Positions 1-64,000 of a DNA stretch of 64,000 nucleotides are shown here, piece by piece. Origin of the DNA: a bacterium. GTDB lineage: Bacteria > Pseudomonadota > Alphaproteobacteria > Acetobacterales > Acetobacteraceae. The notes under the pieces are model-generated. The model worked only from the letters and a program-made list of their open reading frames with translations, made no database searches and was not told the origin of the DNA. Position 1 is the first letter of the stretch; each line of letters opens with the position of its first letter. Location: the NCBI GenBank assembly GCA_026224825.1, contig JAMFRO010000002.1, positions 1 to 64,000 of the forward strand, in the 5' to 3' direction. The translations under genes were made by a program, and so were the position numbers.

Positions 1-125
1 CCGATCGGGTTCTCAATGCTCGTGCCGCCCGAAAGGCTGACATAGGGGCCAGTAACCGGCTGGGCATGAGCCGCAATCGGTAAGGCAAGGCAGGTAGCGG
101 CAGCAAGTGCCAGGCGCAGCTTCAT
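1..125 (-). CDS. Outer-membrane protein, N-terminal fragment (OmpA/beta-barrel type)
   Basis: Only the first 41 or so codons are inside the window; the gene runs off the left edge. The start has basic residues (MKLR), then an alanine/leucine-rich hydrophobic core and a probable signal peptidase I site after AHA (residues 18-20), so the protein is exported. The mature start QPVTGPYVSLSGG resembles the first beta strand of OmpA-family or small porin-like barrels of Acetobacteraceae. The family call is inference from this short stretch; the signal peptide is clear. Confidence 0.6.
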   Translation of the reverse strand, partial: MKLRLALAAATCLALPIAAHAQPVTGPYVSLSGGTSIENPI

Positions 126-454
126 GTCGTCTCTCCGTTGGTAAGTTGCCGATCAGATTAGGGGATGCACCGCAATTTTAACAACCTGTTCTTCGTATTT
201 TGCAACCACCCGTGGCTTTTTGGAGACAGTATGGGCCGATAGAGCCTTCAAACCACCGGAAAAAGGGGTTTTGCACCGGCTGAAGCGGGGCTGAAGCGGG
301 GCTAAAGCGGGGTTTGCCGGCAAAGCGGCCGCTGTTTTCGCGCTATGGGCGGTGCCTGGACTCGGTGGGCGGCGCATTTGCCGGCGCAAAGGTGGCGATT
401 TTTCTGCCGGCCGATGCCCTTGAAGTTCTTTGCCCAACGCCTACGGCGGGTCTC
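126..454. other. Intergenic stretch without a convincing gene
   Basis: About 330 bases lie between the outer-membrane gene start and a large palindrome. Open frames exist on both strands but are arginine/proline-rich and show no family resemblance. The stretch should contain the promoter of the outer-membrane gene (minus strand); I see no convincing -35/-10 pair. It contains the 11-nt triple repeat listed separately. Confidence 0.5.
280..312. repeat. 11-nt tandem repeat, three units
   Basis: The unit CTGAAGCGGGG occurs at 280-290 and 291-301, and as CTAAAGCGGGG at 302-312. One substitution separates the third unit. It lies in non-coding DNA; no function is apparent. Confidence 0.8.
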
Positions 455-598
455 TAGAGAGAGTTTGAGAAGCCTCTCTGGCGGCCGTATAGTGGTGATT
501 TTCGAGCACCGGAGCGGAGCGTACTTAAGTACGTGAGCACCGGCGCGCAGAAAATCGCCGCTAGACGGCCGCCAGAGAGGCTTCTCAAACTCTCTCTA
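455..598. repeat. 144-bp palindromic element with 34-bp perfect inverted arms
   Basis: The arm at 455-488 is the exact reverse complement of 565-598. Inside, shorter arms (GATTTTC near 495-502, GAAAATC near 550-556) and a central GTACTTAAGTAC palindrome extend the fold. The right arm ends in the TAG stop of cofC (596-598, minus strand), so the element either inserted into or evolved with the end of that gene. It could act as a bidirectional terminator or be a miniature mobile element. No target duplication was found. Confidence 0.8.
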
Positions 599-1192
599 CG
601 GGGCTGGTTCAGGCGGGATAAGGCCGGGGTGTGCGCGCAGATCCTCCGGCGTGTCCAGGTCGAACGCCAGGCCGGGGCGCGAGACGATGCGCGGGGTGAT
701 GTTATGACGCGCGGCTTGCGCGCAGTGCAGCGCAAAACTGTTTTCGCCAAAGCGGTAGGGGATGCAGGCGGCGGGGCTGGTAAGCAGCGCGTTGGTGCCC
801 AGCCCCGCCCGGTCCGGCGCGATGGTGACTTCGGCCGGCTCGGCCAGCAAAGCGTACAGGTCGTCCGGGGTGAGATCCGGCAGGTCCGTGCTGATGGCCA
901 GCAGCCCCCCGGTGAGGCTGGGGAAGTCGGCTGCCTGGTGCAGGGCCAGGTTTAGCTCCTCGCCACGCTCAGTGAGGGCCTGCGCGCCCACGGCGGCGGC
1001 GATGCCGAGCAGGGTGGTATCACGGCTGATCACCAGCACGCGCTCCGGGGGGAAAACCGCGCAGACGATGCCCAGTGTGCGGCGGAAGAGATAATGATTG
1101 AGATGGATGCGCTGGGCCAGAGTGAGCGCTTCCGCCAGGCGCGATTTGCCTTCTTCCGCCGGTTTCGCCGGGATCACGGCCCAGATTTTCAT
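596..1192 (-). CDS. cofC: 2-phospho-L-lactate (or phosphoenolpyruvate) guanylyltransferase, F420 biosynthesis
   Basis: This 198-residue protein matches the CofC/FbiD family in length and motifs. It has an N-terminal nucleotidyltransferase signature (IPAKPAEEGKSRL, residues 7-19) and a central acidic site (STDLPDL, near residues 100-106). CofC activates the three-carbon phospho-acid with GTP, producing the dinucleotide used by CofD. Its ATG overlaps the TGA of cofD (ATGA), so it is the last gene of the F420 operon. Its stop codon lies in the 34-bp arm of the palindrome at 455-598. Whether the substrate is 2-phospholactate, PEP or 3-phosphoglycerate cannot be decided from sequence by eye. Confidence 0.92.
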   Translation of the reverse strand: MKIWAVIPAKPAEEGKSRLAEALTLAQRIHLNHYLFRRTLGIVCAVFPPERVLVISRDTTLLGIAAAVGAQALTERGEELNLALHQAADFPSLTGGLLAISTDLPDLTPDDLYALLAEPAEVTIAPDRAGLGTNALLTSPAACIPYRFGENSFALHCAQAARHNITPRIVSRPGLAFDLDTPEDLRAHPGLIPPEPAP

Positions 1193-2115
1193 GCCTGGCG
1201 CAGGCGCTCGAGATAAGAGAGGGCTTCGCGGGCCAGGCGCTCGCGATCGGCGATGTCACGCATCAACGTGGCGGTGACGAGGCATTCGCCGAACGCCTCC
1301 GCGCTGTCGGCCTGGTCGATGATCAGCCCGTCGATAAGGCCGTGGTAGTGCTGGGCGATGGCGCGGGGGGTGGTGTCGAGCTTCAGCTCGGCCATGATTT
1401 TGGCCGCCGGGCCTTTGACCGCTTTGCCGCCGATGAGGGGGGAGATAGCGATGCAAGGGGCTTTTCGCCCCTGCAGCCACGGGCGGATGCCGGGGATGGC
1501 GAGGATGGGGTCGATGCTGAGGAACGGGTTGGAGGGGCAGATGATGATGCCGGTGACCTCGTCCGACGTCATGAGCTTTATCAGGGCCGGGCTCGGGGTG
1601 GCTTCTTCCACGCCTGCGAATTCCAGGCTGGCGAGGCTGGGGGCACAGTGCAGGCGGACGAAATAGTCCTGGAAGGGGAGCGCGCCTTGGTCCGTGTGGA
1701 CGATGGTGCGGATGGGGTCGTCCGACATCGGCACGATGTGCTGGGTGATGCCGAGGCGGGCGGCGAAATCCGCTGTTATTGTGGATAGGGTGTCGCCGGC
1801 AGCCAGGCGGCGGGTGCGCTCGATGTGGGTGGCGAGGTCTTTGTCGCCCAAAGCGAACCAGTTTTCGCCGCCGAGGCGGCCGAGGGCTTCCATGGCGTGG
1901 AAACTCTCATCCTTAAGGCCCCAGCCGCGTTCCTGGTCGGCCAGTTCGGAGAGTGTGTAGAGGACAGTGTCGGGGTCGGGGCTGATGTGCAGGCCGAGGT
2001 GGGTGAAATCATCGCCGGTGTTGACGACCACGGTGAGTTCGCCGGGCGGCAGGACGCGGGCGAGGCCGTGGGCCAGGCGTGCGCCCCCTACCCCGCCCGC
2101 CAAAGCGATGATCAT
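1189..2115 (-). CDS. cofD: 2-phospho-L-lactate transferase (CofD/FbiA), F420 biosynthesis
   Basis: The 308-residue product has the CofD hallmark start [17 protein letters not shown] (nucleotide-binding glycine loop, residues 2-18), VVNTGDDF (30-37) and [13 protein letters not shown] (43-55). CofD transfers the phospholactyl or phosphoenolpyruvyl group to Fo, giving F420-0 or dehydro-F420-0. It overlaps fbiC upstream and cofC downstream by ATGA junctions, indicating translational coupling. Length is typical for the family. Confidence 0.95.
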
Positions 2116-4478
2116 TGTGCGGCGGCTTTCGATTTGAAGCGGGGTTTTGTGAGGATGATGGGGGTGAGTTCGGCGGCGCCGAAGGCACGGGCACGCTGGC
2201 TGGCGGAGGCGTCGCCGTAGAGGGTGTTGCGCATGCGCGGCGTGCGGCCGGCGGCGAGGATGAGGGCTTCCATGCCCTCGGGCTCCAGCTCCTGGCCGTG
2301 GGACGCACCGGCAGCACGGGAGATGCTCTCGTTCATCAATGTGCCGCCCATGTCGTTGGCGCCGCTGTTGAGGGATTGAGCCGCACCTTCGAGGCCGAGT
2401 TTGACCCAGGACACCTGGATGTTGGGGATGACCGGGTTGAGGACCAGACGCGAGACGGCGTGCATGAGCACTGCCTCGCGGTAGGTGGGGCCCTGGCGGG
2501 CGCCGGGCTTGCGGTAGAGCGGGGCTTCCATGTGGACGAAGGGGAGCGGCACGAATTCGGTGATGCCGCCGGTGCGGGTTTGCAGGGTGCGCAGGCGGAG
2601 GAGGTGGCGGGCCCAGTGTTTGGGCTGCTCGATATGGCCGAACATGATGGTGGAGGTGGTGCGCAGGCCGACCTCATGGGCGGCTTGGATGATCTCCAGC
2701 CATTCGGCGGTGTTGAGTTTGTCGGGGCACAGCTCGGCGCGCACCTCGTCGTCGAGGATTTCCGCTGCGGTGCCGGGGAGGCTGGAGAGGCCGGCTTCGC
2801 GGAGTTTTTCGAGGTAGCTGTGGAGCGACAGGCCCAGGGTGCGGGCGCCGTGCTGGATTTCCAGCGGCGAGAAGGCGTGGATGTGCATTTGCGGCACGGC
2901 TTGTTTTACGGTGCGGCAGAGGGCGAGATAGGTGTCGCCGGTATAGTCGGGGTGGATGCCGCCTTGCATGCACACCTCCGTGCCGCCGCGTGCCCAGGCT
3001 TCCTCGGTGCGGCGGGAGACTTCTTCCAGGTCCAGATCGTAGGCGGGGCCGCGCAGGTCTTCGTGGGATTTGCCCTTGGAGAAGGCGCAGAAGCGGCAGT
3101 GGTAGCCGCAGATGTTGGTGTAGTTGATGTTGCGGGTGACGACGTAGCTGACGGTGTCGCCGTTGGTTTTCTGGCGGAGCGTGTCGGCGCGGGCGCAGAC
3201 TTCCTCGAATTCCGCGCCACGGGCGGCGAACAGGCGGGTGATGTCGTCTTCTTTAAGGGTGTCGCCTTGTTCGGCAGCGCTTATGGCGGCGGTAAGCCGG
3301 GCGTCGGGGATGATGTCTGGGATATAGGCCGGGGCCGGAGCAGAATTTTGGCTGCCGGGGCACCAGTTTTCGGTCCGGGCAAAGCCGTCGCTATCGGCGC
3401 TGCGCAGGGTGGGGGCGATTAGGTTTGTATCCAGCCATTGCGCGCGGGCCGCCAGGTATTGCGGGTAGAGCGGCAGGCGTTGGACCAGGAGCTTACCTTG
3501 GGCGGCGGTTTCCTCGGCCAGGGATTGGATGTGCGGCCAGGGGGCTTCGGGGTTTACGTGGTCGATGGTGACGGGAGAGATGCCGCCCCAGTCGTTGATG
3601 CCGGCGGCGATGAGCTGGGGGTAGGTTTTATCTGAGAGATTGGGCGGGGCCTGGATGGTGATCTCGGGCGCACAGATCAGGCGGGCGGCGGCGATGGTCC
3701 AGAGCAGGTCTTCGAGGTCCGGCTCGGGGGCGGATTTCATGCGCGTGTCGGTTTTGGCGCGGAAATTCTGGACGATGACTTCCTGGATATGGCCGTGGCG
3801 GCTGTGGGAATCGTTGATGGCGTGCAGGGCTTGCAGGCGCTCTTCGCGCGTCTCGCCTATGCCGATAAGGATGCCGGTGGTGAAGGGAATCTGCTCCTCA
3901 CCCGCGCGCTCCAATGTTTCTAGGCGGGCGGCTGGGTGTTTATCCGGAGAACCGTAATGCGGGCCGCCGGGTTCGCACAGGCGGGGGGAAATGCTTTCCA
4001 GCATCATGCCTTGGGAGACGGAGACACGGCGGAGTTGGGCCAGTTCCGCGGCGGTGAGGGTGCCGGGGTTGGCGTGGGGGAGTAATCCCGTTTCCTCCAG
4101 TACCGCCTGGCACATTTCGGCGAGGTAGCTGATGGTGGTTTCATGGCCGAGTGCGGCAAGGGCTTCGCGGGCGGCGCGGTAGCGGAGTTCCGGGCGCTCG
4201 CCGAGGGTGAAGAGGGCTTCCGTGCAGCCGGCTGCGGCCCCTGCCCTGGCGATGGTTAAAACTTCGTCGCGGGAGAGGAAAATGGGCTCACCGGCTTTGG
4301 GGGGCTTGGCGAAGGTGCAGTAGGCGCAGACATCGCGGCACAGATAGGTGAGCGGGATGAAGACTTTGCGGGAGTAGGTTTGGATATTGCCGTATTGTAC
4401 GTCGCGTTTGGCCGCCGCCTGCGCCATGAGCGTGGGCAGGGGTGACGTTATTAGATGTTCGTCAGTCAATGAGGCCAT
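2112..4478 (-). CDS. fbiC: 7,8-didemethyl-8-hydroxy-5-deazariboflavin (Fo) synthase, CofG-CofH fusion
   Basis: A 788-residue protein with two radical-SAM halves. The CofG half has CRDVCAYC (Cys47, 51, 54) and the CofH half has CGYHCRFC (Cys457, 461, 464). Together they make the deazaflavin chromophore Fo from tyrosine and 5-amino-6-ribitylaminouracil. The fused form is the bacterial (FbiC) arrangement; in most archaea the halves are separate. I chose the ATG at 4478 because AAAGG lies 8 nt upstream; an ATG at 4484 is also possible. An open frame extends to 5147 but overlaps the upstream gene and is proline/serine nonsense. The gene starts 22 nt after the Fno-CofE gene. Confidence 0.95.
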
Positions 4479-4500
4479 ATTCATCACCTTTGCCCCGGTT

Positions 4501-5928
4501 TTACGGGAACAGATCCTCGGAGGCGGGGCGCAGGCTGGTGCCGATGCCGCCGGTCTCCGCGCGAACATATGCCGCATTGCGGATGATGGCGACAGGCGTG
4601 GATTCCGCGCCCTCGCCGATGACCAGAGAGGCGGCGGCGGCCAGCTCGTCGGCGCGGGCGACGATGGTGGCTTGGAGGGTGCGGCCGTAGAGATCGGTCT
4701 CGCCCCGGCGGTCCGTGAGCGGGGCGATGCCGGCGACCCCGATGGCGGTGCCGGTGGTGCCGAGGCGCCAGGCGCGGCCGAGGGAGTCGCTGATGATGAT
4801 GGCGATGTTGGCGCCGTAGGTTTTGCCGATTGTGGCGCGCAGGGCGGCGGCGCTGGCGTCTGGGTTTTCGGGCCAGAGCAGGACGGTTTCGGCATCGGTG
4901 CTGTCGACGTTGGAGGCATCGATGCCGGCGTTGGCGGCGACGGTGCCGAGGCGGTGGCGGGTGATGATGACGCCGGGTTTGGCGCGCAGGATGTTGGCGG
5001 ATTCACGCAGGATGAGTTCCGCCACGGCGGGGGGTTTGCCACTGGCGGCGGCGAGGGCCTGGGCTTCGTCGGAGGGGGTGACATCGGCGAGGCGGACCGC
5101 CCTGCCCTCGGCCTTTGAGACGATTTTTTGCGCCACGACGAGGACATCGCCTTCGTATAGCAGTTCGCCTTGGGCGCGGAGGGCCAGGGTTATGGCGGCG
5201 GCCAGGTCGTCGCCGGATTGGAAGAGGGGCAGGCCCTGGACGGGGATGATCTGGACGGGTTTTGCGGTGGGCTTGTCACCTTTGGGGTCCCCGGTGATGC
5301 GGATGCCGGCGTGGCTGAAATAGCGGCGGTTTAGTTGGATGAGAACCGAGGTCAGGGCTTCTGACGCTGCCGAGTTGGCCAGGGGGCCGGCGTGGTAGCC
5401 GCGTAGGCCGAGGTCGGCGATGAGGGCGATGACCGTGTCGGCTGTGTCTTTCTTATCGGCGGCGACCAGCACGTCGGCCTCGATGTGTTCGGCATGGCTG
5501 AGTTTTTCGGCGCTCACTGTCTGCATGGCGGAGGCGACTTGCGCTTCGTCGCCTAGGAGGGCCTGGACTTCCACCGCGGCACTGCCGCCGGGCGGGAGCT
5601 GGACGGTGCCGACTTTGGGCGGTTTTAGCGGGGCTGTGGTGTCGATGACGATTTTGCCGGTGACCTTGCCTTTGATAGCTTCCACTGTGGGAACCTGGCT
5701 GGCGTAGGGGACGGCTAAAACGACGATTTCGGCTTTGGCGGCGGCATCGCCTAGGGCTGCGCCGTGGATTTCGAGGCCGGGGGTCTCTTCCAGCAGAGCG
5801 GTGGCGGCGGCTTGTGCTTTGGCGGCATCCCGCGAGCCGATCCAGACTTCGTGGCCGGCTTGCGCCCAGCGGCGGGCCAAAGCGCCGCCTAGAGATCCGG
5901 TGCCACCAAGCACGGCTATGATCGTCAT
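4501..5928 (-). CDS. Fusion of F420-dependent NADP reductase (Fno/NpdG) and F420-0:gamma-glutamyl ligase (CofE)
   Basis: The 475-residue protein has two parts. Residues 1-212 form an NADPH:F420 oxidoreductase: Rossmann start [21 protein letters not shown] for the NADP phosphate (32-34), and the conserved end [14 protein letters not shown]...AGIRITG. Residues about 226-475 are CofE: start [20 protein letters not shown], then [27 protein letters not shown] and [14 protein letters not shown]. CofE adds glutamates to F420-0; Fno reduces F420 with NADPH. One polypeptide thus finishes and charges the cofactor. The ATG at 5928 has GGAGAG 5 nt upstream. It is the first gene of the F420 operon. No nitroreductase-like FbiB C-terminal domain is present. 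Confidence 0.93.
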
Positions 5929-5977
5929 TTGTCTCTCCGCCCTTCGCACCGCTCTATATGGGGTGCCTTTAATGAAA

Positions 5978-6005
5978 TAGGCCCGCGTATGGCGGGCCTA
6001 TTCGT
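5978..6005 (-). terminator. Hairpin terminator after the acyl-CoA dehydrogenase gene
   Basis: TAGGCCCGC (5978-5986) pairs with GCGGGCCTA (5992-6000). On the minus strand the stem is followed by TTTCATT. It lies between the end of the acyl-CoA dehydrogenase gene and the start of the F420 operon, both on the minus strand, so it probably separates the two transcripts. Confidence 0.6.
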
Positions 6006-6051
6006 TATCCACCCTCGGCTGCTGTTGGGCAAGCCGGTGCTGATGAGGGTG

Positions 6052-7218
6052 TTAGTATGATTTCGGCAGGTCGAGGACTTTTTCGGCCAGGAAGTTGAGG
6101 ATCATGTGCGGGCTGATGGGGGCGGTGCGGGGGATGAGCACTTCGCGCAGCAGGCGCTCGACATGGTATTCCTGGGCGTAGCCCATGCCGCCGAGGGTGA
6201 GCATGGCGGTGTGGCAGGCTTCGAAGGCGAATTCGGCGGCGAGGTATTTGCCGGCGTTGGCTTCCACGGCGCAGTCCAGGCCTTGGTCGAACAGGGATGC
6301 TGCTTTGAAGACCATGAGGTTGGCGGCTTCGAGTTGGGCCCAGCATTTGGCGAGCGGGTGCTGGATGCCCTGGTTCATGCCGATGGGGCGGTTGAAGACG
6401 ATGCGCTCCTTGGCATAACGCGCGGCGCGGGCGATGGCGGCGCGGCCGATGCCGACGGACTCGGCCCCGATGAGGATGCGCTCCGGGTTCATGCCGTGCA
6501 GGATGATTTTGAAACCATCGCCCTCGGCGCCGATGCGGTCTTCCTCGGGGATGAAGAGATCGGTGATGAACAGCATGTTGGAGTCGACGGCGTGGCGGCC
6601 CATTTTATGGATGAGGCGGACGTCGATTTTTGTGCGGTCGAGGTCGGTGTAGAAGAGCGAGAGGCCTTGGGTTTTCTTGGTGATTTTATCCAGCGGCGTG
6701 GTACGGGCCAGGAGCAGCATTTTGTTTGCTACCTGCGCCGTGGAGATCCAGATTTTTTCGCCGTTGACCAAATAGCCGCCTTCGACTTTGTCGGCGCGGG
6801 TTTTCAGCTCGGTGGTGTTGAGGCCGGCGTTGGGTTCGGTGACGGCGAAGCAGACGCGATCACGGCCTTCCACGACGGGCGGGAGCATGCGTTGCTTTTG
6901 CGCTTCCGTGCCGAACAGGCAGACGGGTTGCAGGCTGAAGACGGGCATGTGGACGGCGGAGGCGCCGGACATGCCGGCGCCGGATTCGGCGATGGCTTGC
7001 ATCATGAGCGCGGCTTCGGTGATGCCGAGGCCGGAGCCGCCGAATTCGGTGGGGGTGGCGATGCCGAGCCAGCCGGCATCGACCAGGGATTTGTAAAAGT
7101 CGTGGGGGAATTCGGCTGAGCGGTCATGCTCCAGCCAGTATTCGGGCGAGAATTGCGCGCAATGTTTCAGGATCGCGTCGCGGATGGTTTGTTGTTCTTC
7201 TGAAAGGGAGAAATCCAC
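6052..7218 (-). CDS. Acyl-CoA dehydrogenase family protein
   Basis: A 388-residue FAD flavoprotein of the acyl-CoA dehydrogenase superfamily. It has the N-terminal helix (FSLSEEQQTIRDAI), FAD-binding CFAVTEPNAGLNTTELKTRA, GEKIWISTAQVANKML, and the C-terminal signature TLGGMGYAQEYHVERLLREV. I chose the GTG at 7218 because AAGAGG lies 5 nt upstream and the family start begins there; codons further upstream are repeat-derived. It follows a CaiB-type CoA transferase gene, so the pair may activate and then desaturate an acyl-CoA substrate. Substrate unknown. Confidence 0.88.
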   Translation of the reverse strand: MDFSLSEEQQTIRDAILKHCAQFSPEYWLEHDRSAEFPHDFYKSLVDAGWLGIATPTEFGGSGLGITEAALMMQAIAESGAGMSGASAVHMPVFSLQPVCLFGTEAQKQRMLPPVVEGRDRVCFAVTEPNAGLNTTELKTRADKVEGGYLVNGEKIWISTAQVANKMLLLARTTPLDKITKKTQGLSLFYTDLDRTKIDVRLIHKMGRHAVDSNMLFITDLFIPEEDRIGAEGDGFKIILHGMNPERILIGAESVGIGRAAIARAARYAKERIVFNRPIGMNQGIQHPLAKCWAQLEAANLMVFKAASLFDQGLDCAVEANAGKYLAAEFAFEACHTAMLTLGGMGYAQEYHVERLLREVLIPRTAPISPHMILNFLAEKVLDLPKSY

Positions 7219-7262
7219 TGGGGCCTCTTGGACGGTTGAAGGCGGGGTGATGGGAGTGAGGA

Positions 7263-7286
7263 GATCCCCGCTTTCGCGGGGATGAC
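7263..7286. repeat. Short palindromic repeat, ATCCCCGC type (copy 1)
   Basis: ATCCCCGCTTTCGCGGGGAT is flanked by G and GAC. Further copies are at 11679 and 27471, with a variant at 29051. It sits in the 112-nt gap between the CoA transferase and acyl-CoA dehydrogenase genes. This is a REP-type extragenic palindrome. Confidence 0.75.
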
Positions 7287-7330
7287 GGTGGGGGGCGGGG
7301 GTGACGGTGGGAGGCGGGGAGGACGGGGGG

Positions 7331-8518
7331 TTAGAGGATGCTGGCTTCGGCCGGGGCCGTTTCGGGGATGAGGCGCGGAGGGCGGCCGAATTCGGCCAGG
7401 ATTTCATCCGTGTGTTCGCCTAGTTTGGGGGCGAAGCCGGTGACTTCGCCTTGGGTGGCGGACATCCAGGTGGGTACGCCGGGGAAGCGGACGGGGCCGT
7501 ATTCGGTGTCTATGGTTTGGAAGAAGCCGACAGCGTTGAGGTGCTCGTTGTCGAATAATTCGCCGGGGGTGCGGATGGGGGCGGAGGGGATGTCCAGGCT
7601 GCGGAACAGGTCTAGCCATTCCTGCGTGGTACGCTCCTTCAGCGTGTTGCCGACGAGGTGGTAGACTGTGTCTATCTGTTTGGCGCGCTGTTCCAGCGTG
7701 GCGAAATGCGGGCCGGCCCAGTCTGGTTTTACGGCGTTGACGAAGGCGTTCCATTGCTTGTCGTTATAGACCAGCACGGCGATGTAGCCGTCCTTCGTGG
7801 GATACGGTTTGCGATTGGGGGCGACGGCGCGGGGGTAGTAAGCCTCGCTTAAGGGGGGCGAGAACATCGCACCATTGGCGTGTTCGACCAGCATGAAGGA
7901 CGCCATGGTTTCGAACATGCCGATCTCGATCTCCTGGCCTTCGCCGGTGCGCTGGCGGTGAAACAAGGCCATGGAGGTGGCGTAGAGGGCGGTGAGGCCG
8001 GCGACTTTATCGGCCACGATGGTGCCGACGTAATTGGGCTCGCCGGTGAGCTTCTGCTGCACGGCGACAAAGCCGCAATCGGCCTGGATCACGTCGTCAT
8101 AGGCGGTGAGATCGCGGTCCGGCCCACGGCGGCTGTAGCCGTAGCAATTGGTGTAGATGATTTTGGGGTTGATGGCGGAGACATCGGCATAAGAGAAGCC
8201 GAGTTTGCCGATGGCCTTGGCGCGCTGGGAGTGGATGAAGATATCCGCTTTGGCGATGAGGGCGCGCAGGGTGTTTTTATCTTCCTCAAGGCGAAGATCC
8301 AGCGTAATGCTGCGTTTTCCGCGATTGACGTTGACGAAGACGCCGGCGAGGCCAGGCCCTGGGGCGACGGAGATGAAGCGGGTGTTGTCGCCGGCGGGGG
8401 GTTCAACCTTTATCACGTCAGCGCCCATGTCGGCCATGATCTGGGTGCAATAGGGGCCCATGACCATGGCGGTGAGGTCGATGACGAGCAGGCCGGCGAG
8501 AGGTCCTTTTTTTGCCAT
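7331..8518 (-). CDS. CaiB/BaiF family (class III) CoA transferase
   Basis: The 395-residue protein shows the class III CoA-transferase fold markers: start LLVIDLTAMVMGPYCTQIMADMGADVIKVEPP (residues 10-41), GKRSITLDL (67-75), and the segment TAYDDVIQADCGF, which carries the catalytic aspartate of the family. Such enzymes exchange CoA between an acyl-CoA donor and a carboxylic acid. It lies 6 nt after the LLM gene and upstream of the acyl-CoA dehydrogenase, on the same strand, suggesting one operon. The substrate acid is not predictable. Confidence 0.9.
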   Translation of the reverse strand: MAKKGPLAGLLVIDLTAMVMGPYCTQIMADMGADVIKVEPPAGDNTRFISVAPGPGLAGVFVNVNRGKRSITLDLRLEEDKNTLRALIAKADIFIHSQRAKAIGKLGFSYADVSAINPKIIYTNCYGYSRRGPDRDLTAYDDVIQADCGFVAVQQKLTGEPNYVGTIVADKVAGLTALYATSMALFHRQRTGEGQEIEIGMFETMASFMLVEHANGAMFSPPLSEAYYPRAVAPNRKPYPTKDGYIAVLVYNDKQWNAFVNAVKPDWAGPHFATLEQRAKQIDTVYHLVGNTLKERTTQEWLDLFRSLDIPSAPIRTPGELFDNEHLNAVGFFQTIDTEYGPVRFPGVPTWMSATQGEVTGFAPKLGEHTDEILAEFGRPPRLIPETAPAEASIL

Positions 8519-8524
8519 TTTTAA

Positions 8525-9691
8525 TTATGCCTCGGCTGGTTTGGGGAGAGCGGCGGGGTGCAGCGGGGTGGCCAGTTTTTGGACCACGGGGAGGACTTCC
8601 CTGGCGAACAGCTCGATGCTCTTGCGGGCTTCACTATAGGGCAGGCTGGTGAAGTTGGGGACGAGGGTTATTTCGTTATAGGAGCAGATTTTCTGGCCCT
8701 CGATGATGCGGGCGATGATCTGCTCGGGCGTGCCGATGAGCAGGTTGGATTGGTCGTAGCCTTTGGGGGCGGATTTTGGTGCGGGTGCGTCAGTGGTGAC
8801 GGCGGTGGCGTAGGCTTTGCGGCCGGCGTAGTCTTCGTAGCCTTTGACGCCCACAAAGTTGTTCGGGTTGCCGAAGCCGTAATGGAGGGAGACGTCGCGG
8901 TTGGCGATGTCGATGTAGTCTTGCGCCTTCGTGGCTGCGTCTGCTGCGGTGGTGCAGTACATGAACAATACCGCTTTTGGTTGGCAGGGCGCCAAGCCTT
9001 CTTCGGCGCGGAAGATGTTCACCTGGCGGACGTCCTGGCCGGCTTCGGTGAGGGGTTTGTTGCCGACGAAGAGGGGTTTCAGGCCACGGCGGGCGTTCAG
9101 CTCCAGCGAGGATGGCGTGGAGGAGGCGCCGTATAGGCGCGAGGGCAGATCGCGTGTGAGCGGCTGCGGGCGGATCGACATTTCGGGAATTTTGTAGATC
9201 TGGCCTTCGTAGGAGAAGCGCTCTTGCGTCAGGGCCAGCTCCAGAATGTCGATGGCTTCGTCGTAGCGCTGGCGGGCGTCGTCGCGCGCGACACCTACGG
9301 CGTCGAACTCCGATTTGGCCACACCACGGCCGACGCCGATGGAGGTGAAGCGGCCTTTGGAGATGATGTCGAGATAGGCGATCTGATGTGCCAGGCGCAC
9401 CGGGTGCCACCAGGGGAGAACGGCGACCATGGTGCCGAGGCTGATGCTCTCGGTGCGGGCGGCGAAATAGGTGAGCATTTGCAGAGGATTCGGGGCCATG
9501 CCGTAGGGCGTGCCGGAATGTTCGGGCGTCCAGATGCCGTCGTAGCCGAGCGGCTCGGCGAGGTCGCCCAGGGCCAGGATTTCCTCGATGGCTTCATGAT
9601 CCGGGGGTTCCAGCGGCGTTGAAAAATCGCCGGAGGAGAAACGCGGCCAGTCCGCTGAATTATGCGCACCGAGCCCGATGTTGACCTTCAT
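8525..9691 (-). CDS. LLM-class flavin/F420-dependent oxidoreductase (1)
   Basis: A 388-residue luciferase-like TIM-barrel enzyme. It has the N-terminal strand MKVNIGLGAHN, GIWTPEHSGTPYGMAPNPLQ, the conserved block SISLGTMVAVLPWWHPVRLAHQIA, and GRFTSIGVGRGVAKSEFDAVGV. The family uses reduced FMN or F420 for oxygenation or hydride transfer; the complete F420 operon 3 kb away makes F420 plausible but does not prove it. It lies between the Rieske oxygenase gene (upstream, 54 nt) and the CoA transferase gene (downstream, 6 nt). Confidence 0.88.
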   Translation of the reverse strand: MKVNIGLGAHNSADWPRFSSGDFSTPLEPPDHEAIEEILALGDLAEPLGYDGIWTPEHSGTPYGMAPNPLQMLTYFAARTESISLGTMVAVLPWWHPVRLAHQIAYLDIISKGRFTSIGVGRGVAKSEFDAVGVARDDARQRYDEAIDILELALTQERFSYEGQIYKIPEMSIRPQPLTRDLPSRLYGASSTPSSLELNARRGLKPLFVGNKPLTEAGQDVRQVNIFRAEEGLAPCQPKAVLFMYCTTAADAATKAQDYIDIANRDVSLHYGFGNPNNFVGVKGYEDYAGRKAYATAVTTDAPAPKSAPKGYDQSNLLIGTPEQIIARIIEGQKICSYNEITLVPNFTSLPYSEARKSIELFAREVLPVVQKLATPLHPAALPKPAEA

Positions 9692-9745
9692 TACTCTGCT
9701 GCTCCAAAAACGCGGGCGTGGCCCGGGAGGCCACGCCTGTTGGTG

Positions 9746-11107
9746 TTAGTCGTATGAGTGCGGCTCACCCACGCCCATGTATTTGGCGAGGTTGCGCTGC
9801 AGGTTGATGACCGCGTTTTCCTGCAGCGGGTTGGGTTTGGTGCCGGGGAAGCCGGAGGATTTCATGCCCTGCTGCACCGCCGCCATATTGGCGAAATCCT
9901 GCGGCAGCACGCTGCGCCAGGCCGGGTCTTCGGGGGGGGTGAAAATCCATTCCGTTTTCGGCGCGTCATTGGGCGGGTAGAGTTCGTAGACGGCGGCTTC
10001 GAAGATGCATTTGTTGGGGTCGTTGCCGTAGGGGCGGGCGTTGTAGCAGAGCGCGTTGTTCACGGCATGGCCGATCTGGAAGTTGGGGAAGATCTGCCAG
10101 GCGGTGCCGCTTTTGCCGGTATGCTCGGGATCGACCACCGGCCAGAACACGCCGCGGGCTTCATCCACGGCGCGGGCTGAGGCCAGCCAGTGGCGCGAGA
10201 CCTCGGCCGGGGGGGTGCCTTCGGGCAGTTCGTCGACCAGCCGCGCCGCCGCATCCACCAGGGTTTGGGTGGTGTTGGTGTTGGCATGTTCCCAGGTGTA
10301 GAGCTGCATTTCGGCCGTGGCCTTGCGCGGGTCGGCACCGGCGCCGAGGCGCAGTTTGCCCTTGCTCTCCTCCAGCCCTTTCGGCGCGTGATAGCCGATG
10401 TTGCTGTGTTTGCCCTGTGCCTTGGACCAGCTCGCGTACGATCCGAAAACCATGAATTCGGGGTGCGTGCTCGGCAAGTGGTAGATCTCGGAAAACGCCT
10501 CCATGGCGACTTTCCAGTTGCAATCGGCGATGAGCCAGCGGCGCCAGCGGTAGCGCATGTTTTCGAGCTGGTAGGGGTCGAGCATGCTCGCCATCGGCTC
10601 CAGATAGTCGCGCAAGGGCTCGGCGTTGGGGTCCAGGTTGATCCAGACCCAGCCGCCCCAGGTGTCGACTTTCACCGGCGTGAGGGCGAGGTTTTCGGGG
10701 GTCAGCGCGCCGCCCCAGTCGTTCTTTTCCTGCACGAAGACGTTCTCGCCTTTGCCGTTCCAGCGCCAGCCGTGGAAGCCGCAGCGGAATTGCGCGGCAT
10801 TGCCCAAAGCGTTTTTGGCGCCACAGGGCTTGTCCACCAGGCGGCGGCCGCGATGTTTGCAGACGTTGTGGTAGGCACGGATTTCATTCTCGGCCGTGCG
10901 GGTGACGAGGATGGAGTCGTCGGTGATCTCATAGGTCAGGTAGTCGTTGACATTGGGGATGTCTTCGAGACGCCCCGCGACCTGCCAGACCTTGGACCAG
11001 AGGTTTTTGCGCTCGGCGCGGGCGTATTCCTCGGAAATATAGGCTTCCACCGGTACGGTGACGGCCTGCGGCTGTGTGTCCTGCGACAGATCTGTTGATT
11101 GATCCAT
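9746..11107 (-). CDS. Rieske-type aromatic ring-hydroxylating oxygenase, alpha subunit
   Basis: The 453-residue protein contains a Rieske [2Fe-2S] centre (CKHRGRRL about residues 87-94, then CGFHGWRW about residues 113-120) and a catalytic domain with the mononuclear iron motif (EIYHLPSTHPEF, roughly residues 207-218). Such subunits hydroxylate or demethylate aromatic or N-methyl compounds. No small beta subunit, ferredoxin or reductase gene is adjacent, so electrons must come from elsewhere. It is the first gene of the minus-strand set ending in the acyl-CoA dehydrogenase gene, and is divergent from the GntR gene. Confidence 0.92.
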   Translation of the reverse strand: MDQSTDLSQDTQPQAVTVPVEAYISEEYARAERKNLWSKVWQVAGRLEDIPNVNDYLTYEITDDSILVTRTAENEIRAYHNVCKHRGRRLVDKPCGAKNALGNAAQFRCGFHGWRWNGKGENVFVQEKNDWGGALTPENLALTPVKVDTWGGWVWINLDPNAEPLRDYLEPMASMLDPYQLENMRYRWRRWLIADCNWKVAMEAFSEIYHLPSTHPEFMVFGSYASWSKAQGKHSNIGYHAPKGLEESKGKLRLGAGADPRKATAEMQLYTWEHANTNTTQTLVDAAARLVDELPEGTPPAEVSRHWLASARAVDEARGVFWPVVDPEHTGKSGTAWQIFPNFQIGHAVNNALCYNARPYGNDPNKCIFEAAVYELYPPNDAPKTEWIFTPPEDPAWRSVLPQDFANMAAVQQGMKSSGFPGTKPNPLQENAVINLQRNLAKYMGVGEPHSYD

Positions 11108-11317
11108 GATCCCCTCCTTTATGGCTCAGCGCCGTTATGGGCGGTAAAACGCCCGGCTGTTGGCAAAAAATGACGGGCAATGGGTGCGGACAGACCCGCT
11201 GGACGCCCCGTTGCCTTGTGTGAGACACCGAGCATGGCCGGTGGCGCGGCGTCAATATCCGTACGGGTGGGGCGGTTGGCCGCTTGCCGCATGGCGGCGG
11301 GTGGTTTTGGCGTTGTT

Positions 11318-11327
11318 TGTACGGACA
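11318..11327. promoter_or_regulatory. Candidate GntR operator 1 (TGTACGGACA)
   Basis: TGT-N4-ACA dyad. Symmetric short half-sites of this kind are bound by GntR-family regulators, and a HutC-type GntR gene starts about 400 nt downstream. The same 10-mer occurs again at 11489. Binding is inference. Confidence 0.4.
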
Positions 11328-11405
11328 GGCTTGGCGGGCGGATGGCGGTTTTGGCAGGAACCATGCGGTTGGTGGCGGTCTTTCCGCTGGGGCCCTGTGG
11401 GAACA

Positions 11406-11415
11406 TGTCCAGACA
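11406..11415. promoter_or_regulatory. Candidate GntR operator 2 (TGTCCAGACA)
   Basis: Second TGT-N4-ACA dyad, with a different spacer. It lies between the two identical TGTACGGACA copies. Confidence 0.35.
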
Positions 11416-11488
11416 GATAGCAGGAAATGTCCAGGGGTCAAGTTTGGCGGGGTGGGTTTTGTTGGTGTTTTTGGGGTTTGATTGTATA

Positions 11489-11498
11489 TGTACGGACA
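11489..11498. promoter_or_regulatory. Candidate GntR operator 3 (TGTACGGACA)
   Basis: Exact repeat of the 10-mer at 11318, preceded by TTGTATA. It lies within the AT-richer part of the divergent region, where a promoter is expected. Confidence 0.4.
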
Positions 11499-11678
11499 AG
11501 TGTGAAAAACAACAGTGGGGCGATGCGCGCGGGCTGGATGGGGCCAGGCGTATTAGGACAAGTGGGGTTGCCATGAGCATAATTGCCAGGAGACTGTTTC
11601 GAAAGTAATTTTGGTGATGGTATTCGGCATTTCCGGGAATGTGGGGAAGCTTTGATTTCCATGGGCTGGGGAGGCGGA

Positions 11679-11700
11679 GATCCCCGCTTTCGCGGGGATG
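11679..11700. repeat. Short palindromic repeat, ATCCCCGC type (copy 2)
   Basis: Same 20-base palindrome as at 7263, here about 40 nt before the GntR start. Confidence 0.75.
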
Positions 11701-11741
11701 GCGGGGGTGGATGCGGGGCGGATTGAGGGCATAATAAAACC

Positions 11742-12524
11742 ATGGATCAGAAGATCGACATGACGGGACGCCGGGCTGCTGAAAAAACCACCCAGAAATC
11801 TGGTCAGCCTTTGTATCTGCGGGTTGCGGCGGCGCTGAAGGAGGAGATCCTCTCGGGCATCCATCCGGTGGGGGCGCAATTGCCGACTGAGCATGATTTA
11901 TGCGCGCGGTTTGCGGTAAGCCGGTTTACCGTGCGCGAGGCATTGCGGCAGTTGCGCGATGATGGGCTGGTGATGTCGCGCCAGGGGGCTGGGACGGTGG
12001 TGGTACCGGCCTCGGCGCCGGATTTATATGTGCTGCATGCGATGTCGATCAATGATCTGCTGAATTTTACCACCAATACGCGCTTCGAGATCGAGCAGAT
12101 GAAGATGCTGGCGGTGGATGAGCCGCTGGCGGCGCGCATCGGCGTGCCGGGGGGGGATGAGTGGCTCACCATATGCGGTTTCCGCCATGCCGAGGGGGGC
12201 GAGGCGCCGGTGTGCTGGACGGAATATTATATCAACCGGGAGTTTGCCGCCGTGGGGCGGTTGCTGCCCAGGCATAGCGGGCCAATTTTTCCGCTGATCG
12301 AGGATCTGTTCGCGCTGAATATCGCGGAGGTGCAGCAGGAGGTGACGGCGGTGCTGATCTCGCGCGAACAGGCTTTGCGCTACCATGTGGGCGAGGGTAC
12401 GGCGGCGCTGGAGGTGCGGCGGATATATAAAGCGGCGGATGGGAAGATTGTGCAGGTGACGCTGAATGTGCATCCGACCTCGCGGTTCAGGCTATCCATG
12501 ACGATGCGGCGGGTAAAGGGATAG
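11742..12524 (+). CDS. GntR-family transcriptional regulator (HutC/UTRA subfamily)
   Basis: A 260-residue regulator. The N-terminal winged helix-turn-helix is clear (QPLYLRVAAALKEEIL, then GAQLPTEHDLCARFAVSRFT and VREALRQLRDDGLV, about residues 20-80). The C-terminal ligand domain from about residue 95 on is UTRA-like (EPVCWTEYYIN-type core, then EEGTAALEVRRIYK-like end). It is divergent from the Rieske oxygenase operon and upstream of an LLM gene, so it probably senses a pathway compound. The ATG at 11742 has no strong ribosome site; ATG 11760 is an alternative. Confidence 0.88.
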   Translation: MDQKIDMTGRRAAEKTTQKSGQPLYLRVAAALKEEILSGIHPVGAQLPTEHDLCARFAVSRFTVREALRQLRDDGLVMSRQGAGTVVVPASAPDLYVLHAMSINDLLNFTTNTRFEIEQMKMLAVDEPLAARIGVPGGDEWLTICGFRHAEGGEAPVCWTEYYINREFAAVGRLLPRHSGPIFPLIEDLFALNIAEVQQEVTAVLISREQALRYHVGEGTAALEVRRIYKAADGKIVQVTLNVHPTSRFRLSMTMRRVKG

Positions 12525-12592
12525 CCCGGAGAATTGCCCCTGCCCTGCCCCGGCTGCTACGAATGCGTTCAGCCATAAGGGGGAGTAAAAAT

Positions 12593-13465
12593 ATGAAGAT
12601 CGGCGTGTCTTATCCTGTGACGGAAATTGCCGGGGCGGGTGATCCGGATGATGTCCGTAAATTCGTGAAGGCGGCCGAGGCTCTCGGTTTTACCCATATG
12701 ATGGCGTACGACCATGTGGTGAAGGCGCCGCATGAGGGGCGCGAGCCGGCGCTGACCGGGCCTTATACGGAAAAGGATAGTTTTCACGACCCGTTCGTGC
12801 TGTTCGCTTTTGCCGCGGCACTCTCCGAAAAACTGGAATTTGTGACCGGCGTGCTGGTGCTGCCGCAGCGCCAGACGGCACTTGTGGCGCAGCAGGCGGC
12901 GGATGTGGACCTGCTCTCGCGCGAGCGGCTGCGCATAGGTGCGGGGATTGGCTGGAATTACGTGGAATATGAGGCGCTGGGGCAGGATTTTAAAACCCGT
13001 GCCAAGCGGTTTGAGGAGCAGATTTGGTTTTTGCGCGAGCTTTGGACCAATCCGGTTGTGACGTTTAACGGGCGGTTCGATAGAATCGACCGGGCCGGGA
13101 TTAACCCGCGGCCGCGCCGGCAGATACCGTTGTGGCTGGGCGGGCATAGCGAGCCGGCATACGAGCGCGGCGCCAGGCTGGGGGATGGGTTTATATTCGC
13201 AGCCGGCGGGGCCGGGGCGGTGGAGGCCTGGGGGCGGGTTAAGCACCATCTGGCCGCGTTGGGGCGCGATGAGGCGGGTTATGGGCGGGAATTGCTGGCG
13301 ATTTTTGCCAAGGACCCGCAAGAAGCGGCGGATGATATCCGCAGGTTCCGCGATGCGGGGGGCACGCATGGCACTGTGCAATCCATGAACAAGGGGCTGC
13401 CGCGCGAGATTGAGGCGCATATTGAGTATGTGGCGAAGGTGAAGCGGTTGATTGATGCGGGGTGA
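12593..13465 (+). CDS. LLM-class F420-dependent oxidoreductase (2)
   Basis: A 290-residue luciferase-like protein close to the TIGR03619-type F420-dependent subgroup in length and pattern: MKIGVSYP start, GFTHMMAYDHVV, LEFVTGVLVLPQRQTALVAQQAADVDLLS, RLRIGAGIGWNYVEYEALG and a C-terminal PLWLGGHSEPAYERGARLGDGF. I chose the ATG at 12593 because GGGGGAG lies 7 nt upstream. It follows the GntR gene by 68 nt and precedes an AraC gene. Probably uses F420H2; substrate unknown. Confidence 0.87.
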   Translation: MKIGVSYPVTEIAGAGDPDDVRKFVKAAEALGFTHMMAYDHVVKAPHEGREPALTGPYTEKDSFHDPFVLFAFAAALSEKLEFVTGVLVLPQRQTALVAQQAADVDLLSRERLRIGAGIGWNYVEYEALGQDFKTRAKRFEEQIWFLRELWTNPVVTFNGRFDRIDRAGINPRPRRQIPLWLGGHSEPAYERGARLGDGFIFAAGGAGAVEAWGRVKHHLAALGRDEAGYGRELLAIFAKDPQEAADDIRRFRDAGGTHGTVQSMNKGLPREIEAHIEYVAKVKRLIDAG

Positions 13466-13626
13466 AGTTGGGGGCGGGAGGCGCTTTGGTCCTGATTTCA
13501 TCATTTTGGCCGCCAGGGACCAAACGGGTGATTTACGGCGCCCCTCTCCTTCCGTAGACTGATTTCCAAGACAACGGGCTTAAGCCCGGCGGAGCGGCGT
13601 TATAAGCCGGCTCATTGGAGGGAAAG

Positions 13627-14502
13627 ATGGAGCGGAAAACGGTCCAGGGTCTCAATATCGATGCTGAGCTGCCGATTGCTATGGGCAGTGTTCAGATCAA
13701 GCGCCAGAGCTGGCGCGAGCCGATCGACCGCGTGGCGATATCGCCGGCGTATCATCTGGAGCTCTCACTGCTGCCGCGCTCGGAGGAGGCCAGGGCGAAT
13801 TTTCCCGACCATTGGGGGCCGCACCGGTTTGAGCCGATTGGCGAGTTGTTTTTGTTTCCCGGCGGCCAGTTGGTGCATGCCAAAAGCGATTGCCGGCACC
13901 AGAACTCGGTGGTGTTGGAGTTTGAGGCCGCCGCCGTGACGCAATGGGTTAATTTTGAACCGGATTGGAGCGACCGGCAGTTGCGGGGGTGTCTGGACAT
14001 CGTCAGCCATGACATACGCAATTTAATGTTTCGCATCGGCGAGGAGGTGCGCGCACCGGGGCTGGCGAGCAAGATGATGATCGAGCTGATGGCAGCACAG
14101 GTGGCGATCGAGCTGGCGCGGTATATTCATGGTATCGATGAGGAAAAGGCGATTGGTGGCTTGTCGCCCTGGCGGCTGCGGCTGATCGAGGAGCGGTTGG
14201 TGGGGGAGATTGCGCCGCCTTCCGTGACCGAGCTGGCGGAATTGTGCAATATATCCGTGCGGCATCTGACGCGGGCGTTCCGGGTGAGCCGGGGGCGCTC
14301 GATTGGGAGTTATGTGCTGGAGCACCGGATTACGCATGCGAAGAAGCTGATCGAATCCGGGATGAATATAAAATCCGTGGCGCAGGCTATGGATTTTACG
14401 GCATCGTCGAATTTTACCGCGGCGTTCAGGCGTGCCACGGGCGAAACGCCGCGTGAGTATAAGCAGCGGGTGAGCCGCAGCCTGAGCGCGCATATTCATT
14501 AA
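13627..14502 (+). CDS. AraC-family transcriptional regulator
   Basis: A 291-residue protein with two helix-turn-helix motifs at the C-terminus (TELAELCNISVRHLTRAFRV and IKSVAQAMDFTASSNFTAAF, then RRATGETPREYKQ), which is the standard AraC/XylS DNA-binding domain. The N-terminal 190 residues form a sensor part without an identified ligand. GGAGG lies 5-6 nt before the ATG at 13627. It heads a compact plus-strand set (AraC, cupin, GST) and may control it or the neighbouring LLM gene. Confidence 0.9.
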   Translation: MERKTVQGLNIDAELPIAMGSVQIKRQSWREPIDRVAISPAYHLELSLLPRSEEARANFPDHWGPHRFEPIGELFLFPGGQLVHAKSDCRHQNSVVLEFEAAAVTQWVNFEPDWSDRQLRGCLDIVSHDIRNLMFRIGEEVRAPGLASKMMIELMAAQVAIELARYIHGIDEEKAIGGLSPWRLRLIEERLVGEIAPPSVTELAELCNISVRHLTRAFRVSRGRSIGSYVLEHRITHAKKLIESGMNIKSVAQAMDFTASSNFTAAFRRATGETPREYKQRVSRSLSAHIH

Positions 14503-14511
14503 GGAGTAAAA

Positions 14512-14967
14512 ATGAAAAAAGCGGATATAAGTGAGGCGGCGGCGCGCGGCGGGCCGAGTGGCTACCCGGCGCCGCATAATGAGAAGCTTGAGGGGCGCAA
14601 AACCTGGGTGATCACGAAGCAATTCGGGTTGATGCAGTTTGGCGTAAACCGGGTGGAGCTGCCGCCGGGGGCGTGGTCCACACAACGGCATTGGCATAAG
14701 ACCAATGATGAGGCAGTGATTGTGATTTCCGGCGAGCTGACCTTGGTGACCGATGACGGCGAGGAGATTTTGCGCGCCGGTGATTGCGTGGGGTTTAAGG
14801 CCGGCGACCGGAATGCGCATCATATGCAGAACCGGAGCGATGCACCGGCAGTTTATTACGATATCGGCGGGCGGGATTCCTGGGATGTGTCGACCTTCCC
14901 CGATATCGGGCTGGAGGCGCGGACGATGATGCAGGTGCAGTTCCGGCCGCTCAAGGATAAATCTTGA
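14512..14967 (+). CDS. Cupin-domain protein
   Basis: A 151-residue single-domain cupin. Motif 1 is visible as HWHKTNDEAVIVISGE (two His and one Glu metal ligands near residues 60-67) and motif 2 as GDCVGFKAGDRNAHHMQN. Such proteins bind a divalent metal and act as dioxygenases, isomerases or small-molecule binders. It starts 9 nt after the AraC gene and its TGA overlaps the TTG start of the GST gene, so the three are coupled. Substrate unknown. Confidence 0.85.
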   Translation: MKKADISEAAARGGPSGYPAPHNEKLEGRKTWVITKQFGLMQFGVNRVELPPGAWSTQRHWHKTNDEAVIVISGELTLVTDDGEEILRAGDCVGFKAGDRNAHHMQNRSDAPAVYYDIGGRDSWDVSTFPDIGLEARTMMQVQFRPLKDKS

Positions 14968-15608
14968 TCACGCTGTATTATTTCCCCACGCCCAATGGCC
15001 GTAAGGTGAGCATTGCGCTGGAGGAGATGGGGCTGGCGTATGAGGTATCGCTTATAAATATATTGAAGAATGAGCAGGCAGCGCCTGGGTTTTTGGAGAT
15101 AAGCCCGAATGGGCGGATACCGGCGCTGGTGGATGATTTGCCACTGGGCGAGCGGGTGGTGGTGTTCGAGTCTGGTGCGATATTGCAATATCTCGGGCGC
15201 AGGACGGGGCAGTTTTATCCGGCTGAAGAGGCGAAGCGGGCTGAGGTGGATGGCTGGCTGTTCTGGCAGATGGCGGGGCTGGGGCCGATGACCGGGCAGG
15301 TGACATGGTTCAAGCGCGCGGCGATGAAGCCGGGGCGGGATGAACGGGATACGTCGTTTGCGATCCACCGCTATGAGAAGGAAATGCGGCGGCTGTATGA
15401 GGTGCTGGAGACGCGGCTGACGGGGCGGGATTTTATTTGCGATGAGTATTCCATTGCGGATATGGCGGCCTGGCCCTGGGTGAACCAGCATGGCGGGTAT
15501 TTGGGAGATTTGCTGCAGTTTCCAGCGATCTTCGCCTGGCACGAACGCATCCGCGCACGCCCAGCGGTGCAACGCGCACTGGCCGTGGGGATGGATGGTA
15601 TCGGTTAG
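14964..15608 (+). CDS. Glutathione S-transferase family protein
   Basis: A 214-residue protein with the thioredoxin-like N-terminal GST domain (LYYFPTPNGRKVSIALEEMGL, ISPNGRIPALVDD with cis-proline, ESGAILQYLG) and an all-helical C-terminal domain (RDFICDEYSIADMAAWPWV). The start is TTG at 14964, overlapping the cupin stop (TTGA). Bacterial GSTs in catabolic clusters act as dehalogenases, thiol-dependent isomerases or ether lyases; which applies here is unknown. Confidence 0.9.
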   Translation: MITLYYFPTPNGRKVSIALEEMGLAYEVSLINILKNEQAAPGFLEISPNGRIPALVDDLPLGERVVVFESGAILQYLGRRTGQFYPAEEAKRAEVDGWLFWQMAGLGPMTGQVTWFKRAAMKPGRDERDTSFAIHRYEKEMRRLYEVLETRLTGRDFICDEYSIADMAAWPWVNQHGGYLGDLLQFPAIFAWHERIRARPAVQRALAVGMDGIG

Positions 15609-15615
15609 GTATTTA

Positions 15616-15811
15616 GGAAAAAGGCCAGGGCTCTGCCCTGGACCCGCCAAGGGCCATAGGCCCTTGGATCCCATAACTTAAGAATTAAAGAGGGCCTGCC
15701 ACCTAGCTGTTTCAACAGTATGGAGGCAGGCCCTCTTTAATTCTTAAAAGCTAATGGGGGTCTGGGGCCTCAGGCCCCAGCGGGTCCAGGGCAGAGCCCT
15801 GGCCTTTTGCC
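15616..15811. repeat. REPIN-like palindromic element, copy 1
   Basis: About 196 bp. The outer left half (AAAAAGGCCAGGGCTCTG onward) is mirrored by the right half ending CAGAGCCCTGGCCTTTT. Each half also contains its own small hairpin: GGGCC/GGCCC on the left and GGGGCCTGAGGCCCC-type on the right. Between them a core hairpin pairs AATTAAAGAGGGCCTGCC with GGCAGGCCCTCTTTAATT around a loop containing CTGTTTCAACAG. It lies between the convergent GST and LLM genes and likely terminates both. Confidence 0.8.
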
Positions 15812-16723
15812 TTAAATCTTACTGATAACATCCTCCCCCAGGCGCAGCGCGTTGTCGCACCATTCGGCGCGGGTGCGGCCGGTGACGCTCAGGCCTGCGG
15901 CGGAGACGCCTAGTTCGCGGTAGGTGTTGACGCGGTCTATGTATTCCTGGGTCGAGAGTTTTTCGCCGGGGGAGGTGACGCTGCCCAGCACGATTTCCGG
16001 GACATCTTCGCGGCCGAATTTTTCGCAATATTCGCGCATATAGGCGATGCCGGCGCGTAGGTCGTCCTCACCTGCCATGGCGGCGGTGCGGGTGGTGTTG
16101 GTGTCTACCCCGCCGCCGCTGGTAAAGAACGGATTCCAACCGTCGCCGAGTTCGACGACGCGGCGGATGGCGCGGCGGGAGTTGCCGCCGACATAGATGG
16201 GCAGCGGGTTTTGTACGGGACCCGGCTGGATGCGGTTGCCGAAGGCTTTGTAGCCGGTGCCTTCGAAGGTGAATTCCTCACCTGTGAGGGAGGCGCGCAG
16301 GGCTTTGAGGTATTCGTCCATCAGCTCGTTGCGCTGCTCGAAATCCACGCCCAGGGCACGGTATTCGCCTTTGAGGTAGCCGGCGCCGACGCTGAGGGTG
16401 ACGCGGCCGCCCGAGAATTTGTCGAGTGTGGCGACATCGCGCGCGATGATGAAGGGATTGCGGTAGGGCAGGACGAGAATGCCGGTTTGCAGGCGCAGTT
16501 TGGTGGTGACGGCGGCGAGCAGGGCCAGCATCACGAAGGGGCCTTGGGCGTAATGGCCGCCGGAATCCAGCCACCGGCTGGTGGGGGCTGGATGGTCTGT
16601 CACCAGCCCGGCGTTGAACCCGGCTTTTTCGGCGGCCTGACCGACCTCACGCACGGCTTCCATTGTGGTGAATTCATCCACTGGGTCGAGCTGGTCGAAG
16701 GGCAAGGGCACGTTGAGTTTCAT
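15812..16723 (-). CDS. LLM-class F420-dependent oxidoreductase (3)
   Basis: A 303-residue luciferase-like enzyme with VTDHPAPTSRWLDSGGHYAQ-type active-site block, LRLQTGILVLPYRNPFIIARDVATLDKFSGGRVTLSVGAGYLKGEY and PIYVGGNSRRAIRRVVELGDGW. These features are shared with F420-dependent LLM proteins. The ATG at 16723 is preceded by AAGGA at 7 nt. It is the last gene of the operon LLM(4)-sulfotransferase-SDR-LLM(3), 13 nt after the SDR stop. Its own stop abuts the REPIN at 15616-15811. Confidence 0.87.
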   Translation of the reverse strand: MKLNVPLPFDQLDPVDEFTTMEAVREVGQAAEKAGFNAGLVTDHPAPTSRWLDSGGHYAQGPFVMLALLAAVTTKLRLQTGILVLPYRNPFIIARDVATLDKFSGGRVTLSVGAGYLKGEYRALGVDFEQRNELMDEYLKALRASLTGEEFTFEGTGYKAFGNRIQPGPVQNPLPIYVGGNSRRAIRRVVELGDGWNPFFTSGGGVDTNTTRTAAMAGEDDLRAGIAYMREYCEKFGREDVPEIVLGSVTSPGEKLSTQEYIDRVNTYRELGVSAAGLSVTGRTRAEWCDNALRLGEDVISKI

Positions 16724-16736
16724 CGTTTCATCCTTT

Positions 16737-17594
16737 TTAAATATCTTTGGCAAATAGGCGATATTTGCCGTTTTTATCTTTGGTCCAGCCGCTGGAGGCA
16801 TAGGTGCCGCCATCGACATTGATGGTGACGCCGGTGACGTAAGAGGACATGGGCGAGGCGAGGAATACGGCGGTGCCGGCGCAATCGTCGAGATTGCCGG
16901 CGCGGTTCAGGGGGAAATAGCTCGCGTGCTGTTCGCGGAATGCGGGGGTGAGGGATTCGGGTGCGTTGCGGGCCATGACTTCGGTGATGACGCAGTCAGG
17001 GGCGATGCAGTTGACGCGGATATTGTGCGCGGCCAGCTCCAGTGCGGCGGTGCGGGTAAGGTTGATCATGCCGGCTTTGGCCGCGGCGTAGATCGAGTGC
17101 AGCGGGGCGCCGCGTTGGCCCTCGATGCTGGCGATGTTGATGATGGCACCGCCCTGCCCTCCCGCGATCATGGCTTGGGCGGCGGCCTGGGTGGTAGTGA
17201 ACAGGCTGGTGAGGTTGAGGTCTATGCGGCGGTCGGTCTGTTTGTCGGTCATCTCCAGCAGCGGTACGGGCCTGGTGCCGCCTGCGTTGTTGACGAGGAT
17301 GTCCAGCGTGCCGAATTCGGCGACGACGCGGGTGATGCCGGCGCGGACGGCCGCGCGGTCCGTGACATCTGCGGTGATGACCAGGGCGCGGCCGCCCTTT
17401 GCTCGCACCAGGGTGGCGACGGTTTCGGCGGCTTGCGTGTCGATATCGAGGAGGGCGACATCGGCGCCGAATTCGGCGAAGGCCATGGCGATGCCGCGGC
17501 CGATGCCGGCACCGCCGCCGGTGATGAGGGCGACTTTCCCCGTGAGCAGGATGGCGCCGGGGGTGAGGCTGGTCCGGGTGACGTCTTCGTTCAT
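16737..17594 (-). CDS. Short-chain dehydrogenase/reductase
   Basis: A 285-residue SDR. NAD(P) site TGGGAGIGRG near residue 25, acidic LLDID at about residues 48-52 (suggesting NAD preference), NNAGG, and the catalytic Ser...Tyr-xxx-Lys in ASIEGQRGAPLHSIYAAAK. The C-terminal FLASPMSSYVTGVTINVDGG is typical. Its ATG overlaps the TGA of the sulfotransferase gene. Likely oxidises or reduces a hydroxyl/keto group of the same substrate as its LLM neighbours. Confidence 0.9.
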   Translation of the reverse strand: MNEDVTRTSLTPGAILLTGKVALITGGGAGIGRGIAMAFAEFGADVALLDIDTQAAETVATLVRAKGGRALVITADVTDRAAVRAGITRVVAEFGTLDILVNNAGGTRPVPLLEMTDKQTDRRIDLNLTSLFTTTQAAAQAMIAGGQGGAIINIASIEGQRGAPLHSIYAAAKAGMINLTRTAALELAAHNIRVNCIAPDCVITEVMARNAPESLTPAFREQHASYFPLNRAGNLDDCAGTAVFLASPMSSYVTGVTINVDGGTYASSGWTKDKNGKYRLFAKDI

Positions 17595-18829
17595 ACGGCC
17601 ATATTGAAGCGTTCCGCGTAAAAACGGAACTGTTCGCGTAACTGCTCGGGATTCAGGCCGAAGACGGCGGGGTTGGTGCGCTCGTAGCTGCGGTTTTCAT
17701 GGGCATGATCGCGCCACCAGGCTTGCATGTTGGCGCGGGCCTGCGGGGATAGGGTTTCACCCAGGAAGGCGTAGAGCGCCTCGATGCTGGGGAAAGGATC
17801 TTCCTGGAAGGGTACGAACTGGATGTCGAAGAAGCGGTGTTCTTCGCCTGCGTCACGGAAGGCGATCATGCGGTGCATGCCGCGCTCGAAGACAGACCTT
17901 GTTTCCGAGCCGATGGCGTGCAGATCGACATCATCGCTATAGGCCTTGCGCAGTTCGAAGTAGAGATCGGCCACCGAGGGGATGACGCTGCCGACATCGC
18001 GATGTGTCATGACGAAATTTGCGTCGGGGAACACCTGGTTGAGGGCGTTGATGAACAGGCTGTGCGAAGGGTTGCGCAGGCGCCATTTTATGGGCGGAAA
18101 GCGCCATTGCAGCAGTTTCAGCACGCGTTTGACGTAGTGATAGGTGGGCACGAGATCGGCCTTGTCGACGAACCATTCGACGTAGCTGGGGATATGGGCG
18201 AAGGCCTGGAAGATCTGCGATTTGAAATCCAGCGCCATGAGGAGCTGGCATTCCATGGGCGAGGTGGCGGTGCTGGGCAGCATCGCCGTCATGCGCGGGA
18301 AATTTTGCGCGCGGCGTTGCATTGAGAGCTCCGCCATGGCGATGCGCGGGTCGTGTGCCATTGTGGCGGGGTTTGTCGGGGGGCAGGGCCACATGGCTTC
18401 CCAGTTGCGTAGGGAGCGCACGTTGGGGTCCTCGCCCAGCAGAACGCCCAGAGCGGTGGAGCCGGTGCGTGGCAGGCCGAGGCCGATGAGGGGGGCGATG
18501 ATCTGCTGCTCGTCGATTTCTGGATGGCGCGTGTACCAATCTTCGATTTGCAGGCGGTTGGCGAGCAGCATTACGATTTGGGCATCGGTGGCGGCGGAGC
18601 CCGTGGCGTTGAGGCGGGCTTCGCGGTCCAGCGCTGTGACGAGGATACGTAGGCCCTCGTAAAATTCATCGCTGCCGAAATTGGTGAGGTTGGTCTGTTG
18701 GCGCGCCTGCGCCAGCAGTTGGTCAATATGGTCCATTTCATCCCGCAGTTTTTCTGTTGGGGCAAGAGTAGGCGCGCGGTCCGCGAGCGGCAACGGCGGG
18801 ATTGGGACGGAGTTATGGGTTTGCGCCAT
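17591..18829 (-). CDS. Sulfotransferase-family protein
   Basis: A 412-residue protein with the sulfotransferase P-loop GLPRTGSTALGVLL (near residues 118-131) that binds PAPS 5'-phosphosulfate, and NFVMTHRDVGSVIPSVADLYF containing the 3'-phosphate-binding Arg/Ser pattern. It is the large Sulfotransfer_3-like bacterial type. It overlaps the upstream LLM gene by 17 nt and the SDR gene by 4 nt. In several hydrophobic-substrate pathways such proteins sit with LLM and SDR genes; the acceptor is unknown. Confidence 0.85.
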   Translation of the reverse strand: MAQTHNSVPIPPLPLADRAPTLAPTEKLRDEMDHIDQLLAQARQQTNLTNFGSDEFYEGLRILVTALDREARLNATGSAATDAQIVMLLANRLQIEDWYTRHPEIDEQQIIAPLIGLGLPRTGSTALGVLLGEDPNVRSLRNWEAMWPCPPTNPATMAHDPRIAMAELSMQRRAQNFPRMTAMLPSTATSPMECQLLMALDFKSQIFQAFAHIPSYVEWFVDKADLVPTYHYVKRVLKLLQWRFPPIKWRLRNPSHSLFINALNQVFPDANFVMTHRDVGSVIPSVADLYFELRKAYSDDVDLHAIGSETRSVFERGMHRMIAFRDAGEEHRFFDIQFVPFQEDPFPSIEALYAFLGETLSPQARANMQAWWRDHAHENRSYERTNPAVFGLNPEQLREQFRFYAERFNMAV

Positions 18830-19883
18830 GTAGTTGTGCGCGAACTGCCGGCATGACGGCGCTGGCGAAGAGGCTGGTGTTTGTGCCGGCCTCCGGGTGG
18901 AAGCCGGGGCCGACCACGACGAAGCGCTCTATGCCGAGGGCTGCGAGTTCCAGCAGGCGGGCGATGCAATGCTCAGGCGGGCCGACGATGGCGAAGCGCT
19001 GCACGAAATCCCAGGATAGGGCTGCACCCTTGATCTTGTCATGGGAGATGGTGTGGTTGTGCTTGGTCATGTCGTACCCCGCGCGGATGGCGGCGAAATT
19101 TGCCGCGTCGCTGGCGGTTTGCGGGCCGGCCCCCTGCCCTTGGATGACCTGGAAGCGGGCCAGCGGGGCGACGAAGCTGGTGGCGGCTTCGCGGACGGTT
19201 TCGATGTCCGGGTGGCAGACGACGATGATCTGGGCGCCGTAGGAGACGCCTGGGGCTTGGGTGGCGCGGGCGAGGTCCAGGGCCCAGGCCAGGCGCTCCG
19301 GCATGGCGCCGACGCTGAAGGTGACGCGCTCGGCCAACTTGGCGGCCATGGCGATGATTTTGGGGCCGGTGGCGGCGATATCCAACGGGACTTTGGGCAG
19401 GGCTTCGGGCAGCCATTTGAGGCGGGTGGTGGATGGGCGGGCGCCGAGGGAGAGGTTTTGCGCCGAGGGGGCGTCCGCGAACAGCCCCGTGCCGAATTCC
19501 ACCTCGCCGCCGGAGAGCAGGGTTTGTAGCGTGGTGATGGCTTTGTGGAACGCGGGCAGGGTGACGGGGGCATGGCCGAGATAGGCCAGAGCGGAATCAC
19601 CACGGCCGATGCCCAGCACCGCGCGGCCGTTGGAGAGGGATTGGACCGTGGCGATGTTAGCGGCGAGTACCGCCGGGTGGCGCGTGGCGGGGTTGGTGAC
19701 GCCGGTGCAGAGTTTGAGGCGCTCGGTGACCATGGCCCAGGCGCCCATCAGCACGAAGGGATCGGCACTTAGGGATTGGCTGTCCATGAACATCTGGCCG
19801 TCCCAGCCCTCGGCCTCCACCTGACGGGCAAGGGTTGCCGATGTGCCGGGAACCGAACCGCCCGCGCGCCAGAATTCGACCAT
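18813..19883 (-). CDS. LLM-class F420-dependent oxidoreductase (4)
   Basis: A 356-residue luciferase-like protein: start MVEFWRAGGS, GWDGQMFMDSQSLSADPFVLM, LKLCTGVTNPATRHPAVLAANIATVQSLSNGRAVLGIGRGDSALAYLG and a glycine-rich PLDIAATGPKIIAMAAKLAERVTF. This resembles the tetrahydromethanopterin-reductase-like (F420-dependent) branch of LLM proteins. It is the first gene of a four-gene minus-strand operon; its stop lies 17 nt inside the sulfotransferase gene. Confidence 0.87.
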   Translation of the reverse strand: MVEFWRAGGSVPGTSATLARQVEAEGWDGQMFMDSQSLSADPFVLMGAWAMVTERLKLCTGVTNPATRHPAVLAANIATVQSLSNGRAVLGIGRGDSALAYLGHAPVTLPAFHKAITTLQTLLSGGEVEFGTGLFADAPSAQNLSLGARPSTTRLKWLPEALPKVPLDIAATGPKIIAMAAKLAERVTFSVGAMPERLAWALDLARATQAPGVSYGAQIIVVCHPDIETVREAATSFVAPLARFQVIQGQGAGPQTASDAANFAAIRAGYDMTKHNHTISHDKIKGAALSWDFVQRFAIVGPPEHCIARLLELAALGIERFVVVGPGFHPEAGTNTSLFASAVMPAVRAQLHGANP

Positions 19884-19931
19884 TTAGCACCTCCCTCTTT
19901 TGCGGGAGTGTAGGCAGCGTGGGCGTTTGGT

Positions 19932-22900
19932 TCAATATACGTCGCGCAGGTAGCGTTTTTCGCGGGCGAGGGATTTCAGGTAGTCCTGGGCTGTGTCGCG
20001 GGCGAGGCCGCCGTGGCGTTCGGCGATGGCGAGGAGGGCGGCTTCGACGTCGCGGGCCATTTGGGTGGCGTCGCCGCAGACGTAGAGTGCTGCGCCATCC
20101 TGCAGCCAGGACCAGAGTTTGGCGCCTTGTTCCAGCATGCGGTGCTGGACGTAGATTTTTTCCGCCTGGTCGCGGGAGAAGGCGAGGCTGAGTTCGGTGA
20201 GGTGGCCGTGTTTCCGCATTTCGGTCAGTTCGGATTCGTAGTAAAAATCCGCGCGGTGACGCTCACCGAAAAAGAGCCAGTTGCGGCCTGTGGCATTTTG
20301 GGCGCGGCGCTCGTGCAGAAAGGCGCGGAAGGGGGCGATGCCGGTGCCGGGGCCGATCATGATGATGGGGGTATCCGGGTTGGCGGGCAGACGGAAATGC
20401 GAGCTGAGCTGGATGAAGATGGGGATGGTGCCTGTGGCGCGGTCCGCCAGATAGGTTGAGCAGGCGCCTTTGCGCGTGCTGTAGCGTAGGGCAGAGACTG
20501 TGAGATGAATTTGGTTTGGGTGGGCGCGCGGGCTGGAGGCGATGGAATAGAGGCGGGGCTGGATGTGTTTCAGGGCGCTGGCGAATTCCTGGGCTGTGGT
20601 TTTGATGGGGAAGGCAGCGAGGATGTCTGGCAGTTGTTTACCCCAGAGGAATTGTTTTAATCCGTCGCGATTGCCGAGGAGGGATTTCAGCGCCGCGCTG
20701 CCGTTGCGGTCGGCGATGAATTCCAGGGTTTCGCGGCTGGGGCGGGTGAGTTCGAAATTTTCCGCCAGCGCCTGACGCAAGGGGAGATGCCCGGCTTTGT
20801 CGACCGTGACCATGGCGTCATCGGCGAGGCCGGCGGTGGTTAGGATTTCATCGACCAAGGCGGGGCAGTTGGTGGGCCAGACACCCAGGGCATCGCCGAC
20901 TTCATAGGTTATGCCTGAATCTTCCAAGGAGAAGGCGATGAGGCGGGTGTCCTTATCGGTGCCTTGGGCACTCAGCCGCTCGTTGGCCAGGAGTTGCGCA
21001 GGGAAGGGTCTGTTTTTGCTGTGCGGCGCGGGGGCGGTTGGGGCGTGAGGTTCGGCCACGCCGTTGAGGCGTTTGATGATGAGGTTCAGCCAGGGCGTGA
21101 TTTGGGGTTCGTGATCGGCATCGCAATCCAGCCTGCCGGCGAGGCGCTCAGCACCCAGTTCGGCCAGGCGGGCATCCAGGTTTTTGCCGTGTTGGCAGAA
21201 TTGATCGTAGGAGGAATCACCCAGACCGCAGACGGCGTAGCGCAAATGTTCCAGCCGAGGCGCTTCGGAGAGAAACTCCCAGAAGCCGCGGCCGTTATCG
21301 GGTGGCTCGCCATCGCCATAGGTGCTGGAGATGAGGATGATGCTGCCGGCTTTGCCGAGTTCGCCCACGGGGTAGTCATCCATGCAGGCGGATTGCGCGT
21401 TGATGCCGGCGAGGGTGAGCTCGGCTTTCAGAGTTTCAGTGAGGGCCTCGCTGTTTCCGGTTTGTGAGGCCCAGAGGAGGGTGACATTTTGCGTGGCGGG
21501 CTGGAGTTGTGTGGGGCTGCCGGTGCGGCTGAAGATGCCGGCGAGGAGGCCGTTGATCCAGAGCCGTGCGGTGGGGGAGAGCGGTGCGGCTTCGGGCAGG
21601 ATGGGGACGCCGCTGCGGGCCTCCGGCGTGTTCAGCCCGGCGAGGAAGCCGGAGAGGTAGAGGGTTTCGGCATCGCTTAGTATGGGACGCGCGCGAGGGG
21701 TGAGGCTGAGTGCGGCGACGAGAGGGGCCATCTGCGTCATTGGGGGAGTATCTTTCTCGGGCGTTGAGATTTTTTGTAGCTGTACGGCGCAGAATTTGAA
21801 TTCTGGTTGGTGTGAGGTGGCGTCCACCGCGTCGTTGGTGACGGCGTTGATGGCGAGATCTTCGCCGAAGACATCGTTCCAATGGAAGGGCGCGAAGCAG
21901 CAGCCGGGCAGCACGCGCGTGGTGATGACCACGGGCAAACTAGCATGGCCGCGGCGGGAGGTGATGGTGACGCTATCGCCCGCTGTTAGGTTGAGTGGCA
22001 CGGCGTCTTCCGGGTTGATCTCGATGAAAGGGCCGGGGTTGAGTTTGTTGAGGGTTTTGATTTTGCCGGTCTTGGTCATGGTGTGCCATTGATGCGGCAG
22101 GCGGCCGGTGTTGAGTATGAAGGGGTGGGTTGCATCCGGCAGTTCGGCGGGGGGCAAGGCTGGGCGGGGGAAGAAACGGGCCTTGCCGCTGGATGTGGGG
22201 AATCCGTTTTGATAACGGATGGGGTTGCGGGCGGAGGCACCTGGCGGGCAGGGCCATTGCATGGGGGCTGCGCGGAGGTTTTCGTGGCTGGCACCGCTGA
22301 TGTCGTAGCCGGTGGCGGGGTTTGCGGTGTGGCGGATCTCGTCGAAGATTTCCGCTGCGCTGGTGTAGGAAAAACCGGATGTGTAGCCCATGGCGCAGGC
22401 AATTTGCGCGATGATCCGCCAATCGGGGCGGGCCTCGCCGGGTGGCGGGACGGCGGCTTGTGAGAGCGTCATGTTGCGTTCGGAATTGATCATGACGCCG
22501 GCAGCCTCAGCCCAGAGAGCGCCGGGGAGCATGATGTCGGCATAGGTGTTTGTTTCGGTATCGAGAAAGGCGTCCTGGGTGATAACCAGCTCGGCGGTTT
22601 GCAATGCGGAGATGACCCCTGCCCTGTTGGGCATGCTGGCGACGGGGTTGGTACAGATGATCCAGATGGCTTTGATTTTGCCGTTGGCCATATCCGCGAA
22701 CATGTTTACGGCATCTGCGCCCGGGGTGGCGTTGATGCGGCCTTCGGGAATTTCCCATAAGGATTCTATGAATTTTCTGTCCGCAGCACTGGTTACAGCG
22801 CGCTGCCCGGGCAGGCCGTGGCTTAAATACCCGACCTCGCGCCCGCCCATGGCATTGGGCTGGCCGGTGAGGGAGAACGGGCCGCTGCCGGTGCGGCGGA

Positions 22901-23888
22901 TGGCGCCGGTGGCGAGGTGCAGGTTGCAGATGGCGTTGGTGTGCCATGTGCCCTGCGTGCTCTGGTTGAGCCCCATGGTCCAGCAGCTCATCCAGTTTTT
23001 GGCGGCACCGATCCAGCTTGCGGCGGTGCGGATATCGGCCTCGGCCAGGCCGGTGATGGCGGCCACATGCGCTGGGGTGTAGTCGCGCAGGAAGACGGGC
23101 ATTTGCTCCCAGAATTCGGTGTGGGCGGCGATAAAATCCTTGTCTATGGCACCATTTTCGACGAGCAGATGTAAAATGCCGTTGAGGAGGGTGAGGTCCG
23201 TACCGGGTTTTAATTGCAGAAACAGATCGGCTTTGTCCGCCGTGGCGGTGCGGCGCGGGTCGACGACGATGAGTTTGGCACCGGTTTTGGTGCGATCCAG
23301 CAGACGCAGGAAGAGGATGGGGTGGCAATCGGCCATGTTGGCGCCGGCGACGAAGAATAGATCGGCGGCGTCGAAATCTTCGTAAGAGCCGGGCGGGCCG
23401 TCGGCGCCGAGGGAGAGTTTGTAGCCGCTGGCGGCACTGGACATGCACAGGCGCGAATTTGAATCGATGTTGTTGGTGCCTATGAAACCCTTGGCGAGTT
23501 TGTTGGCGAGGTATTGCGCTTCCAGCGACATCTGGCCGGAGACGTAGAGGGCGACGGCATCGGGGCCGTGCGTGTCGATGATGCGGCGCAGGCGGGTGGC
23601 GGTTTGGGTTATGGCATCGTCCATCGGGACGGGCATTTGTTCGTTGTTCTGCCGGATATAGGCATGCTCCATGCGGCCGGAATCCGTCAGTGCCTGGTTG
23701 CTGCTGGAGCCTTTGGTGCAGAGCCGGCCGAAATTGGCGGGGTGGTCCTTGTCGCCGGAGAGTTTTGTGATGCGCCCGGCCTCGGTTTGCAGCACGATGC
23801 CGCAGCCGACGCCGCAATAGGGGCAGACGGATTTGACCAGGGTTTTTTCCGCTGTTGCCGTGGCAGGTTGGGGGTTATGGACCAGCAT
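19932..23888 (-). CDS. Assimilatory nitrate reductase fused to CysJ-like flavoprotein (bifunctional)
   Basis: A 1318-residue fusion. Residues 1-700 are a molybdopterin nitrate reductase (NasA): [4Fe-4S] motif CPYCGVGC (22-29) with Cys57, SNSRLCMSSA (143-152) and the GRLPHQWHTMTKTGK block (595-609). A linker (710-800) leads to a flavodoxin domain (801-940, FMN site SQTGNSEALT), an FAD domain (about 960-1165, RLYSIASSP at 1112-1120) and an NADPH domain (1172-1318, GPGTGIAPFR; CGDATQMARDV). Electrons can thus pass NADPH-FAD-FMN to the Mo centre without a separate reductase. Cytoplasmic; last gene of the nitrate operon, 5 nt after cobA. Confidence 0.93.
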   Translation of the reverse strand: MLVHNPQPATATAEKTLVKSVCPYCGVGCGIVLQTEAGRITKLSGDKDHPANFGRLCTKGSSSNQALTDSGRMEHAYIRQNNEQMPVPMDDAITQTATRLRRIIDTHGPDAVALYVSGQMSLEAQYLANKLAKGFIGTNNIDSNSRLCMSSAASGYKLSLGADGPPGSYEDFDAADLFFVAGANMADCHPILFLRLLDRTKTGAKLIVVDPRRTATADKADLFLQLKPGTDLTLLNGILHLLVENGAIDKDFIAAHTEFWEQMPVFLRDYTPAHVAAITGLAEADIRTAASWIGAAKNWMSCWTMGLNQSTQGTWHTNAICNLHLATGAIRRTGSGPFSLTGQPNAMGGREVGYLSHGLPGQRAVTSAADRKFIESLWEIPEGRINATPGADAVNMFADMANGKIKAIWIICTNPVASMPNRAGVISALQTAELVITQDAFLDTETNTYADIMLPGALWAEAAGVMINSERNMTLSQAAVPPPGEARPDWRIIAQIACAMGYTSGFSYTSAAEIFDEIRHTANPATGYDISGASHENLRAAPMQWPCPPGASARNPIRYQNGFPTSSGKARFFPRPALPPAELPDATHPFILNTGRLPHQWHTMTKTGKIKTLNKLNPGPFIEINPEDAVPLNLTAGDSVTITSRRGHASLPVVITTRVLPGCCFAPFHWNDVFGEDLAINAVTNDAVDATSHQPEFKFCAVQLQKISTPEKDTPPMTQMAPLVAALSLTPRARPILSDAETLYLSGFLAGLNTPEARSGVPILPEAAPLSPTARLWINGLLAGIFSRTGSPTQLQPATQNVTLLWASQTGNSEALTETLKAELTLAGINAQSACMDDYPVGELGKAGSIILISSTYGDGEPPDNGRGFWEFLSEAPRLEHLRYAVCGLGDSSYDQFCQHGKNLDARLAELGAERLAGRLDCDADHEPQITPWLNLIIKRLNGVAEPHAPTAPAPHSKNRPFPAQLLANERLSAQGTDKDTRLIAFSLEDSGITYEVGDALGVWPTNCPALVDEILTTAGLADDAMVTVDKAGHLPLRQALAENFELTRPSRETLEFIADRNGSAALKSLLGNRDGLKQFLWGKQLPDILAAFPIKTTAQEFASALKHIQPRLYSIASSPRAHPNQIHLTVSALRYSTRKGACSTYLADRATGTIPIFIQLSSHFRLPANPDTPIIMIGPGTGIAPFRAFLHERRAQNATGRNWLFFGERHRADFYYESELTEMRKHGHLTELSLAFSRDQAEKIYVQHRMLEQGAKLWSWLQDGAALYVCGDATQMARDVEAALLAIAERHGGLARDTAQDYLKSLAREKRYLRDVY

Positions 23889-23892
23889 TTGT

Positions 23893-24642
23893 TTAGGCCG
23901 TCACGGTTTCCAGGTGCGGAATCGTTGCTGATTCCCGCAGGGCCTCACCGATGAGGATGAGGACCGGGCCGGTGGCGGCGTGGGTAGCGTGCAGCCCAGG
24001 TAGGGTGGCGATGGTGGCGGGCAGATGACGCTCGTTCGCCAGGCTGGCGTTTTCGATGAGGAGGGCGGGCATGCTGGGCTCCATGCCGGATTCGATGAAA
24101 TGCGCGGCGAGGCCTGGAAGTGTTTCGCCGCCCATGTAGATGGCGAGTGTGCCGCCGGTTTTTGTGAGGGCGCAGAAGTCGTGGTTGGGAAGGCCGCCAT
24201 CCGCGCCGTGGCCGGTGATGATGTGCAGCGAGCGGGCGATGTTGCGCTGGGTGAGGGAGATTTTTGTGCCGGCTGCCGCAGCCGAGGCGGCGGTGATGCC
24301 GGGGATGATTTCGAAATCAATGTTGTTCGCGCGCAGGGCGTCCATTTCTTCGGTGGCGCGGCCGAAGATCATGGGGTCGCCCCCTTTCAGGCGGACGACG
24401 ATGTGGCCGGCGAGGGCTTCGGCCACCAGCAGGTCGCAGATCTCACTTTGTGTGGCGGAATGGCGGCCGCAGCGTTTCCCGACATCGATGATTCGGGCTG
24501 AAGGGTTGGCGAGGGCGATGATGCGGGGATCGACCAGGCTGTCGTGCAATACCACCTCCGCGCTTGCCAGCAGGCGGGCGGCTTTCAGGGTTAGCAGTTC
24601 CGGATCTCCCGGGCCGGCGCCCACGAGAAAGACGCGGCTCAT
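23893..24642 (-). CDS. cobA: Uroporphyrinogen-III C-methyltransferase (siroheme synthesis)
   Basis: A 249-residue SUMT: start VFLVGAGPGDPELLTLKAARLL, then VVRLKGGDPMIFGRATEEMDAL, PGITAASAAAA and a C-terminal LILIGEAL. It methylates uroporphyrinogen III to precorrin-2, feeding siroheme for NirB. I chose the ATG at 24642, which overlaps the stop of nirD (ATGA); an upstream extension is arginine/proline-rich. No CysG dehydrogenase/ferrochelatase domain is present, so that step must be elsewhere. Confidence 0.92.
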   Translation of the reverse strand: MSRVFLVGAGPGDPELLTLKAARLLASAEVVLHDSLVDPRIIALANPSARIIDVGKRCGRHSATQSEICDLLVAEALAGHIVVRLKGGDPMIFGRATEEMDALRANNIDFEIIPGITAASAAAAGTKISLTQRNIARSLHIITGHGADGGLPNHDFCALTKTGGTLAIYMGGETLPGLAAHFIESGMEPSMPALLIENASLANERHLPATIATLPGLHATHAATGPVLILIGEALRESATIPHLETVTA

Positions 24643-24965
24643 GGCAGGGACAGGAGCACGCGCCCCGCCTCCACTTTGACGGCGAAATGCGGGGTGCATC
24701 CCACGTCGAGCCCTTGCGCTTTGCCTGATTGCAGTGAGATGACCCAGTTGTGCAGCGGGCAGGTGACGGAGGTGCCGTGCACGATGCCTTGGCTGAGCGG
24801 GCCTTGTTTATGCGGGCATTGGTCGCGCAGGGCGAACACCTCATCGCCATCCGTGCGGAAGATGGCGATGTCTCCCAGTGCTGTTGCGATGGTGCGGGCG
24901 CCGAGGGGGGCGATGTCTTCCAGCGCGCCGACATCCAGGAAATTCGTCTTATTCATGCCGTCCAT
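24639..24965 (-). CDS. nirD: Nitrite reductase [NAD(P)H] small subunit
   Basis: A 108-residue Rieske-like protein with CPHKQG (near 49) and CPLHNW (near 70), each giving a Cys and a His-like position of a [2Fe-2S] site, which in some NirD proteins is retained as here. It partners NirB to reduce nitrite to ammonium in the cytoplasm. Its ATG shares one base with the TAA of nirB and its stop overlaps cobA. Confidence 0.92.
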   Translation of the reverse strand: MDGMNKTNFLDVGALEDIAPLGARTIATALGDIAIFRTDGDEVFALRDQCPHKQGPLSQGIVHGTSVTCPLHNWVISLQSGKAQGLDVGCTPHFAVKVEAGRVLLSLP

Positions 24966-27418
24966 TAGACTAACTCCGCCATGGCATCGTATTTTTTGCC
25001 GCGTGTGTTGCAGGCGGATTCTTCCGCCCAGGGGTCGATTTGCGCGAATTTCTGGGCGTAGAGAAAATCCTCAAAAAGCGAGCGGCGCAGCTCGGCATTG
25101 TCGACGATTTTTTCCTGCACATATTTTAGGCCGACACGCTCGATCCAGGGCGCTGTGCGCTCCAGGTAGCGGGCTTCCATGCGGTAAAGCTGCAGGAAAG
25201 CGCAGGCGTATTCCATTACCTCCTCATCCGTGGTGACTTTGCACAGCAGATCCGTGACGCGGATTTTTATGCCGCCATTGCCGCCGACATGCAGGTCCCA
25301 GCCAGCCTCGGTGGCGATGATTCCGAAGTCTTTTATGGTGGCTTCAGCGCAATTGCGCGGGCAGCCGGAGACGGCGAGTTTGACCTTGTGCGGGTGCCAG
25401 GAGCCCCAGGTGGCTTTTTCCAGCGCCACACCCATGGAAGTGGAATCCTGTGTGCCGAAGCGGCACCATTCCGAGCCGACGCAGGTTTTTACCGTGCGCA
25501 ATGCCTTGCCATAGGCATGGCCGGAGACCATGCCGGCGGCGTTGAGATCCTGCCAGACAGCGCGCAGATCTTCCTTGCGCACGCCGAGCATGTCCACGCG
25601 CTGGCCGCCGGTGATTTTTACGGTGGGGATGTTGAATTTGTCCACGACATCGGCGATGGCACGCAGCTCTCCTGCGGTGGTGGTGCCGCCCCACATGCGG
25701 GGGATGACGGAATAGGTGCCGTCTTTCTGAATATTGGCGTGCATGCGCTCGTTGACGAAGCGCGATTGCGCGTCGTCCACATATTCTCCAGGCCAGGCCG
25801 CGAGGAGATAGAAATTGATGGCGGGGCGGCAGGAGGCGCAGCCGTTGGGGGTGTGAAATTCCAGCGCCTGCATGACGGCGGGGATGGTTTTCAACATACC
25901 ACCTTTGATGCGGTGGCGCACTTCGTCATGCCCATGGGTTGTGCATTTGCACATTGGCTTTGCGCCGGCGGCTGAGAATTCCGCGCCGAGGGTAAGTTTC
26001 AGCAATCCTTCAACAAGATTGGTGCAGGAGCCGCAGGAGGCGGAGGCTTTGGTGCGGGTGCGGACATCGTCCACGCTTTTCAGGCCGTGCTCGGCGATGG
26101 CGGTGCAGATGCTGGATTTTTTCACACCGTTGCAGCCGCAGATTTCGGCGGTGTCGGGCAGGCAGGCCAGTGCCTCAAGCGGGTCGGCTGAGGCTGTGAC
26201 GGGACCGTGGATGATGGTTTCGCGGAGATGGGCGATGCTTTCTTCATCTTTGAGGAGCTGGAAATACCAGCCGGCGTCGCGCGCATCGCCGAAGCAGACC
26301 ACGCCGACTAGTTTTTCACCGCGCAGGACGAGGCGTTTGTAGATGCCGCGGGCGGCGTCGCGGAGGATGATGTCATCTGTGGTTTCGTCACCCATGAAGG
26401 CGCCGGCTGAGAACATCTCCACGCCCGAGACTTTCAGCCGGGTGCCGGTGGCGATGGGGGTGAATTGCGTTTGGGCGAGGCCGGTGATGTGGTCGGCGGC
26501 GACCTTGGCCATGTCCCAGATGGGGGCGACCAGGCCGTAGCAGGCTTTGTTGTGCTCGATGCATTCGCCGATGGCGAAGACGGCGGGGTCTGAGGTGCAC
26601 ATGGCGGCATCGACGAGAATGCCACGGTCGCAGGCGAGGCCAGAGGCTTTGGCGAGGTTGGTGTTGGGGCGGATGCCGACGGCCATGACGACGAGATCAG
26701 CTTTTATGCGGCTTCCGTCTTTCAGCGTTACGGAATGCACGGGGCCGCTCTCGCCTTCGCCGTCGAGGGATTCGGTGTTGGCGGATGTGTAGATGGTCAT
26801 GCCGCGCTGGGTGAGGCTGCGTTCCAGGAGATGGGCGGCGGAGGCGTCGAGCTGGCGTTCCATGAGGGTGGGCATGAGGTGGACAACGCTGACCTCCATG
26901 CCGCGCAAATTGAGGCCGTGCGCGGCTTCCAGCCCGAGCAGGCCGCCGCCGATGACCACGGCGGATTTGTTCGGGCCTGCTGTTTCCAGCATTTTTTCGA
27001 CATCGGCGACGGAGCGGAAGGTCATGACACCGGAGCGCTCGACGCCGGGGAGTGGGAGGACGATGGGGTTGGAGCCGGTGGCGAGGAGGAGGATGTCGTA
27101 ATGGCGGGTGGTGCCGTGTTCGCCGGTCACCACGCGCGCGGCGCGGTCTATGGTGGTTACCGATTCACCGGCGATCAGCTCGATTTTGTGTTCGGCGTAC
27201 CAGTCCAGGCTGTTCAGGACGATCTGGTCGAAGGTTTTGTCGCCCGCGAGAAGGGGGGAGAGCATGATGCGGTCGTAATTGGGTTGGGGTTCGGCGCCGA
27301 AGACTGTGATGTCGAACATGCCGGGGGCGCGGTGGAGGATTTCTTCCACGGTGCGCATGCCGGCCATGCCGTTGCCGATGACGATTAGTTTTTTGCGAGG
27401 GCTGACCATCATGTTCAT
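24965..27418 (-). CDS. nirB: Nitrite reductase [NAD(P)H] large subunit
   Basis: An 817-residue protein with an FAD/NAD(P) pyridine-nucleotide disulfide-type N-terminus (LIVIGNGMAGMRTVEEIL; second Rossmann AVVIGGGLLGLEAAHGL), a BFD-like [2Fe-2S] domain (CGCNGVKKSSIC, then CGSC), and a siroheme/[4Fe-4S] C-terminus with Cys646, Cys652, Cys686 and Cys690 (CVGSEWC, SGCPRNC). It carries out six-electron reduction of nitrite to ammonium using NAD(P)H. Located between narK and nirD in the nitrate operon. Confidence 0.95.
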   Translation of the reverse strand: MNMMVSPRKKLIVIGNGMAGMRTVEEILHRAPGMFDITVFGAEPQPNYDRIMLSPLLAGDKTFDQIVLNSLDWYAEHKIELIAGESVTTIDRAARVVTGEHGTTRHYDILLLATGSNPIVLPLPGVERSGVMTFRSVADVEKMLETAGPNKSAVVIGGGLLGLEAAHGLNLRGMEVSVVHLMPTLMERQLDASAAHLLERSLTQRGMTIYTSANTESLDGEGESGPVHSVTLKDGSRIKADLVVMAVGIRPNTNLAKASGLACDRGILVDAAMCTSDPAVFAIGECIEHNKACYGLVAPIWDMAKVAADHITGLAQTQFTPIATGTRLKVSGVEMFSAGAFMGDETTDDIILRDAARGIYKRLVLRGEKLVGVVCFGDARDAGWYFQLLKDEESIAHLRETIIHGPVTASADPLEALACLPDTAEICGCNGVKKSSICTAIAEHGLKSVDDVRTRTKASASCGSCTNLVEGLLKLTLGAEFSAAGAKPMCKCTTHGHDEVRHRIKGGMLKTIPAVMQALEFHTPNGCASCRPAINFYLLAAWPGEYVDDAQSRFVNERMHANIQKDGTYSVIPRMWGGTTTAGELRAIADVVDKFNIPTVKITGGQRVDMLGVRKEDLRAVWQDLNAAGMVSGHAYGKALRTVKTCVGSEWCRFGTQDSTSMGVALEKATWGSWHPHKVKLAVSGCPRNCAEATIKDFGIIATEAGWDLHVGGNGGIKIRVTDLLCKVTTDEEVMEYACAFLQLYRMEARYLERTAPWIERVGLKYVQEKIVDNAELRRSLFEDFLYAQKFAQIDPWAEESACNTRGKKYDAMAELV

Positions 27419-27470
27419 TGGTCTGGTGTCCTTATAAGAGGTTTGGTGTCCCTCGGCTTTGGGAGCCGGA

Positions 27471-27494
27471 GATCCCCGCTTTCGCGGGGATGAC
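27471..27494. repeat. Short palindromic repeat, ATCCCCGC type (copy 3)
   Basis: Same palindrome as at 7263 and 11679, in the 111-nt narK-nirB gap. A partial GGGGATGAC follows near 27507. Confidence 0.75.
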
Positions 27495-27529
27495 GGGAGT
27501 GGAGGCGGGGATGACGGGTGGGGGCGCTG

Positions 27530-28759
27530 TTAGATTTTTGGGACGACGCCGGCGGCGAAACCTTGGCTGAAGCTGGCGCGCCAGTGTTTCTTCACCACGT
27601 TGATGCCGATGAAAGCGACCAAGGCCAGCACTGCGAAGATGAGGAACCCATCCTGATACGAGCCGGTCCATTGTTTGGAGTAACCCAGAGAGGAGGCGAG
27701 GTAGAAGCCGCCGATGCCACCGGCGCAGCCGACGAGGCCGGTCATGGTGCCGATCTCGCGGCCGAAGCGGATGGGGACGAGCTGGAAGACCGCGCCGTTG
27801 CCGGTGCCGAGCGCCAGCATGGCGACGATGAAGGCGGCCAGCGCCAGGGGGAGTGTGGGCAGGCCGAAGCTGATGAGGATGAGCATGGCGGCGGCAACGA
27901 CGTAGAGGACCGAGAGGGCGGCGATGCCCCCTACCCTGTCCGCCAGCCAGCCGCCGACGGGGCGGAACAGGGAGCCTGCGAAGACGCAGGCAGCGACGGC
28001 GTAGCCTGCCTGCACCGGGGCCAGGCCGTATTGGCTGTGGAAATAGATGCTCAAGGATGAGGCCAGGCCGACGAAGCCGCCGAAGGTGACGGCGTAGAAC
28101 AGCATGAACCACCAGGTGTCGGCGATGGCGAGGACGCGCAGATAGCCGGCGAGGGTTTGTTTGGGCGGCTGGATGGGGGCGTCCTTCGCCAGCAGGATGA
28201 AGGCGGCGAGAACGAAGCACATGAACACGGCGGCCATGCCGAAGACGTTGACCCAGCCGAAAGCAAGCCCAAGTGCGGGGGCCGCGAGCGAGGCGATGAC
28301 GGTGCCCATGTTGCCGGCACCGGCAATGCCCATGGCCTTGCCTTGGTGCTCGGGCGGGTACCAGCGCGACGCCATGGGCAGAGCGATGGCGAAGGAGGCG
28401 CCGCCCATGCCGAGGACCACACCGACCAGGAGGATGGCATCGAAGCTGGGCACGCCGAGATACCAGGCGGCGGTGAGGCCGATAATGACGAGGATTTGCG
28501 CGAAGATGCCGGCTTTCTTGGCGCCGAAATGGTCGACCAGGACGCCGTTGAAGATGCGCAGGACAGCACCGGCCAGGACGGGGGTGGCGACCATCAGGCC
28601 TTTATGGGCGGGGTCCAGGTGCAGGGCTTTGGAGATTTGGATGCCCAGGGGCCCAAGCAGGACCCAGCACATGAAGCTGAAGTCGAAATACAGGAAGGCA
28701 GCCAGGAGGGTGGGAAGATGGCCGGATTTGAGGAAGGTCTTTTCGGTGGAAAGGGACAT
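27530..28759 (-). CDS. narK: Nitrate/nitrite MFS transporter (NarK/NasA type)
   Basis: A 409-residue major-facilitator protein with about 12 hydrophobic segments. It carries a NarK-like nitrate signature around AIALPMASRWYPPEHQGKAMGIAGAGNMGT (residues about 122-151) and a second one at [35 protein letters not shown]. Imports nitrate (or exchanges it for nitrite) at the inner membrane. I chose the ATG at 28759 with GGAG about 9 nt upstream. The leader upstream contains a sigma-54 promoter and an ANTAR-like hairpin pair, so this is probably the first gene of the structural operon. Confidence 0.92.
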   Translation of the reverse strand: MSLSTEKTFLKSGHLPTLLAAFLYFDFSFMCWVLLGPLGIQISKALHLDPAHKGLMVATPVLAGAVLRIFNGVLVDHFGAKKAGIFAQILVIIGLTAAWYLGVPSFDAILLVGVVLGMGGASFAIALPMASRWYPPEHQGKAMGIAGAGNMGTVIASLAAPALGLAFGWVNVFGMAAVFMCFVLAAFILLAKDAPIQPPKQTLAGYLRVLAIADTWWFMLFYAVTFGGFVGLASSLSIYFHSQYGLAPVQAGYAVAACVFAGSLFRPVGGWLADRVGGIAALSVLYVVAAAMLILISFGLPTLPLALAAFIVAMLALGTGNGAVFQLVPIRFGREIGTMTGLVGCAGGIGGFYLASSLGYSKQWTGSYQDGFLIFAVLALVAFIGINVVKKHWRASFSQGFAAGVVPKI

Positions 28760-28853
28760 AGGCGTGGCTCCGCGGCATGCGTTGTGCGCTGCCGCTTGCG
28801 AACCGTCCCTTGGCCCGCGCGAGATTTTTGGGGTTGGAGCCCCGTTGGACAAG

Positions 28854-28873
28854 GGCAATCGCCATTGACTGCC
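28854..28873 (-). promoter_or_regulatory. Leader hairpin with ANTAR-type hexaloop (candidate NasT target)
   Basis: On the minus strand GGCAGTC pairs with GATTGCC (one G-U pair) around the loop AATGGC. A hexanucleotide loop with A at position 1 and G at position 4 is the known ANTAR recognition feature. NasT, an ANTAR protein, is encoded 1.2 kb upstream on the same strand. Confidence 0.5.
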
Positions 28874-28878
28874 TTGTA

Positions 28879-28894
28879 AACGGCATCAGCCGTT
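28879..28894 (-). promoter_or_regulatory. Leader hairpin upstream of the ANTAR-type hairpin
   Basis: AACGGC pairs with GCCGTT around TGAT (minus strand), 5 nt upstream of the hexaloop hairpin. It is placed like the first hairpin of a two-hairpin ANTAR motif, but its loop does not have the A1/G4 pattern. Confidence 0.35.
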
Positions 28895-28906
28895 CGGGTG
28901 CAGTGC

Positions 28907-28922
28907 AGCAAATGCCGTGCCA
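28907..28922 (-). promoter_or_regulatory. Sigma-54 promoter of the nitrate operon
   Basis: Minus-strand sequence TGGCACGGCATTTGCT matches the sigma-54 consensus TGGCACG-N4-TTGCW at every fixed position. The predicted start is near 28896, directly upstream of the two leader hairpins and about 137 nt before the narK ATG. Nitrogen control through RpoN/NtrC is the expected regulation of assimilatory nitrate genes. Confidence 0.75.
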
Positions 28923-29050
28923 AAGTGGAATGTTGCGCGAATAATGGACTATTTTGGTATATCTGGAATAAATTGAATAAATATTGTACTTTTATGGTTA
29001 AATTGTATCCAATAATTGCACCTAATCACAGCAATTCGGAGCCAGGAGAA

Positions 29051-29074
29051 GATTCCCGCCTTCGCGGGACTGAC
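29051..29074. repeat. Short palindromic repeat, ATCCCCGC type (degenerate copy 4)
   Basis: GATTCCCGCCTTCGCGGGAC, related to the copies at 7263, 11679 and 27471, with several changes. It lies just downstream of nasS. Confidence 0.6.
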
Positions 29075-29109
29075 GGGGTGGGGACGGTCGAGGGCTAGGC
29101 GCCTGGGTG

Positions 29110-30102
29110 TTAGTTCCGGGCAGAGGTGTCGCAGAATATGTCCTCGATTTCGTCCGGTTTGCGGCCGCCGGCGGCGAGGTAGAGATCTGGGCGGTAGAGG
29201 TTTTGGGCCACGCTCAGGGCGTTCTCGGGCACTTTGCCCCAGCGCAGCATCTGTGTGGCGAACCAGGCGGCGTGGTCCGGCGAAGGGTAGGTGGCGCTGA
29301 ATACCGGGCCGCCTTCGGCCGGGTCCAGCGAGGTTTCGATGAGGTCTTGCGGCAGGTCCAGATATTCCGGGCGGGCCAGGAGCGCGGCCAGTACCGGGCG
29401 GTTGGCGGGGGTGGCACAATAGGCGCCGGCCTCACGCAGGGCGGTGAGAAGCTGGCGCACGCGGGTGGGGTCGCCTGCTGCGAAATCCGCGCGCAGGGCC
29501 AGGCATTTTTCCGGGTGGTTGCGCCAGATGTCGCCGGTTTTGATGGCCTCGAAGCCGAGCCCGGCCTTGGTTGCCACATGGCTCCAGGGGGCGCCGGCGC
29601 AAAAGCCGTCTATGGCGCCGGCGGCCAGCGAGCTGACCATCTCGGAGGGGGATAGGGCCTTGATCTCGACGCTGGAGTCCGGGTCCACCCCGCTGGCGGC
29701 GAGCCAGTAGCGCAGCAGCAGGTCGTGGGTGGAATAGGCGTGGACCACGGCCAGGCGGAGTTTTCGGGCCGAGGCCAGGGCCTTTATGCCGCCGGCCGCG
29801 AGCTCGCTTTGCCATTTGCGGGCCAGGGTCAGGGCGTTGCCGTTGGCACTGAGGGACATGGGCACCACGAGGTCGGTTTTGCGGCCGCGCAGGCCGAGCG
29901 CGCAGGCGATGGCCAGAGGCGGGAGCATGACCGCACCTTCGAGCAGCCCGTAGCCGAGCTTGTCGGCGATGTTGGCCCAGCTCGGCTCGACGATGATTTC
30001 GACATCGAGCCCATGCGCGCGGAAGATGCCCTGCCTGCCGGCAGCGACGACAGGGGCGGCATCGCTCAAACGCAGCATGCCGAGGCGGATTTTTTCACTC
30101 AA
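29110..30102 (-). CDS. nasS: Nitrate sensor protein NasS (NrtA/CmpA-like)
   Basis: A 330-residue solute-binding-type protein without a signal peptide, as expected for the cytoplasmic nitrate/nitrite sensor NasS. Family features are LGMLRLSDAAPVVAAGRQGIF, EPSWANIADKLGYGLLEGAVMLPPLAIACALGL and FCAGAPWSHVATKAGLGF. In the known NasS-NasT system, NasS holds NasT until nitrate binds. The start is TTG at 30102, with AAGGAG about 10 nt upstream and overlap with the TGA of nasT (TTGA). A longer upstream frame overlaps nasT and is not real. Confidence 0.88.
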   Translation of the reverse strand: MSEKIRLGMLRLSDAAPVVAAGRQGIFRAHGLDVEIIVEPSWANIADKLGYGLLEGAVMLPPLAIACALGLRGRKTDLVVPMSLSANGNALTLARKWQSELAAGGIKALASARKLRLAVVHAYSTHDLLLRYWLAASGVDPDSSVEIKALSPSEMVSSLAAGAIDGFCAGAPWSHVATKAGLGFEAIKTGDIWRNHPEKCLALRADFAAGDPTRVRQLLTALREAGAYCATPANRPVLAALLARPEYLDLPQDLIETSLDPAEGGPVFSATYPSPDHAAWFATQMLRWGKVPENALSVAQNLYRPDLYLAAGGRKPDEIEDIFCDTSARN

Positions 30103-30686
30103 CGTAGGGCGTCTCCTTTGGCGTTGCGCTCGGTCAGCAGGCCGAGGGCGGCGTCTTTCAGCTTCTTCTGCTGGGTCATGGCGCGGCGCTGTAAATACCG
30201 GTGCGCCATGGGCTCGGTCATTCTGTCCTGGGTCATCAGCAGGCGTTTCGCGGCGTCTATGGTGTTGCGGGTGTCGGCCTGCTCCTCGGCCTGGGTGAGG
30301 CGCGCCTGCAGGCCCTGCATGCGCTGGAACACGGCCAGAGCGGTGCGCAAAATCGGCCGCATGGCGGGCATTTCCACGCCGCCGGCATGGTAGGAGCATA
30401 CACCGGCGGCGATGGCTTCTTCCATGAACTGCGGGTCATCCTCATCGATGAACATCAGCACCGGCAGCATGGTGGCGGCGTTCAGGCTACGCACGGAATC
30501 CAGCCCGTCGCGGTCCGGGCGGGCCATGTCCACGATCACCACATCCGGGCTGGCCGCGCGCACTTCGTCCAGCAGGTTCTGGCCTGGGCGGGCGAGGATG
30601 ACGGTAAAATTGTCATCCAATGCCTTGAATCGGGCAAAAAGCTCCTTGGCGTGGCTTCCATCGCAATCTGCGACAAGTATTTTCAT
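30099..30686 (-). CDS. nasT: ANTAR-domain transcription antiterminator NasT
   Basis: A 195-residue protein with an N-terminal receiver-like domain (ILVADCDG, DVVIVDMARPD near residue 52, VLMFIDEDD) and a C-terminal ANTAR RNA-binding domain (NTIDAAKRLLMTQDRMTEPMAHRYLQRRAM). NasT binds leader-RNA hairpins and prevents termination when released by NasS. It is upstream of nasS, with stop/start overlap. A fitting RNA target is seen before narK. Confidence 0.92.
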   Translation of the reverse strand: MKILVADCDGSHAKELFARFKALDDNFTVILARPGQNLLDEVRAASPDVVIVDMARPDRDGLDSVRSLNAATMLPVLMFIDEDDPQFMEEAIAAGVCSYHAGGVEMPAMRPILRTALAVFQRMQGLQARLTQAEEQADTRNTIDAAKRLLMTQDRMTEPMAHRYLQRRAMTQQKKLKDAALGLLTERNAKGDALR

Positions 30687-30717
30687 GTAAGCACCAGCGT
30701 CATACCGGTGACGTTAG

Positions 30718-30763
30718 CAACTGTTGGGCCAGCCTAGGCGCAACTGTTGGGCCAGCCTAGGCG
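30718..30763. repeat. 23-bp perfect tandem duplication over the pirin stop codon
   Basis: The 23 bases at 30718-30740 are repeated exactly at 30741-30763 (each starts CAACTGTTGG and ends CCTAGGCG). The second copy contains the pirin stop codon (TAG, 30757-30759 on the minus strand); the first holds a spare copy of it. Confidence 0.9.
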
Positions 30764-31656
30764 GGGAGTGGGATCCACTCCTGGTCATCGCCGGGGGGCA
30801 GGCCGAATTTGCCGGAGGTCCAGTCCTGTTTGGCCTGCTCGATACGATCTTTGGAGCTGGAGACGAAATTCCACCAGAGGTGACGGGGGCCGTCGACCGG
30901 CTCACCGCCCAACATGATGAAGCGGGCATTGGTGGTGGCGCGGATGGTGATGCGGTCGGCGGGGCGGAAGGCGAGGAGTGTCGGAGCGGTGTGGGTTTCG
31001 CCGCCGATTTCGACGCTGCCGCTGAGGAGGTAGATGGCGCGTTCCTCGTGCTCGTCGGGCAGGGGTATGGCGGCGCCGGCGGTGAGGGTGATGTCGGCGT
31101 AGAGTGTGGAGCTGAAGACGTGCACGGGCGAGGTGGCGCCGAAGGCCTCCCCGGCAACGAGGTGGAGGGTGACGCCGGTATCGGTGAGGATGGGCATGGT
31201 GGCGCCGTCGTGATGGAAGAATGCGGGTTCGGTTTCCTCATGGGCGCGGGGGAGTGCGAGCCAGCTTTGGATGCCGGTCATCTGGCGGGCGTGCTGGCGC
31301 GATTCGGGCGAGGAGCGCTCGGAATGGGCGATGCCACGGCCGGCGGTCATCCAGTTGATGTCACCGGGGACGATGTTCTGGGCGCTGCCGATTGTGTCGC
31401 GGTGGAAGATGGAGCCCTCGATGAGATAGGTGAGTGTGGCCAGGCCGATATGGGGGTGCGGGCGCACGTCCAGCCCCTCGCCTGCCGGGAATATCGCGGG
31501 GCCCATATGGTCCAGGAAGATGAACGGGCCGACCATGCGTTTTTTGATATGCGGCAGAGCCCGGCGGACGCGAAATCCGCCGAGGTCTTTGGTGATGGGC
31601 TCGATGGTGATTTCGGCGCGGGCGGATGGGGGGAGAGGATGGGGGAGGAATGACAT
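30757..31656 (-). CDS. Pirin family protein
   Basis: A 299-residue bicupin. The N-terminal pirin domain shows MVGPFIFLDHMGPAIFPAG, the metal-binding HPHIGLATLTYLIEG and HRDTIGS, and a histidine in GRGIAHSER. Pirins bind iron and some are quercetin dioxygenases; the biological role is uncertain. The ATG at 31656 lies in a GC-rich divergent region shared with the GT61 gene; the stop is inside a 23-bp tandem duplication. Confidence 0.9.
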   Translation of the reverse strand: MSFLPHPLPPSARAEITIEPITKDLGGFRVRRALPHIKKRMVGPFIFLDHMGPAIFPAGEGLDVRPHPHIGLATLTYLIEGSIFHRDTIGSAQNIVPGDINWMTAGRGIAHSERSSPESRQHARQMTGIQSWLALPRAHEETEPAFFHHDGATMPILTDTGVTLHLVAGEAFGATSPVHVFSSTLYADITLTAGAAIPLPDEHEERAIYLLSGSVEIGGETHTAPTLLAFRPADRITIRATTNARFIMLGGEPVDGPRHLWWNFVSSSKDRIEQAKQDWTSGKFGLPPGDDQEWIPLPA

Positions 31657-31721
31657 GGGGGGTTTCTCCGGCTGCTGGGGCAGTTTAGCCTCAGCGGCGG
31701 GGAAGCCCAAGGGGGGAGCAG

Positions 31722-32870
31722 ATGCGGGCTTTGATGGCGGTGCCGGTGGAGACGATTGTACCGGAGCTTTCCCCGGCGGAATTCGCCGCCGGCTGGGAGG
31801 GGTATGTGGAGGCCATAAGCGCCGGTGAGATGGCGTTGCCGGCGGTTGCCTGCCATGGCGAGATTGAGATCCAAAGGCCGCTTAATATGCCGCCGCAAAT
31901 GCCGGGGTTCTTAACCGAAGTACGCTACCCGCGCCTGGTTATCAGCCGGGTGAAAGACGCGCTGTGCCTGGCCGGTGGTGTTGCCATCGCGCATGAGCAG
32001 GCGGTGCTGCTGGAGAGTTTTTCAGCACCTTGGGATGCGGAATACCATACGGCGCTGGAGCGCGACGGGGCTGGCTGGCGGCCGCGCCAGGGCATTGAGA
32101 ACACCAGCGTGCTGGAGGGGCCGGCGCTGTTCGTTGATTATCAGCATAGCGCGTTTTTCGGGCATTTCATTGCAGATGCATTGTCGCGCTGCTGGGCCGT
32201 GGATTATTGCCGTGCCTGGCTGGGCACGAATATAAGCCAGGCGCTCATTACCGCCCCCGTGCCGGCCTATATTGCGGATATGCTGGCGGCACTGGGGATT
32301 GCGGCGATTCCGCTGCATGCCGGCCAGGCGGTGCGCTGCCGGGAGCTGATCATCGCCAGCAAGGCGTTTCAGATTCAGGAATATATCGCACCGCCCGCGA
32401 CGGGACTTTGGCACAGGCTGCGCGACCGGCTGGCGCGGCCGGGCAATTTTCCCGCCCGCGTGTTTATATCGCGGCGGCATAATCCCACGCGCAAGCTGGT
32501 GGAGGAAGATGAGGTCGAGGCGCTGTTCGTGCAGCATGGCTTCACGATTTTTTGTCCGGAGGAACATGATATCACGACGCAGGTCAGCGTGTTCGCGGCG
32601 GCGCGGCTGATTGCGGGGTGCAGCGGCAGCAATATGTTCAATATCGCGTTTCAGCTTCATGCCGCGGCCGTGCTGATTTTGGTCTCGCCGCTGCTGGTGC
32701 ATTATTCCGAGCATTTTCTGGGCAGCGGGGGTGCGAAACTGGATTATTTTCCGGGCTTCGTGACGGCGGCGCAAATGGCGCATACGCCGGGCTATGTGCA
32801 TGCGCCATGGCATGTGGATATGGGCGCGCTGCGGCATTATGTGGCGGCATGGATATCCGGCGCGGCTTAA
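31722..32870 (+). CDS. Glycosyltransferase family 61 protein (DUF563)
   Basis: A 382-residue protein. The recognisable part is the C-terminal GT61-like domain: FGHFIADALSRCWAVDY, VFISRRHNPTRKLVEEDEVEALF, GFTIFCPEEHDITTQVSVFAAARLIAGCSGSNMFNIAF. Such enzymes transfer xylose, GlcNAc or related sugars, and in bacteria occur in surface polysaccharide synthesis. No signal peptide or membrane segment is evident. It stands alone, divergent from pirin. The start may also be the ATG at 31737. Confidence 0.78.
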   Translation: MRALMAVPVETIVPELSPAEFAAGWEGYVEAISAGEMALPAVACHGEIEIQRPLNMPPQMPGFLTEVRYPRLVISRVKDALCLAGGVAIAHEQAVLLESFSAPWDAEYHTALERDGAGWRPRQGIENTSVLEGPALFVDYQHSAFFGHFIADALSRCWAVDYCRAWLGTNISQALITAPVPAYIADMLAALGIAAIPLHAGQAVRCRELIIASKAFQIQEYIAPPATGLWHRLRDRLARPGNFPARVFISRRHNPTRKLVEEDEVEALFVQHGFTIFCPEEHDITTQVSVFAAARLIAGCSGSNMFNIAFQLHAAAVLILVSPLLVHYSEHFLGSGGAKLDYFPGFVTAAQMAHTPGYVHAPWHVDMGALRHYVAAWISGAA

Positions 32871-32935
32871 GATACCGTGAGCCGGAATGAAGCGGGTTCA
32901 TTCCGGCTGTGGTTATCGCTGTGGTTATCCTGGCT

Positions 32936-33136
32936 TCAGAGTCGATTCACCCGTGCAATAAGGATGTCGATTTCCGTGGCGAGAGCGGTTTGATCCGCGG
33001 GAGCGTGATCTTTGCTGTCGCGGATTTTCTCGAGCTGGTCCACGAGTTCCGATTTCTCGAAGACGCCTTTGTGGATAAGGGTTTTCGCCAGGGCTTCGGT
33101 AAAGACGAGCAAGCCGGCGGGGCTGTTGGTGATCAT
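32936..33136 (-). CDS. Small conserved-looking hypothetical protein (66 aa)
   Basis: A 66-residue protein starting MITNSPAGLLVFTEALAKTL, followed by a predicted helical part (IHKGVFEKSELVDQLEKIRD) and ending in IDILIARVNRL. GGAGAGG lies about 8 nt before the ATG at 33136, which supports translation. No known domain; the amphipathic helical pattern suggests a small helical bundle. It is divergent from the DJ-1/PfpI gene. Confidence 0.65.
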   Translation of the reverse strand: MITNSPAGLLVFTEALAKTLIHKGVFEKSELVDQLEKIRDSKDHAPADQTALATEIDILIARVNRL

Positions 33137-33339
33137 ATGTGTTTCCTCTCCGTAAGTGACATGTCTCAGATAGGAAGGCCCCAGCCCGGTACCAGTGGAC
33201 GTTGCATTAACGATAACCAAATGATCGCCCGGTCGGGAATGGCCCGGGCATGACCATATCTTCATCAAGCTTGGGCTTTGGCCCGCACAACCTATGTGTG
33301 CGGCATGCGGCATGATGGCCGTTGAAAGGTTTTTGCAAG

Positions 33340-33891
33340 ATGAGTGCAAGATCGCAAAGGGTCGCCGTACTGGCGACGGATGGTTTTGAGCAATCCGAAT
33401 TGCTGGAGCCGGTGAAGGCGTTGCGCGAGGCTGGTGTGCTGGTGCAGATCATCTCGCCCAAAGCCGGCGAGATTCAGGGCATGAAGCATGATGAAAAGGG
33501 CGTGGTGACGCAGGTGGATCTGACCTTGGCGGAGGCCAAGGCGGAGGATTTCGATGCCCTGGTGCTGCCGGGTGGCGTGGCTAATCCGGATGAGCTGCGC
33601 ACCATCCCCGCGGCTGTGGCGTTCGTGAGGCATTTTGTTAAGGCGGGCAAGCCGATTGCGGCGATCTGCCATGGGCCCTGGACCTTGGTGGAGGCGGAGG
33701 GGGTGCGCGGCAGGACCGTGACGTCCTGGCCATCCTTGCGCACGGATTTGAAGAATGCCGGGGCGCATTGGGTGGACCAGGAGGTGGTGGTGGATGGTAA
33801 TCTTATTACCTCGCGCAAGCCGGATGATCTACCGGCGTTTAACCGCGAGCTGCTCGACTTGCTGGCGAATGCGCATCCGGCGTTGCTGTAA
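33340..33891 (+). CDS. DJ-1/PfpI family protein (glyoxalase/deglycase-like)
   Basis: A 183-residue type 1 glutamine amidotransferase-like protein. Start VAVLATDGFEQSELLEPVKALREAG with the conserved Glu, LVLPGGVANPDELR, and the nucleophile elbow AAICHGPW with Cys near residue 110. The length and pattern match the PfpI/YhbO group of stress proteins. The ATG at 33340 is preceded by AAGG about 10 nt upstream. Monocistronic in appearance. Confidence 0.9.
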   Translation: MSARSQRVAVLATDGFEQSELLEPVKALREAGVLVQIISPKAGEIQGMKHDEKGVVTQVDLTLAEAKAEDFDALVLPGGVANPDELRTIPAAVAFVRHFVKAGKPIAAICHGPWTLVEAEGVRGRTVTSWPSLRTDLKNAGAHWVDQEVVVDGNLITSRKPDDLPAFNRELLDLLANAHPALL

Positions 33892-33953
33892 TCCACCGGC
33901 TTGGTAGATTTAATGTTGAATTCTCGGGGTAATGGCTCAAGATTACATACCCC

Positions 33954-36900
33954 ATGCATATTGACCCCCGCCTGAGGCTGACTGAGCTGTTTCACCCCGC
34001 CGTTGCCGCCTGGTTTGGGCGGCAGTTCGGGGCGCCTACGCCTGCCCAGGCACAGGCCTGGCCGGCCATACGCGCCGGGCGGCATACGCTGATTGCAGCA
34101 CCCACCGGCTCAGGCAAGACGCTGGCGGCGTTTCTGGCGGCGATTGATGCGCTGGTGCGGCAAAGTGTTGCGGCACCGCTGCCGGATGAGACGCAGGTGC
34201 TGTATGTCTCGCCGCTGAAGGCGCTCTCCAATGATATTCAGAAGAATCTTGAGGCGCCGCTGGCGGGGATAGGCGAGGAGCTGCTGGCGCGGGGGCTGCC
34301 GAGTGCCGAGATACGCGCCTGGGTACGGACGGGGGATACGCCGCAAGCCGAGCGGGAGAAGGCGCGGCGGCGGCCGCCGCATATCGTGGTGACCACGCCG
34401 GAATCCTTGTATATTCTGCTGGGCTCAGAATCCGGCCGGGCCATGCTGAAGACCGTGCGGACGGTGATTGTGGATGAGATCCATGCCCTGGCGCCGAATA
34501 AGCGCGGGGCGCATCTCGCACTTTCGCTGGAGCGGCTGGAAGCTTTGTGCGGCGGGAATCTGCAGCGGATCGGGCTGTCCGCCACGCAGAAGCCGGTGGA
34601 GATTGTGGCGAATTTTCTGACCGGTGGGGCGGATTGTACAATTGTCGATACCGGGCATATCCGGCAGCGGGACATCGCGCTGGAAGTGCCGTTGGCGCCG
34701 CTTGAGGCGGTGATGTCCGCCGAGGTGTGGACGCAGATTTACGACCGGCTGGCGGCGCTGGCGGGCGAGCACCGGACCACGCTGGTGTTTGTGAATACGC
34801 GGCGGATGGCCGAGCGCGTGGCGGGGCAGCTCTCCGAACGTCTGGGGGAGACGCTGGTCACGGCGCATCACGGCAGCATGTCGCGCGAGCACCGGCTGGA
34901 TGCGGAGCAGAGGCTGAAATCGGGCGCGTTGAAAGTGCTTGTTGCCACGGCGTCGCTGGAGCTGGGGATTGATATCGGCGATGTGGATCTGGTGTGCCAG
35001 ATCGGCTCGCCGCGCTCCATTGCGAGCTTTTTACAAAGGGTGGGGCGCTCCGGCCATGCAGTGGGCGGCACCCCTAAAGGGCGGCTGTTTGCGCTCTCGC
35101 GCGATGAGCTGGTGGAATGCGCCGCACTGGTGGACAGTGTGCGGCGCGGCGAGCTGGACCGGCTGGCCATAACTGAGCAGCCGCTGGATGTTCTGGCGCA
35201 GCAGATTGTGGCCGAGGTGGCGGCGCAGGAATGGAACGAGGAGGCCCTGCTGGCGTTGTTCCGCCGCGCCTGGCCGTACCGGAATTTGAGCGCGGTGGTG
35301 TTCGCGGACGTGGTGCGCATGCTGGCGGAGGGGTTTACCACCAGGCGCGGGCGGCGCGGCGCATTGCTGCATCATGATGCGGTGAACCATATGCTGCGCG
35401 GCAGGCGCGGGGCGCGGCTGACGGCGATTACCTCCGGCGGCGCCATACCCGATAATGCCGATTACCAGGTGCTGCTGGAGCCGGAGAATGTCACCATCGG
35501 CTCGGTGCATGAGGATTTTGCGGTGGAGAGTCTGGCCGGGGATATTTTCCAGCTCGGCAATACGGCGTACCGCATTATCCGTGTTGAGCGCGGCACCGTG
35601 CGAGTGGAGGACGCGCATGGGCAGCCGCCGACCATCCCGTTCTGGCTGGGTGAGGCGCCGGGGCGTTCGGATGAGTTGTCATACGCGGTCTCACGGCTGC
35701 GCAGCGAGATTGCGGGGCGGTTGCGGGGCGGGGCGGATGCGGAGCAGATTGCCGATTGGCTGACGCAGGAGCGCGGTGTTGGCGAGGCTGCGGCTTTGCA
35801 GTTGGGGGAATATCTGGCGGGGGCACATGCGGCCCTTGGCTGCCTGCCCACGCAGGAGATGATTGTGCTGGAGCGCTTCTTTGATGAGGCGGGTGGGATG
35901 CAGCTCGTGATCCACTCGCCTTATGGCAGCCGCATCAACCGTGCCTGGGGGCTGGCCTTGCGCAAAAGATTTTGCCGCAAGTTTAATTTCGAGCTGCAGG
36001 CGGCGGCGACCGAGGATAATATCGTGCTCTCGCTGAGCACCGCGCATAGTTTTGAGCTGGGCGATGCGGCGCGCTATCTGCACTCGGCCAGCGTGCGACA
36101 AGTGCTGATTCAGGCGCTGCTGGATGCGCCGATGTTTGCCTCGCGCTGGCGCTGGGTGGCGGGCACGGCGCTGGCTTTGCCGCGGCGGCGGGGCGGGCGC
36201 AAAGTGCCGCCGCAGATTGCGCGGATGGAGGCGGAGGATCTGGTGGCTTCCGTGTTTCCCGATCAGCTTGCCTGTGCCGAAAATCTGGTGGGGGAGCGGG
36301 AGATCCCGGATCATCCGCTGGTGAATCAAACTTTGACCGATTGCCTGCATGAGGCGATGGATATTGCGGGGCTGGAACGGCTGTTGCAACGCATGGAGGC
36401 CGGAGAGATTGAGGTGGTGGCGCGGGATCTCACCCAGCCCTCGCCGCTGGCTTTGGAAATTCTTAACGCGCGGCCTTATGCGTTTCTGGATGATGCGCCG
36501 CTGGAGGAACGGCGGACGCAGGCGGTGATGAGCCGGCGCTGGCTGGACCCGCAGGTGGCCGATGATCTGGGAAAATTGGACCCGGAAGCGATTGCGCGGG
36601 TGCGCGCGGAAGCCTGGCCTGAGCCGGTGAATGCGGATGAGCTGCATGATGCGCTGGCCTGGCTGGGGTTTTTTACCGCTGATGAAGTGCTACCTGAATG
36701 GCGCGTGTGGCTGGCGCAACTGGCCGCACAGAAACGCGTGGCGCGGCTGCGGGCGCCGGGGGCGGACATATGGATTGCCGCCGAGCGTCTGGGGCAGTTT
36801 CTGGCGCTGTGGCCGGAGGCTGTACTAACACCGGTAATTGCCATTCCTGAAGCATATACCGGGCAGGAATGGAATGCTGAGACCAGCCTGGTGGAGATAT

Positions 36901-38222
36901 TGCGCGGACGGCTGGAGGGGCTCGGGCCGGTAACAACCGCGACATTGGCGGCACCTTTGGGGCTGGCGCCGGAGGCTGCGCTGGCGGCATTGGAGGCCGA
37001 GGGGTTTGTGATGCGCGGGCGGTTTACGCCCGGCGCCAACGCGGAGGAGTTTTGCGCGCGCGGGCTGCTGGCGCGCATTCATCGCTATACCATCAAGCGG
37101 CTGCGGGCGGAGATTGAGCCGGTGGCGGCGCGGGATTTCATGCGCTTCCTGTTCGCCTGGCAGCATGTGTCCGGCACGCGGATGGAAGGGCCGGATGCGC
37201 TCGCCACTGCGGTGCTGCAGCTCGAAGGTTTCGAGGCTGCCGCCGCGGCCTGGGAGAATGAGATTTTGCCCGCGCGCATTTCCGATTACGAGCCGGCATG
37301 GCTGGATGACGAATGCCGCGCCGGGCGCGTGACATGGGCCAGGCTGAAGCCGCGCAACCTGCGCGCCAACGGCGCAACACCGGTACGCACCACGCCCATT
37401 ACACTGCTGGCGCGCCGCAATGCTGTGCACTGGCAGGCGTTGGCCTCGCAGGAAGCCCCTGCCCTGCCCAGCGGCCGCGCCCAGGCGGTGGCGGAATTCA
37501 TCCGCGAAAATGGCGCTTCGTTTTTCGATGAGATTATCGCCGGAACCGGGTTGTTACGGCAACAGGCCGAGGAAGCGCTGGGCGAGCTGGTGGCGCATGG
37601 TCTCGTCACCGCCGATAGTTTCGGCGGGCTGCGCGCCTTGCTGGCGCCATCGGAGCAGCGGCATGGCGGGCGGCGCCGGCATCGTGTGGTGCCGTATAGC
37701 ATGGAGGGTGCGGGGCGCTGGGCCCTCACCCGCCGCGTGCAGATGGGCAGCACGAATGAGGCGGTGGAACATGCCGCGCGCAGCCTGCTCGCCCGCTATG
37801 GCGTGGTGTTCTGGCGCGTGCTGGAACGCGAGGCGGATTGGCTGCCGCCCTGGCGGGATTTGTTACGCGTGTACCGGCGCATGGAGGCGCGCGGGGAGGT
37901 ACGCGGCGGGCGGTTCGTCGCGGGGTTTTCCGGCGAGCAGTTTGCGCTGCCCGATGCCATAGGCCTGCTGCGCGAGATACGCCGCAAGAACGAACCCGGC
38001 GGCTGGGTCTGCCTCTCCGGCGCCGACCCGCTCAACCTGGCCGGCATACTCACGCCGGGTGCGAAACTGGCGGCACTGACGGGCAACCGGCTGTTATACC
38101 GCGACGGCTTGCCGGTTGCAGCCCTGGCAGGCGGCGAGGCCCGATTCTACGACACGCTCACACCGCCTGAGGAATGGCAGGCGCGCAAGATGCTGCTGAC
38201 CGGCGCCGTGCCGGCTCAGTGA
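33954..38222 (+). CDS. lhr: Large ATP-dependent helicase Lhr
   Basis: A 1422-residue superfamily 2 helicase of the long Lhr type. Walker A is APTGSGKT (49-56), Walker B/DEIH is VDEIHAL (near 176), motif [11 protein letters not shown], and motif [14 protein letters not shown]. The large C-terminal part includes winged-helix and Lhr-specific domains. Lhr unwinds RNA:DNA and DNA forks with 3'-5' polarity in DNA repair. It is one of the longest genes in the window and lies directly before tRNA-Ser. Confidence 0.93.
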
Positions 38223-38253
38223 CCAGCCAAGAGATTGTTTTAATTATCTTTTA

Positions 38254-38343
38254 TGGCGGAGGAGGTGGGATTCGAACCCACGGTACGCGTTAACGCACGG
38301 CGGTTTTCAAGACCGCTGCCTTAAACCACTCGGCCACCCCTCC
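38254..38343 (-). tRNA. tRNA-Ser (anticodon TGA)
   Basis: The minus strand folds as a class II tRNA: acceptor 5' GGAGGGG pairs with CTCCTCC (one G-U), anticodon loop CTTGAAA gives anticodon TGA, a long variable arm (GCCGTGCG...CGCGTACC region) follows, then the T arm GTGGGTTCGAATCCCAC and discriminator G. The CCA end is encoded. It reads UCN serine codons. Confidence 0.95.
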
Positions 38344-38368
38344 GTGAGGCTCATTTCCCCTAACCGGC

Positions 38369-39220
38369 TCAGCCGGTCAAGCGCACGCCCAGCCTTCCGG
38401 CCATCTCCTGGATAAACTGCCAGGCCACGCGCCCGCTGCGGCCGCCGCGGGTCATGCTCCATTCCACCGCCGCGGCATGCAGCTCCTCGGTGCTTATGGG
38501 CAGCGCAAACGCCGCTGCGTAGCCGTCGATCATGGCGAAAAACACCTCCTGGTTGGAGTTGTGGAACCCCAGCCACAGGCCGAACCGGTCGGAGAGCGAC
38601 ACTTTCTCCTCCACCGCCTCAGCCGGGTTTATCGCGGTGGAGCGCTCATTATCGATCATGTCGCGCGGCATCAGATGCCGGCGGTTGGAGGTGGCGTAGA
38701 ACAGCACATTCTCGGGCCGCCCCTCTATCCCGCCATCCAGCACCGATTTCAGCGCCTTGTAATCCGCATCCTCTTTCTCGAACGACAGATCATCGCACAG
38801 AATCACACAGCGCCTGGCAGCCGGGCGCAGCAAATTCAGCAGCACCGGCAGCGTGCGGATGTCCTCGCGGTGGATCTCGATGAGCGCCAGGCTGCCCGGC
38901 GCCTGCGCGTTCACCGCCGCATGCACCGCCTTCACCAGCGATGACTTGCCCATGCCCCTGGCCCCCCACAGCATGGCATTATTGGCCGGCAGCCCGGCCG
39001 CAAACCGCCGCGTGTTCTCCAGCAAAATACCCTTCTGCTGCTCAACCCCCTGCAACAACGCCAAAGCCACGCGCGAAACCTTGAGCACAGGCACCAGCCG
39101 GCCTAGCTCGGGGTGCCACACAAACGCATCCGCCCCGCCCAAATCCGGTGTGGCCGGCGGCGGCGGGGCCAGCCGTTCCAAAGCCTCGGCAATCCGGCGC
39201 AACACATCATCTTCCATCAA
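38369..39220 (-). CDS. AAA-type ATPase, DUF815 family
   Basis: A 283-residue ATP-binding protein. Walker A is GARGMGKSS near residue 85; Walker B is CVILCDDLSFE; further down, NVLFYATSNRRHLMPRDM and DRFGLWLGFHNSNQE match DUF815. Function not established in the family. It is divergent from yajC, its usual neighbour in alphaproteobacteria. Confidence 0.9.
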   Translation of the reverse strand: MMEDDVLRRIAEALERLAPPPPATPDLGGADAFVWHPELGRLVPVLKVSRVALALLQGVEQQKGILLENTRRFAAGLPANNAMLWGARGMGKSSLVKAVHAAVNAQAPGSLALIEIHREDIRTLPVLLNLLRPAARRCVILCDDLSFEKEDADYKALKSVLDGGIEGRPENVLFYATSNRRHLMPRDMIDNERSTAINPAEAVEEKVSLSDRFGLWLGFHNSNQEVFFAMIDGYAAAFALPISTEELHAAAVEWSMTRGGRSGRVAWQFIQEMAGRLGVRLTG

Positions 39221-39292
39221 TCGTCTACCCTAGTTGACTGTCCCGGCGCGCACCCTATGGTCCGCCACGAATAACGGCAACCAGGATCAAAC

Positions 39293-39631
39293 ATGTTTAT
39301 CTCCTCCGCCTACGCCCAGACCGCCACAGGCCTGGCCGCAAACCCCGCCATCGGCACCATCATCCAGATCGCCCCCTGGCTCCTCATCGGCGCCGCATTC
39401 TGGTTCATCCTCCTGCGCCCGCAACAACAACAACAAAAACAACTCAAAACCCGCATCAACACCCTCAAACGCGGCGATAAAGTGGTCACCGCCGGGGGCA
39501 TACTGGGCGTGGTCAAAAAAGCCACCGACGGCGCCGACACCATCGACGTCGAAATCGCCGCCAACATCACCGTCACAATCCTGCGCTCCACCATCACCAG
39601 CATCACCGACGACAAAGCCGACAAGGTTTAA
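39293..39631 (+). CDS. yajC: Preprotein translocase accessory subunit YajC
   Basis: A 112-residue protein with one membrane helix (APWLLIGAAFWFILLRPQQ), the basic QQQQQKQLKTRINTLKRGDKVVTAGGILG motif typical of YajC, and a C-terminal acidic/valine-rich tail. It associates with SecDF at the inner membrane. Here secD and secF are not downstream as is common; instead a REPIN element and the polyprenyl synthase gene follow. Confidence 0.93.
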   Translation: MFISSAYAQTATGLAANPAIGTIIQIAPWLLIGAAFWFILLRPQQQQQKQLKTRINTLKRGDKVVTAGGILGVVKKATDGADTIDVEIAANITVTILRSTITSITDDKADKV

Positions 39632-39648
39632 GGGCGCGGGCGTTCCAC

Positions 39649-39845
39649 GGAAAAGGCCAGGGCTCTGCCCTGGACCCGCCAAGGGCCGAAAGGCCCTTGG
39701 ATCCCACCCGGGTTATAAAAAGAGGGCCCATTCCAGCACGTGCGTGGCACGAGTGGGGATGGGCCCTCTTTTTATAACCCGAAGTTATGGGGGTCTGGGG
39801 CCTCAGGCCCCAGCGGGTCCAGGGCAGAGCCCTGGCCTTTTTCCT
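39649..39845. repeat. REPIN-like palindromic element, copy 2
   Basis: About 197 bp with the same outer halves as copy 1 (AAAAGGCCAGGGCTCTGCC and its mirror). The core hairpin differs: GTTATAAAAAGAGGGCCCAT pairs with ATGGGCCCTCTTTTTATAAC. It lies between the convergent yajC and polyprenyl synthase genes and probably terminates both. Confidence 0.8.
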
Positions 39846-39861
39846 TGAAACACCCCCGCCC

Positions 39862-40863
39862 TTAAAACCTTCTCGCCGTTGTGAAGCGGGCGACGTCGGT
39901 GAGGGTGGTGCGCATGTCGCTGTCGGGGAAGATGGCGAGGGCGGTTGTGGCGCTGGCCACGAATTCGTCGGCGCGCGTGATGGTGCGGGCGATGGTGTTG
40001 TGGCGCTGGATCAGGGTCAGCGCCTGGGCGAGGTCGGCGTCGGTTTGCTCGTTATGCTCGATGGTGCGGGTCCAGAAGGTTTTTTCGTCCGGGGTGGCGT
40101 CGGCTATGGCCAGGAGCACGGGGTAGGTGAGTTTGCCTTCGCGGAAATCGTCGCCCACGGCTTTACCAAGCTCGTCCTGGTCGGCCGCGTAGTCCAGGGC
40201 GTCGTCCACGAGCTGGAAAGCCATGCCGAGGTCCATGCCGAACTGGGCGAGGGCGGCGCATTCGGCGGGAGAGCGATCGGCGATCACGGCGCCGACTTCG
40301 CAGGCCGCGGCGAACAGGGCGGCGGTTTTGCCGCGGATGACCTGGAAATAGCGGTCCTCCGAGGTAGTAAGGTCGTTCTGCGTGGTGAGCTGCAGCACTT
40401 CACCTTCAGCAATGGTGGCGGACGCCCCGCAGAGGATGCGCAGGACTTCGAGCGAGCCGTCCTCGACCATGAGCTGGAAGGCGCGGGCGAAGAGGAAATC
40501 CCCCACCAGCACGGAGGGCTTGTTGCCGAACACGGCATTGGCGCTGGCCGCCCCACGGCGGAGCTGGGATTCATCCACCACATCGTCATGCAGCAGCGTA
40601 GCGGTATGGATGAACTCGACGCAGGCCGCGAGTTTGATATGCCGTTCGCCCGCATAGCCGCAGAGTTTGGCGCTGGCGAGGGTGAGCAGCGGGCGCAGGC
40701 GCTTGCCGCCGGAGGCGACGAGATGTGCCGCGAGCTGCGGGATGAGGGCGACGGGGCTGTCCATCCGGTTGACGATGGTCTGGTTGGTGGCCGTCAGGTC
40801 GCGCTCCAGCAGGCTGGTCAGCCTGTTCAGAGCGTCGGCCGTTACCGTCGTCGCACCATCCAC
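39862..40863 (-). CDS. Polyprenyl diphosphate synthase (IspB-like)
   Basis: A 333-residue trans-prenyltransferase. First Asp-rich motif is DDVVDE (near residue 93), with LRRGAASANAVFGNKPSVLVGDFLFARAF after it; the second is DDALDY (near residue 213). GGKRLRPLL binds the substrate diphosphate. Makes the long side chain of ubiquinone. Ubiquinone length (C40, C50) cannot be told by eye. Divergent from the methyltransferase gene. Confidence 0.92.
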   Translation of the reverse strand: MDGATTVTADALNRLTSLLERDLTATNQTIVNRMDSPVALIPQLAAHLVASGGKRLRPLLTLASAKLCGYAGERHIKLAACVEFIHTATLLHDDVVDESQLRRGAASANAVFGNKPSVLVGDFLFARAFQLMVEDGSLEVLRILCGASATIAEGEVLQLTTQNDLTTSEDRYFQVIRGKTAALFAAACEVGAVIADRSPAECAALAQFGMDLGMAFQLVDDALDYAADQDELGKAVGDDFREGKLTYPVLLAIADATPDEKTFWTRTIEHNEQTDADLAQALTLIQRHNTIARTITRADEFVASATTALAIFPDSDMRTTLTDVARFTTARRF

Positions 40864-40938
40864 GATAGATACCCTAACCTGTTACCCGTATTTGCGTTAC
40901 CACCATATCCATCGAATTTGCGAAAGGGGCAACCTGCC

Positions 40939-41661
40939 ATGGCAGGGGTGACAGAGGGGGGCTTGCTGGGCAACCGCCTGATTTACAAGCAGTTACAGGA
41001 TGGTCATCGCAGCGGGTTTGAGCCGGTATTGCTGGCGGCCTGCGTGCCGGCGCAAGCGGGTGAGACGGTGCTGGAGGTTGGTACGGGTGCTGGTTCGGCG
41101 CTGTTGTGCCTGGGCGCGCGCGTGCCAGGCGTGCGCGGCGTGGGGGTGGAGCGTGAGGCGGCGCTGGTGGAACTAGCCGCCGAAAACTTTAGAATCAACA
41201 ACTTGCATGATTTTTCCGCGATCCAGGGCAATGCCGCCGCCCTGCCCTTCGCCTCGCAATCCTTCGCCCATGTGCTCGCCAACCCGCCCTGGTTCAACGT
41301 GGCAGGCACGGCCTCACCGGACGCCAAACGCGATTCCGCCCACCGCGCCACGCCGGATCTTCTCGCCGTATGGATCGCCGAGCTGGGCCGCGTGGTCCGG
41401 CCGAAAGGAAGCATCTGCCTGATCCTGCCCGCCGCCAGCTTTGCCGTGGCCGCATCCCAGCTCCGTGCGTCAAAATGCGGCGGTATTTCGCTCATCCCCC
41501 TCTGGCCGCGCGCCGGCCAGGCCGCCAAAATGGTCATCCTCACCGCCACCAAGGCCAGCCGTGCGGCGGACAAGGTACATCCTGGGCTGGTGCTGCATGA
41601 CGACCAGGGCATTACCCCGCAAGCCCAGGCGATATTACGCGACGGCGCCGCGCTGATTTAG
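40939..41661 (+). CDS. SAM-dependent methyltransferase, TrmN6-like
   Basis: A 240-residue protein with an AdoMet site (VLEVGTGAGSALLCLGAR, residues about 44-61) and the adenine-N6 methyltransferase motif NPPW (ANPPWFN). Together with the leader GFEPVLLAA this matches tRNA1(Val) (adenine37-N6) methyltransferases. The ATG at 40939 has AAAGGGG about 10 nt upstream; a much longer frame continues upstream but lies antisense to the polyprenyl synthase gene. Confidence 0.85.
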   Translation: MAGVTEGGLLGNRLIYKQLQDGHRSGFEPVLLAACVPAQAGETVLEVGTGAGSALLCLGARVPGVRGVGVEREAALVELAAENFRINNLHDFSAIQGNAAALPFASQSFAHVLANPPWFNVAGTASPDAKRDSAHRATPDLLAVWIAELGRVVRPKGSICLILPAASFAVAASQLRASKCGGISLIPLWPRAGQAAKMVILTATKASRAADKVHPGLVLHDDQGITPQAQAILRDGAALI

Positions 41662-41856
41662 GGTTTAGAAATCATCAAGAACACCCGGCTGACGCAAACA
41701 AGCAACGGCGCGCGGACCAGTCCGGACGGACACAAAATACGCCTCGTTTAAGGCCCATATAGCATTGATAAATATATATTTTACCCCTATGCCGCGCCGT
41801 AAAGCAGCGGGGTTTGCGTGCTTGACTTCTTACGGGGCCGTCTTTAACCGGGCGCG

Positions 41857-42951
41857 ATGCCCCTCCCCGCCCCAGCAGCGCCCCAAAAATTGCTCTGCCT
41901 GGAAGTGGCCCGCTTTGTGGCGGCGTTTTGCGTGGTACTGGCTCATTTGTCGGCGAGCGCCTTCATTTTTCATCTAGGCAGACCGGTTGTGTCGGCACCG
42001 GCAAATGCCGCGGTGCTGTTTTTCTTCACGCTGTCAGGCTTTGTCATCCACAATGCCCATGCGCGCGATTCCGGAAATGTGAAGCTTCTGCCGCGCTATG
42101 CCTGGCGGCGCTTCATGCGCATATTCCCGCTCTACTGGCTCTCGCTTGTACCGATCCTGATCTATATCGGCATCGGGGCGTTGCGGGCCTGGCCGCTTGG
42201 CTATACGGCCGCCTTGTTCAGCCTTTCGCCCTTCACGGATTTTTCCTTCCAGGAGTATAACCCGCCGGCCTGGACGCTGCGCTGCGAGTTGCTGTTCTAT
42301 ATTATCTATGGTTTGGCGCTGCTCCCGCTGCTGCGGCGCGTGCTGCTGCCGGTATGGGCGGCGCTGCTGGCCACCGCCTGGGGACTCACCTTGGCTGGAC
42401 ACGGCGGGCCAGGCTGCGTGGCGCCCTTTCTGCCCCACGGGCTGGCGCTGCATCTGCTGACCTTCAACAATATTTTCTTCTTCGCCGGGCTATTGGCGGC
42501 TGAGGCAACTGCGCGGCTGCGGCCGGGGGTGTCCTGGCTCTGGGCCCTGCTGGCCGTGGCAATCATCACGCTGCTGGCGCTCGGGCTTGTCTCCTGGGGC
42601 CGCCTAGACGCGCCAGACGGCAGCGTGATGATCGCCACGGCCAAATTGCCCTTCATTGCGGCGGGGTTTGCGGCGCTGCTGTTCGCCCTGGCCGGGCTGG
42701 AGCGCAGCGGAACGCTGCATCTGCCGCGCCAGGCGGCCTTGCTGGGCGCCATGTCCTACCCGCTTTACATATTGCAAGCCGAGGTGTGGTTCCTGGCCTA
42801 TCTGTATTTTACCAGCCATCCGGCCGCGTTGTCTTTGTACACCCCGCGCTCGATGCTCTGCCTGCTTCTGGCCGGCGCATTGCTGGCAAGTTATCTGGCA
42901 GCCATATTGTTCGACATGCCATTGCAGCGCCTGGCCCGGCGGATTGCCTAG
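41857..42951 (+). CDS. Acyltransferase family 3 membrane protein (1)
   Basis: A 364-residue protein with about ten hydrophobic helices. The family start is EVARFVAAFCVVLAHLSA (His as in the H of the catalytic motif near residue 29), with FFFTLSGFVIHNAHA and RRFMRIFPLYWLSL. Such enzymes O-acylate lipopolysaccharide, exopolysaccharide or other glycans at the inner membrane. It is followed 13 nt downstream by a paralogue. The ribosome site before ATG 41857 is weak. Confidence 0.85.
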   Translation: MPLPAPAAPQKLLCLEVARFVAAFCVVLAHLSASAFIFHLGRPVVSAPANAAVLFFFTLSGFVIHNAHARDSGNVKLLPRYAWRRFMRIFPLYWLSLVPILIYIGIGALRAWPLGYTAALFSLSPFTDFSFQEYNPPAWTLRCELLFYIIYGLALLPLLRRVLLPVWAALLATAWGLTLAGHGGPGCVAPFLPHGLALHLLTFNNIFFFAGLLAAEATARLRPGVSWLWALLAVAIITLLALGLVSWGRLDAPDGSVMIATAKLPFIAAGFAALLFALAGLERSGTLHLPRQAALLGAMSYPLYILQAEVWFLAYLYFTSHPAALSLYTPRSMLCLLLAGALLASYLAAILFDMPLQRLARRIA

Positions 42952-42963
42952 AGGGAAGTGCTC

Positions 42964-44013
42964 ATGAGCGATACGCGGCATAGCAAACTCATCACCTTGG
43001 AAGTGGCGCGGTTTATCGCCTCGTTCTGCGTCGTGATCGAGCATCTGGGCGGGGTTGGCATGAGCATCGGGCTTGGCCCGCGTTTGGTGAGCGGCCCGGC
43101 GCCTGCGGCCGTGATGTTCTTCTTCGCCCTCTCCGGCTTCGTCATTTACAACGCGCATTGGCAGGATGCCGGGAAGACGCATCGGCTGCCGCGCTATATC
43201 TGGCGGCGTTTCTGGCGCATCTATCCCATCTACTGGCTCTCCTTATTGCCGATCCTGCCGTTGTTATGGGCCGGCATGACGGCGCATTATTCGGCGCGGG
43301 TTTTCAGCCTCCTGCCTTTCACACCTATCGATTTCCCGGAGATTGACCCGCCGGCCTGGACGCTACGCTACGAAATGGCTTTCTATATCATGTTCGGCCT
43401 GTCGCTGCTGCCTTATCTGCGGCGGGTAGTGCTGCCGCTTTGGTTCGTCCTGCTCGCCTGGAACTGGTTTGGCGGGGCTTTAAAAGCGGGTCCGCTCCGC
43501 GCCTGGTTGAACACCGACGGTCTGCCGGCCCATCTGTTCGGCCTGTTCAACTTCATGTTCTTTGCGGGTGTGGCGGCTGCGTTTCTGTTCGTCCGCGTCC
43601 CGCCGCCGGCACGCTGGCGCTGGCCATTTTTAGGCGTAAGCGTGGTCTTCATGGGCGTGATGCTGTGGCTGAGTCATGGCGGCATGAGGTATCCGATTGT
43701 GCCGCTCATGCCTGTTACCGCCGCGAGCTACGCCGCCGTCATCTTTGCCCTCGCCGCACTCGAGCAGGGCGGGCAGCTCCGCCTGAGCCCGCGCTGGGCC
43801 ATTCTGGGGGCCATGTCATATCCGCTGTACCTGTTGCATGCCGCCCTATTGCTGCGCATCGACGTGTATTTCAGCCGGGTGCCTGGCTCGATCCGGCATT
43901 TCACCACGCTCTCCTTGTTCCTGGCGGAGCTGGCCCTGGCGCTGTTTTGCGCCTGGCTCACCGTCGTGCTGTTCGACCGCCCGCTGCAGCGCCTGACGCG
44001 GCGGGTAATGTAA
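42964..44013 (+). CDS. Acyltransferase family 3 membrane protein (2)
   Basis: A 349-residue paralogue of the preceding gene, sharing the same sequence plan: EVARFIASFCVVIEHLGG, FFFALSGFVIYNAHW, RRFWRIYPIYWLSLLPI, and DPPAWTLRYEMAFYIMFGLSLLP. Again about ten membrane segments. GTG at 42958 is an alternative start, nearer to GAGGG. The tandem pair arose by duplication and probably modifies one surface glycan. Confidence 0.85.
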   Translation: MSDTRHSKLITLEVARFIASFCVVIEHLGGVGMSIGLGPRLVSGPAPAAVMFFFALSGFVIYNAHWQDAGKTHRLPRYIWRRFWRIYPIYWLSLLPILPLLWAGMTAHYSARVFSLLPFTPIDFPEIDPPAWTLRYEMAFYIMFGLSLLPYLRRVVLPLWFVLLAWNWFGGALKAGPLRAWLNTDGLPAHLFGLFNFMFFAGVAAAFLFVRVPPPARWRWPFLGVSVVFMGVMLWLSHGGMRYPIVPLMPVTAASYAAVIFALAALEQGGQLRLSPRWAILGAMSYPLYLLHAALLLRIDVYFSRVPGSIRHFTTLSLFLAELALALFCAWLTVVLFDRPLQRLTRRVM

Positions 44014-44187
44014 TTGCCGCGACCCGGCGCCGTGTCGCGCCGATCATAATTTCGCCCGATTCGAATGCCCGTCCCCCCGCTTGACGCCCCTCGAGCCCGG
44101 CACCACACTAGAACATACCAGAAACATGAGCGGCGGGACGAGGTGTGACTCGGCTGCGGACTCGTCAAGCCAAAAAAACTTCACCCA

Positions 44188-44232
44188 GGACATGTAGTAG
44201 TGATTGCGGTAAGGGTTCACTATATGTTGTTA
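44188..44232 (+). promoter_or_regulatory. Candidate NrdR boxes upstream of nrdA
   Basis: TCACTATATGTTGTTA (44217-44232) matches most of the NrdR consensus acaCwAtATaTwGtgt. GGACATGTAGTAGTGA (44188-44203) matches only the outer bases. They lie 48-92 nt before the nrdA start, where NrdR usually represses. The 29-nt spacing is slightly short of the usual 31-32. Confidence 0.4.
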
Positions 44233-44279
44233 TGCGCTCCGCTTTACGATGCGCTTACGATGGAACGAGAGGCCGCCCA

Positions 44280-46154
44280 ATGAACGTGATGACGAAGCCC
44301 GAAGCCGCCCTGCTCGACACCGCCGTACAGATGCGCGGACGCCACCAGGTACAGGTGGACCACTCCCGTGACGCGCTGCTGACCGATTTCGGCCGCGCCA
44401 CGCTGGACGACCGCTACCTCCTGCCCGGCGAAGGATATCAAGACCTTTTCGCCCGCGTCGCCTCCTATTATGGCGACAACCAGCCGCACGCCCAGCGGCT
44501 GTACGACTACATCAGCAAGATGTGGTTCATGCCCGCCACCCCGGTACTCTCCAATGGCGGCACCGATCGCGGCCTGCCCATCTCCTGCTTCCTCAACGAA
44601 GCCACCGATTCCCTCGATGGTATTCTGGGCCTGTGGAACGAGAATGTCTGGCTCGCCTCCAAGGGCGGCGGCATTGGCTCCTATTGGGGCAACCTCCGCT
44701 CCATCGGCGAGAAGGTGAAGGGTGCGGGCAAGACCTCCGGCATCATCCCCTTCATCCGCGTGATGGACAGCCTCACCCTCGCCATCTCCCAGGGCGATCT
44801 GCGCCGCGGCTCGGCCGCCGTGTATCTGCCGGTCTGGCATCCCGAGATCGAGGAATTCATCGAAATCCGCCGCCCCACCGGCGGCGACCCCAACCGCAAG
44901 GCGCTCAACCTGCACCACGGCATCCTGCTGTCCGACGCATTCATGCGCGCGGTGGAAGCCGATGAGCAGTGGTCCCTGCGTTCGCCGAAAGACGACTCCC
45001 ATGTGCGGTCGGTCTCCGCCCGCGCCCTCTGGGTCCGCATCCTCACCGCCCGCATCGAGACCGGCGAGCCGTACCTCATCTTCTCCGACCATGTGAACAA
45101 CGCCCGCCCCGAGCAGCACAAGCTGGCCGGGCTGGAGGTCAAAACCTCCAACCTCTGCGCCGAGATCATGCTGCCCACCGGCATCGACCAATACGGCAAG
45201 CAGCGCACCGCCGTGTGCTGCCTCTCCTCGCTGAACCTGGAAACCTGGTTCGAATGGCATAAGGATGAGCAGTTCATCGAGGACGTGATGCGCTTCCTCG
45301 ACAACGTGCTGGAAGATTTCATCGCCAAGGCCCCGGACTCCATGGAGAAGGCCAAATACGCCGCCTTCCGCGAGCGCTCCGTCGGCATGGGCGTCATGGG
45401 CTTCCACTCCTTCCTGCAAGACCAGAACATCCCCTGGGAAAGCGTGATGGCGAAAGTGTGGAACGTGAAAATGTTCAAGCACATCCGCGCCGGCGCCGAT
45501 GCGGCTTCCAAAAAACTGGCCGAGGAGCGCGGCGCCTGCCCCGATGCCAAGGATTACGGCATCATGGAGCGGTTTTCCCACAAAATCGCCATCGCCCCCA
45601 CCGCCTCCATCTCGATCATCACCGGCAACACCTCGCCGGGCATCGAGCCCATCGCCGCCAATGTGTTCCTGCAGAAGACGCTCTCGGGCAGTTTTTCCGT
45701 CCGCAACCGGCCGTTGCAGAAATTACTGGCCAAATATGGACGCGATGACGAGGAAACCTGGTCCTCCATCACCACCACCAAGGGCAGCGTGCAGCATCTG
45801 GATTTCCTCACCCAGCATGAGAAGGATGTGTACAAAACCGCCTTCGAGCTGGATCAGCGCTGGATCGTCGAGCACGCGGCGGACCGCACGCCCTTCATCT
45901 GCCAGAGCCAGTCGATCAACCTGTTCCTGCCGGCCAATGTGAACAAGCGCGATTTGCACCAGATCCATTTCCAGGCCTGGAAGCGCGGGGTAAAATCGCT
46001 GTATTATTGCCGCTCGCTCTCTATTCAGCGGGCTGACAATGTGTCCGAGAAGCGCGAGAAGGCGGCGGATTTCCACTCCGTGCCGGTGGAAAACCAGCAG
46101 TTGCCGCTGGCCGCGGCGGGCACCAACTATGAAGAGTGCCTGGCCTGCCAGTAG
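44280..46154 (+). CDS. nrdA: Ribonucleoside-diphosphate reductase, alpha subunit (class I)
   Basis: A 624-residue protein. The catalytic core is clear: PATPVLSNGGTDRGLPISCFLNE (first active-site Cys), GKTSGIIPF, NLHHGILLSDAFM, TSNLCAEIMLP with the thiyl-radical Cys, PTASISIITGNTSPGIEP, and a C-terminal CLAC redox pair (YEECLACQ). It is shorter than E. coli NrdA (761), and I see no N-terminal ATP-cone, so overall dATP inhibition may be missing. The ATG is at 44280, with AGAGG upstream. Followed by nrdB after a single REP unit. Confidence 0.95.
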   Translation: MNVMTKPEAALLDTAVQMRGRHQVQVDHSRDALLTDFGRATLDDRYLLPGEGYQDLFARVASYYGDNQPHAQRLYDYISKMWFMPATPVLSNGGTDRGLPISCFLNEATDSLDGILGLWNENVWLASKGGGIGSYWGNLRSIGEKVKGAGKTSGIIPFIRVMDSLTLAISQGDLRRGSAAVYLPVWHPEIEEFIEIRRPTGGDPNRKALNLHHGILLSDAFMRAVEADEQWSLRSPKDDSHVRSVSARALWVRILTARIETGEPYLIFSDHVNNARPEQHKLAGLEVKTSNLCAEIMLPTGIDQYGKQRTAVCCLSSLNLETWFEWHKDEQFIEDVMRFLDNVLEDFIAKAPDSMEKAKYAAFRERSVGMGVMGFHSFLQDQNIPWESVMAKVWNVKMFKHIRAGADAASKKLAEERGACPDAKDYGIMERFSHKIAIAPTASISIITGNTSPGIEPIAANVFLQKTLSGSFSVRNRPLQKLLAKYGRDDEETWSSITTTKGSVQHLDFLTQHEKDVYKTAFELDQRWIVEHAADRTPFICQSQSINLFLPANVNKRDLHQIHFQAWKRGVKSLYYCRSLSIQRADNVSEKREKAADFHSVPVENQQLPLAAAGTNYEECLACQ

Positions 46155-46155
46155 A

Positions 46156-46250
46156 AGTAAAAAGGCCAGGGCTCTGCCCTGGACTCGCCAAGGGGCCTCG
46201 CCCCTTGGATCCCCGCCCGGGCCTGAGGCCCGGACCCCGTTAGTTTAGGA
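46156..46250. repeat. Half REPIN (single REP unit) between nrdA and nrdB
   Basis: AAAAAGGCCAGGGCTCTGCC followed by the small hairpins GGGGCC/GGCCCC and GGGCCTGAGGCCC, ending GGACCCCGTTAG. It corresponds to one half of the elements at 15616, 39649, 50665 and 54492, without the core hairpin or the mirrored half. Confidence 0.75.
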
Positions 46251-46261
46251 TTGGGGCAAAC

Positions 46262-47332
46262 ATGGCCCAGAGTTTGAAGGCGTTTATAATGAGCGGACAG
46301 ATCATCGCGCCGGCAGCGGACGTGGAGCAAAAGTTTGACCTGCTGACCGAGAACCCGGTCTACAAACCCTTCCGCTACCCCTGGGCCTACGACGCCTGGC
46401 TCACCCAGCAGCGCGTCCACTGGCTGCCGGAGGAAGTGCCGCTCGCCGATGACGTGAAGGACTGGCACAAGAACCTCACCATCGGCGAACGCAACCTGCT
46501 CACCCATATCTTCCGCTTCTTCACCCAGGCTGATGTCGAGGTGAACAACTGCTACATGAAGCGCTACAGCCAGGTGTTCAAACCCACCGAAGTGCTGATG
46601 ATGCTCTCCGCCTTCTCTAACATCGAGACCGTGCACATCGCCGCCTATTCGCATCTGCTGGATACGGTCGGCATGCCCGAGGTCGAATACTCCGCCTTCC
46701 TCAAATTCAAGGAGATGAAGGACAAATACGATTTCATGCATGGCTTCTCGGTGGAGAACAAACATGAGATCGCCAAAACCCTTGCCGCTTTCGGGGCTTT
46801 TACGGAGGGCCTGCAGCTCTTCGCCTCCTTCGCCATCCTGCTGAATTTCCCGCGCTTCAATAAGATGAAGGGCATGGGCCAGATCATCACATGGTCAGTG
46901 CGCGATGAATCGCTGCACTGCGAATCCATCATCAAACTCTTCCGCACCTTCGTGCAGGAAAACCCGGAAATCTGGACCGAGGAACTGCGCCGCGACATCT
47001 ACCTCACCTGCGCCACCATCGTCGATCACGAGGACGCCTTCATCGACCTCGCCTTCGAATTCGGCGCCATCGAGGGCCTGACCGGCGAAGAGGTGAAACG
47101 CTACATCCGCTATATCGCTGACAGGCGGTTAGGCCAGCTTGGCCTGAACCCGCTCTTCCATGTTGAGAAGAATCCGCTGCCCTGGCTGGACGAAATGCTG
47201 AACGCGGTCGAGCACGCCAATTTCTTTGAGAACCGCTCTACCGAATACAGCAAGGCCTCCACCACCGGCAGTTGGGAAGACGCCTTCGCCGAATTCACCC
47301 CCGGCGGCGATGCCGAGCCTGCGGCGATTTAA
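46262..47332 (+). CDS. nrdB: Ribonucleoside-diphosphate reductase, beta subunit (class I)
   Basis: A 356-residue ferritin-like protein. Metal ligands can be placed as Asp91, Glu122, His125, Glu182, Glu216 and His219; the radical tyrosine is Tyr129 (ETVHIAAY gives the E-xx-H-xxx-Y pattern). It generates the tyrosyl radical for NrdA. A second ATG at 46289 is less likely as it has no ribosome site. Separated from nrdA by a half REPIN. Confidence 0.95.
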   Translation: MAQSLKAFIMSGQIIAPAADVEQKFDLLTENPVYKPFRYPWAYDAWLTQQRVHWLPEEVPLADDVKDWHKNLTIGERNLLTHIFRFFTQADVEVNNCYMKRYSQVFKPTEVLMMLSAFSNIETVHIAAYSHLLDTVGMPEVEYSAFLKFKEMKDKYDFMHGFSVENKHEIAKTLAAFGAFTEGLQLFASFAILLNFPRFNKMKGMGQIITWSVRDESLHCESIIKLFRTFVQENPEIWTEELRRDIYLTCATIVDHEDAFIDLAFEFGAIEGLTGEEVKRYIRYIADRRLGQLGLNPLFHVEKNPLPWLDEMLNAVEHANFFENRSTEYSKASTTGSWEDAFAEFTPGGDAEPAAI

Positions 47333-47399
47333 CACAAAATTTATCCGGGGGTAATGTTAGAAGCTCCCGCCTAGGTTGTATCCCTTCACATTTGCGCGA

Positions 47400-47427
47400 G
47401 CCTGTCCGGTCACTTGGCTGGACAGGC
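47400..47427 (+). terminator. Possible terminator after nrdB
   Basis: GCCTGTCC (47400-47407) pairs with GGACAGGC (47420-47427) over a 12-nt loop; a T/A-rich stretch follows. It lies 68 nt after the nrdB stop. The loose U-tract makes this uncertain. Confidence 0.45.
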
Positions 47428-47540
47428 CATAAATGTTCTAATATTTCTTGACAAAATGCGCTGTAGGACGTTTCAAATACTGCAACACAGAAAAAAAACT
47501 CAACTGCGGCGCCCAATGTTTTTTAACGGATTTAAGTATA

Positions 47541-47828
47541 ATGACTGGTATCACTGACGCAGAGGACGGCTCCGAGACCTCGGCACGCACAGGCAGCGGG
47601 GCCCCGCGCTATAGCCGCCGGCTGTCCGATAAGATTTTGCTCGCTTTCCACCACGCCTGCGACCAGGGCGATTACGAAATTGCTGAGCAGCTCCTAAGAA
47701 TTCTTGAAAACATGCTCACGCGCCGTACGGTGCCGCCCGATGCCAACCGGCGCAAAAGCATCGAAAGCCTGGTGGCCGCGCACGAGCGGCTCTGGCATCT
47801 GCGCCACCCGGAAAAACAGTACGGCTGA
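47541..47828 (+). CDS. Small conserved hypothetical protein (95 aa)
   Basis: A 95-residue protein. The first 30 residues are polar and look disordered; the rest is helical (SDKILLAFHHACDQGDYEIAEQLLRILENML, then RKSIESLVAAHERLWHLR), like a short tetratricopeptide-type helical hairpin. I recognise this pattern as a small protein common in Rhodospirillales but know no function. The ribosome site before ATG 47541 is weak. A 20-bp partial tandem duplication begins at the stop codon. Confidence 0.65.
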   Translation: MTGITDAEDGSETSARTGSGAPRYSRRLSDKILLAFHHACDQGDYEIAEQLLRILENMLTRRTVPPDANRRKSIESLVAAHERLWHLRHPEKQYG

Positions 47829-47857
47829 CACAACAACAGTAGCGCTGACACAACGGT
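47824..47857. repeat. Tandem duplication at a stop codon (95-aa gene)
   Basis: GCTGACACAAC at 47824-47834, containing the TGA stop, recurs at 47844-47854; both copies are followed by a TAG within a few bases. Unit offset is 20 nt. Confidence 0.8.
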
Positions 47858-47894
47858 AGATTGTGCGACGGCGCTGCCGTAAATCTCAGCCAAC

Positions 47895-47944
47895 AAACTT
47901 CAGACCACAAACTTCAGACCACGAACTTTCAGACCACGAACTTC
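47895..47944. repeat. 14-15-nt tandem repeat overlapping a stop codon (DUF6134 gene)
   Basis: AAACTTCAGACCAC at 47895-47908 and 47909-47922, then GAACTTTCAGACCAC at 47923-47937 and a partial GAACTTC. The third unit holds the TGA stop (47929-47931) of the minus-strand DUF6134 gene, and the repeat runs on downstream of it. Confidence 0.85.
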
Positions 47945-48597
47945 TGGAACGTCACTTCGCCGCCGACATTGAACGTCAGCCCGGCCCATTGCCCGTACTG
48001 GTCGTACCAGACGGAGAGGTGCAATTTGCCTGTCACATCATAGCGCTGCGCCAGCACTATACCGCCCTCGGCGGTGGGCAGATTGTTCCAACCCGGTGAG
48101 CTGACGATGGCCGGGTAATGCCGCCCGGTCTCGATGTTCAATATCATCGCATCCAGCATCGCCTTGTTCCAATAGGTCAGCGGCAGCATCGCCGGCTGGC
48201 CGGTGTAATTGTAGTTTCCGGCCTTGGTGCTTTGTATGGCGAAGCCGCCATCAACCGGGCTGGCATGCACCTCCAGCGGGGTGCCGTTATGGTTCACCTT
48301 GCTGTCCACCCCGCAAAAATCCGTGCCGGACCAATGCTCCGTGGCAGCGCAACTGTAGCGGAACACGGGCACACCCATCAGCCGCACAACCAGCGCCGCC
48401 TGGATATCCACCCGCAACTGGTCGCCGGTTTGCGTGAACACCAGATGCTGCTCGCCCACCGGCGTGCCGGAATGGAAGATCTTGAAGCCGATCGCCCCGG
48501 AGGCCGGCACCGGCAGCCCTTCGGCTCGCGCTGGCCCCGCCAGCATCACCCCCGCGGCACCACCCATGGCGCCCAGAACCACATCGCGCCGCTGCAT
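47929..48597 (-). CDS. Exported protein, DUF6134-like
   Basis: A 222-residue protein with a probable Tat signal (MQRRDVVLGAMGGAAGVML, cleavage near ARA|EG at residue 25). The mature part is beta-rich: IGFKIFHSGTPVGEQHLVF, NYNYTGQPAMLPLTYWNKAMLD, YDVTGKLHLSVWYDQYGQWAGL. This matches what I know of DUF6134 proteins, which are periplasmic and uncharacterised. It is convergent with the 95-aa gene; its last codons are part of a tandem repeat. Confidence 0.75.
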   Translation of the reverse strand: MQRRDVVLGAMGGAAGVMLAGPARAEGLPVPASGAIGFKIFHSGTPVGEQHLVFTQTGDQLRVDIQAALVVRLMGVPVFRYSCAATEHWSGTDFCGVDSKVNHNGTPLEVHASPVDGGFAIQSTKAGNYNYTGQPAMLPLTYWNKAMLDAMILNIETGRHYPAIVSSPGWNNLPTAEGGIVLAQRYDVTGKLHLSVWYDQYGQWAGLTFNVGGEVTFQKFVV

Positions 48598-48671
48598 CTA
48601 ACGCCCTTCCCTTTGTTCCCATCCCCTTGCACAGAGGCGACAGGCGCCTTACGCCATGGCACTATAAGCAC

Positions 48672-49187
48672 ATGCATCAGTTGATTCTACTCCGCCACGC
48701 CAAGGCCGTGCCCGAGGGCAAAACGCCAGACCATGAGCGCGGCTTAACAGATATAGGCCGTGCCGCCGCCACGGCCATCGGCCAGGCGATGAAGCGGGCC
48801 GGCCTCGCCCCGGAGGTGGTGCTGGTCTCCACCGCGGCGCGTACCCAGGCCACGCTCGAACAACTGGAATCAGCCGATGTCTGGGAGGAATGGCCCAATA
48901 TAGACGCCATGCCCGGCCTCTATATGGCAAGCTGCTCACAAATTCGTGATATATTGCGCGACCTGCCGGAAACCGTGCGCAGCGCCATGGTCATCGGCCA
49001 TAACCCTGGCTTGCATGACTGCGCCCTCTCTCTGGCCGGCCACAGCGTCAGGCCCGAGCATAAAACCCTTGAGAACGGCTTTCCCACCGCAGGCCTGGCG
49101 GAATTCCTCGTCACCACCCCCTGGCGCCGCCTTGGGGCCGGCAATGCCACGTTGCAACGGTTAGTGGTGCCTAAAGACATCATCTGA
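48672..49187 (+). CDS. sixA: Phosphohistidine phosphatase SixA
   Basis: A 171-residue histidine-phosphatase family protein. The RHG motif is LLRHAKA (His9), with further family markers ERGLTDIGR, STAARTQAT and GHNPGLHD carrying the second catalytic His. SixA removes phosphate from histidine of HPt domains or PTS NPr. I chose the ATG at 48672. It lies divergent from the DUF6134 gene, with 74 nt between them. Confidence 0.88.
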   Translation: MHQLILLRHAKAVPEGKTPDHERGLTDIGRAAATAIGQAMKRAGLAPEVVLVSTAARTQATLEQLESADVWEEWPNIDAMPGLYMASCSQIRDILRDLPETVRSAMVIGHNPGLHDCALSLAGHSVRPEHKTLENGFPTAGLAEFLVTTPWRRLGAGNATLQRLVVPKDII

Positions 49188-49347
49188 TACCTAGTTTGCT
49201 GCGTTGCGGCGCGGGCGCTTTACAGGAAAGTTAGGATTGAATAACCCTGTCCGGGTATGCAACTCTCAGCCAGGAGGGATCCCGAAGGGGAAACCGCTCC
49301 TGGCCCCCCTGAAAACGCCCAACACCATCAAGGGAAGGTGAATCCAC

Positions 49348-50661
49348 ATGGCTCCATCAGCAACCAGCAAACAGGTCGGCACCGCAACGCTGACCTATGG
49401 CGACAAATCCGCCACTTTGCCCGTCCTCGGCGGCTCGCTCGGCACTGATTGCGTGGATGTGCGCAAGCTGCAGAGCCAGCTCGGCATCTTCACCTTCGAC
49501 CCCTCCTACGGCGCCACCGCCTCCTGCGAGAGCGCCATCACCTATATCGATGGCGATGAGGGCATCCTGCTCTATCGCGGCTATCCCATCGACCAACTGG
49601 CCGAGAAATCGACCTTCCTGGAAGTGGCCTACCTGCTGCTGAACGGCGAGCTGCCCACCACGCCGGAGCTGGAAACCTTCACCACCGGCATCACCCGCCA
49701 CACCATGCTGCATGAGCAAATCCGCAGCTTCTGGTCCGGCTTCCGCCGCGATGCCCACCCAATGGCCATGCTCTGCTCCGTCGTCGGCGCCATGTCCGCC
49801 TTCTACCCGGACAGCATCGACATCCGCGACCCGCGCCAGCGCGAAATCTCCGCCTTCCGCATGATCGCGAAAATCCCGACCATCACCGCCTGGGCGCATA
49901 AATACAACATCGGCCAGCCCTTCATATACCCGCGCAACGACCTCTCCTACGCGGAAAACTTCCTGTACATGTTCCACGCCGTGCCGGCCGAGGATTACGT
50001 CCCCAATCCCATCCTCACCCGCGCCATGGACCGCATCTTCATCCTTCACGCCGACCATGAGCAGAATGCCTCCACCTCCACCGTGCGCCTGGCAGGCAGC
50101 ACCGATGCCAACCCCTTCGCCTGTATCGCCGCCGGCATCGCCTCGCTCTGGGGCCCGGCACATGGCGGCGCCAACGAAGCCGTGCTGAAGATGCTGGCCG
50201 AAATCGGCACCATCGATAAAATTCCCGCCTTCATCGAGCAGGTGAAGGACAAGAACAGCGGCGTGAAGCTCATGGGCTTCGGCCACCGCGTTTATAAAAA
50301 CTTCGACCCGCGCGCCAAAATCATGCAGCAGACCTGCCACGAAGTCCTCGCCGAACTCGGCATCAAGGACGAGCCGATGCTCGACCTCGCCATCGAGCTG
50401 GAACGCATCGCGCTGCACGACGAATATTTCGTCTCCCGCAAGCTCTACCCGAATGTGGATTTCTACTCAGGCATCATCCTGAAAGCGATGGGCTTCCCCA
50501 CCGCCATGTTCACCCCCATCTTCGCCCTTGCCCGCACCGTCGGCTGGATCAGCCAGTGGAAAGAGATGATCGAAGACCCCTCCAACCGCATCAACCGCCC
50601 CCGCCAGATCTACACCGGCGCACCCGCGCGCGATTACGTGGCTCTTGGCGACCGGGGTTAA
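49348..50661 (+). CDS. gltA: Citrate synthase (type II)
   Basis: A 437-residue citrate synthase. Catalytic blocks are [28 protein letters not shown] (His), [15 protein letters not shown] (His and Arg) and the Asp in [13 protein letters not shown]-adjacent sequence. Condenses oxaloacetate and acetyl-CoA in the TCA cycle. Length and the N-terminal beta-rich extension are those of the NADH-regulated hexameric type of proteobacteria. Upstream AAGGGAAGG serves as ribosome site. Confidence 0.96.
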
Positions 50662-50664
50662 TAA

Positions 50665-50865
50665 GGAAAAAGGCAAGGGGCTCTGCCCCTTGACCCCGCT
50701 GGGGCCTGAGGCCCCAGACCCCCGCTACTTAAGACTTAAAAAAGAGGCCTGCCTCCTCGCTGTTTCAACAGTTAGGTGGCAGGCCTCTTTTTTAAGTCTT
50801 CAACTAATGGGGTCTGGGCCTCAGGCCCAGTGGGGGTCGAGGGGGCAAAGCCCCTCGCCTTTTTA
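50665..50865. repeat. REPIN-like palindromic element, copy 3
   Basis: About 200 bp. Outer halves GGCAAGGGGCTCTGCCCCTT and its mirror, inner small hairpin GGGGCCTGAGGCCCC. Core hairpin ACTTAAAAAAGAGGCCTGCC pairs with GGCAGGCCTCTTTTTTAAGT around a loop containing CTGTTTCAACAG, as in copy 1. It ends 3-4 nt before the start codon of the K+ channel gene. Confidence 0.8.
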
Positions 50866-50868
50866 CGC

Positions 50869-51888
50869 ATGAACCCGCTCCACAATAGCCCGTGGCGCAA
50901 TCTGGCGGCGGGTGTGGGGTATTTGCTGGTTGTGATCCTGCTGGCGACGCTTGCTTTCATGCGAGCGGGCTGGGGTTTGGCGGATTCTTTCTATTTCGTT
51001 ATCAGCACGGTATTTCTGGTGGGGTACGGCGAGGTTCACCCGATCAATTCGCCGTTTTTATATACCAGCACGATTGCGACGATCGTGCTGGGCTGGCTGG
51101 GGATTACCTTTCTGGCTGCGGCGCTGGTCCAATTTATTACGTTTACGCAGCTTCAACAATTGCTGGGAACCAAGCGGATGAAAACGCAAATCGCCAAGAT
51201 GTCCGGGCATGTGATTGTGTGCGGCTATGGCCGCATTGGCAGCATGTTGGCCGATGAGTTGAAGGCGGGCGGTGTGGATTTCGTGATCGTCGACCGCGAG
51301 GAGGACAAGCTGGCCGAGGCGACGGCGCGCGGGCATCTCACCTGGGTAGGCGACGCCACGGATGAGGCTGTGCTGGAGGCCGTGGGTGTGCACAAGGCGC
51401 GGGCTTTGGCCTGTGTGGTGCCGAATGATGCGGTGAATGTGTTCATTACACTATCGGCGCGCAACCTGAACAAGGATATCGAGATCATCGCGCGCGGCGA
51501 GGCAACCAGCACCAAGAGCAAGCTGCTGCGCGCCGGTGCCAGTGCCGTGGTGGAGCCGACGCATATAGGAGCGGAGCGGATTGCCCAGCTTATTCTGTTC
51601 CCGCAAAGCGCGAAGATCACCGATTCCGGCTATATGCACGCGCTGACGGCGGGGCTGCATGGGCTGGGGCTGGAGTTGGAGGTGATGGCGGCCGGCGCCG
51701 ATGGCCCGATGGCCGGTGCCACGATCGAAGCGGTGGAGCGCACCGCGGGGGGCACGATGTTCGTGGTGGCGCTCAACCGCAAGCATGGCGAAACATTGCG
51801 CCGCCCCGATCCTTCCACGGTCATCGAGGCCGGCGACGGCGTGGTGGTGATTACCCGGGCCGGGCGGAGTACGCCGCGCGGGGGTTAG
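50869..51888 (+). CDS. Potassium channel protein with RCK/TrkA domains
   Basis: A 339-residue two-helix channel. TM1 is about residues 14-31, the pore loop has TVFLVGYGEVHP (selectivity filter VGYG), and TM2 follows. Then a TrkA-N/RCK NAD-binding domain (VIVCGYGRIGSMLADEL) and a TrkA-C domain (AGATIEAVERTAGGTMFVVAL). This is the MthK/Kch type. The ATG at 50869 directly follows the REPIN, so no normal ribosome site is seen upstream. Confidence 0.9.
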   Translation: MNPLHNSPWRNLAAGVGYLLVVILLATLAFMRAGWGLADSFYFVISTVFLVGYGEVHPINSPFLYTSTIATIVLGWLGITFLAAALVQFITFTQLQQLLGTKRMKTQIAKMSGHVIVCGYGRIGSMLADELKAGGVDFVIVDREEDKLAEATARGHLTWVGDATDEAVLEAVGVHKARALACVVPNDAVNVFITLSARNLNKDIEIIARGEATSTKSKLLRAGASAVVEPTHIGAERIAQLILFPQSAKITDSGYMHALTAGLHGLGLELEVMAAGADGPMAGATIEAVERTAGGTMFVVALNRKHGETLRRPDPSTVIEAGDGVVVITRAGRSTPRGG

Positions 51889-51930
51889 CCACCCCTTTAC
51901 ATCGCTATTCTCCGAACTATATATCGCCAC

Positions 51931-52254
51931 ATGACGATACAGCGCCCTCCCCCGGCCCACCCATTCGACGAGGCCTTCAAAGCCCTCTCGAACCCGGTGC
52001 GGCGCAAGATTCTGGCCGAGCTGAAAGAGCCGGAACAGAATTTTCCCGGCCAGGACCATCCTTACGCCTGGGGCGTCTGCGCCGGCAAAATCGAGGGTGC
52101 TTGCGGCCTCTCGCAATCCACCGTCTCCGCGCATCTGTCCCAATTGCATCAGGCCGGGCTGGTCACAGCCAAAAAATGCGGCCAGTGGATTTTTTATAAA
52201 CGCGATGAAGCTGCGATCGCCCGGCTTCTTGAATTCCTGAACGAGGCCCTATGA
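51931..52254 (+). CDS. ArsR-family transcriptional regulator
   Basis: A 107-residue winged-helix regulator: FKALSNPVRRKILAELK, GLSQSTVSAHLSQLHQAGLVTAKKCGQWIFYKRDE. The CAGKIEGAC segment (two Cys) could be a metal or redox sensor site, but this is a guess. Its stop overlaps the start of the MFS gene (ATGA), so it probably represses its own operon. Confidence 0.88.
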   Translation: MTIQRPPPAHPFDEAFKALSNPVRRKILAELKEPEQNFPGQDHPYAWGVCAGKIEGACGLSQSTVSAHLSQLHQAGLVTAKKCGQWIFYKRDEAAIARLLEFLNEAL

Positions 52255-53408
52255 CCCGAAATTTCCCCCTCCCCCTGCTGGCCCTGGCGCTCAGCGCCTT
52301 TGCCATCGGCACCACTGAGTTCGTCATCATGGGGCTGCTGCCGCAGGTGGCTACCTCGCTTGCCGTCAGCATCCCCACCGCCGGCTGGCTGGTCAGCGGC
52401 TATGCGCTCGGCGTGTTCATCGGCGCGCCGATCATGGCCATAGCCACGCAGAACCTGCCGCATCGCAGCGCGCTGATGGTGCTGATGGGCATTTTCATCC
52501 TCGGCAACATCCTCTGCGCCGTGGCGCCTGGTTATGAATTCCTCATGGTGGCGCGCATCGTCACCGCCCTGTGCCATGGCGCCTTCTTCGGCATAGGCGC
52601 AGTGGAAGCATCCTCCCTCGTCGCCCCCAACAAACGTGCCCAGGCCGTGGCGCTGATGTTCACCGGCCTCACTTTGGCCAATGTGCTGGGCGTGCCGCTC
52701 GGCACCGCCCTTGGCCAGGCAATGGGCTGGCGCACCACCTTCTGGGCCGTAACCGTGCTGGGCGTCATCGCTCTGGCCGGGCTCTACGCGTTGCTGCCGC
52801 GCCACGAGCCCGATGCTGAAAAACCCAATATGCTGGGCGAGTTCAAAAAACTGACCCTGCCGGTCTGGGTCGCCCTCAGCGTCACCGTGGTTTCCTCCGC
52901 CTCGGTCTTCGCCATGTTCACCTATATCGCCCCGCTGCTGGGCGATGTGACGCATATTTCCCCGCGCGGCGTCAGCTACACGCTGTTCGTCATCGGCACC
53001 GGCCTTACCATCGGCAATTACATCGGCGGCCGGCTGGCGGACTGGCGCGTCACCACCACACTCGTTCTGGTGTTCATCGGCAGCGCCATCATCCTGGCCG
53101 GGCTCACCTTCACCGCGCACTACCTCATCCCGGCGGAAATCACCCTCCTGCTCTGGGCCATCTGCGCCTTCTCAGCCATCCCGGCCCTGCAGATCAACCT
53201 GGTCAACCTCGGCCGCGACGCCCCCAACCTCATCTCCACCCTCAACGTCGCCGCCTTCAACGCCGGCAATGCGCTCGGCGCCTGGATCGGCGGGCTGGTC
53301 ATAGCCCACGACCTCGGCTTCATCGCCATCCCCCCCACCGCTGCCGTGCTCGCCCTTGCAGCCCTGCCGCTCTGCCTGCTAGCCCAACCCCTGGCCAAAA
53401 GGATCTAA
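52251..53408 (+). CDS. MFS transporter, AraJ-like efflux protein
   Basis: A 385-residue major-facilitator protein with 12 predicted helices. The start FAIGTTEFVIMGLLPQVATSLAVSIPTAGWLVSGYALGVFIGAP is the DHA1/AraJ drug-efflux signature. It overlaps the ArsR gene and is followed after 6 nt by the alkene reductase, pointing to export and detoxification of one type of compound. Confidence 0.88.
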   Translation: MTRNFPLPLLALALSAFAIGTTEFVIMGLLPQVATSLAVSIPTAGWLVSGYALGVFIGAPIMAIATQNLPHRSALMVLMGIFILGNILCAVAPGYEFLMVARIVTALCHGAFFGIGAVEASSLVAPNKRAQAVALMFTGLTLANVLGVPLGTALGQAMGWRTTFWAVTVLGVIALAGLYALLPRHEPDAEKPNMLGEFKKLTLPVWVALSVTVVSSASVFAMFTYIAPLLGDVTHISPRGVSYTLFVIGTGLTIGNYIGGRLADWRVTTTLVLVFIGSAIILAGLTFTAHYLIPAEITLLLWAICAFSAIPALQINLVNLGRDAPNLISTLNVAAFNAGNALGAWIGGLVIAHDLGFIAIPPTAAVLALAALPLCLLAQPLAKRI

Positions 53409-53414
53409 CCACCC

Positions 53415-54464
53415 ATGCCCAGCCTGTTCGACCCCATCACCATCGGCGAAATCGACCTGCCGAACCGCATCATCATGGCCCCGCTCACCCGCGCACGCGC
53501 AGGGGGGGAGCGCGTTCCCAACGCGCTGATGGCCGAATATTACGTGCAGCGCGCGTCCGCAGGACTTATCCTGTCCGAAGCCATCTCCATTGCCCCGCAA
53601 GGTGTCGGCTATGCCGATACCCCCGGCCTGTGGTCCACCGAGCAGGTGGAAGGCTGGAAGCTCGTCACCTCCGCCGTGCGCAAAGCCGGCGGCCGCATCT
53701 TCGCCCAGCTCTGGCATGTCGGGCGCATATCACACCCGATGTTTCTGAACGGCGAACAGCCCGTTGCACCTTCCGCCATTAAGGCCGCCGGCCACCTCAG
53801 CATCGTGCGCCCGCTTACCGAATATCCCACCCCGCGCGCGCTGGAAACCGCCGAGCTCGCCGGCATCGTGGAATACTACCGCAAGGCCGCGATGAACGCG
53901 CAAATGGCCGGGTTCGACGGCGTCGAAATCCACGGCGCCAACGGTTATCTGCTGGACCAGTTCCTGCAGGACAGCACCAACCAGCGCGATGATGAATACG
54001 GCGGCAGCATCGAAAACCGCGCCCGCCTGCTGCTGGAAGCCACCGACGCCGCCGCCTCCGTCTGGGGCCCGGAACTCGTCGGCGTGCACCTCGCCCCGCG
54101 CGGCGACAGCCACGACATCGGCGACTCCAACAAACTCGCCACCTTCTCCTACGCCGTGCGCGAGCTGGACGACCGCGGCATCGCCTTCCTCTGCATCCGC
54201 GAACGCGAAGGCGAAGACGCCATAGGCCCCAAACTGCGCGGCCTGTTCAGCGGCACTTACATCACCAACGAAGCCTATACCGCCGCCTCCGCCCAGGCAG
54301 CCCTGGACGCCGGCACAGCCGACGCCGTCGCCTTCGGCAAAGACTTCATCTCCAACCCCGACCTCGTCCAGCGCCTGCGCACCAACGCACCCCTGAACAA
54401 ATTCGACCCCTCCACCTTCTACATCCCCGGCCCCCAAGGCTACACCGACTACCCCACCCTCTAA
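53415..54464 (+). CDS. Alkene reductase (old yellow enzyme family)
   Basis: A 349-residue FMN enzyme. Markers: MAPLTRARA, GHLSIVRPLTEYPTPRALE, IHGANGYLLDQFLQDSTNQRDDEYGGSIENRARLLLE, FGKDFISNPDLVQRL. Reduces activated C=C bonds, nitro-esters or nitroaromatics with NAD(P)H. It is last in the ArsR-MFS-reductase operon. Similar to NemA, but the exact group is not assigned. Confidence 0.93.
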   Translation: MPSLFDPITIGEIDLPNRIIMAPLTRARAGGERVPNALMAEYYVQRASAGLILSEAISIAPQGVGYADTPGLWSTEQVEGWKLVTSAVRKAGGRIFAQLWHVGRISHPMFLNGEQPVAPSAIKAAGHLSIVRPLTEYPTPRALETAELAGIVEYYRKAAMNAQMAGFDGVEIHGANGYLLDQFLQDSTNQRDDEYGGSIENRARLLLEATDAAASVWGPELVGVHLAPRGDSHDIGDSNKLATFSYAVRELDDRGIAFLCIREREGEDAIGPKLRGLFSGTYITNEAYTAASAQAALDAGTADAVAFGKDFISNPDLVQRLRTNAPLNKFDPSTFYIPGPQGYTDYPTL

Positions 54465-54673
54465 CCGGTCTGAGGCCGGGACTGGGAATAAGGAAAAAGG
54501 CCAGGGGCTCCGCCCCTGGACCCCGCTGGGGCCGTCGTGCGAAGCACGCCTTCGGCGTGACGGCCCCAGACCCCCTAGACTTTAAGGATATGAAAGACGG
54601 GCTATGCGCCCCCACGGACCGTGAACATTGTTCAAGGTCCGTGGGGGCGCATAGCCCGTCTTTCATATCCTTT
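54465..54673. repeat. REPIN-like element, copy 4 (left part, before insertion)
   Basis: From 54492: AAAAAGGCCAGGGGCTCCG, then a longer small hairpin (GGGGCCGTCGTGC...GACGGCCCC). The core hairpin pairs GGATATGAAAGACGGGCTAT with ATAGCCCGTCTTTCATATCC around a second stem CGGACC/GGTCCG. The mirrored outer half is not here but at 55231-55290, on the other side of the inserted element. Confidence 0.8.
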
Positions 54674-55230
54674 TAAACTAAGGCACCTATATACTTGACT
54701 AAGCAAAGTGCCTTTTGTCTGTGCCAAGCCAACTTACTGCTTTGTTGGCGTTGCGTTGACGGCATTGAATCATTCACCATAGAGTTTGGTCGTGCCAATA
54801 TATCAACCCCTCGACATAGGTGTGCCGCTCAAAGCGAGCTTGAGTGATCTGGTCAATTTTCAGTGGACCATTAACGGGGTGAGCGCGGATTTCATTCTCC
54901 CAGATGATGATGCACATCTATTACGGGTAGCGTTTGACCGGCAATGCATCGTGCGTCTTTTGGACGAAATGCCGCTCAGCACGGAGAATGATACTGGACC
55001 GAATGAAGGACTGATCTCAGAGAATTTTGCCTACAGCGTTGAAGGTGCCGCATTTTCGCAAGCGCAATCTGAGGCATGGAAATTGACCGTCAAACCTGCA
55101 ACTCATTATCGCTTCATAACCGGGTGGACCTGTTTGGACATATTATCGCAGGCTGCCCCGTCTTTTACGATAATTGCTCGTCCCCCTTAAAATTCAACCA
55201 CTTAGTTAAGTATATAGTTGCCTAAACTAA
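54674..55230. mobile_element. 541-bp non-autonomous element with 23-bp TIRs and 8-bp target duplication
   Basis: The element is 54682-55222. Left TIR (54682-54704, starts GGCACCTATATACTTG) and right TIR (55200-55222, reverse complement starts GGCAACTATATACTTA) match at 20 of 23 positions. TAAACTAA flanks it at 54674-54681 and 55223-55230. TIRs starting GGC with an 8-bp AT-rich duplication fit the IS1595 family, in which passenger genes are known. No transposase is present; the only gene is a 134-aa unknown. Removing element plus one TAAACTAA restores an intact REPIN. Confidence 0.8.
54786..55190 (+). CDS. Unknown passenger protein (134 aa) of the inserted element
   Basis: A 134-residue frame whose start is TTG 54786 or GTG 54792; there is no ATG in the first part and the ribosome site is weak. 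The protein is mixed alpha/beta without membrane segments (VNFQWTINGVSADFILPDDD, LRVAFDRQCIVRLLDEMPL, HYRFITGWTCLDILSQ). Hydrophobic positions alternate as in a folded protein. No family recognised. It is the only sizeable frame between the TIRs; base composition is less GC-rich than that of neighbouring genes, as expected for transferred DNA. Confidence 0.55.
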   Translation: MVVPIYQPLDIGVPLKASLSDLVNFQWTINGVSADFILPDDDAHLLRVAFDRQCIVRLLDEMPLSTENDTGPNEGLISENFAYSVEGAAFSQAQSEAWKLTVKPATHYRFITGWTCLDILSQAAPSFTIIARPP

Positions 55231-55290
55231 TGGGGTCTGGGCCTCAGGCCCAGTGGGGGTCGAGGGGGCGAAGCCCCTCGCCTTTTCCTT
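55231..55290. repeat. REPIN-like element, copy 4 (right part, after insertion)
   Basis: TGGGGTCTGGGCCTCAGGCC...CCTCGCCTTTTCC, the mirrored outer half belonging to 54492-54673. It is almost identical to the right half of copy 3 (near 50806-50865). Confidence 0.8.
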
Positions 55291-55306
55291 ATTCCCAGTC
55301 CCAGCC

Positions 55307-56254
55307 TCAGAACAGTTCGACGACGGAGTTGGCCTTCTTGGCGTCGGCGAGGCTGCCATCTTTTACGAGCCATTCGTGGCATTGTACCTGGTTGCGGCCG
55401 CGTTGTTTGGCCACGTACAAGGCTTCATCGGCGCGGCCGAAGGCGGAGGCCCCGGTGTCGTTAGGGCTGAAGCTGGACAGGCCGATGCTGATGGTGACGC
55501 GCCCGACCTGCGGGAAGGTGGTGGCATGCACGATGGCGCGGAAATCATTCAGCATTCGCCACGCATCGTCGGGATTGGCGCCGCCGAGCAGCACCACGAA
55601 TTCCTCGCCGCCGAAGCGGAACACGCCATCGCTGTCTTCCAGCGTCTGCTCCATCAGCCGCGCCATCAGGATGAGCACTTCATCGCCGTAGGGGTGGCCG
55701 AATTCATCGTTGATGCGTTTGAAGAAATCGATATCGGCGACGCCGATGACGCCGCAGCGGCGGATCGAGGCCTGGTGGAAGAGGGTGGAGAAGCTGCGGC
55801 GGTTGAGCAGCCCGGTCAGCTCGTCGCGCTCGCCGTAATCGAGCAGCCCGGCGTGGTTGCCGTATACTTTGATCAGACTGGCGATCATATGTTCTTCCAG
55901 CCTGGTGAAGGGCTCGGGCCGGACCAGCTCCAGCAGCCCGGCCACGCGGCTGCCGTCGTGGATGGGATAGACATGGCGCGCCGCCAGGCTGCCGATACGG
56001 CTGCGCACCGGGGTGGCCGACTCCAGGCAGCTCCGGCATTCCGCCACCGGTTGCAGCAGGAGTACCTCTGCCCCCAGCGGCGGCAGGCTCACCTGCGCGC
56101 GCAATTTCGCCTCGCCACTCCGCCGCCCCACCCGCCATAGTATCAGCTCGGACGCCTCGGCGAGCCTGAACACAACCGCTGCAAAGGCCCGCTCCAGCTC
56201 GTGCCGGTTGCGCAGATGCGTAAGCTCGGCAATGGTTTCAAGAAGATCTGTCAT
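55307..56254 (-). CDS. Diguanylate cyclase (GGDEF) with N-terminal GAF-like domain
   Basis: A 315-residue protein. Residues 1-135 look like a GAF-type sensor (with CRSC, Cys73 and Cys76). The GGDEF domain follows: RDELTGLLNRRSF, ADIDFFKRINDEFGHPYGDEVL, active site FRFGGEEF (GGEEF at 215-219). It makes c-di-GMP from GTP. The inhibitory I-site RxxD, expected at 206-209, reads EDSD, so feedback inhibition is probably lost. The ATG at 56254 was chosen as the start before the GAF-like part. Confidence 0.9.
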   Translation of the reverse strand: MTDLLETIAELTHLRNRHELERAFAAVVFRLAEASELILWRVGRRSGEAKLRAQVSLPPLGAEVLLLQPVAECRSCLESATPVRSRIGSLAARHVYPIHDGSRVAGLLELVRPEPFTRLEEHMIASLIKVYGNHAGLLDYGERDELTGLLNRRSFSTLFHQASIRRCGVIGVADIDFFKRINDEFGHPYGDEVLILMARLMEQTLEDSDGVFRFGGEEFVVLLGGANPDDAWRMLNDFRAIVHATTFPQVGRVTISIGLSSFSPNDTGASAFGRADEALYVAKQRGRNQVQCHEWLVKDGSLADAKKANSVVELF

Positions 56255-56345
56255 GAGTGCTGCCCGGGACCATGCACCCCCAACCCTTAAAATCTTGCCA
56301 ACAAACCCGACCACGTTAAATTTCGTCCAGCTTTCGAGCGAAGCA

Positions 56346-56430
56346 GCCCTGAGCCCCGCTGAGCTCTGCTCTGCTCTGCCCTGCTGAGCCCCGCTGAGCT
56401 TTGCTCAGCCCTGCTGAGCCTGGGCTGCCC
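56346..56430. repeat. Degenerate tandem repeat of GCTGAGC/GCTCTGC units
   Basis: About 85 bp of CCCTGAGCCCCGCTGAGCTC-like units, imperfect, repeated roughly every 10-18 nt. Located between the diguanylate cyclase and purC starts. No coding frame. Probably a slippage product. Confidence 0.7.
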
Positions 56431-56510
56431 ATTTCATTATACGCGCTTGGTTGGTATAGACCGGCTCCACCGAACTTCCGCCCAACTGAACTTTCCGAAA
56501 GTACAAGACC

Positions 56511-57275
56511 ATGGCCCGGCGCCGCCAGTTATACGAAGGCAAAGCGAAAATCCTGTTCGAGGGCCCCGAGCCCGGCACGCTCGTGCAGTATTTCAAGGAT
56601 GACGCCACCGCGTTCAACGCCCAGAAAAAGGGCACGATCACCGGCAAGGGCGTGCTGAACAACCGCATCAGTGAATTCCTGATGATGAAATTGGCCGAGA
56701 TCAACATCCCCACGCATTTCATCCGCCGCCTCAACATGCGTGAGCAGTTGATCAAGGAGGTCGAGATCATCCCCGTCGAGGTGGTGGTCCGCAACATCGC
56801 CGCCGGCTCCATCAGCCAGCGCCTCGGCATACCCGAGGGCACGCGCCTGCCGCGCTCGATCATCGAGTTCTATTACAAGAACGACGCGCTGAACGACCCG
56901 ATCGTGGCCGAAGAGCACATCACCGCCTTCGGCTGGGCCACGCCGCCGGACATGGACGACATCGTTCACCTGACCCTGCGCATCAATGATTTCCTCTCCG
57001 GCCTGTTCCTCGGCGTCGGCATCACTTTGGTGGACTTCAAAGTCGAGTTCGGCCGGCTGTATGAGAATGAGGACATGCGCATCGTGCTCGCCGATGAGAT
57101 CAGCCCGGATAATTGCCGGCTGTGGGATACCAAGACCAACGAGAAGATGGACAAGGACCGTTTCCGCCGCGACCTCGGCAAGATCGAAGAAGCCTATCAG
57201 GAAGTGGCACGGCGTCTGGGCATTCTGCCCGAAGCCGGCGCGCGCGACCTGAAGGGCCCGGACACGATGCAGTAA
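56511..57275 (+). CDS. purC: SAICAR synthetase
   Basis: A 254-residue protein: [29 protein letters not shown] (ATP site), [30 protein letters not shown], and [14 protein letters not shown] near residue 190. Joins CAIR and aspartate in purine synthesis. First gene of the plus-strand run purC-purS-(lipoprotein on minus)-purQ-purL. Confidence 0.95.
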
Positions 57276-57276
57276 G

Positions 57277-57390
57277 AAGCAGCTTTTTGAAAAAAGCTAC
57301 ACCAAAAACTTTTGCTCCCGGGCCATCGGCGCCGGCCCATTCCCGCCTACCACCGTCATGCCGGCGCAGGCCGGCATCCACGACTTGACC
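57277..57390. repeat. Palindromes between purC and purS
   Basis: Two structures. AGCAGCTTTTTGAAAAAAGCT (near 57279-57299) is a terminator-like fold without a long U-tract. ATGCCGGCGCAGGCCGGCAT (near 57358-57377) is a REP-type palindrome, followed closely by the purS ribosome site. Confidence 0.55.
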
Positions 57391-57403
57391 AAAGCGAGAC
57401 ACC

Positions 57404-57646
57404 ATGAAAGCCATCGTCACAATCATGCTCAAAAACGGCGTGCTCGACCCGCAAGGCAAAGCCATCGGCCAGGCCCTGAACAACCTCGGCTACGCCCAGG
57501 TCGGCGAAGTCCGCGCCGGCAAGATCATCGAACTGGAACTGACGGAAACCGACCCCGCCGCCGCCAAAACAGCCGCCGAGGACATGGCGAAGAAGCTGCT
57601 CGCCAATACGGTGATCGAGAGTTTTAGGGTGGAGGTTACGGCGTAG
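57404..57646 (+). CDS. purS: Phosphoribosylformylglycinamidine synthase subunit PurS
   Basis: An 80-residue small protein: KAIVTIMLKNGVLDPQGKAIGQALNNLGY, VGEVRAGKIIELEL, MAKKLLANTVIESFRVEV. Bridges PurQ and PurL in the FGAM synthase complex. Its last 11 nt overlap the end of a convergent lipoprotein gene on the minus strand. Confidence 0.95.
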   Translation: MKAIVTIMLKNGVLDPQGKAIGQALNNLGYAQVGEVRAGKIIELELTETDPAAAKTAAEDMAKKLLANTVIESFRVEVTA

Positions 57647-59297
57647 GCGCAGGTCCCGAAATGGGGGGCGGATAGTTTCCCGCATTCTGGGGATCGCTTA
57701 TACGCATTTTCGCCAGATATTGCGTGCAATCCGAGAATTCCTGGGCGGTGGGCGCGTGCACGGTTATTGTCTTTACCGGCAACTCCTCACCGGGCGAGGT
57801 CAAGTCGAGCACTTGATCAGGCTGCGGATCGTAGCGCAGGAACATCGTTATTTCCTGAGCCGGTGACAGTAGCGAACTCGATTTTGCCGTGTCGTTGCAG
57901 TAAAAGAGTTTTGGCGCCAATGCGAGAAGATGCGCCATGGTATCGTCCCTGTCGTAGGAGGTTGGATCACCGTCCGGATTACCAGCTTGTATCCAGGTAA
58001 CACTTTTGGCAAGCATGCCTGCGACATCGCCGTCAGCCCCCTCCCCTTGACTTTTCATCATATAATAACCGATCTCCTCTGAATTCTTTGCGTTCAGCGG
58101 GTAAGTCGTCAGAATCTTATCATACAGTCCCACATTCCGCGCCAAACCTGGATTCACACCACAACTTGTCCAGAAGGCCTCCCCCAGCCCTGACTTGTTG
58201 ATGTTCTCACCCATCGTATCGATCATATAAAAAGCGGTGTCGGTCGTGTTGAGTCCTTGGCCGGACAGGAAATCGCCAAATTCAGAGCATGTCGATGGGA
58301 GCGTGGCCTCGTCCAGTTTACCCAGCGCGTCGACCAATGATTTTTCATCCGTCGAATTCAGAGCCTCCGCCACAGTGCTGCTGGTGCCACCCTTGCCCGC
58401 TGTCGGAAATGACCCGTCATTCAATTCATCTTGGCTCAAATCGGGAAGTTTGGTATCATTTGCCAGTGGCGGATCACGCAGCAGGGTGCGCCTAAAGACG
58501 ATTTGAACTGTAATCTCCGCAACATGCTGCCCAGATTTCACATCGTTCAGGAAATACGTATATTTGTCCGGAACGGATGAATACGGGTAGATGCTGCCCA
58601 GCGACGAATGCGTGGTGTCATTTCTTCCCGCCGCCGTTTGGATAGCGTCCTGGATCGGGCCGGCGATTGCGCTCAGCACCGCAACCGGTGTGGCCATGGC
58701 CGCGCCGACCAAGGACGATGATAAAATCTTGCTCGCATCCGTGGCCGTGGTGATCGTCGAGTCGGTAGAACCGACGCCATCCACATCGATTTCTATCGCT
58801 TTCCCATCAGGAATAGGCACCCATGGCGATTCAAGACCTTTGCTTATGGATAGCGTTATACTCTGGCTGCCCGCGGTTTGCATTCCTCCTGTCGTATTAT
58901 TGTCGATTTCGAACGGCGACAGTGCCGGCAGTGTTTGCCCCGCAATGACCGGCGTGACGACAAAGGAGTATTTCTGATCGCCATCGTTGATCCCTAGCCC
59001 ATGCGCAATTTTGCTCCAGGTTCCGTTCAGGCTGGTCGACACGTCGCTGGCCCCGGCACCTGTATCCAAATTGGCGCTCACCTGAATGGCGGCATACCAA
59101 CTGGTCTGCTGGTCCGGCCCAGGCGCGTCAGGACCGGCGGGCATCGAAATCTCGGTCATAAGCGGGCCGAGTGATGTCTGTTGAGGCTGGGGCCCTGGCT
59201 GGGGAGAAGACGGGGGTGGAGGGGGAGGAGACGGGGTGCAGGAGAGCAATGCCAGGCAAACGGCCGCCGGTAACGAGAAAGCCATAACTCGCTTCAT
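57636..59297 (-). CDS. Large lipoprotein of unknown function between purS and purQ
   Basis: A 553-residue protein with a lipoprotein signal (MKRVMAFSLPAAVCLALLSC; lipobox LLSC with Cys20), then a proline-rich linker and a large mature part rich in Ser, Thr, Asp and Gly. Phrases such as VSANLDTGAGASDVSTSLNGTW and a C-terminal LRYDPQPDQVLDLTSPGEELP suggest beta-rich structure. I recognise no domain. It is on the strand opposite to the purine genes and splits purS from purQ, which are normally adjacent. This suggests insertion, and the protein is probably attached to the outer membrane. Confidence 0.75.
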   Translation of the reverse strand: MKRVMAFSLPAAVCLALLSCTPSPPPPPPSSPQPGPQPQQTSLGPLMTEISMPAGPDAPGPDQQTSWYAAIQVSANLDTGAGASDVSTSLNGTWSKIAHGLGINDGDQKYSFVVTPVIAGQTLPALSPFEIDNNTTGGMQTAGSQSITLSISKGLESPWVPIPDGKAIEIDVDGVGSTDSTITTATDASKILSSSLVGAAMATPVAVLSAIAGPIQDAIQTAAGRNDTTHSSLGSIYPYSSVPDKYTYFLNDVKSGQHVAEITVQIVFRRTLLRDPPLANDTKLPDLSQDELNDGSFPTAGKGGTSSTVAEALNSTDEKSLVDALGKLDEATLPSTCSEFGDFLSGQGLNTTDTAFYMIDTMGENINKSGLGEAFWTSCGVNPGLARNVGLYDKILTTYPLNAKNSEEIGYYMMKSQGEGADGDVAGMLAKSVTWIQAGNPDGDPTSYDRDDTMAHLLALAPKLFYCNDTAKSSSLLSPAQEITMFLRYDPQPDQVLDLTSPGEELPVKTITVHAPTAQEFSDCTQYLAKMRISDPQNAGNYPPPISGPAPTP

Positions 59298-59491
59298 TCT
59301 GCACCTACACCGCCAGGGTTTTATATCCAAAGTTGTATGAAACGCTCCGCGCGCCGTCAATATTATTCCAGCCTCGCTTCGAAAATCGATGGCGCCGGCA
59401 ATAGCATTCGGAACCAGCCCAGGCAGGCGTCATGAGCTGATCCCCGCAAACTCGTATTGCCTCCCCGCCCCAGTTCCGGCAGGAGGAGCAC

Positions 59492-60157
59492 ATGATGAAA
59501 GCCGCCATCCTGCTGTTCCCCGGCATCAATCGCGAACGCGACATGGTGCTCGCCGTGCGCCAGAGTTTTGGTCACGAACCCGCCATCGTCTGGCATAAGG
59601 AAACCGCGCTGCCTGCCGGCACGGATCTGGTCATTATCCCCGGCGGCTTCAGCTTCGGCGATTATCTGCGCTGTGGCGCGATGGCGGCGCAAAGCCCGAT
59701 CATGCAGGCGGTAAAAGCCCATGCCGCGCGCGGTGGCTATGTGCTGGGCGTGTGCAATGGTTTTCAAATCCTCACCGAGGCCGGGCTGCTGCCGGGCGCG
59801 CTGCTGCGCAATGCCGGTTTGCGCTTCCTCTCCATGGACACGATGTTGCGCGTCGAGCGCGCCGACACCGTGTTCACCAACCATTGGCAGAAGGGCGCGC
59901 AATTCCGCGCCCCGATGGCGCATGGCGACGGTAATTATACCGCTGACACCGCGACTCTGGACCGGCTGGAGGGCGAAAACCTGGTCGCCTTCCGCTATGC
60001 CGATGGCAACCGCAACGGCTCGGCCCGCGACATCGCCGGGATTTTTGCTCCCAACCTGCGCGTGCTGGGGCTGATGCCGCACCCAGAAAACCTCGTCGAC
60101 CCGCTGATGGGCGGCACTGACGGCAAACCCCTTTTTGATGCATTGGCTAGCGTATGA
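59492..60157 (+). CDS. purQ: Phosphoribosylformylglycinamidine synthase subunit PurQ
   Basis: A 221-residue class I glutamine amidotransferase. [30 protein letters not shown] and the nucleophile GVCNGFQIL (Cys near 89), with the late His/Glu in MPHPENL. Gives ammonia to PurL. AGGAGG precedes the ATG; ATG 59495 is equally usable. Stop overlaps the purL start. Confidence 0.95.
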
Positions 60158-62343
60158 GCCCGAATAACCCGGCATTGGCCAACGACACCGAAGCCCTCGC
60201 CAAATCCTTCGGCCTGAACGCCGAGGAATATGGCAAAGTCCTCGAAATCATGGGCCGCATCCCGAGCCTCACCGAGCTGGGGATTTTCTCGGTGATGTGG
60301 TCTGAACATTGTTCATATAAATCCAGCCGCATCTGGCTGAAGGAACTCCCCACCAAAGCCCCCTGGGTAATCCACGGCCCTGGCGAAAACGCCGGGGTCA
60401 TCGATATCGGCGAAGGCATGGCGGCGATCTTCAAAATGGAGTCGCATAACCACCCCAGCTTCATCGAGCCCTATCAGGGTGCCGCCACCGGCGTCGGCGG
60501 GATTCTGCGCGACGTGTTCACCATGGGTGCCCGCCCCATCGCCAACCTCAACGCCTTGCGCTTCGGCGACCCCTCCTTGCCCGTGACCAAGCGCGTGGTG
60601 GACGGCGTGGTGCGCGGCATCGGCGGTTACGGCAATTGCGTCGGCGTGCCCACGGTCGGCGGCGAGGTGAATTTTCACTCCGCCTATAACGGCAACCCGC
60701 TGGTCAACGCCATGACGGTCGGCATTGCCCGGCACGACAAGATCTTCCTCTCCGCCGCCGCCGGTATCGGCAATCCCGTGGTTTACGTGGGCTCCAAAAC
60801 CGGGCGCGACGGCATCCATGGCGCGACCATGGCCAGCACGGAATTCGACGCCGCTTCGGAGGACAAACGCCCGACAGTGCAGGTCGGCGACCCGTTCACG
60901 GAAAAACTCCTCATCGAGGCCTGTCTGGAGCTGATGCAGACGGATGCCATCGTCGCCATTCAGGACATGGGGGCTGCCGGGCTCACCTCCTCCAGCGTGG
61001 AGATGGCCGGCAAGGGCGGGGTCGGCATCGAGCTGAACCTCGACCACGTACCGCAGCGCGAGACCGGCATGAGCGCCTATGAGATGATGCTGTCCGAAAG
61101 CCAGGAGCGGATGCTGCTGGTGCTCAAACCCGAGCGCTCGGAAATGGCACGCGCCATCATCGAGAAATGGGATTTGGACTACGCCGTCATCGGCCATATC
61201 ACGGATACCGGCCGCATCGTGGTGAAGCACAAGGGCGTCGTGGAAGCCGACATCGCGCTCGACCCGCTGGCCGAGGCAGCGCCCCTCTACCGCCGTCCAT
61301 TTGTTGAGACGCCGAAGCCCGCCCCGCTCGGCAAGGTTGAGCATACCACCCCTCTGCTTGAAGCTCTCGAAAAATTGATCGCCTGTCCGGACCTCTGCTC
61401 ACGCCGCTGGATTTTCGACCAGTATGATTCCACCGTCGGCGGCCAGACGGTAAAACGCCCGGCCCAGGCCGATGCCGCCATTGTCCGGCTGGAAGGCACC
61501 AAGCGGGCTTTGGCCATCACCGTGGATTGCACACCTCGTTACTGCGTGGCGGATGCGGAAGCCGGCGGTGCGCAGGCCGTGGTGGAAACCTGGCGCAACA
61601 TTACAGCAACCGGCGCCAAGCCATTGGCAATTACGGATAATATGAATTTCGGCAACCCCGAGAAACCCGAGATCATGGGGCAGTTTGTCAGCGCCATCAA
61701 AGGCATGGCCGCTGCCTGTATCGCGCTGGATTTCCCCGTCGTCTCCGGCAATGTCTCGCTTTACAACGAGACCGAGGGCCGCCCGATCCTGCCCACCCCC
61801 GCCATAGGTGCGGTCGGCGTGCTGGAGGATGCGGCGCAGGCGGTGGGCTATGGGCTGAACCCCGGCCTGGCGCTGGTGGTCATCGGCGAGACTCGCGGTG
61901 AACTCGGCAGGTCGTTGTATTTGCGGGAAATTCTTGGCCGGGAGGAAGGCGCGCCGCCGACCGTGGACCTCATCGCCGAGCGCCGTAACGGCGATTTCGT
62001 GCGCGCGCAGATCCTCTCCGGCACGGTTGCCGCCTGCCATGACGTAGCCGATGGCGGGCTGCTCGTGGCCGTAACGGAAATGGCCCTGGCCGGCGATGCC
62101 GGTGTGACTTTGACCCAGGAAAACGGCGCGGAATATTGGTTTGGCGAGGATCAGGCCCGCTACGTGCTGGCCGTGCAGGATGCAGCCGCCCTGCTCGCCG
62201 CCGCCGCCGCCGCAGGTATTCCGGCAACGCAGATCGGCTCCAGCGTTAATGGGAATAAATTGACTCTCCCCAATGCTGTTGCCATATCCTTGCCACAGTT
62301 GCGCGATGCCCATGAGAGGTTCTTCCCCGCATGGTTCGCCTGA
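60154..62343 (+). CDS. purL: Phosphoribosylformylglycinamidine synthase subunit PurL
   Basis: A 729-residue small-type Pur[84 protein letters not shown]. Converts FGAR to FGAM with ATP and PurQ-supplied ammonia. Overlaps purQ by ATGA; followed by bolA and grxD, a common alphaproteobacterial order. Confidence 0.96.
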
Positions 62344-62357
62344 AGAGGATCTGACTA

Positions 62358-62591
62358 ATGGCTATGCCAGCGGGTGAAATCGAAGCCCTGATCCGGGCCG
62401 CTTTCCCGGATGCGAAAATCGAGATCGAGGACCTGGCCGGCGACAACGACCATTTTGCCGCGAACATCGTCTCTGAAGCCTTCCGCGGGGTCTCCCGCGT
62501 CCGTCAACACCAGATGGTTTACGCTGCTCTGCAAGGCAATATGGGCAATGCCCTGCATGCCTTGGCACTGCAGACCTCTGCTCCCGAATAA
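62358..62591 (+). CDS. BolA family protein
   Basis: A 77-residue BolA-like protein: [61 protein letters not shown]. The conserved His (HQMVY) is a cluster ligand in BolA-glutaredoxin complexes. It directly precedes the monothiol glutaredoxin, its usual partner in Fe-S trafficking. Confidence 0.93.
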
Positions 62592-62605
62592 GGATTCTAG
62601 CTCCC

Positions 62606-62941
62606 ATGACCAACCCGGTTTTTGTTGAAATTCAGAAGCATATCGACAGCAGTGAAGTTCTGCTCTTCATGAAGGGCACGCCGCTTTTCCCGCAATGCGG
62701 CTTCTCCGCCCGGGTGGTGCAGATCCTCAAACATGCCGGTGTGCCGTTCGCTTCCGTCAACGTGCTGGAAAACCCTGAGATCCGCGACGGGATTAAGGAA
62801 TTCTCCAACTGGCCGACCATCCCGCAGCTCTACGTCAAAAGCGAGTTCATCGGCGGTTGCGACATCGTGACCGAGATGTACCAGAGCGGGGAGCTGACCG
62901 CGCTACTGTCTGAAAAAGGCGTAACCCAGAACGCGGCGTAA
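62606..62941 (+). CDS. grxD: Monothiol glutaredoxin Grx4/GrxD
   Basis: A 111-residue protein with the CGFS motif (residues 31-34), [10 protein letters not shown] before it, and [19 protein letters not shown] after. Carries [2Fe-2S] clusters together with BolA. Located 14 nt after the BolA gene. Confidence 0.95.
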
Positions 62942-62955
62942 AGGCGTACCCATCC

Positions 62956-64000
62956 CTGGCCATAGTATTCGTCACCGATGAATTGCCGAGACCAGGGGCA
63001 GCGGGCCATCTGGCTCTCAATCACGCCATTATCCGCTGGCTGCAAGTCCAGGGATTTACTGTAAAAATTCTGCTCACCGGCGCCAGGCTTGGCCGGCCGG
63101 TGCAGCGTTATATGACCGCCGATGTGTCCGGGCCGCATGTGCGGCAATGGATTGGTCAGGTTTTCGCCTCTTCGCTGAGCGCTCTTGCAGGGCTGGCGGC
63201 GCGCGCCGTGCTGAGCATATTGCCGGACGGGCTGGGGCAGCATATCCGCCAGACGCGCCACAAGGCCGATATGGTGCTGGGCAGCTTCCCCTCCGCGGAG
63301 GATTTGCGCTGGTGCGCCCGCGCCGTGGCCCGGCTGCAGCCCGAGGCGGTGCTGATCGATACCATCTTCCGCAGCCCGCTGCTGGCCGAGCCTGAGCTGC
63401 GCGGGTGCAACAGCATCATCATCGCGCATGATGTGTTCCACCGCCGCGCCCAGGCCATAGAGGCCGCCGGCTATAGCGTGCTGCCGCGCGACCTTACCCG
63501 CACCCGCGAAGCTGCCCTTCTTGGCCGGGCGGAAAACATCGCCGCCATCCAGCCGGAGGAGGCGGCGGTGATCAGCGCCATGTGCCCCGGCGTAAATGTG
63601 TTCACCACCCCCATGCCGGCTTTGCCCTGCCCGCCGCCGGGCAATGTACGGCGCAACTCCGGCCGGCTGGTGTTCGTGGGCAGCGGCGGGCTGCCGAACC
63701 TGGACGGGATGCGCTGGTTCCTGAAGGAAATCTGGCCGCTGCTGGCCGGCTATGGCATCACGCTGGATATTATCGGCGATTGCGGCACCGCTTTGCGCCG
63801 CCTGCCGCCGGGGGTGCAGGCTTTCGGGCGCGTGCCGGATCTGGCCCCCTATCTGCACCGCGCGGCACTGGCCATCGCCCCGTTGCGCGCTGGCTCTGGG
63901 CTGAAGGTGAAGCTGCTCGATTACGCGAGGCACGGGCTGACCACCGTCGTCACCCCGCCTGGGGTCGCCGGTTTCCAGCAGGATGCCAACGCGCCCTTCG
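62956..64000 (+). CDS. Glycosyltransferase, group 1/GT4-like (partial, runs off the window)
   Basis: At least 348 residues. N-terminal region VFVTDELPRPGAAGHLALNHAIIRWL; later LVFVGSGGLPNLDGMRWFLKEIWPLL, DIIGDCG, VPDLAPYLHRAALAIAPLRAGSGLKVKLLDYARHGLTTVVTPPGVAGF, typical of GT4 family donors' site. The frame opens after a stop at 62911 and has no ATG, GTG or TTG before the first conserved strand; CTG at 62956 is the best candidate, with AAAGG about 10 nt upstream. The end lies outside the window. Confidence 0.75.
   Translation, partial: MAIVFVTDELPRPGAAGHLALNHAIIRWLQVQGFTVKILLTGARLGRPVQRYMTADVSGPHVRQWIGQVFASSLSALAGLAARAVLSILPDGLGQHIRQTRHKADMVLGSFPSAEDLRWCARAVARLQPEAVLIDTIFRSPLLAEPELRGCNSIIIAHDVFHRRAQAIEAAGYSVLPRDLTRTREAALLGRAENIAAIQPEEAAVISAMCPGVNVFTTPMPALPCPPPGNVRRNSGRLVFVGSGGLPNLDGMRWFLKEIWPLLAGYGITLDIIGDCGTALRRLPPGVQAFGRVPDLAPYLHRAALAIAPLRAGSGLKVKLLDYARHGLTTVVTPPGVAGFQQDANAPF

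Follow-up and report, generated by a model that had tools for sequence, protein, structure and literature searches.

The window analysed here is a stretch of 64,000 nucleotides from the genome of an Acidocella bacterium, and at positions 54682-55222 of its plus strand it holds a 541-bp element with a GC content of 0.48, against 0.64 in the flanks. The element is bordered by copies of the octamer TAAACTAA, identical at 54674-54681 and 55223-55230, and ends in 22-bp terminal inverted repeats, the left one being GGCACCTATATACTTGACTAAG (54682-54703, plus strand) and the right one GGCAACTATATACTTAACTAAG as read on the minus strand (55201-55222). The left end and the reverse complement of the right end are identical at 20 of 22 positions; an initial annotation of this DNA, which had described the same segment and flanking octamers, gave 20 of 23, the figure obtained when the next base is counted. 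Between the ends lies a passenger gene of 134 amino acids on the plus strand (54786-55190), with a TTG start and an alternative GTG start 6 nt further in, at 54792. No transposase was detected inside the element, as had been stated, and in particular none of the DDE_Tnp_IS1595 type; thus the element, which shows the A+T-rich 8-bp duplication and GG-starting ends of the IS1595 family, is not a full member of it, and only its ends are of IS1595 type. Inverted repeats matching those of an insertion sequence, a target-site duplication, a passenger gene and the lack of a transposase are hallmarks of a mobile insertion cassette (MIC), and all of these were found in the window element.

When the window was scanned with the end pattern at up to 3 mismatches, only these two ends matched, with no further match elsewhere in the 64 kb and none in 100 shuffles. 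A generic end test, requiring identical 8-bp flanks and an inverted match of at least 11 of 16 positions no more than 1500 bp from a gene, returned exactly the same pair around the window gene. With two other known elements as controls, this test found C52 and missed G034 C447, the duplication of which contains a mismatch; from 20 mononucleotide-shuffled versions of a Rhizobium locus it returned no match.

The element splits a palindromic unit, a putative REPIN if that name is taken strictly as a REP pair linked to a RAYT transposase. The left part of the unit occupies 54487-54681, with a long hairpin at 54573-54683, and the right part 55231-55286 (both on the plus strand). Joined with a single TAAACTAA, the flanks form an uninterrupted unit that aligns with four others of this genome from which the element is absent (C27, C52, C98 and C102), as well as with the one near 50665 of the window; window positions 50802-50863 and 55225-55286 are 98% identical, and the junction at C27, where the element is absent, reads CTTTTAAAAACTAATGGGG. 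These paralogous copies bear out the earlier claim that removing the element with one TAAACTAA restores a palindromic element, and the duplications, the ends and the reconstructed empty site agree on a transposon-like element with an exact footprint, as had been proposed. Among the three window copies cited as intact, that at 50665 is supported by alignment and those at 15616 and 39649, both palindromic, by eye only. In related strains, where an empty site was expected to be looked for, no orthologous empty allele was found at the window locus: G026 (C64) has a shorter palindrome there, related by eye, that lacks the long inner hairpin as well as the element, and both palindrome and element are missing from G023 (C33), so that the empty site is shown by the paralogous copies. 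Across the copies of the unit (window 15616, 39649, 50665 and 54487-55286; C27, C52, C98 and C102) the outer parts are conserved; the inner hairpin varies in sequence between copies and is still palindromic by eye, as if its arms change together.

The initial annotation had proposed a search of the genome and its relatives for the two ends. With up to 3 mismatches allowed, the degenerate pattern of the cassette ends (ends of the form GGYAAYWATATACTTGRCTMAG) matched 14 places in the genome of the window, all falling into seven pairs, with no match of the reversed pattern used as a control; more pairs were found in relatives. The seven elements (C63, which is that of the window, C52, C3, C59, C23, C33 and C26) each have an exact 8-bp duplication and distinct contents, their main frames being of 134 aa (C63), 149 aa (C52), 77 and 109 aa (C3), 196 aa (C59), 238 aa (C23), 144 aa (C33) and 106 aa (C26). 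None of the seven encodes a transposase, and their GC content of 0.45-0.52 compares with 0.59-0.64 in the flanks.

Within the genus, 50 end matches were distributed over 15 of 38 genomes (control, 1); no partner was assigned to 11 of these, some of which lie near contig ends. Twenty paired elements from ten genus genomes, 18 of them without transposase, were complemented with three from the genus or family to give a sample of 23, of which 21 lack a transposase; the transposase-carrying ones in the genus are G011 C31 and G037 C33. At up to 2 mismatches, matches were present in 9 of 397 genomes of the family. Moreover, a scan of genome contigs yielded 50 stretches matching the end pattern, which by title belong to Acidocella, other Acetobacteraceae, Acidobacteriota, Planctomycetota, Chloroflexi, Verrucomicrobia and others. 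Paired elements, 25 in total, came from 24 of these stretches and none from the other 26; a duplication with at most 1 mismatch was required for 23 of them, two more (L092 and L082) were added by hand, and two pairs spanning more than one cassette of a G026 array were excluded. Sixteen of the 25 encode an Acidocella-like transposase (one being G037 C33 again), one has a transposase fragment (L083), and eight have none, six of which are genus elements already counted. The affiliation to IS1595 suggested at the outset is upheld by PF12762 transposases encoded in elements whose 22-bp ends are identical or similar, and such elements, found in Acidocella and in several phyla, are the likely source of the cassette ends.

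Some of the transposase-carrying elements have features of their own. Five autonomous ones (L085, L086, L100, L113 and L115) have, beside the IS1595-type transposase, an additional short frame whose product shows an F..L...L.SV..SEI-like motif, in a strict form made by eye, and is possibly a small accessory protein. In two IMG/VR contigs a 3289-bp autonomous element (L203, 6077-9365; L207, 1471-4759) encodes a transposase and two further long frames; the octamers of the two copies are reverse-complementary, so they are perhaps the same insertion, and the presence of this element in viral contigs makes it a possible vehicle between hosts.

The conserved part of the cassettes is short. Compared across 20 elements, the 40 ends show conservation at positions 1-22, a weaker one at position 23, where 39 have T or C, and none further inward. 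Within an element the ends agree at 19.25 of 22 positions on average, against 17.9 between different elements, and none of 10000 permutations reached the within-element value; one element scores only 6 because of a one-base shift. The interiors were unrelated by BLAST, save for three related pairs plus the two full transposases, which are 62% identical. In one of these pairs, the 109-aa cargo of C3, which lacks a transposase, is 47% identical to the 110-aa cargo of G011 C31, which has one. Another, G012 C112 and G034 C310, shows 92.6% DNA identity and, because the similarity continues into one flank (94.7%), counts as an orthologous insertion. By alignment, a cassette type encoding about 122 aa occurs with unrelated flanks in A. 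aromatica (G003 C14) and in another genus (G213 C109). The 21 cassettes thus hold at least 16 unrelated cargoes (G116 C123 was absent from the BLAST comparison). No transposase remnant was detected in any of the 21, the best tblastn match having an E value of 0.75; in 19 the longest frame is longer than in 95% of dinucleotide shuffles, the exceptions being G026 C35a and G116 C123. Pfam matches above cut-off were obtained for two of 23 cargo proteins, namely a YecR-like lipoprotein (C26) and a DUF7689 protein in the full element of G037. In a viral contig (IMGVR_UViG_3300042090_001278; L206, 5272-5315), two 22-bp ends stand head to head as a 44-bp element with no interior and AAGAGGAA on each side; no further cargo-free element of 44 bp was found in the 397 family genomes, nor in viral contigs other than this one.

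The duplications point to a preferred landing site. They are readable in 18 of the 21 cassettes, a set which includes G003 C14 (with a single mismatch) and G026 C35b (with the end moved by one base), and no clean duplication was seen at G012 C112, G031 C259 and G034 C447. In 13 of the 18 the duplicated octamer is AAAACTTT, read on one strand or the other; since three of these cases lie in one array, the count by site is 11 of 16. In the window this octamer occurs twice per 128000 strand-positions. A terminator-like arrangement, in which the hairpin GCTTTTTGAAAAAAGC has AAAACTTT no more than 25 nt behind it, was found at 31 places in the genome (control, 0), of which four are occupied by cassettes (C3, C23, C33 and C52); a fifth cassette, C59, is located at a variant hairpin, and that of C26 at the A-tract of a further hairpin resembling a terminator. 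The five AAAACTTT duplications of this genome all adjoin terminator-like hairpins. The window itself has an unoccupied repeat of the type used by other cassettes of the genome at 57282-57312 (plus strand), and the window element adjoins the long palindrome described above, its own duplication not being AAAACTTT. A perfect stem of at least 8 within 70 nt was present at 9 of 16 sites, against 40 of 1000 random window positions, a control that includes genic DNA; seven sites failed this strict test, among them the window site (best stem 7), and no perfect stem within 70 nt was seen at G003 C16, G017 and G023. At G026 C35, three cassettes of 307, 645 and 808 bp stand in tandem with just one AAAACTTT between neighbours. 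As an insertion duplicates its octamer, the target is reusable and cassettes can stack.

The 134-aa frame is the longest within the window element, and its length was reached by 7 of 300 dinucleotide shuffles. Searches of the protein in Pfam, in PADLOC and by PDB profiles returned nothing, and against NCBIfam there was only a sub-threshold GldI match (E 0.12), with none above cut-off. A single-sequence fold was poor (mean pLDDT 45), and the profile searches recommended earlier gave no family. Plasmid-borne homologues were present in Methylorubrum and Rhizobium (14 records), 52-60% identical (53.5-57.6% by tblastn), and in Sinorhizobium and R. sullae (three records), 29-32% identical by tblastn; none were found in viral contigs. 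Given these homologues, the frame is to be regarded as a real gene, as judged from sequence comparison. In six of these plasmid regions a search extending over 4 kb and tolerating up to 4 mismatches detected no cassette-like ends, and the generic end test gave one marginal match (L136) with an unrelated octamer. A profile of the cargo matched three times across the 397 family genomes, at its own locus and in G048 and G168, and the latter two loci also lack such ends; the cargo of cassette G034 C447 is about 27% identical by BLAST. The absence of ends around the plasmid homologues indicates that the gene belongs to an accessory pool which also travels otherwise. The initial annotation would have been abandoned if the ends occurred nowhere else and the gene had an ortholog without them; the ends do occur elsewhere, and the cargo is indeed also found at loci lacking them.

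PF12762 genes were detected in 20 of 38 genus genomes, with a single one in the genome of the window (C70). It belongs to a 2344-bp transposon (L046, 810-3153) with AAGTAGTG duplications, passenger frames of 223 and 145 aa without Pfam match, and ends that partly agree with those of the cassettes: the right end matches them for 18 bp and then differs, and over the same 18 bp the left end departs from them at 3 positions. Its transposase is 34-35% identical to those associated with matching ends, and the C70 transposon is unlikely to be the helper of the cassettes of its genome. The closest matching ends with a transposase are those of G011 C31, in a relative, no counterpart of which was found in the genome of the window. 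Four of the eight genus genomes bearing transposase-less cassettes gave no PF12762 match (G003, G023, G026 and G034, two of them less than 90% complete), thus cassettes often reside in genomes without a visible helper.

Taken together, we consider it very probable that the window segment is a MIC with IS1595-type ends, moved in trans by a PF12762 transposase and belonging to an octamer-targeting set in Acidocella and neighbouring genera. According to this model, an IS1595-type transposase supplied in trans would pair the two 22-bp ends and insert them into an A/T-rich octamer, AAAACTTT or similar, often beside terminator-like hairpins, producing the 8-bp duplication; the duplicated octamer could be used again, which would stack cassettes. 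The cassettes of Acidocella and neighbouring genera would have their ends in common and carry small genes that are mostly unrelated. As for how genes come to lie between the ends, C3 and G011 C31 would be consistent with a transposon that carried a passenger gene and lost its transposase. We infer both the movement in trans and which transposase may serve the window cassette; the cargo may also confer a benefit. Seven cassettes with near-identical 22-bp ends and differing genes imply that these bacteria seem to shuffle single genes with borrowed transposon ends. We would only tentatively extend this to an integrase-free cassette system in which 22-bp ends suffice, an octamer beside terminators accepts cassettes and is regenerated by every insertion, arrays can grow, the transposase is external and often absent, and the 44-bp element is an empty cassette.

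The cassettes could instead be decayed IS1595 transposons, independent derivatives from which an internal deletion removed the transposase and which no longer move. Autonomous elements do bear differing passenger genes, the related cargoes of C3 and G011 C31 occur in forms with and without transposase, half of the cassette-bearing genus genomes have no PF12762 gene, and outside the genus there is an element with a transposase fragment (L083) as well as a 1266-bp element without any (L114). Against this, not one of 21 elements retains a transposase remnant, the deletions would need to end just inside the 22-bp end every time, and the exact duplications, together with one cassette type found in two genera with unrelated flanks, argue for movement in the short form; hence we find this explanation somewhat unlikely. 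A deletion origin as such is compatible with a MIC; the conflict concerns only whether the products still move. The deleted transposon that the initial annotation had offered as an alternative is thus possible as the ultimate origin, but interiors are not shared and no remnants were found; ends in common without common interiors make the window element a member of a cassette set rather than a one-off deletion.

It is highly improbable that the element is MITE-like with an incidental open frame. Its small size, its lack of a transposase and the seven shuffles that reached the frame length would agree with this; the cargo, however, has homologues at 52-60% in Methylorubrum and Rhizobium and one of about 27% in another cassette, and frames beyond 95% of shuffles are the rule (19 of 21). 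Nor are the interiors non-coding and common to copies, as MITEs would have them, being mostly unrelated and gene-bearing. That the cassettes are vehicles for orphan immunity or defence genes, the cargo protecting against toxins or phages, is suggested by plasmid neighbourhoods: a homologue of the C59 cargo lies directly 3' of a 'putative toxin' gene in Aeromicrobium, and one of the C52 cargo adjoins an SMI1/KNR4 family gene in Streptomyces. Yet no annotated toxin stands beside the C59 homologue of Rhizobium or the C52 homologue of another Streptomyces, nor, by annotation or eye, next to the 134-aa homologues in five regions (two more being unannotated); PADLOC gave only two weak matches for 10 cargoes (E 0.0098 and 0.082), and one cargo is the YecR-like lipoprotein of C26. 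We therefore regard this role as unlikely.

The preferred reading, a MIC with IS1595-type ends, can be placed among known systems. Integron cassettes, which are defined by an attC site and the IntI integrase, are single, mostly unknown genes, interchangeable and set in tandem at a short site. The cassettes described here are likewise interchangeable single genes that can stand in tandem at a short site; their ends are explained by transposon repeats with 8-bp duplications, and only one array was seen. Known MICs (MIC231 of Bacillus cereus, mic-qnrD and mic-qnrS2) consist of insertion sequence inverted repeats around a passenger gene without transposase, and mobilization in trans was shown for MIC231 (PMC3913671); IS231 is a member of the IS4 family (PMC2266710). 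These examples contradict the premise of the initial annotation that non-autonomous elements normally carry no gene (PMC3913671), so that its element, footprint and IS1595 type stand and the abnormality that it saw in a gene inside such an element does not. The window cassette resembles MICs in its inverted repeats, passenger gene, target duplication and lack of transposase, and differs from the known ones in that its ends, 22 bp long, are of IS1595 type. Ends of this kind enclose at least 16 cargoes that are unrelated to one another, one octamer is favoured as the target, and in one case cassettes are arrayed in tandem. IS1595 'transporter ISs' with passenger genes have been described (Siguier et al. 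2009, as cited in PMC3129680), and 8-bp duplications and GG-starting ends are documented for an IS1595 element (PMC12561309); such passenger-carrying elements with a PF12762 transposase have these features in common with the window element, which in contrast has no transposase. Like MITEs and TIMEs, the latter derived from Tn3 (PMC4133298), it is short and non-autonomous with terminal repeats and duplications, but cassette interiors hold genes that mostly differ from copy to copy. Finally, a preference for repeated extragenic palindromes relates it to ISPsy8, ISPpu9 and ISRm22, which target REP palindromes; these are named as Insertion Sequences, and the abstract gives neither their families nor any mention of passenger cassettes (PMC1525189). 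As far as these sources describe them, MICs, passenger-carrying IS1595 elements and REP-targeting insertion sequences are already known; what is new is a set of IS1595-type MICs with minimal common ends that favour one landing site and in one instance form an array. Judged by titles and the beginnings of abstracts, which do not establish absence from print, the literature searched showed no IS1595-type MICs in Acidocella and none that form arrays.

One genome therefore carries seven cassettes, single-gene except for one with two genes, which have only their transposon ends in common. They provide a context for small unknown genes that family libraries mostly miss, and raise the possibility that, in addition to integrons, bacteria could have another way of trading single genes as exchangeable modules.
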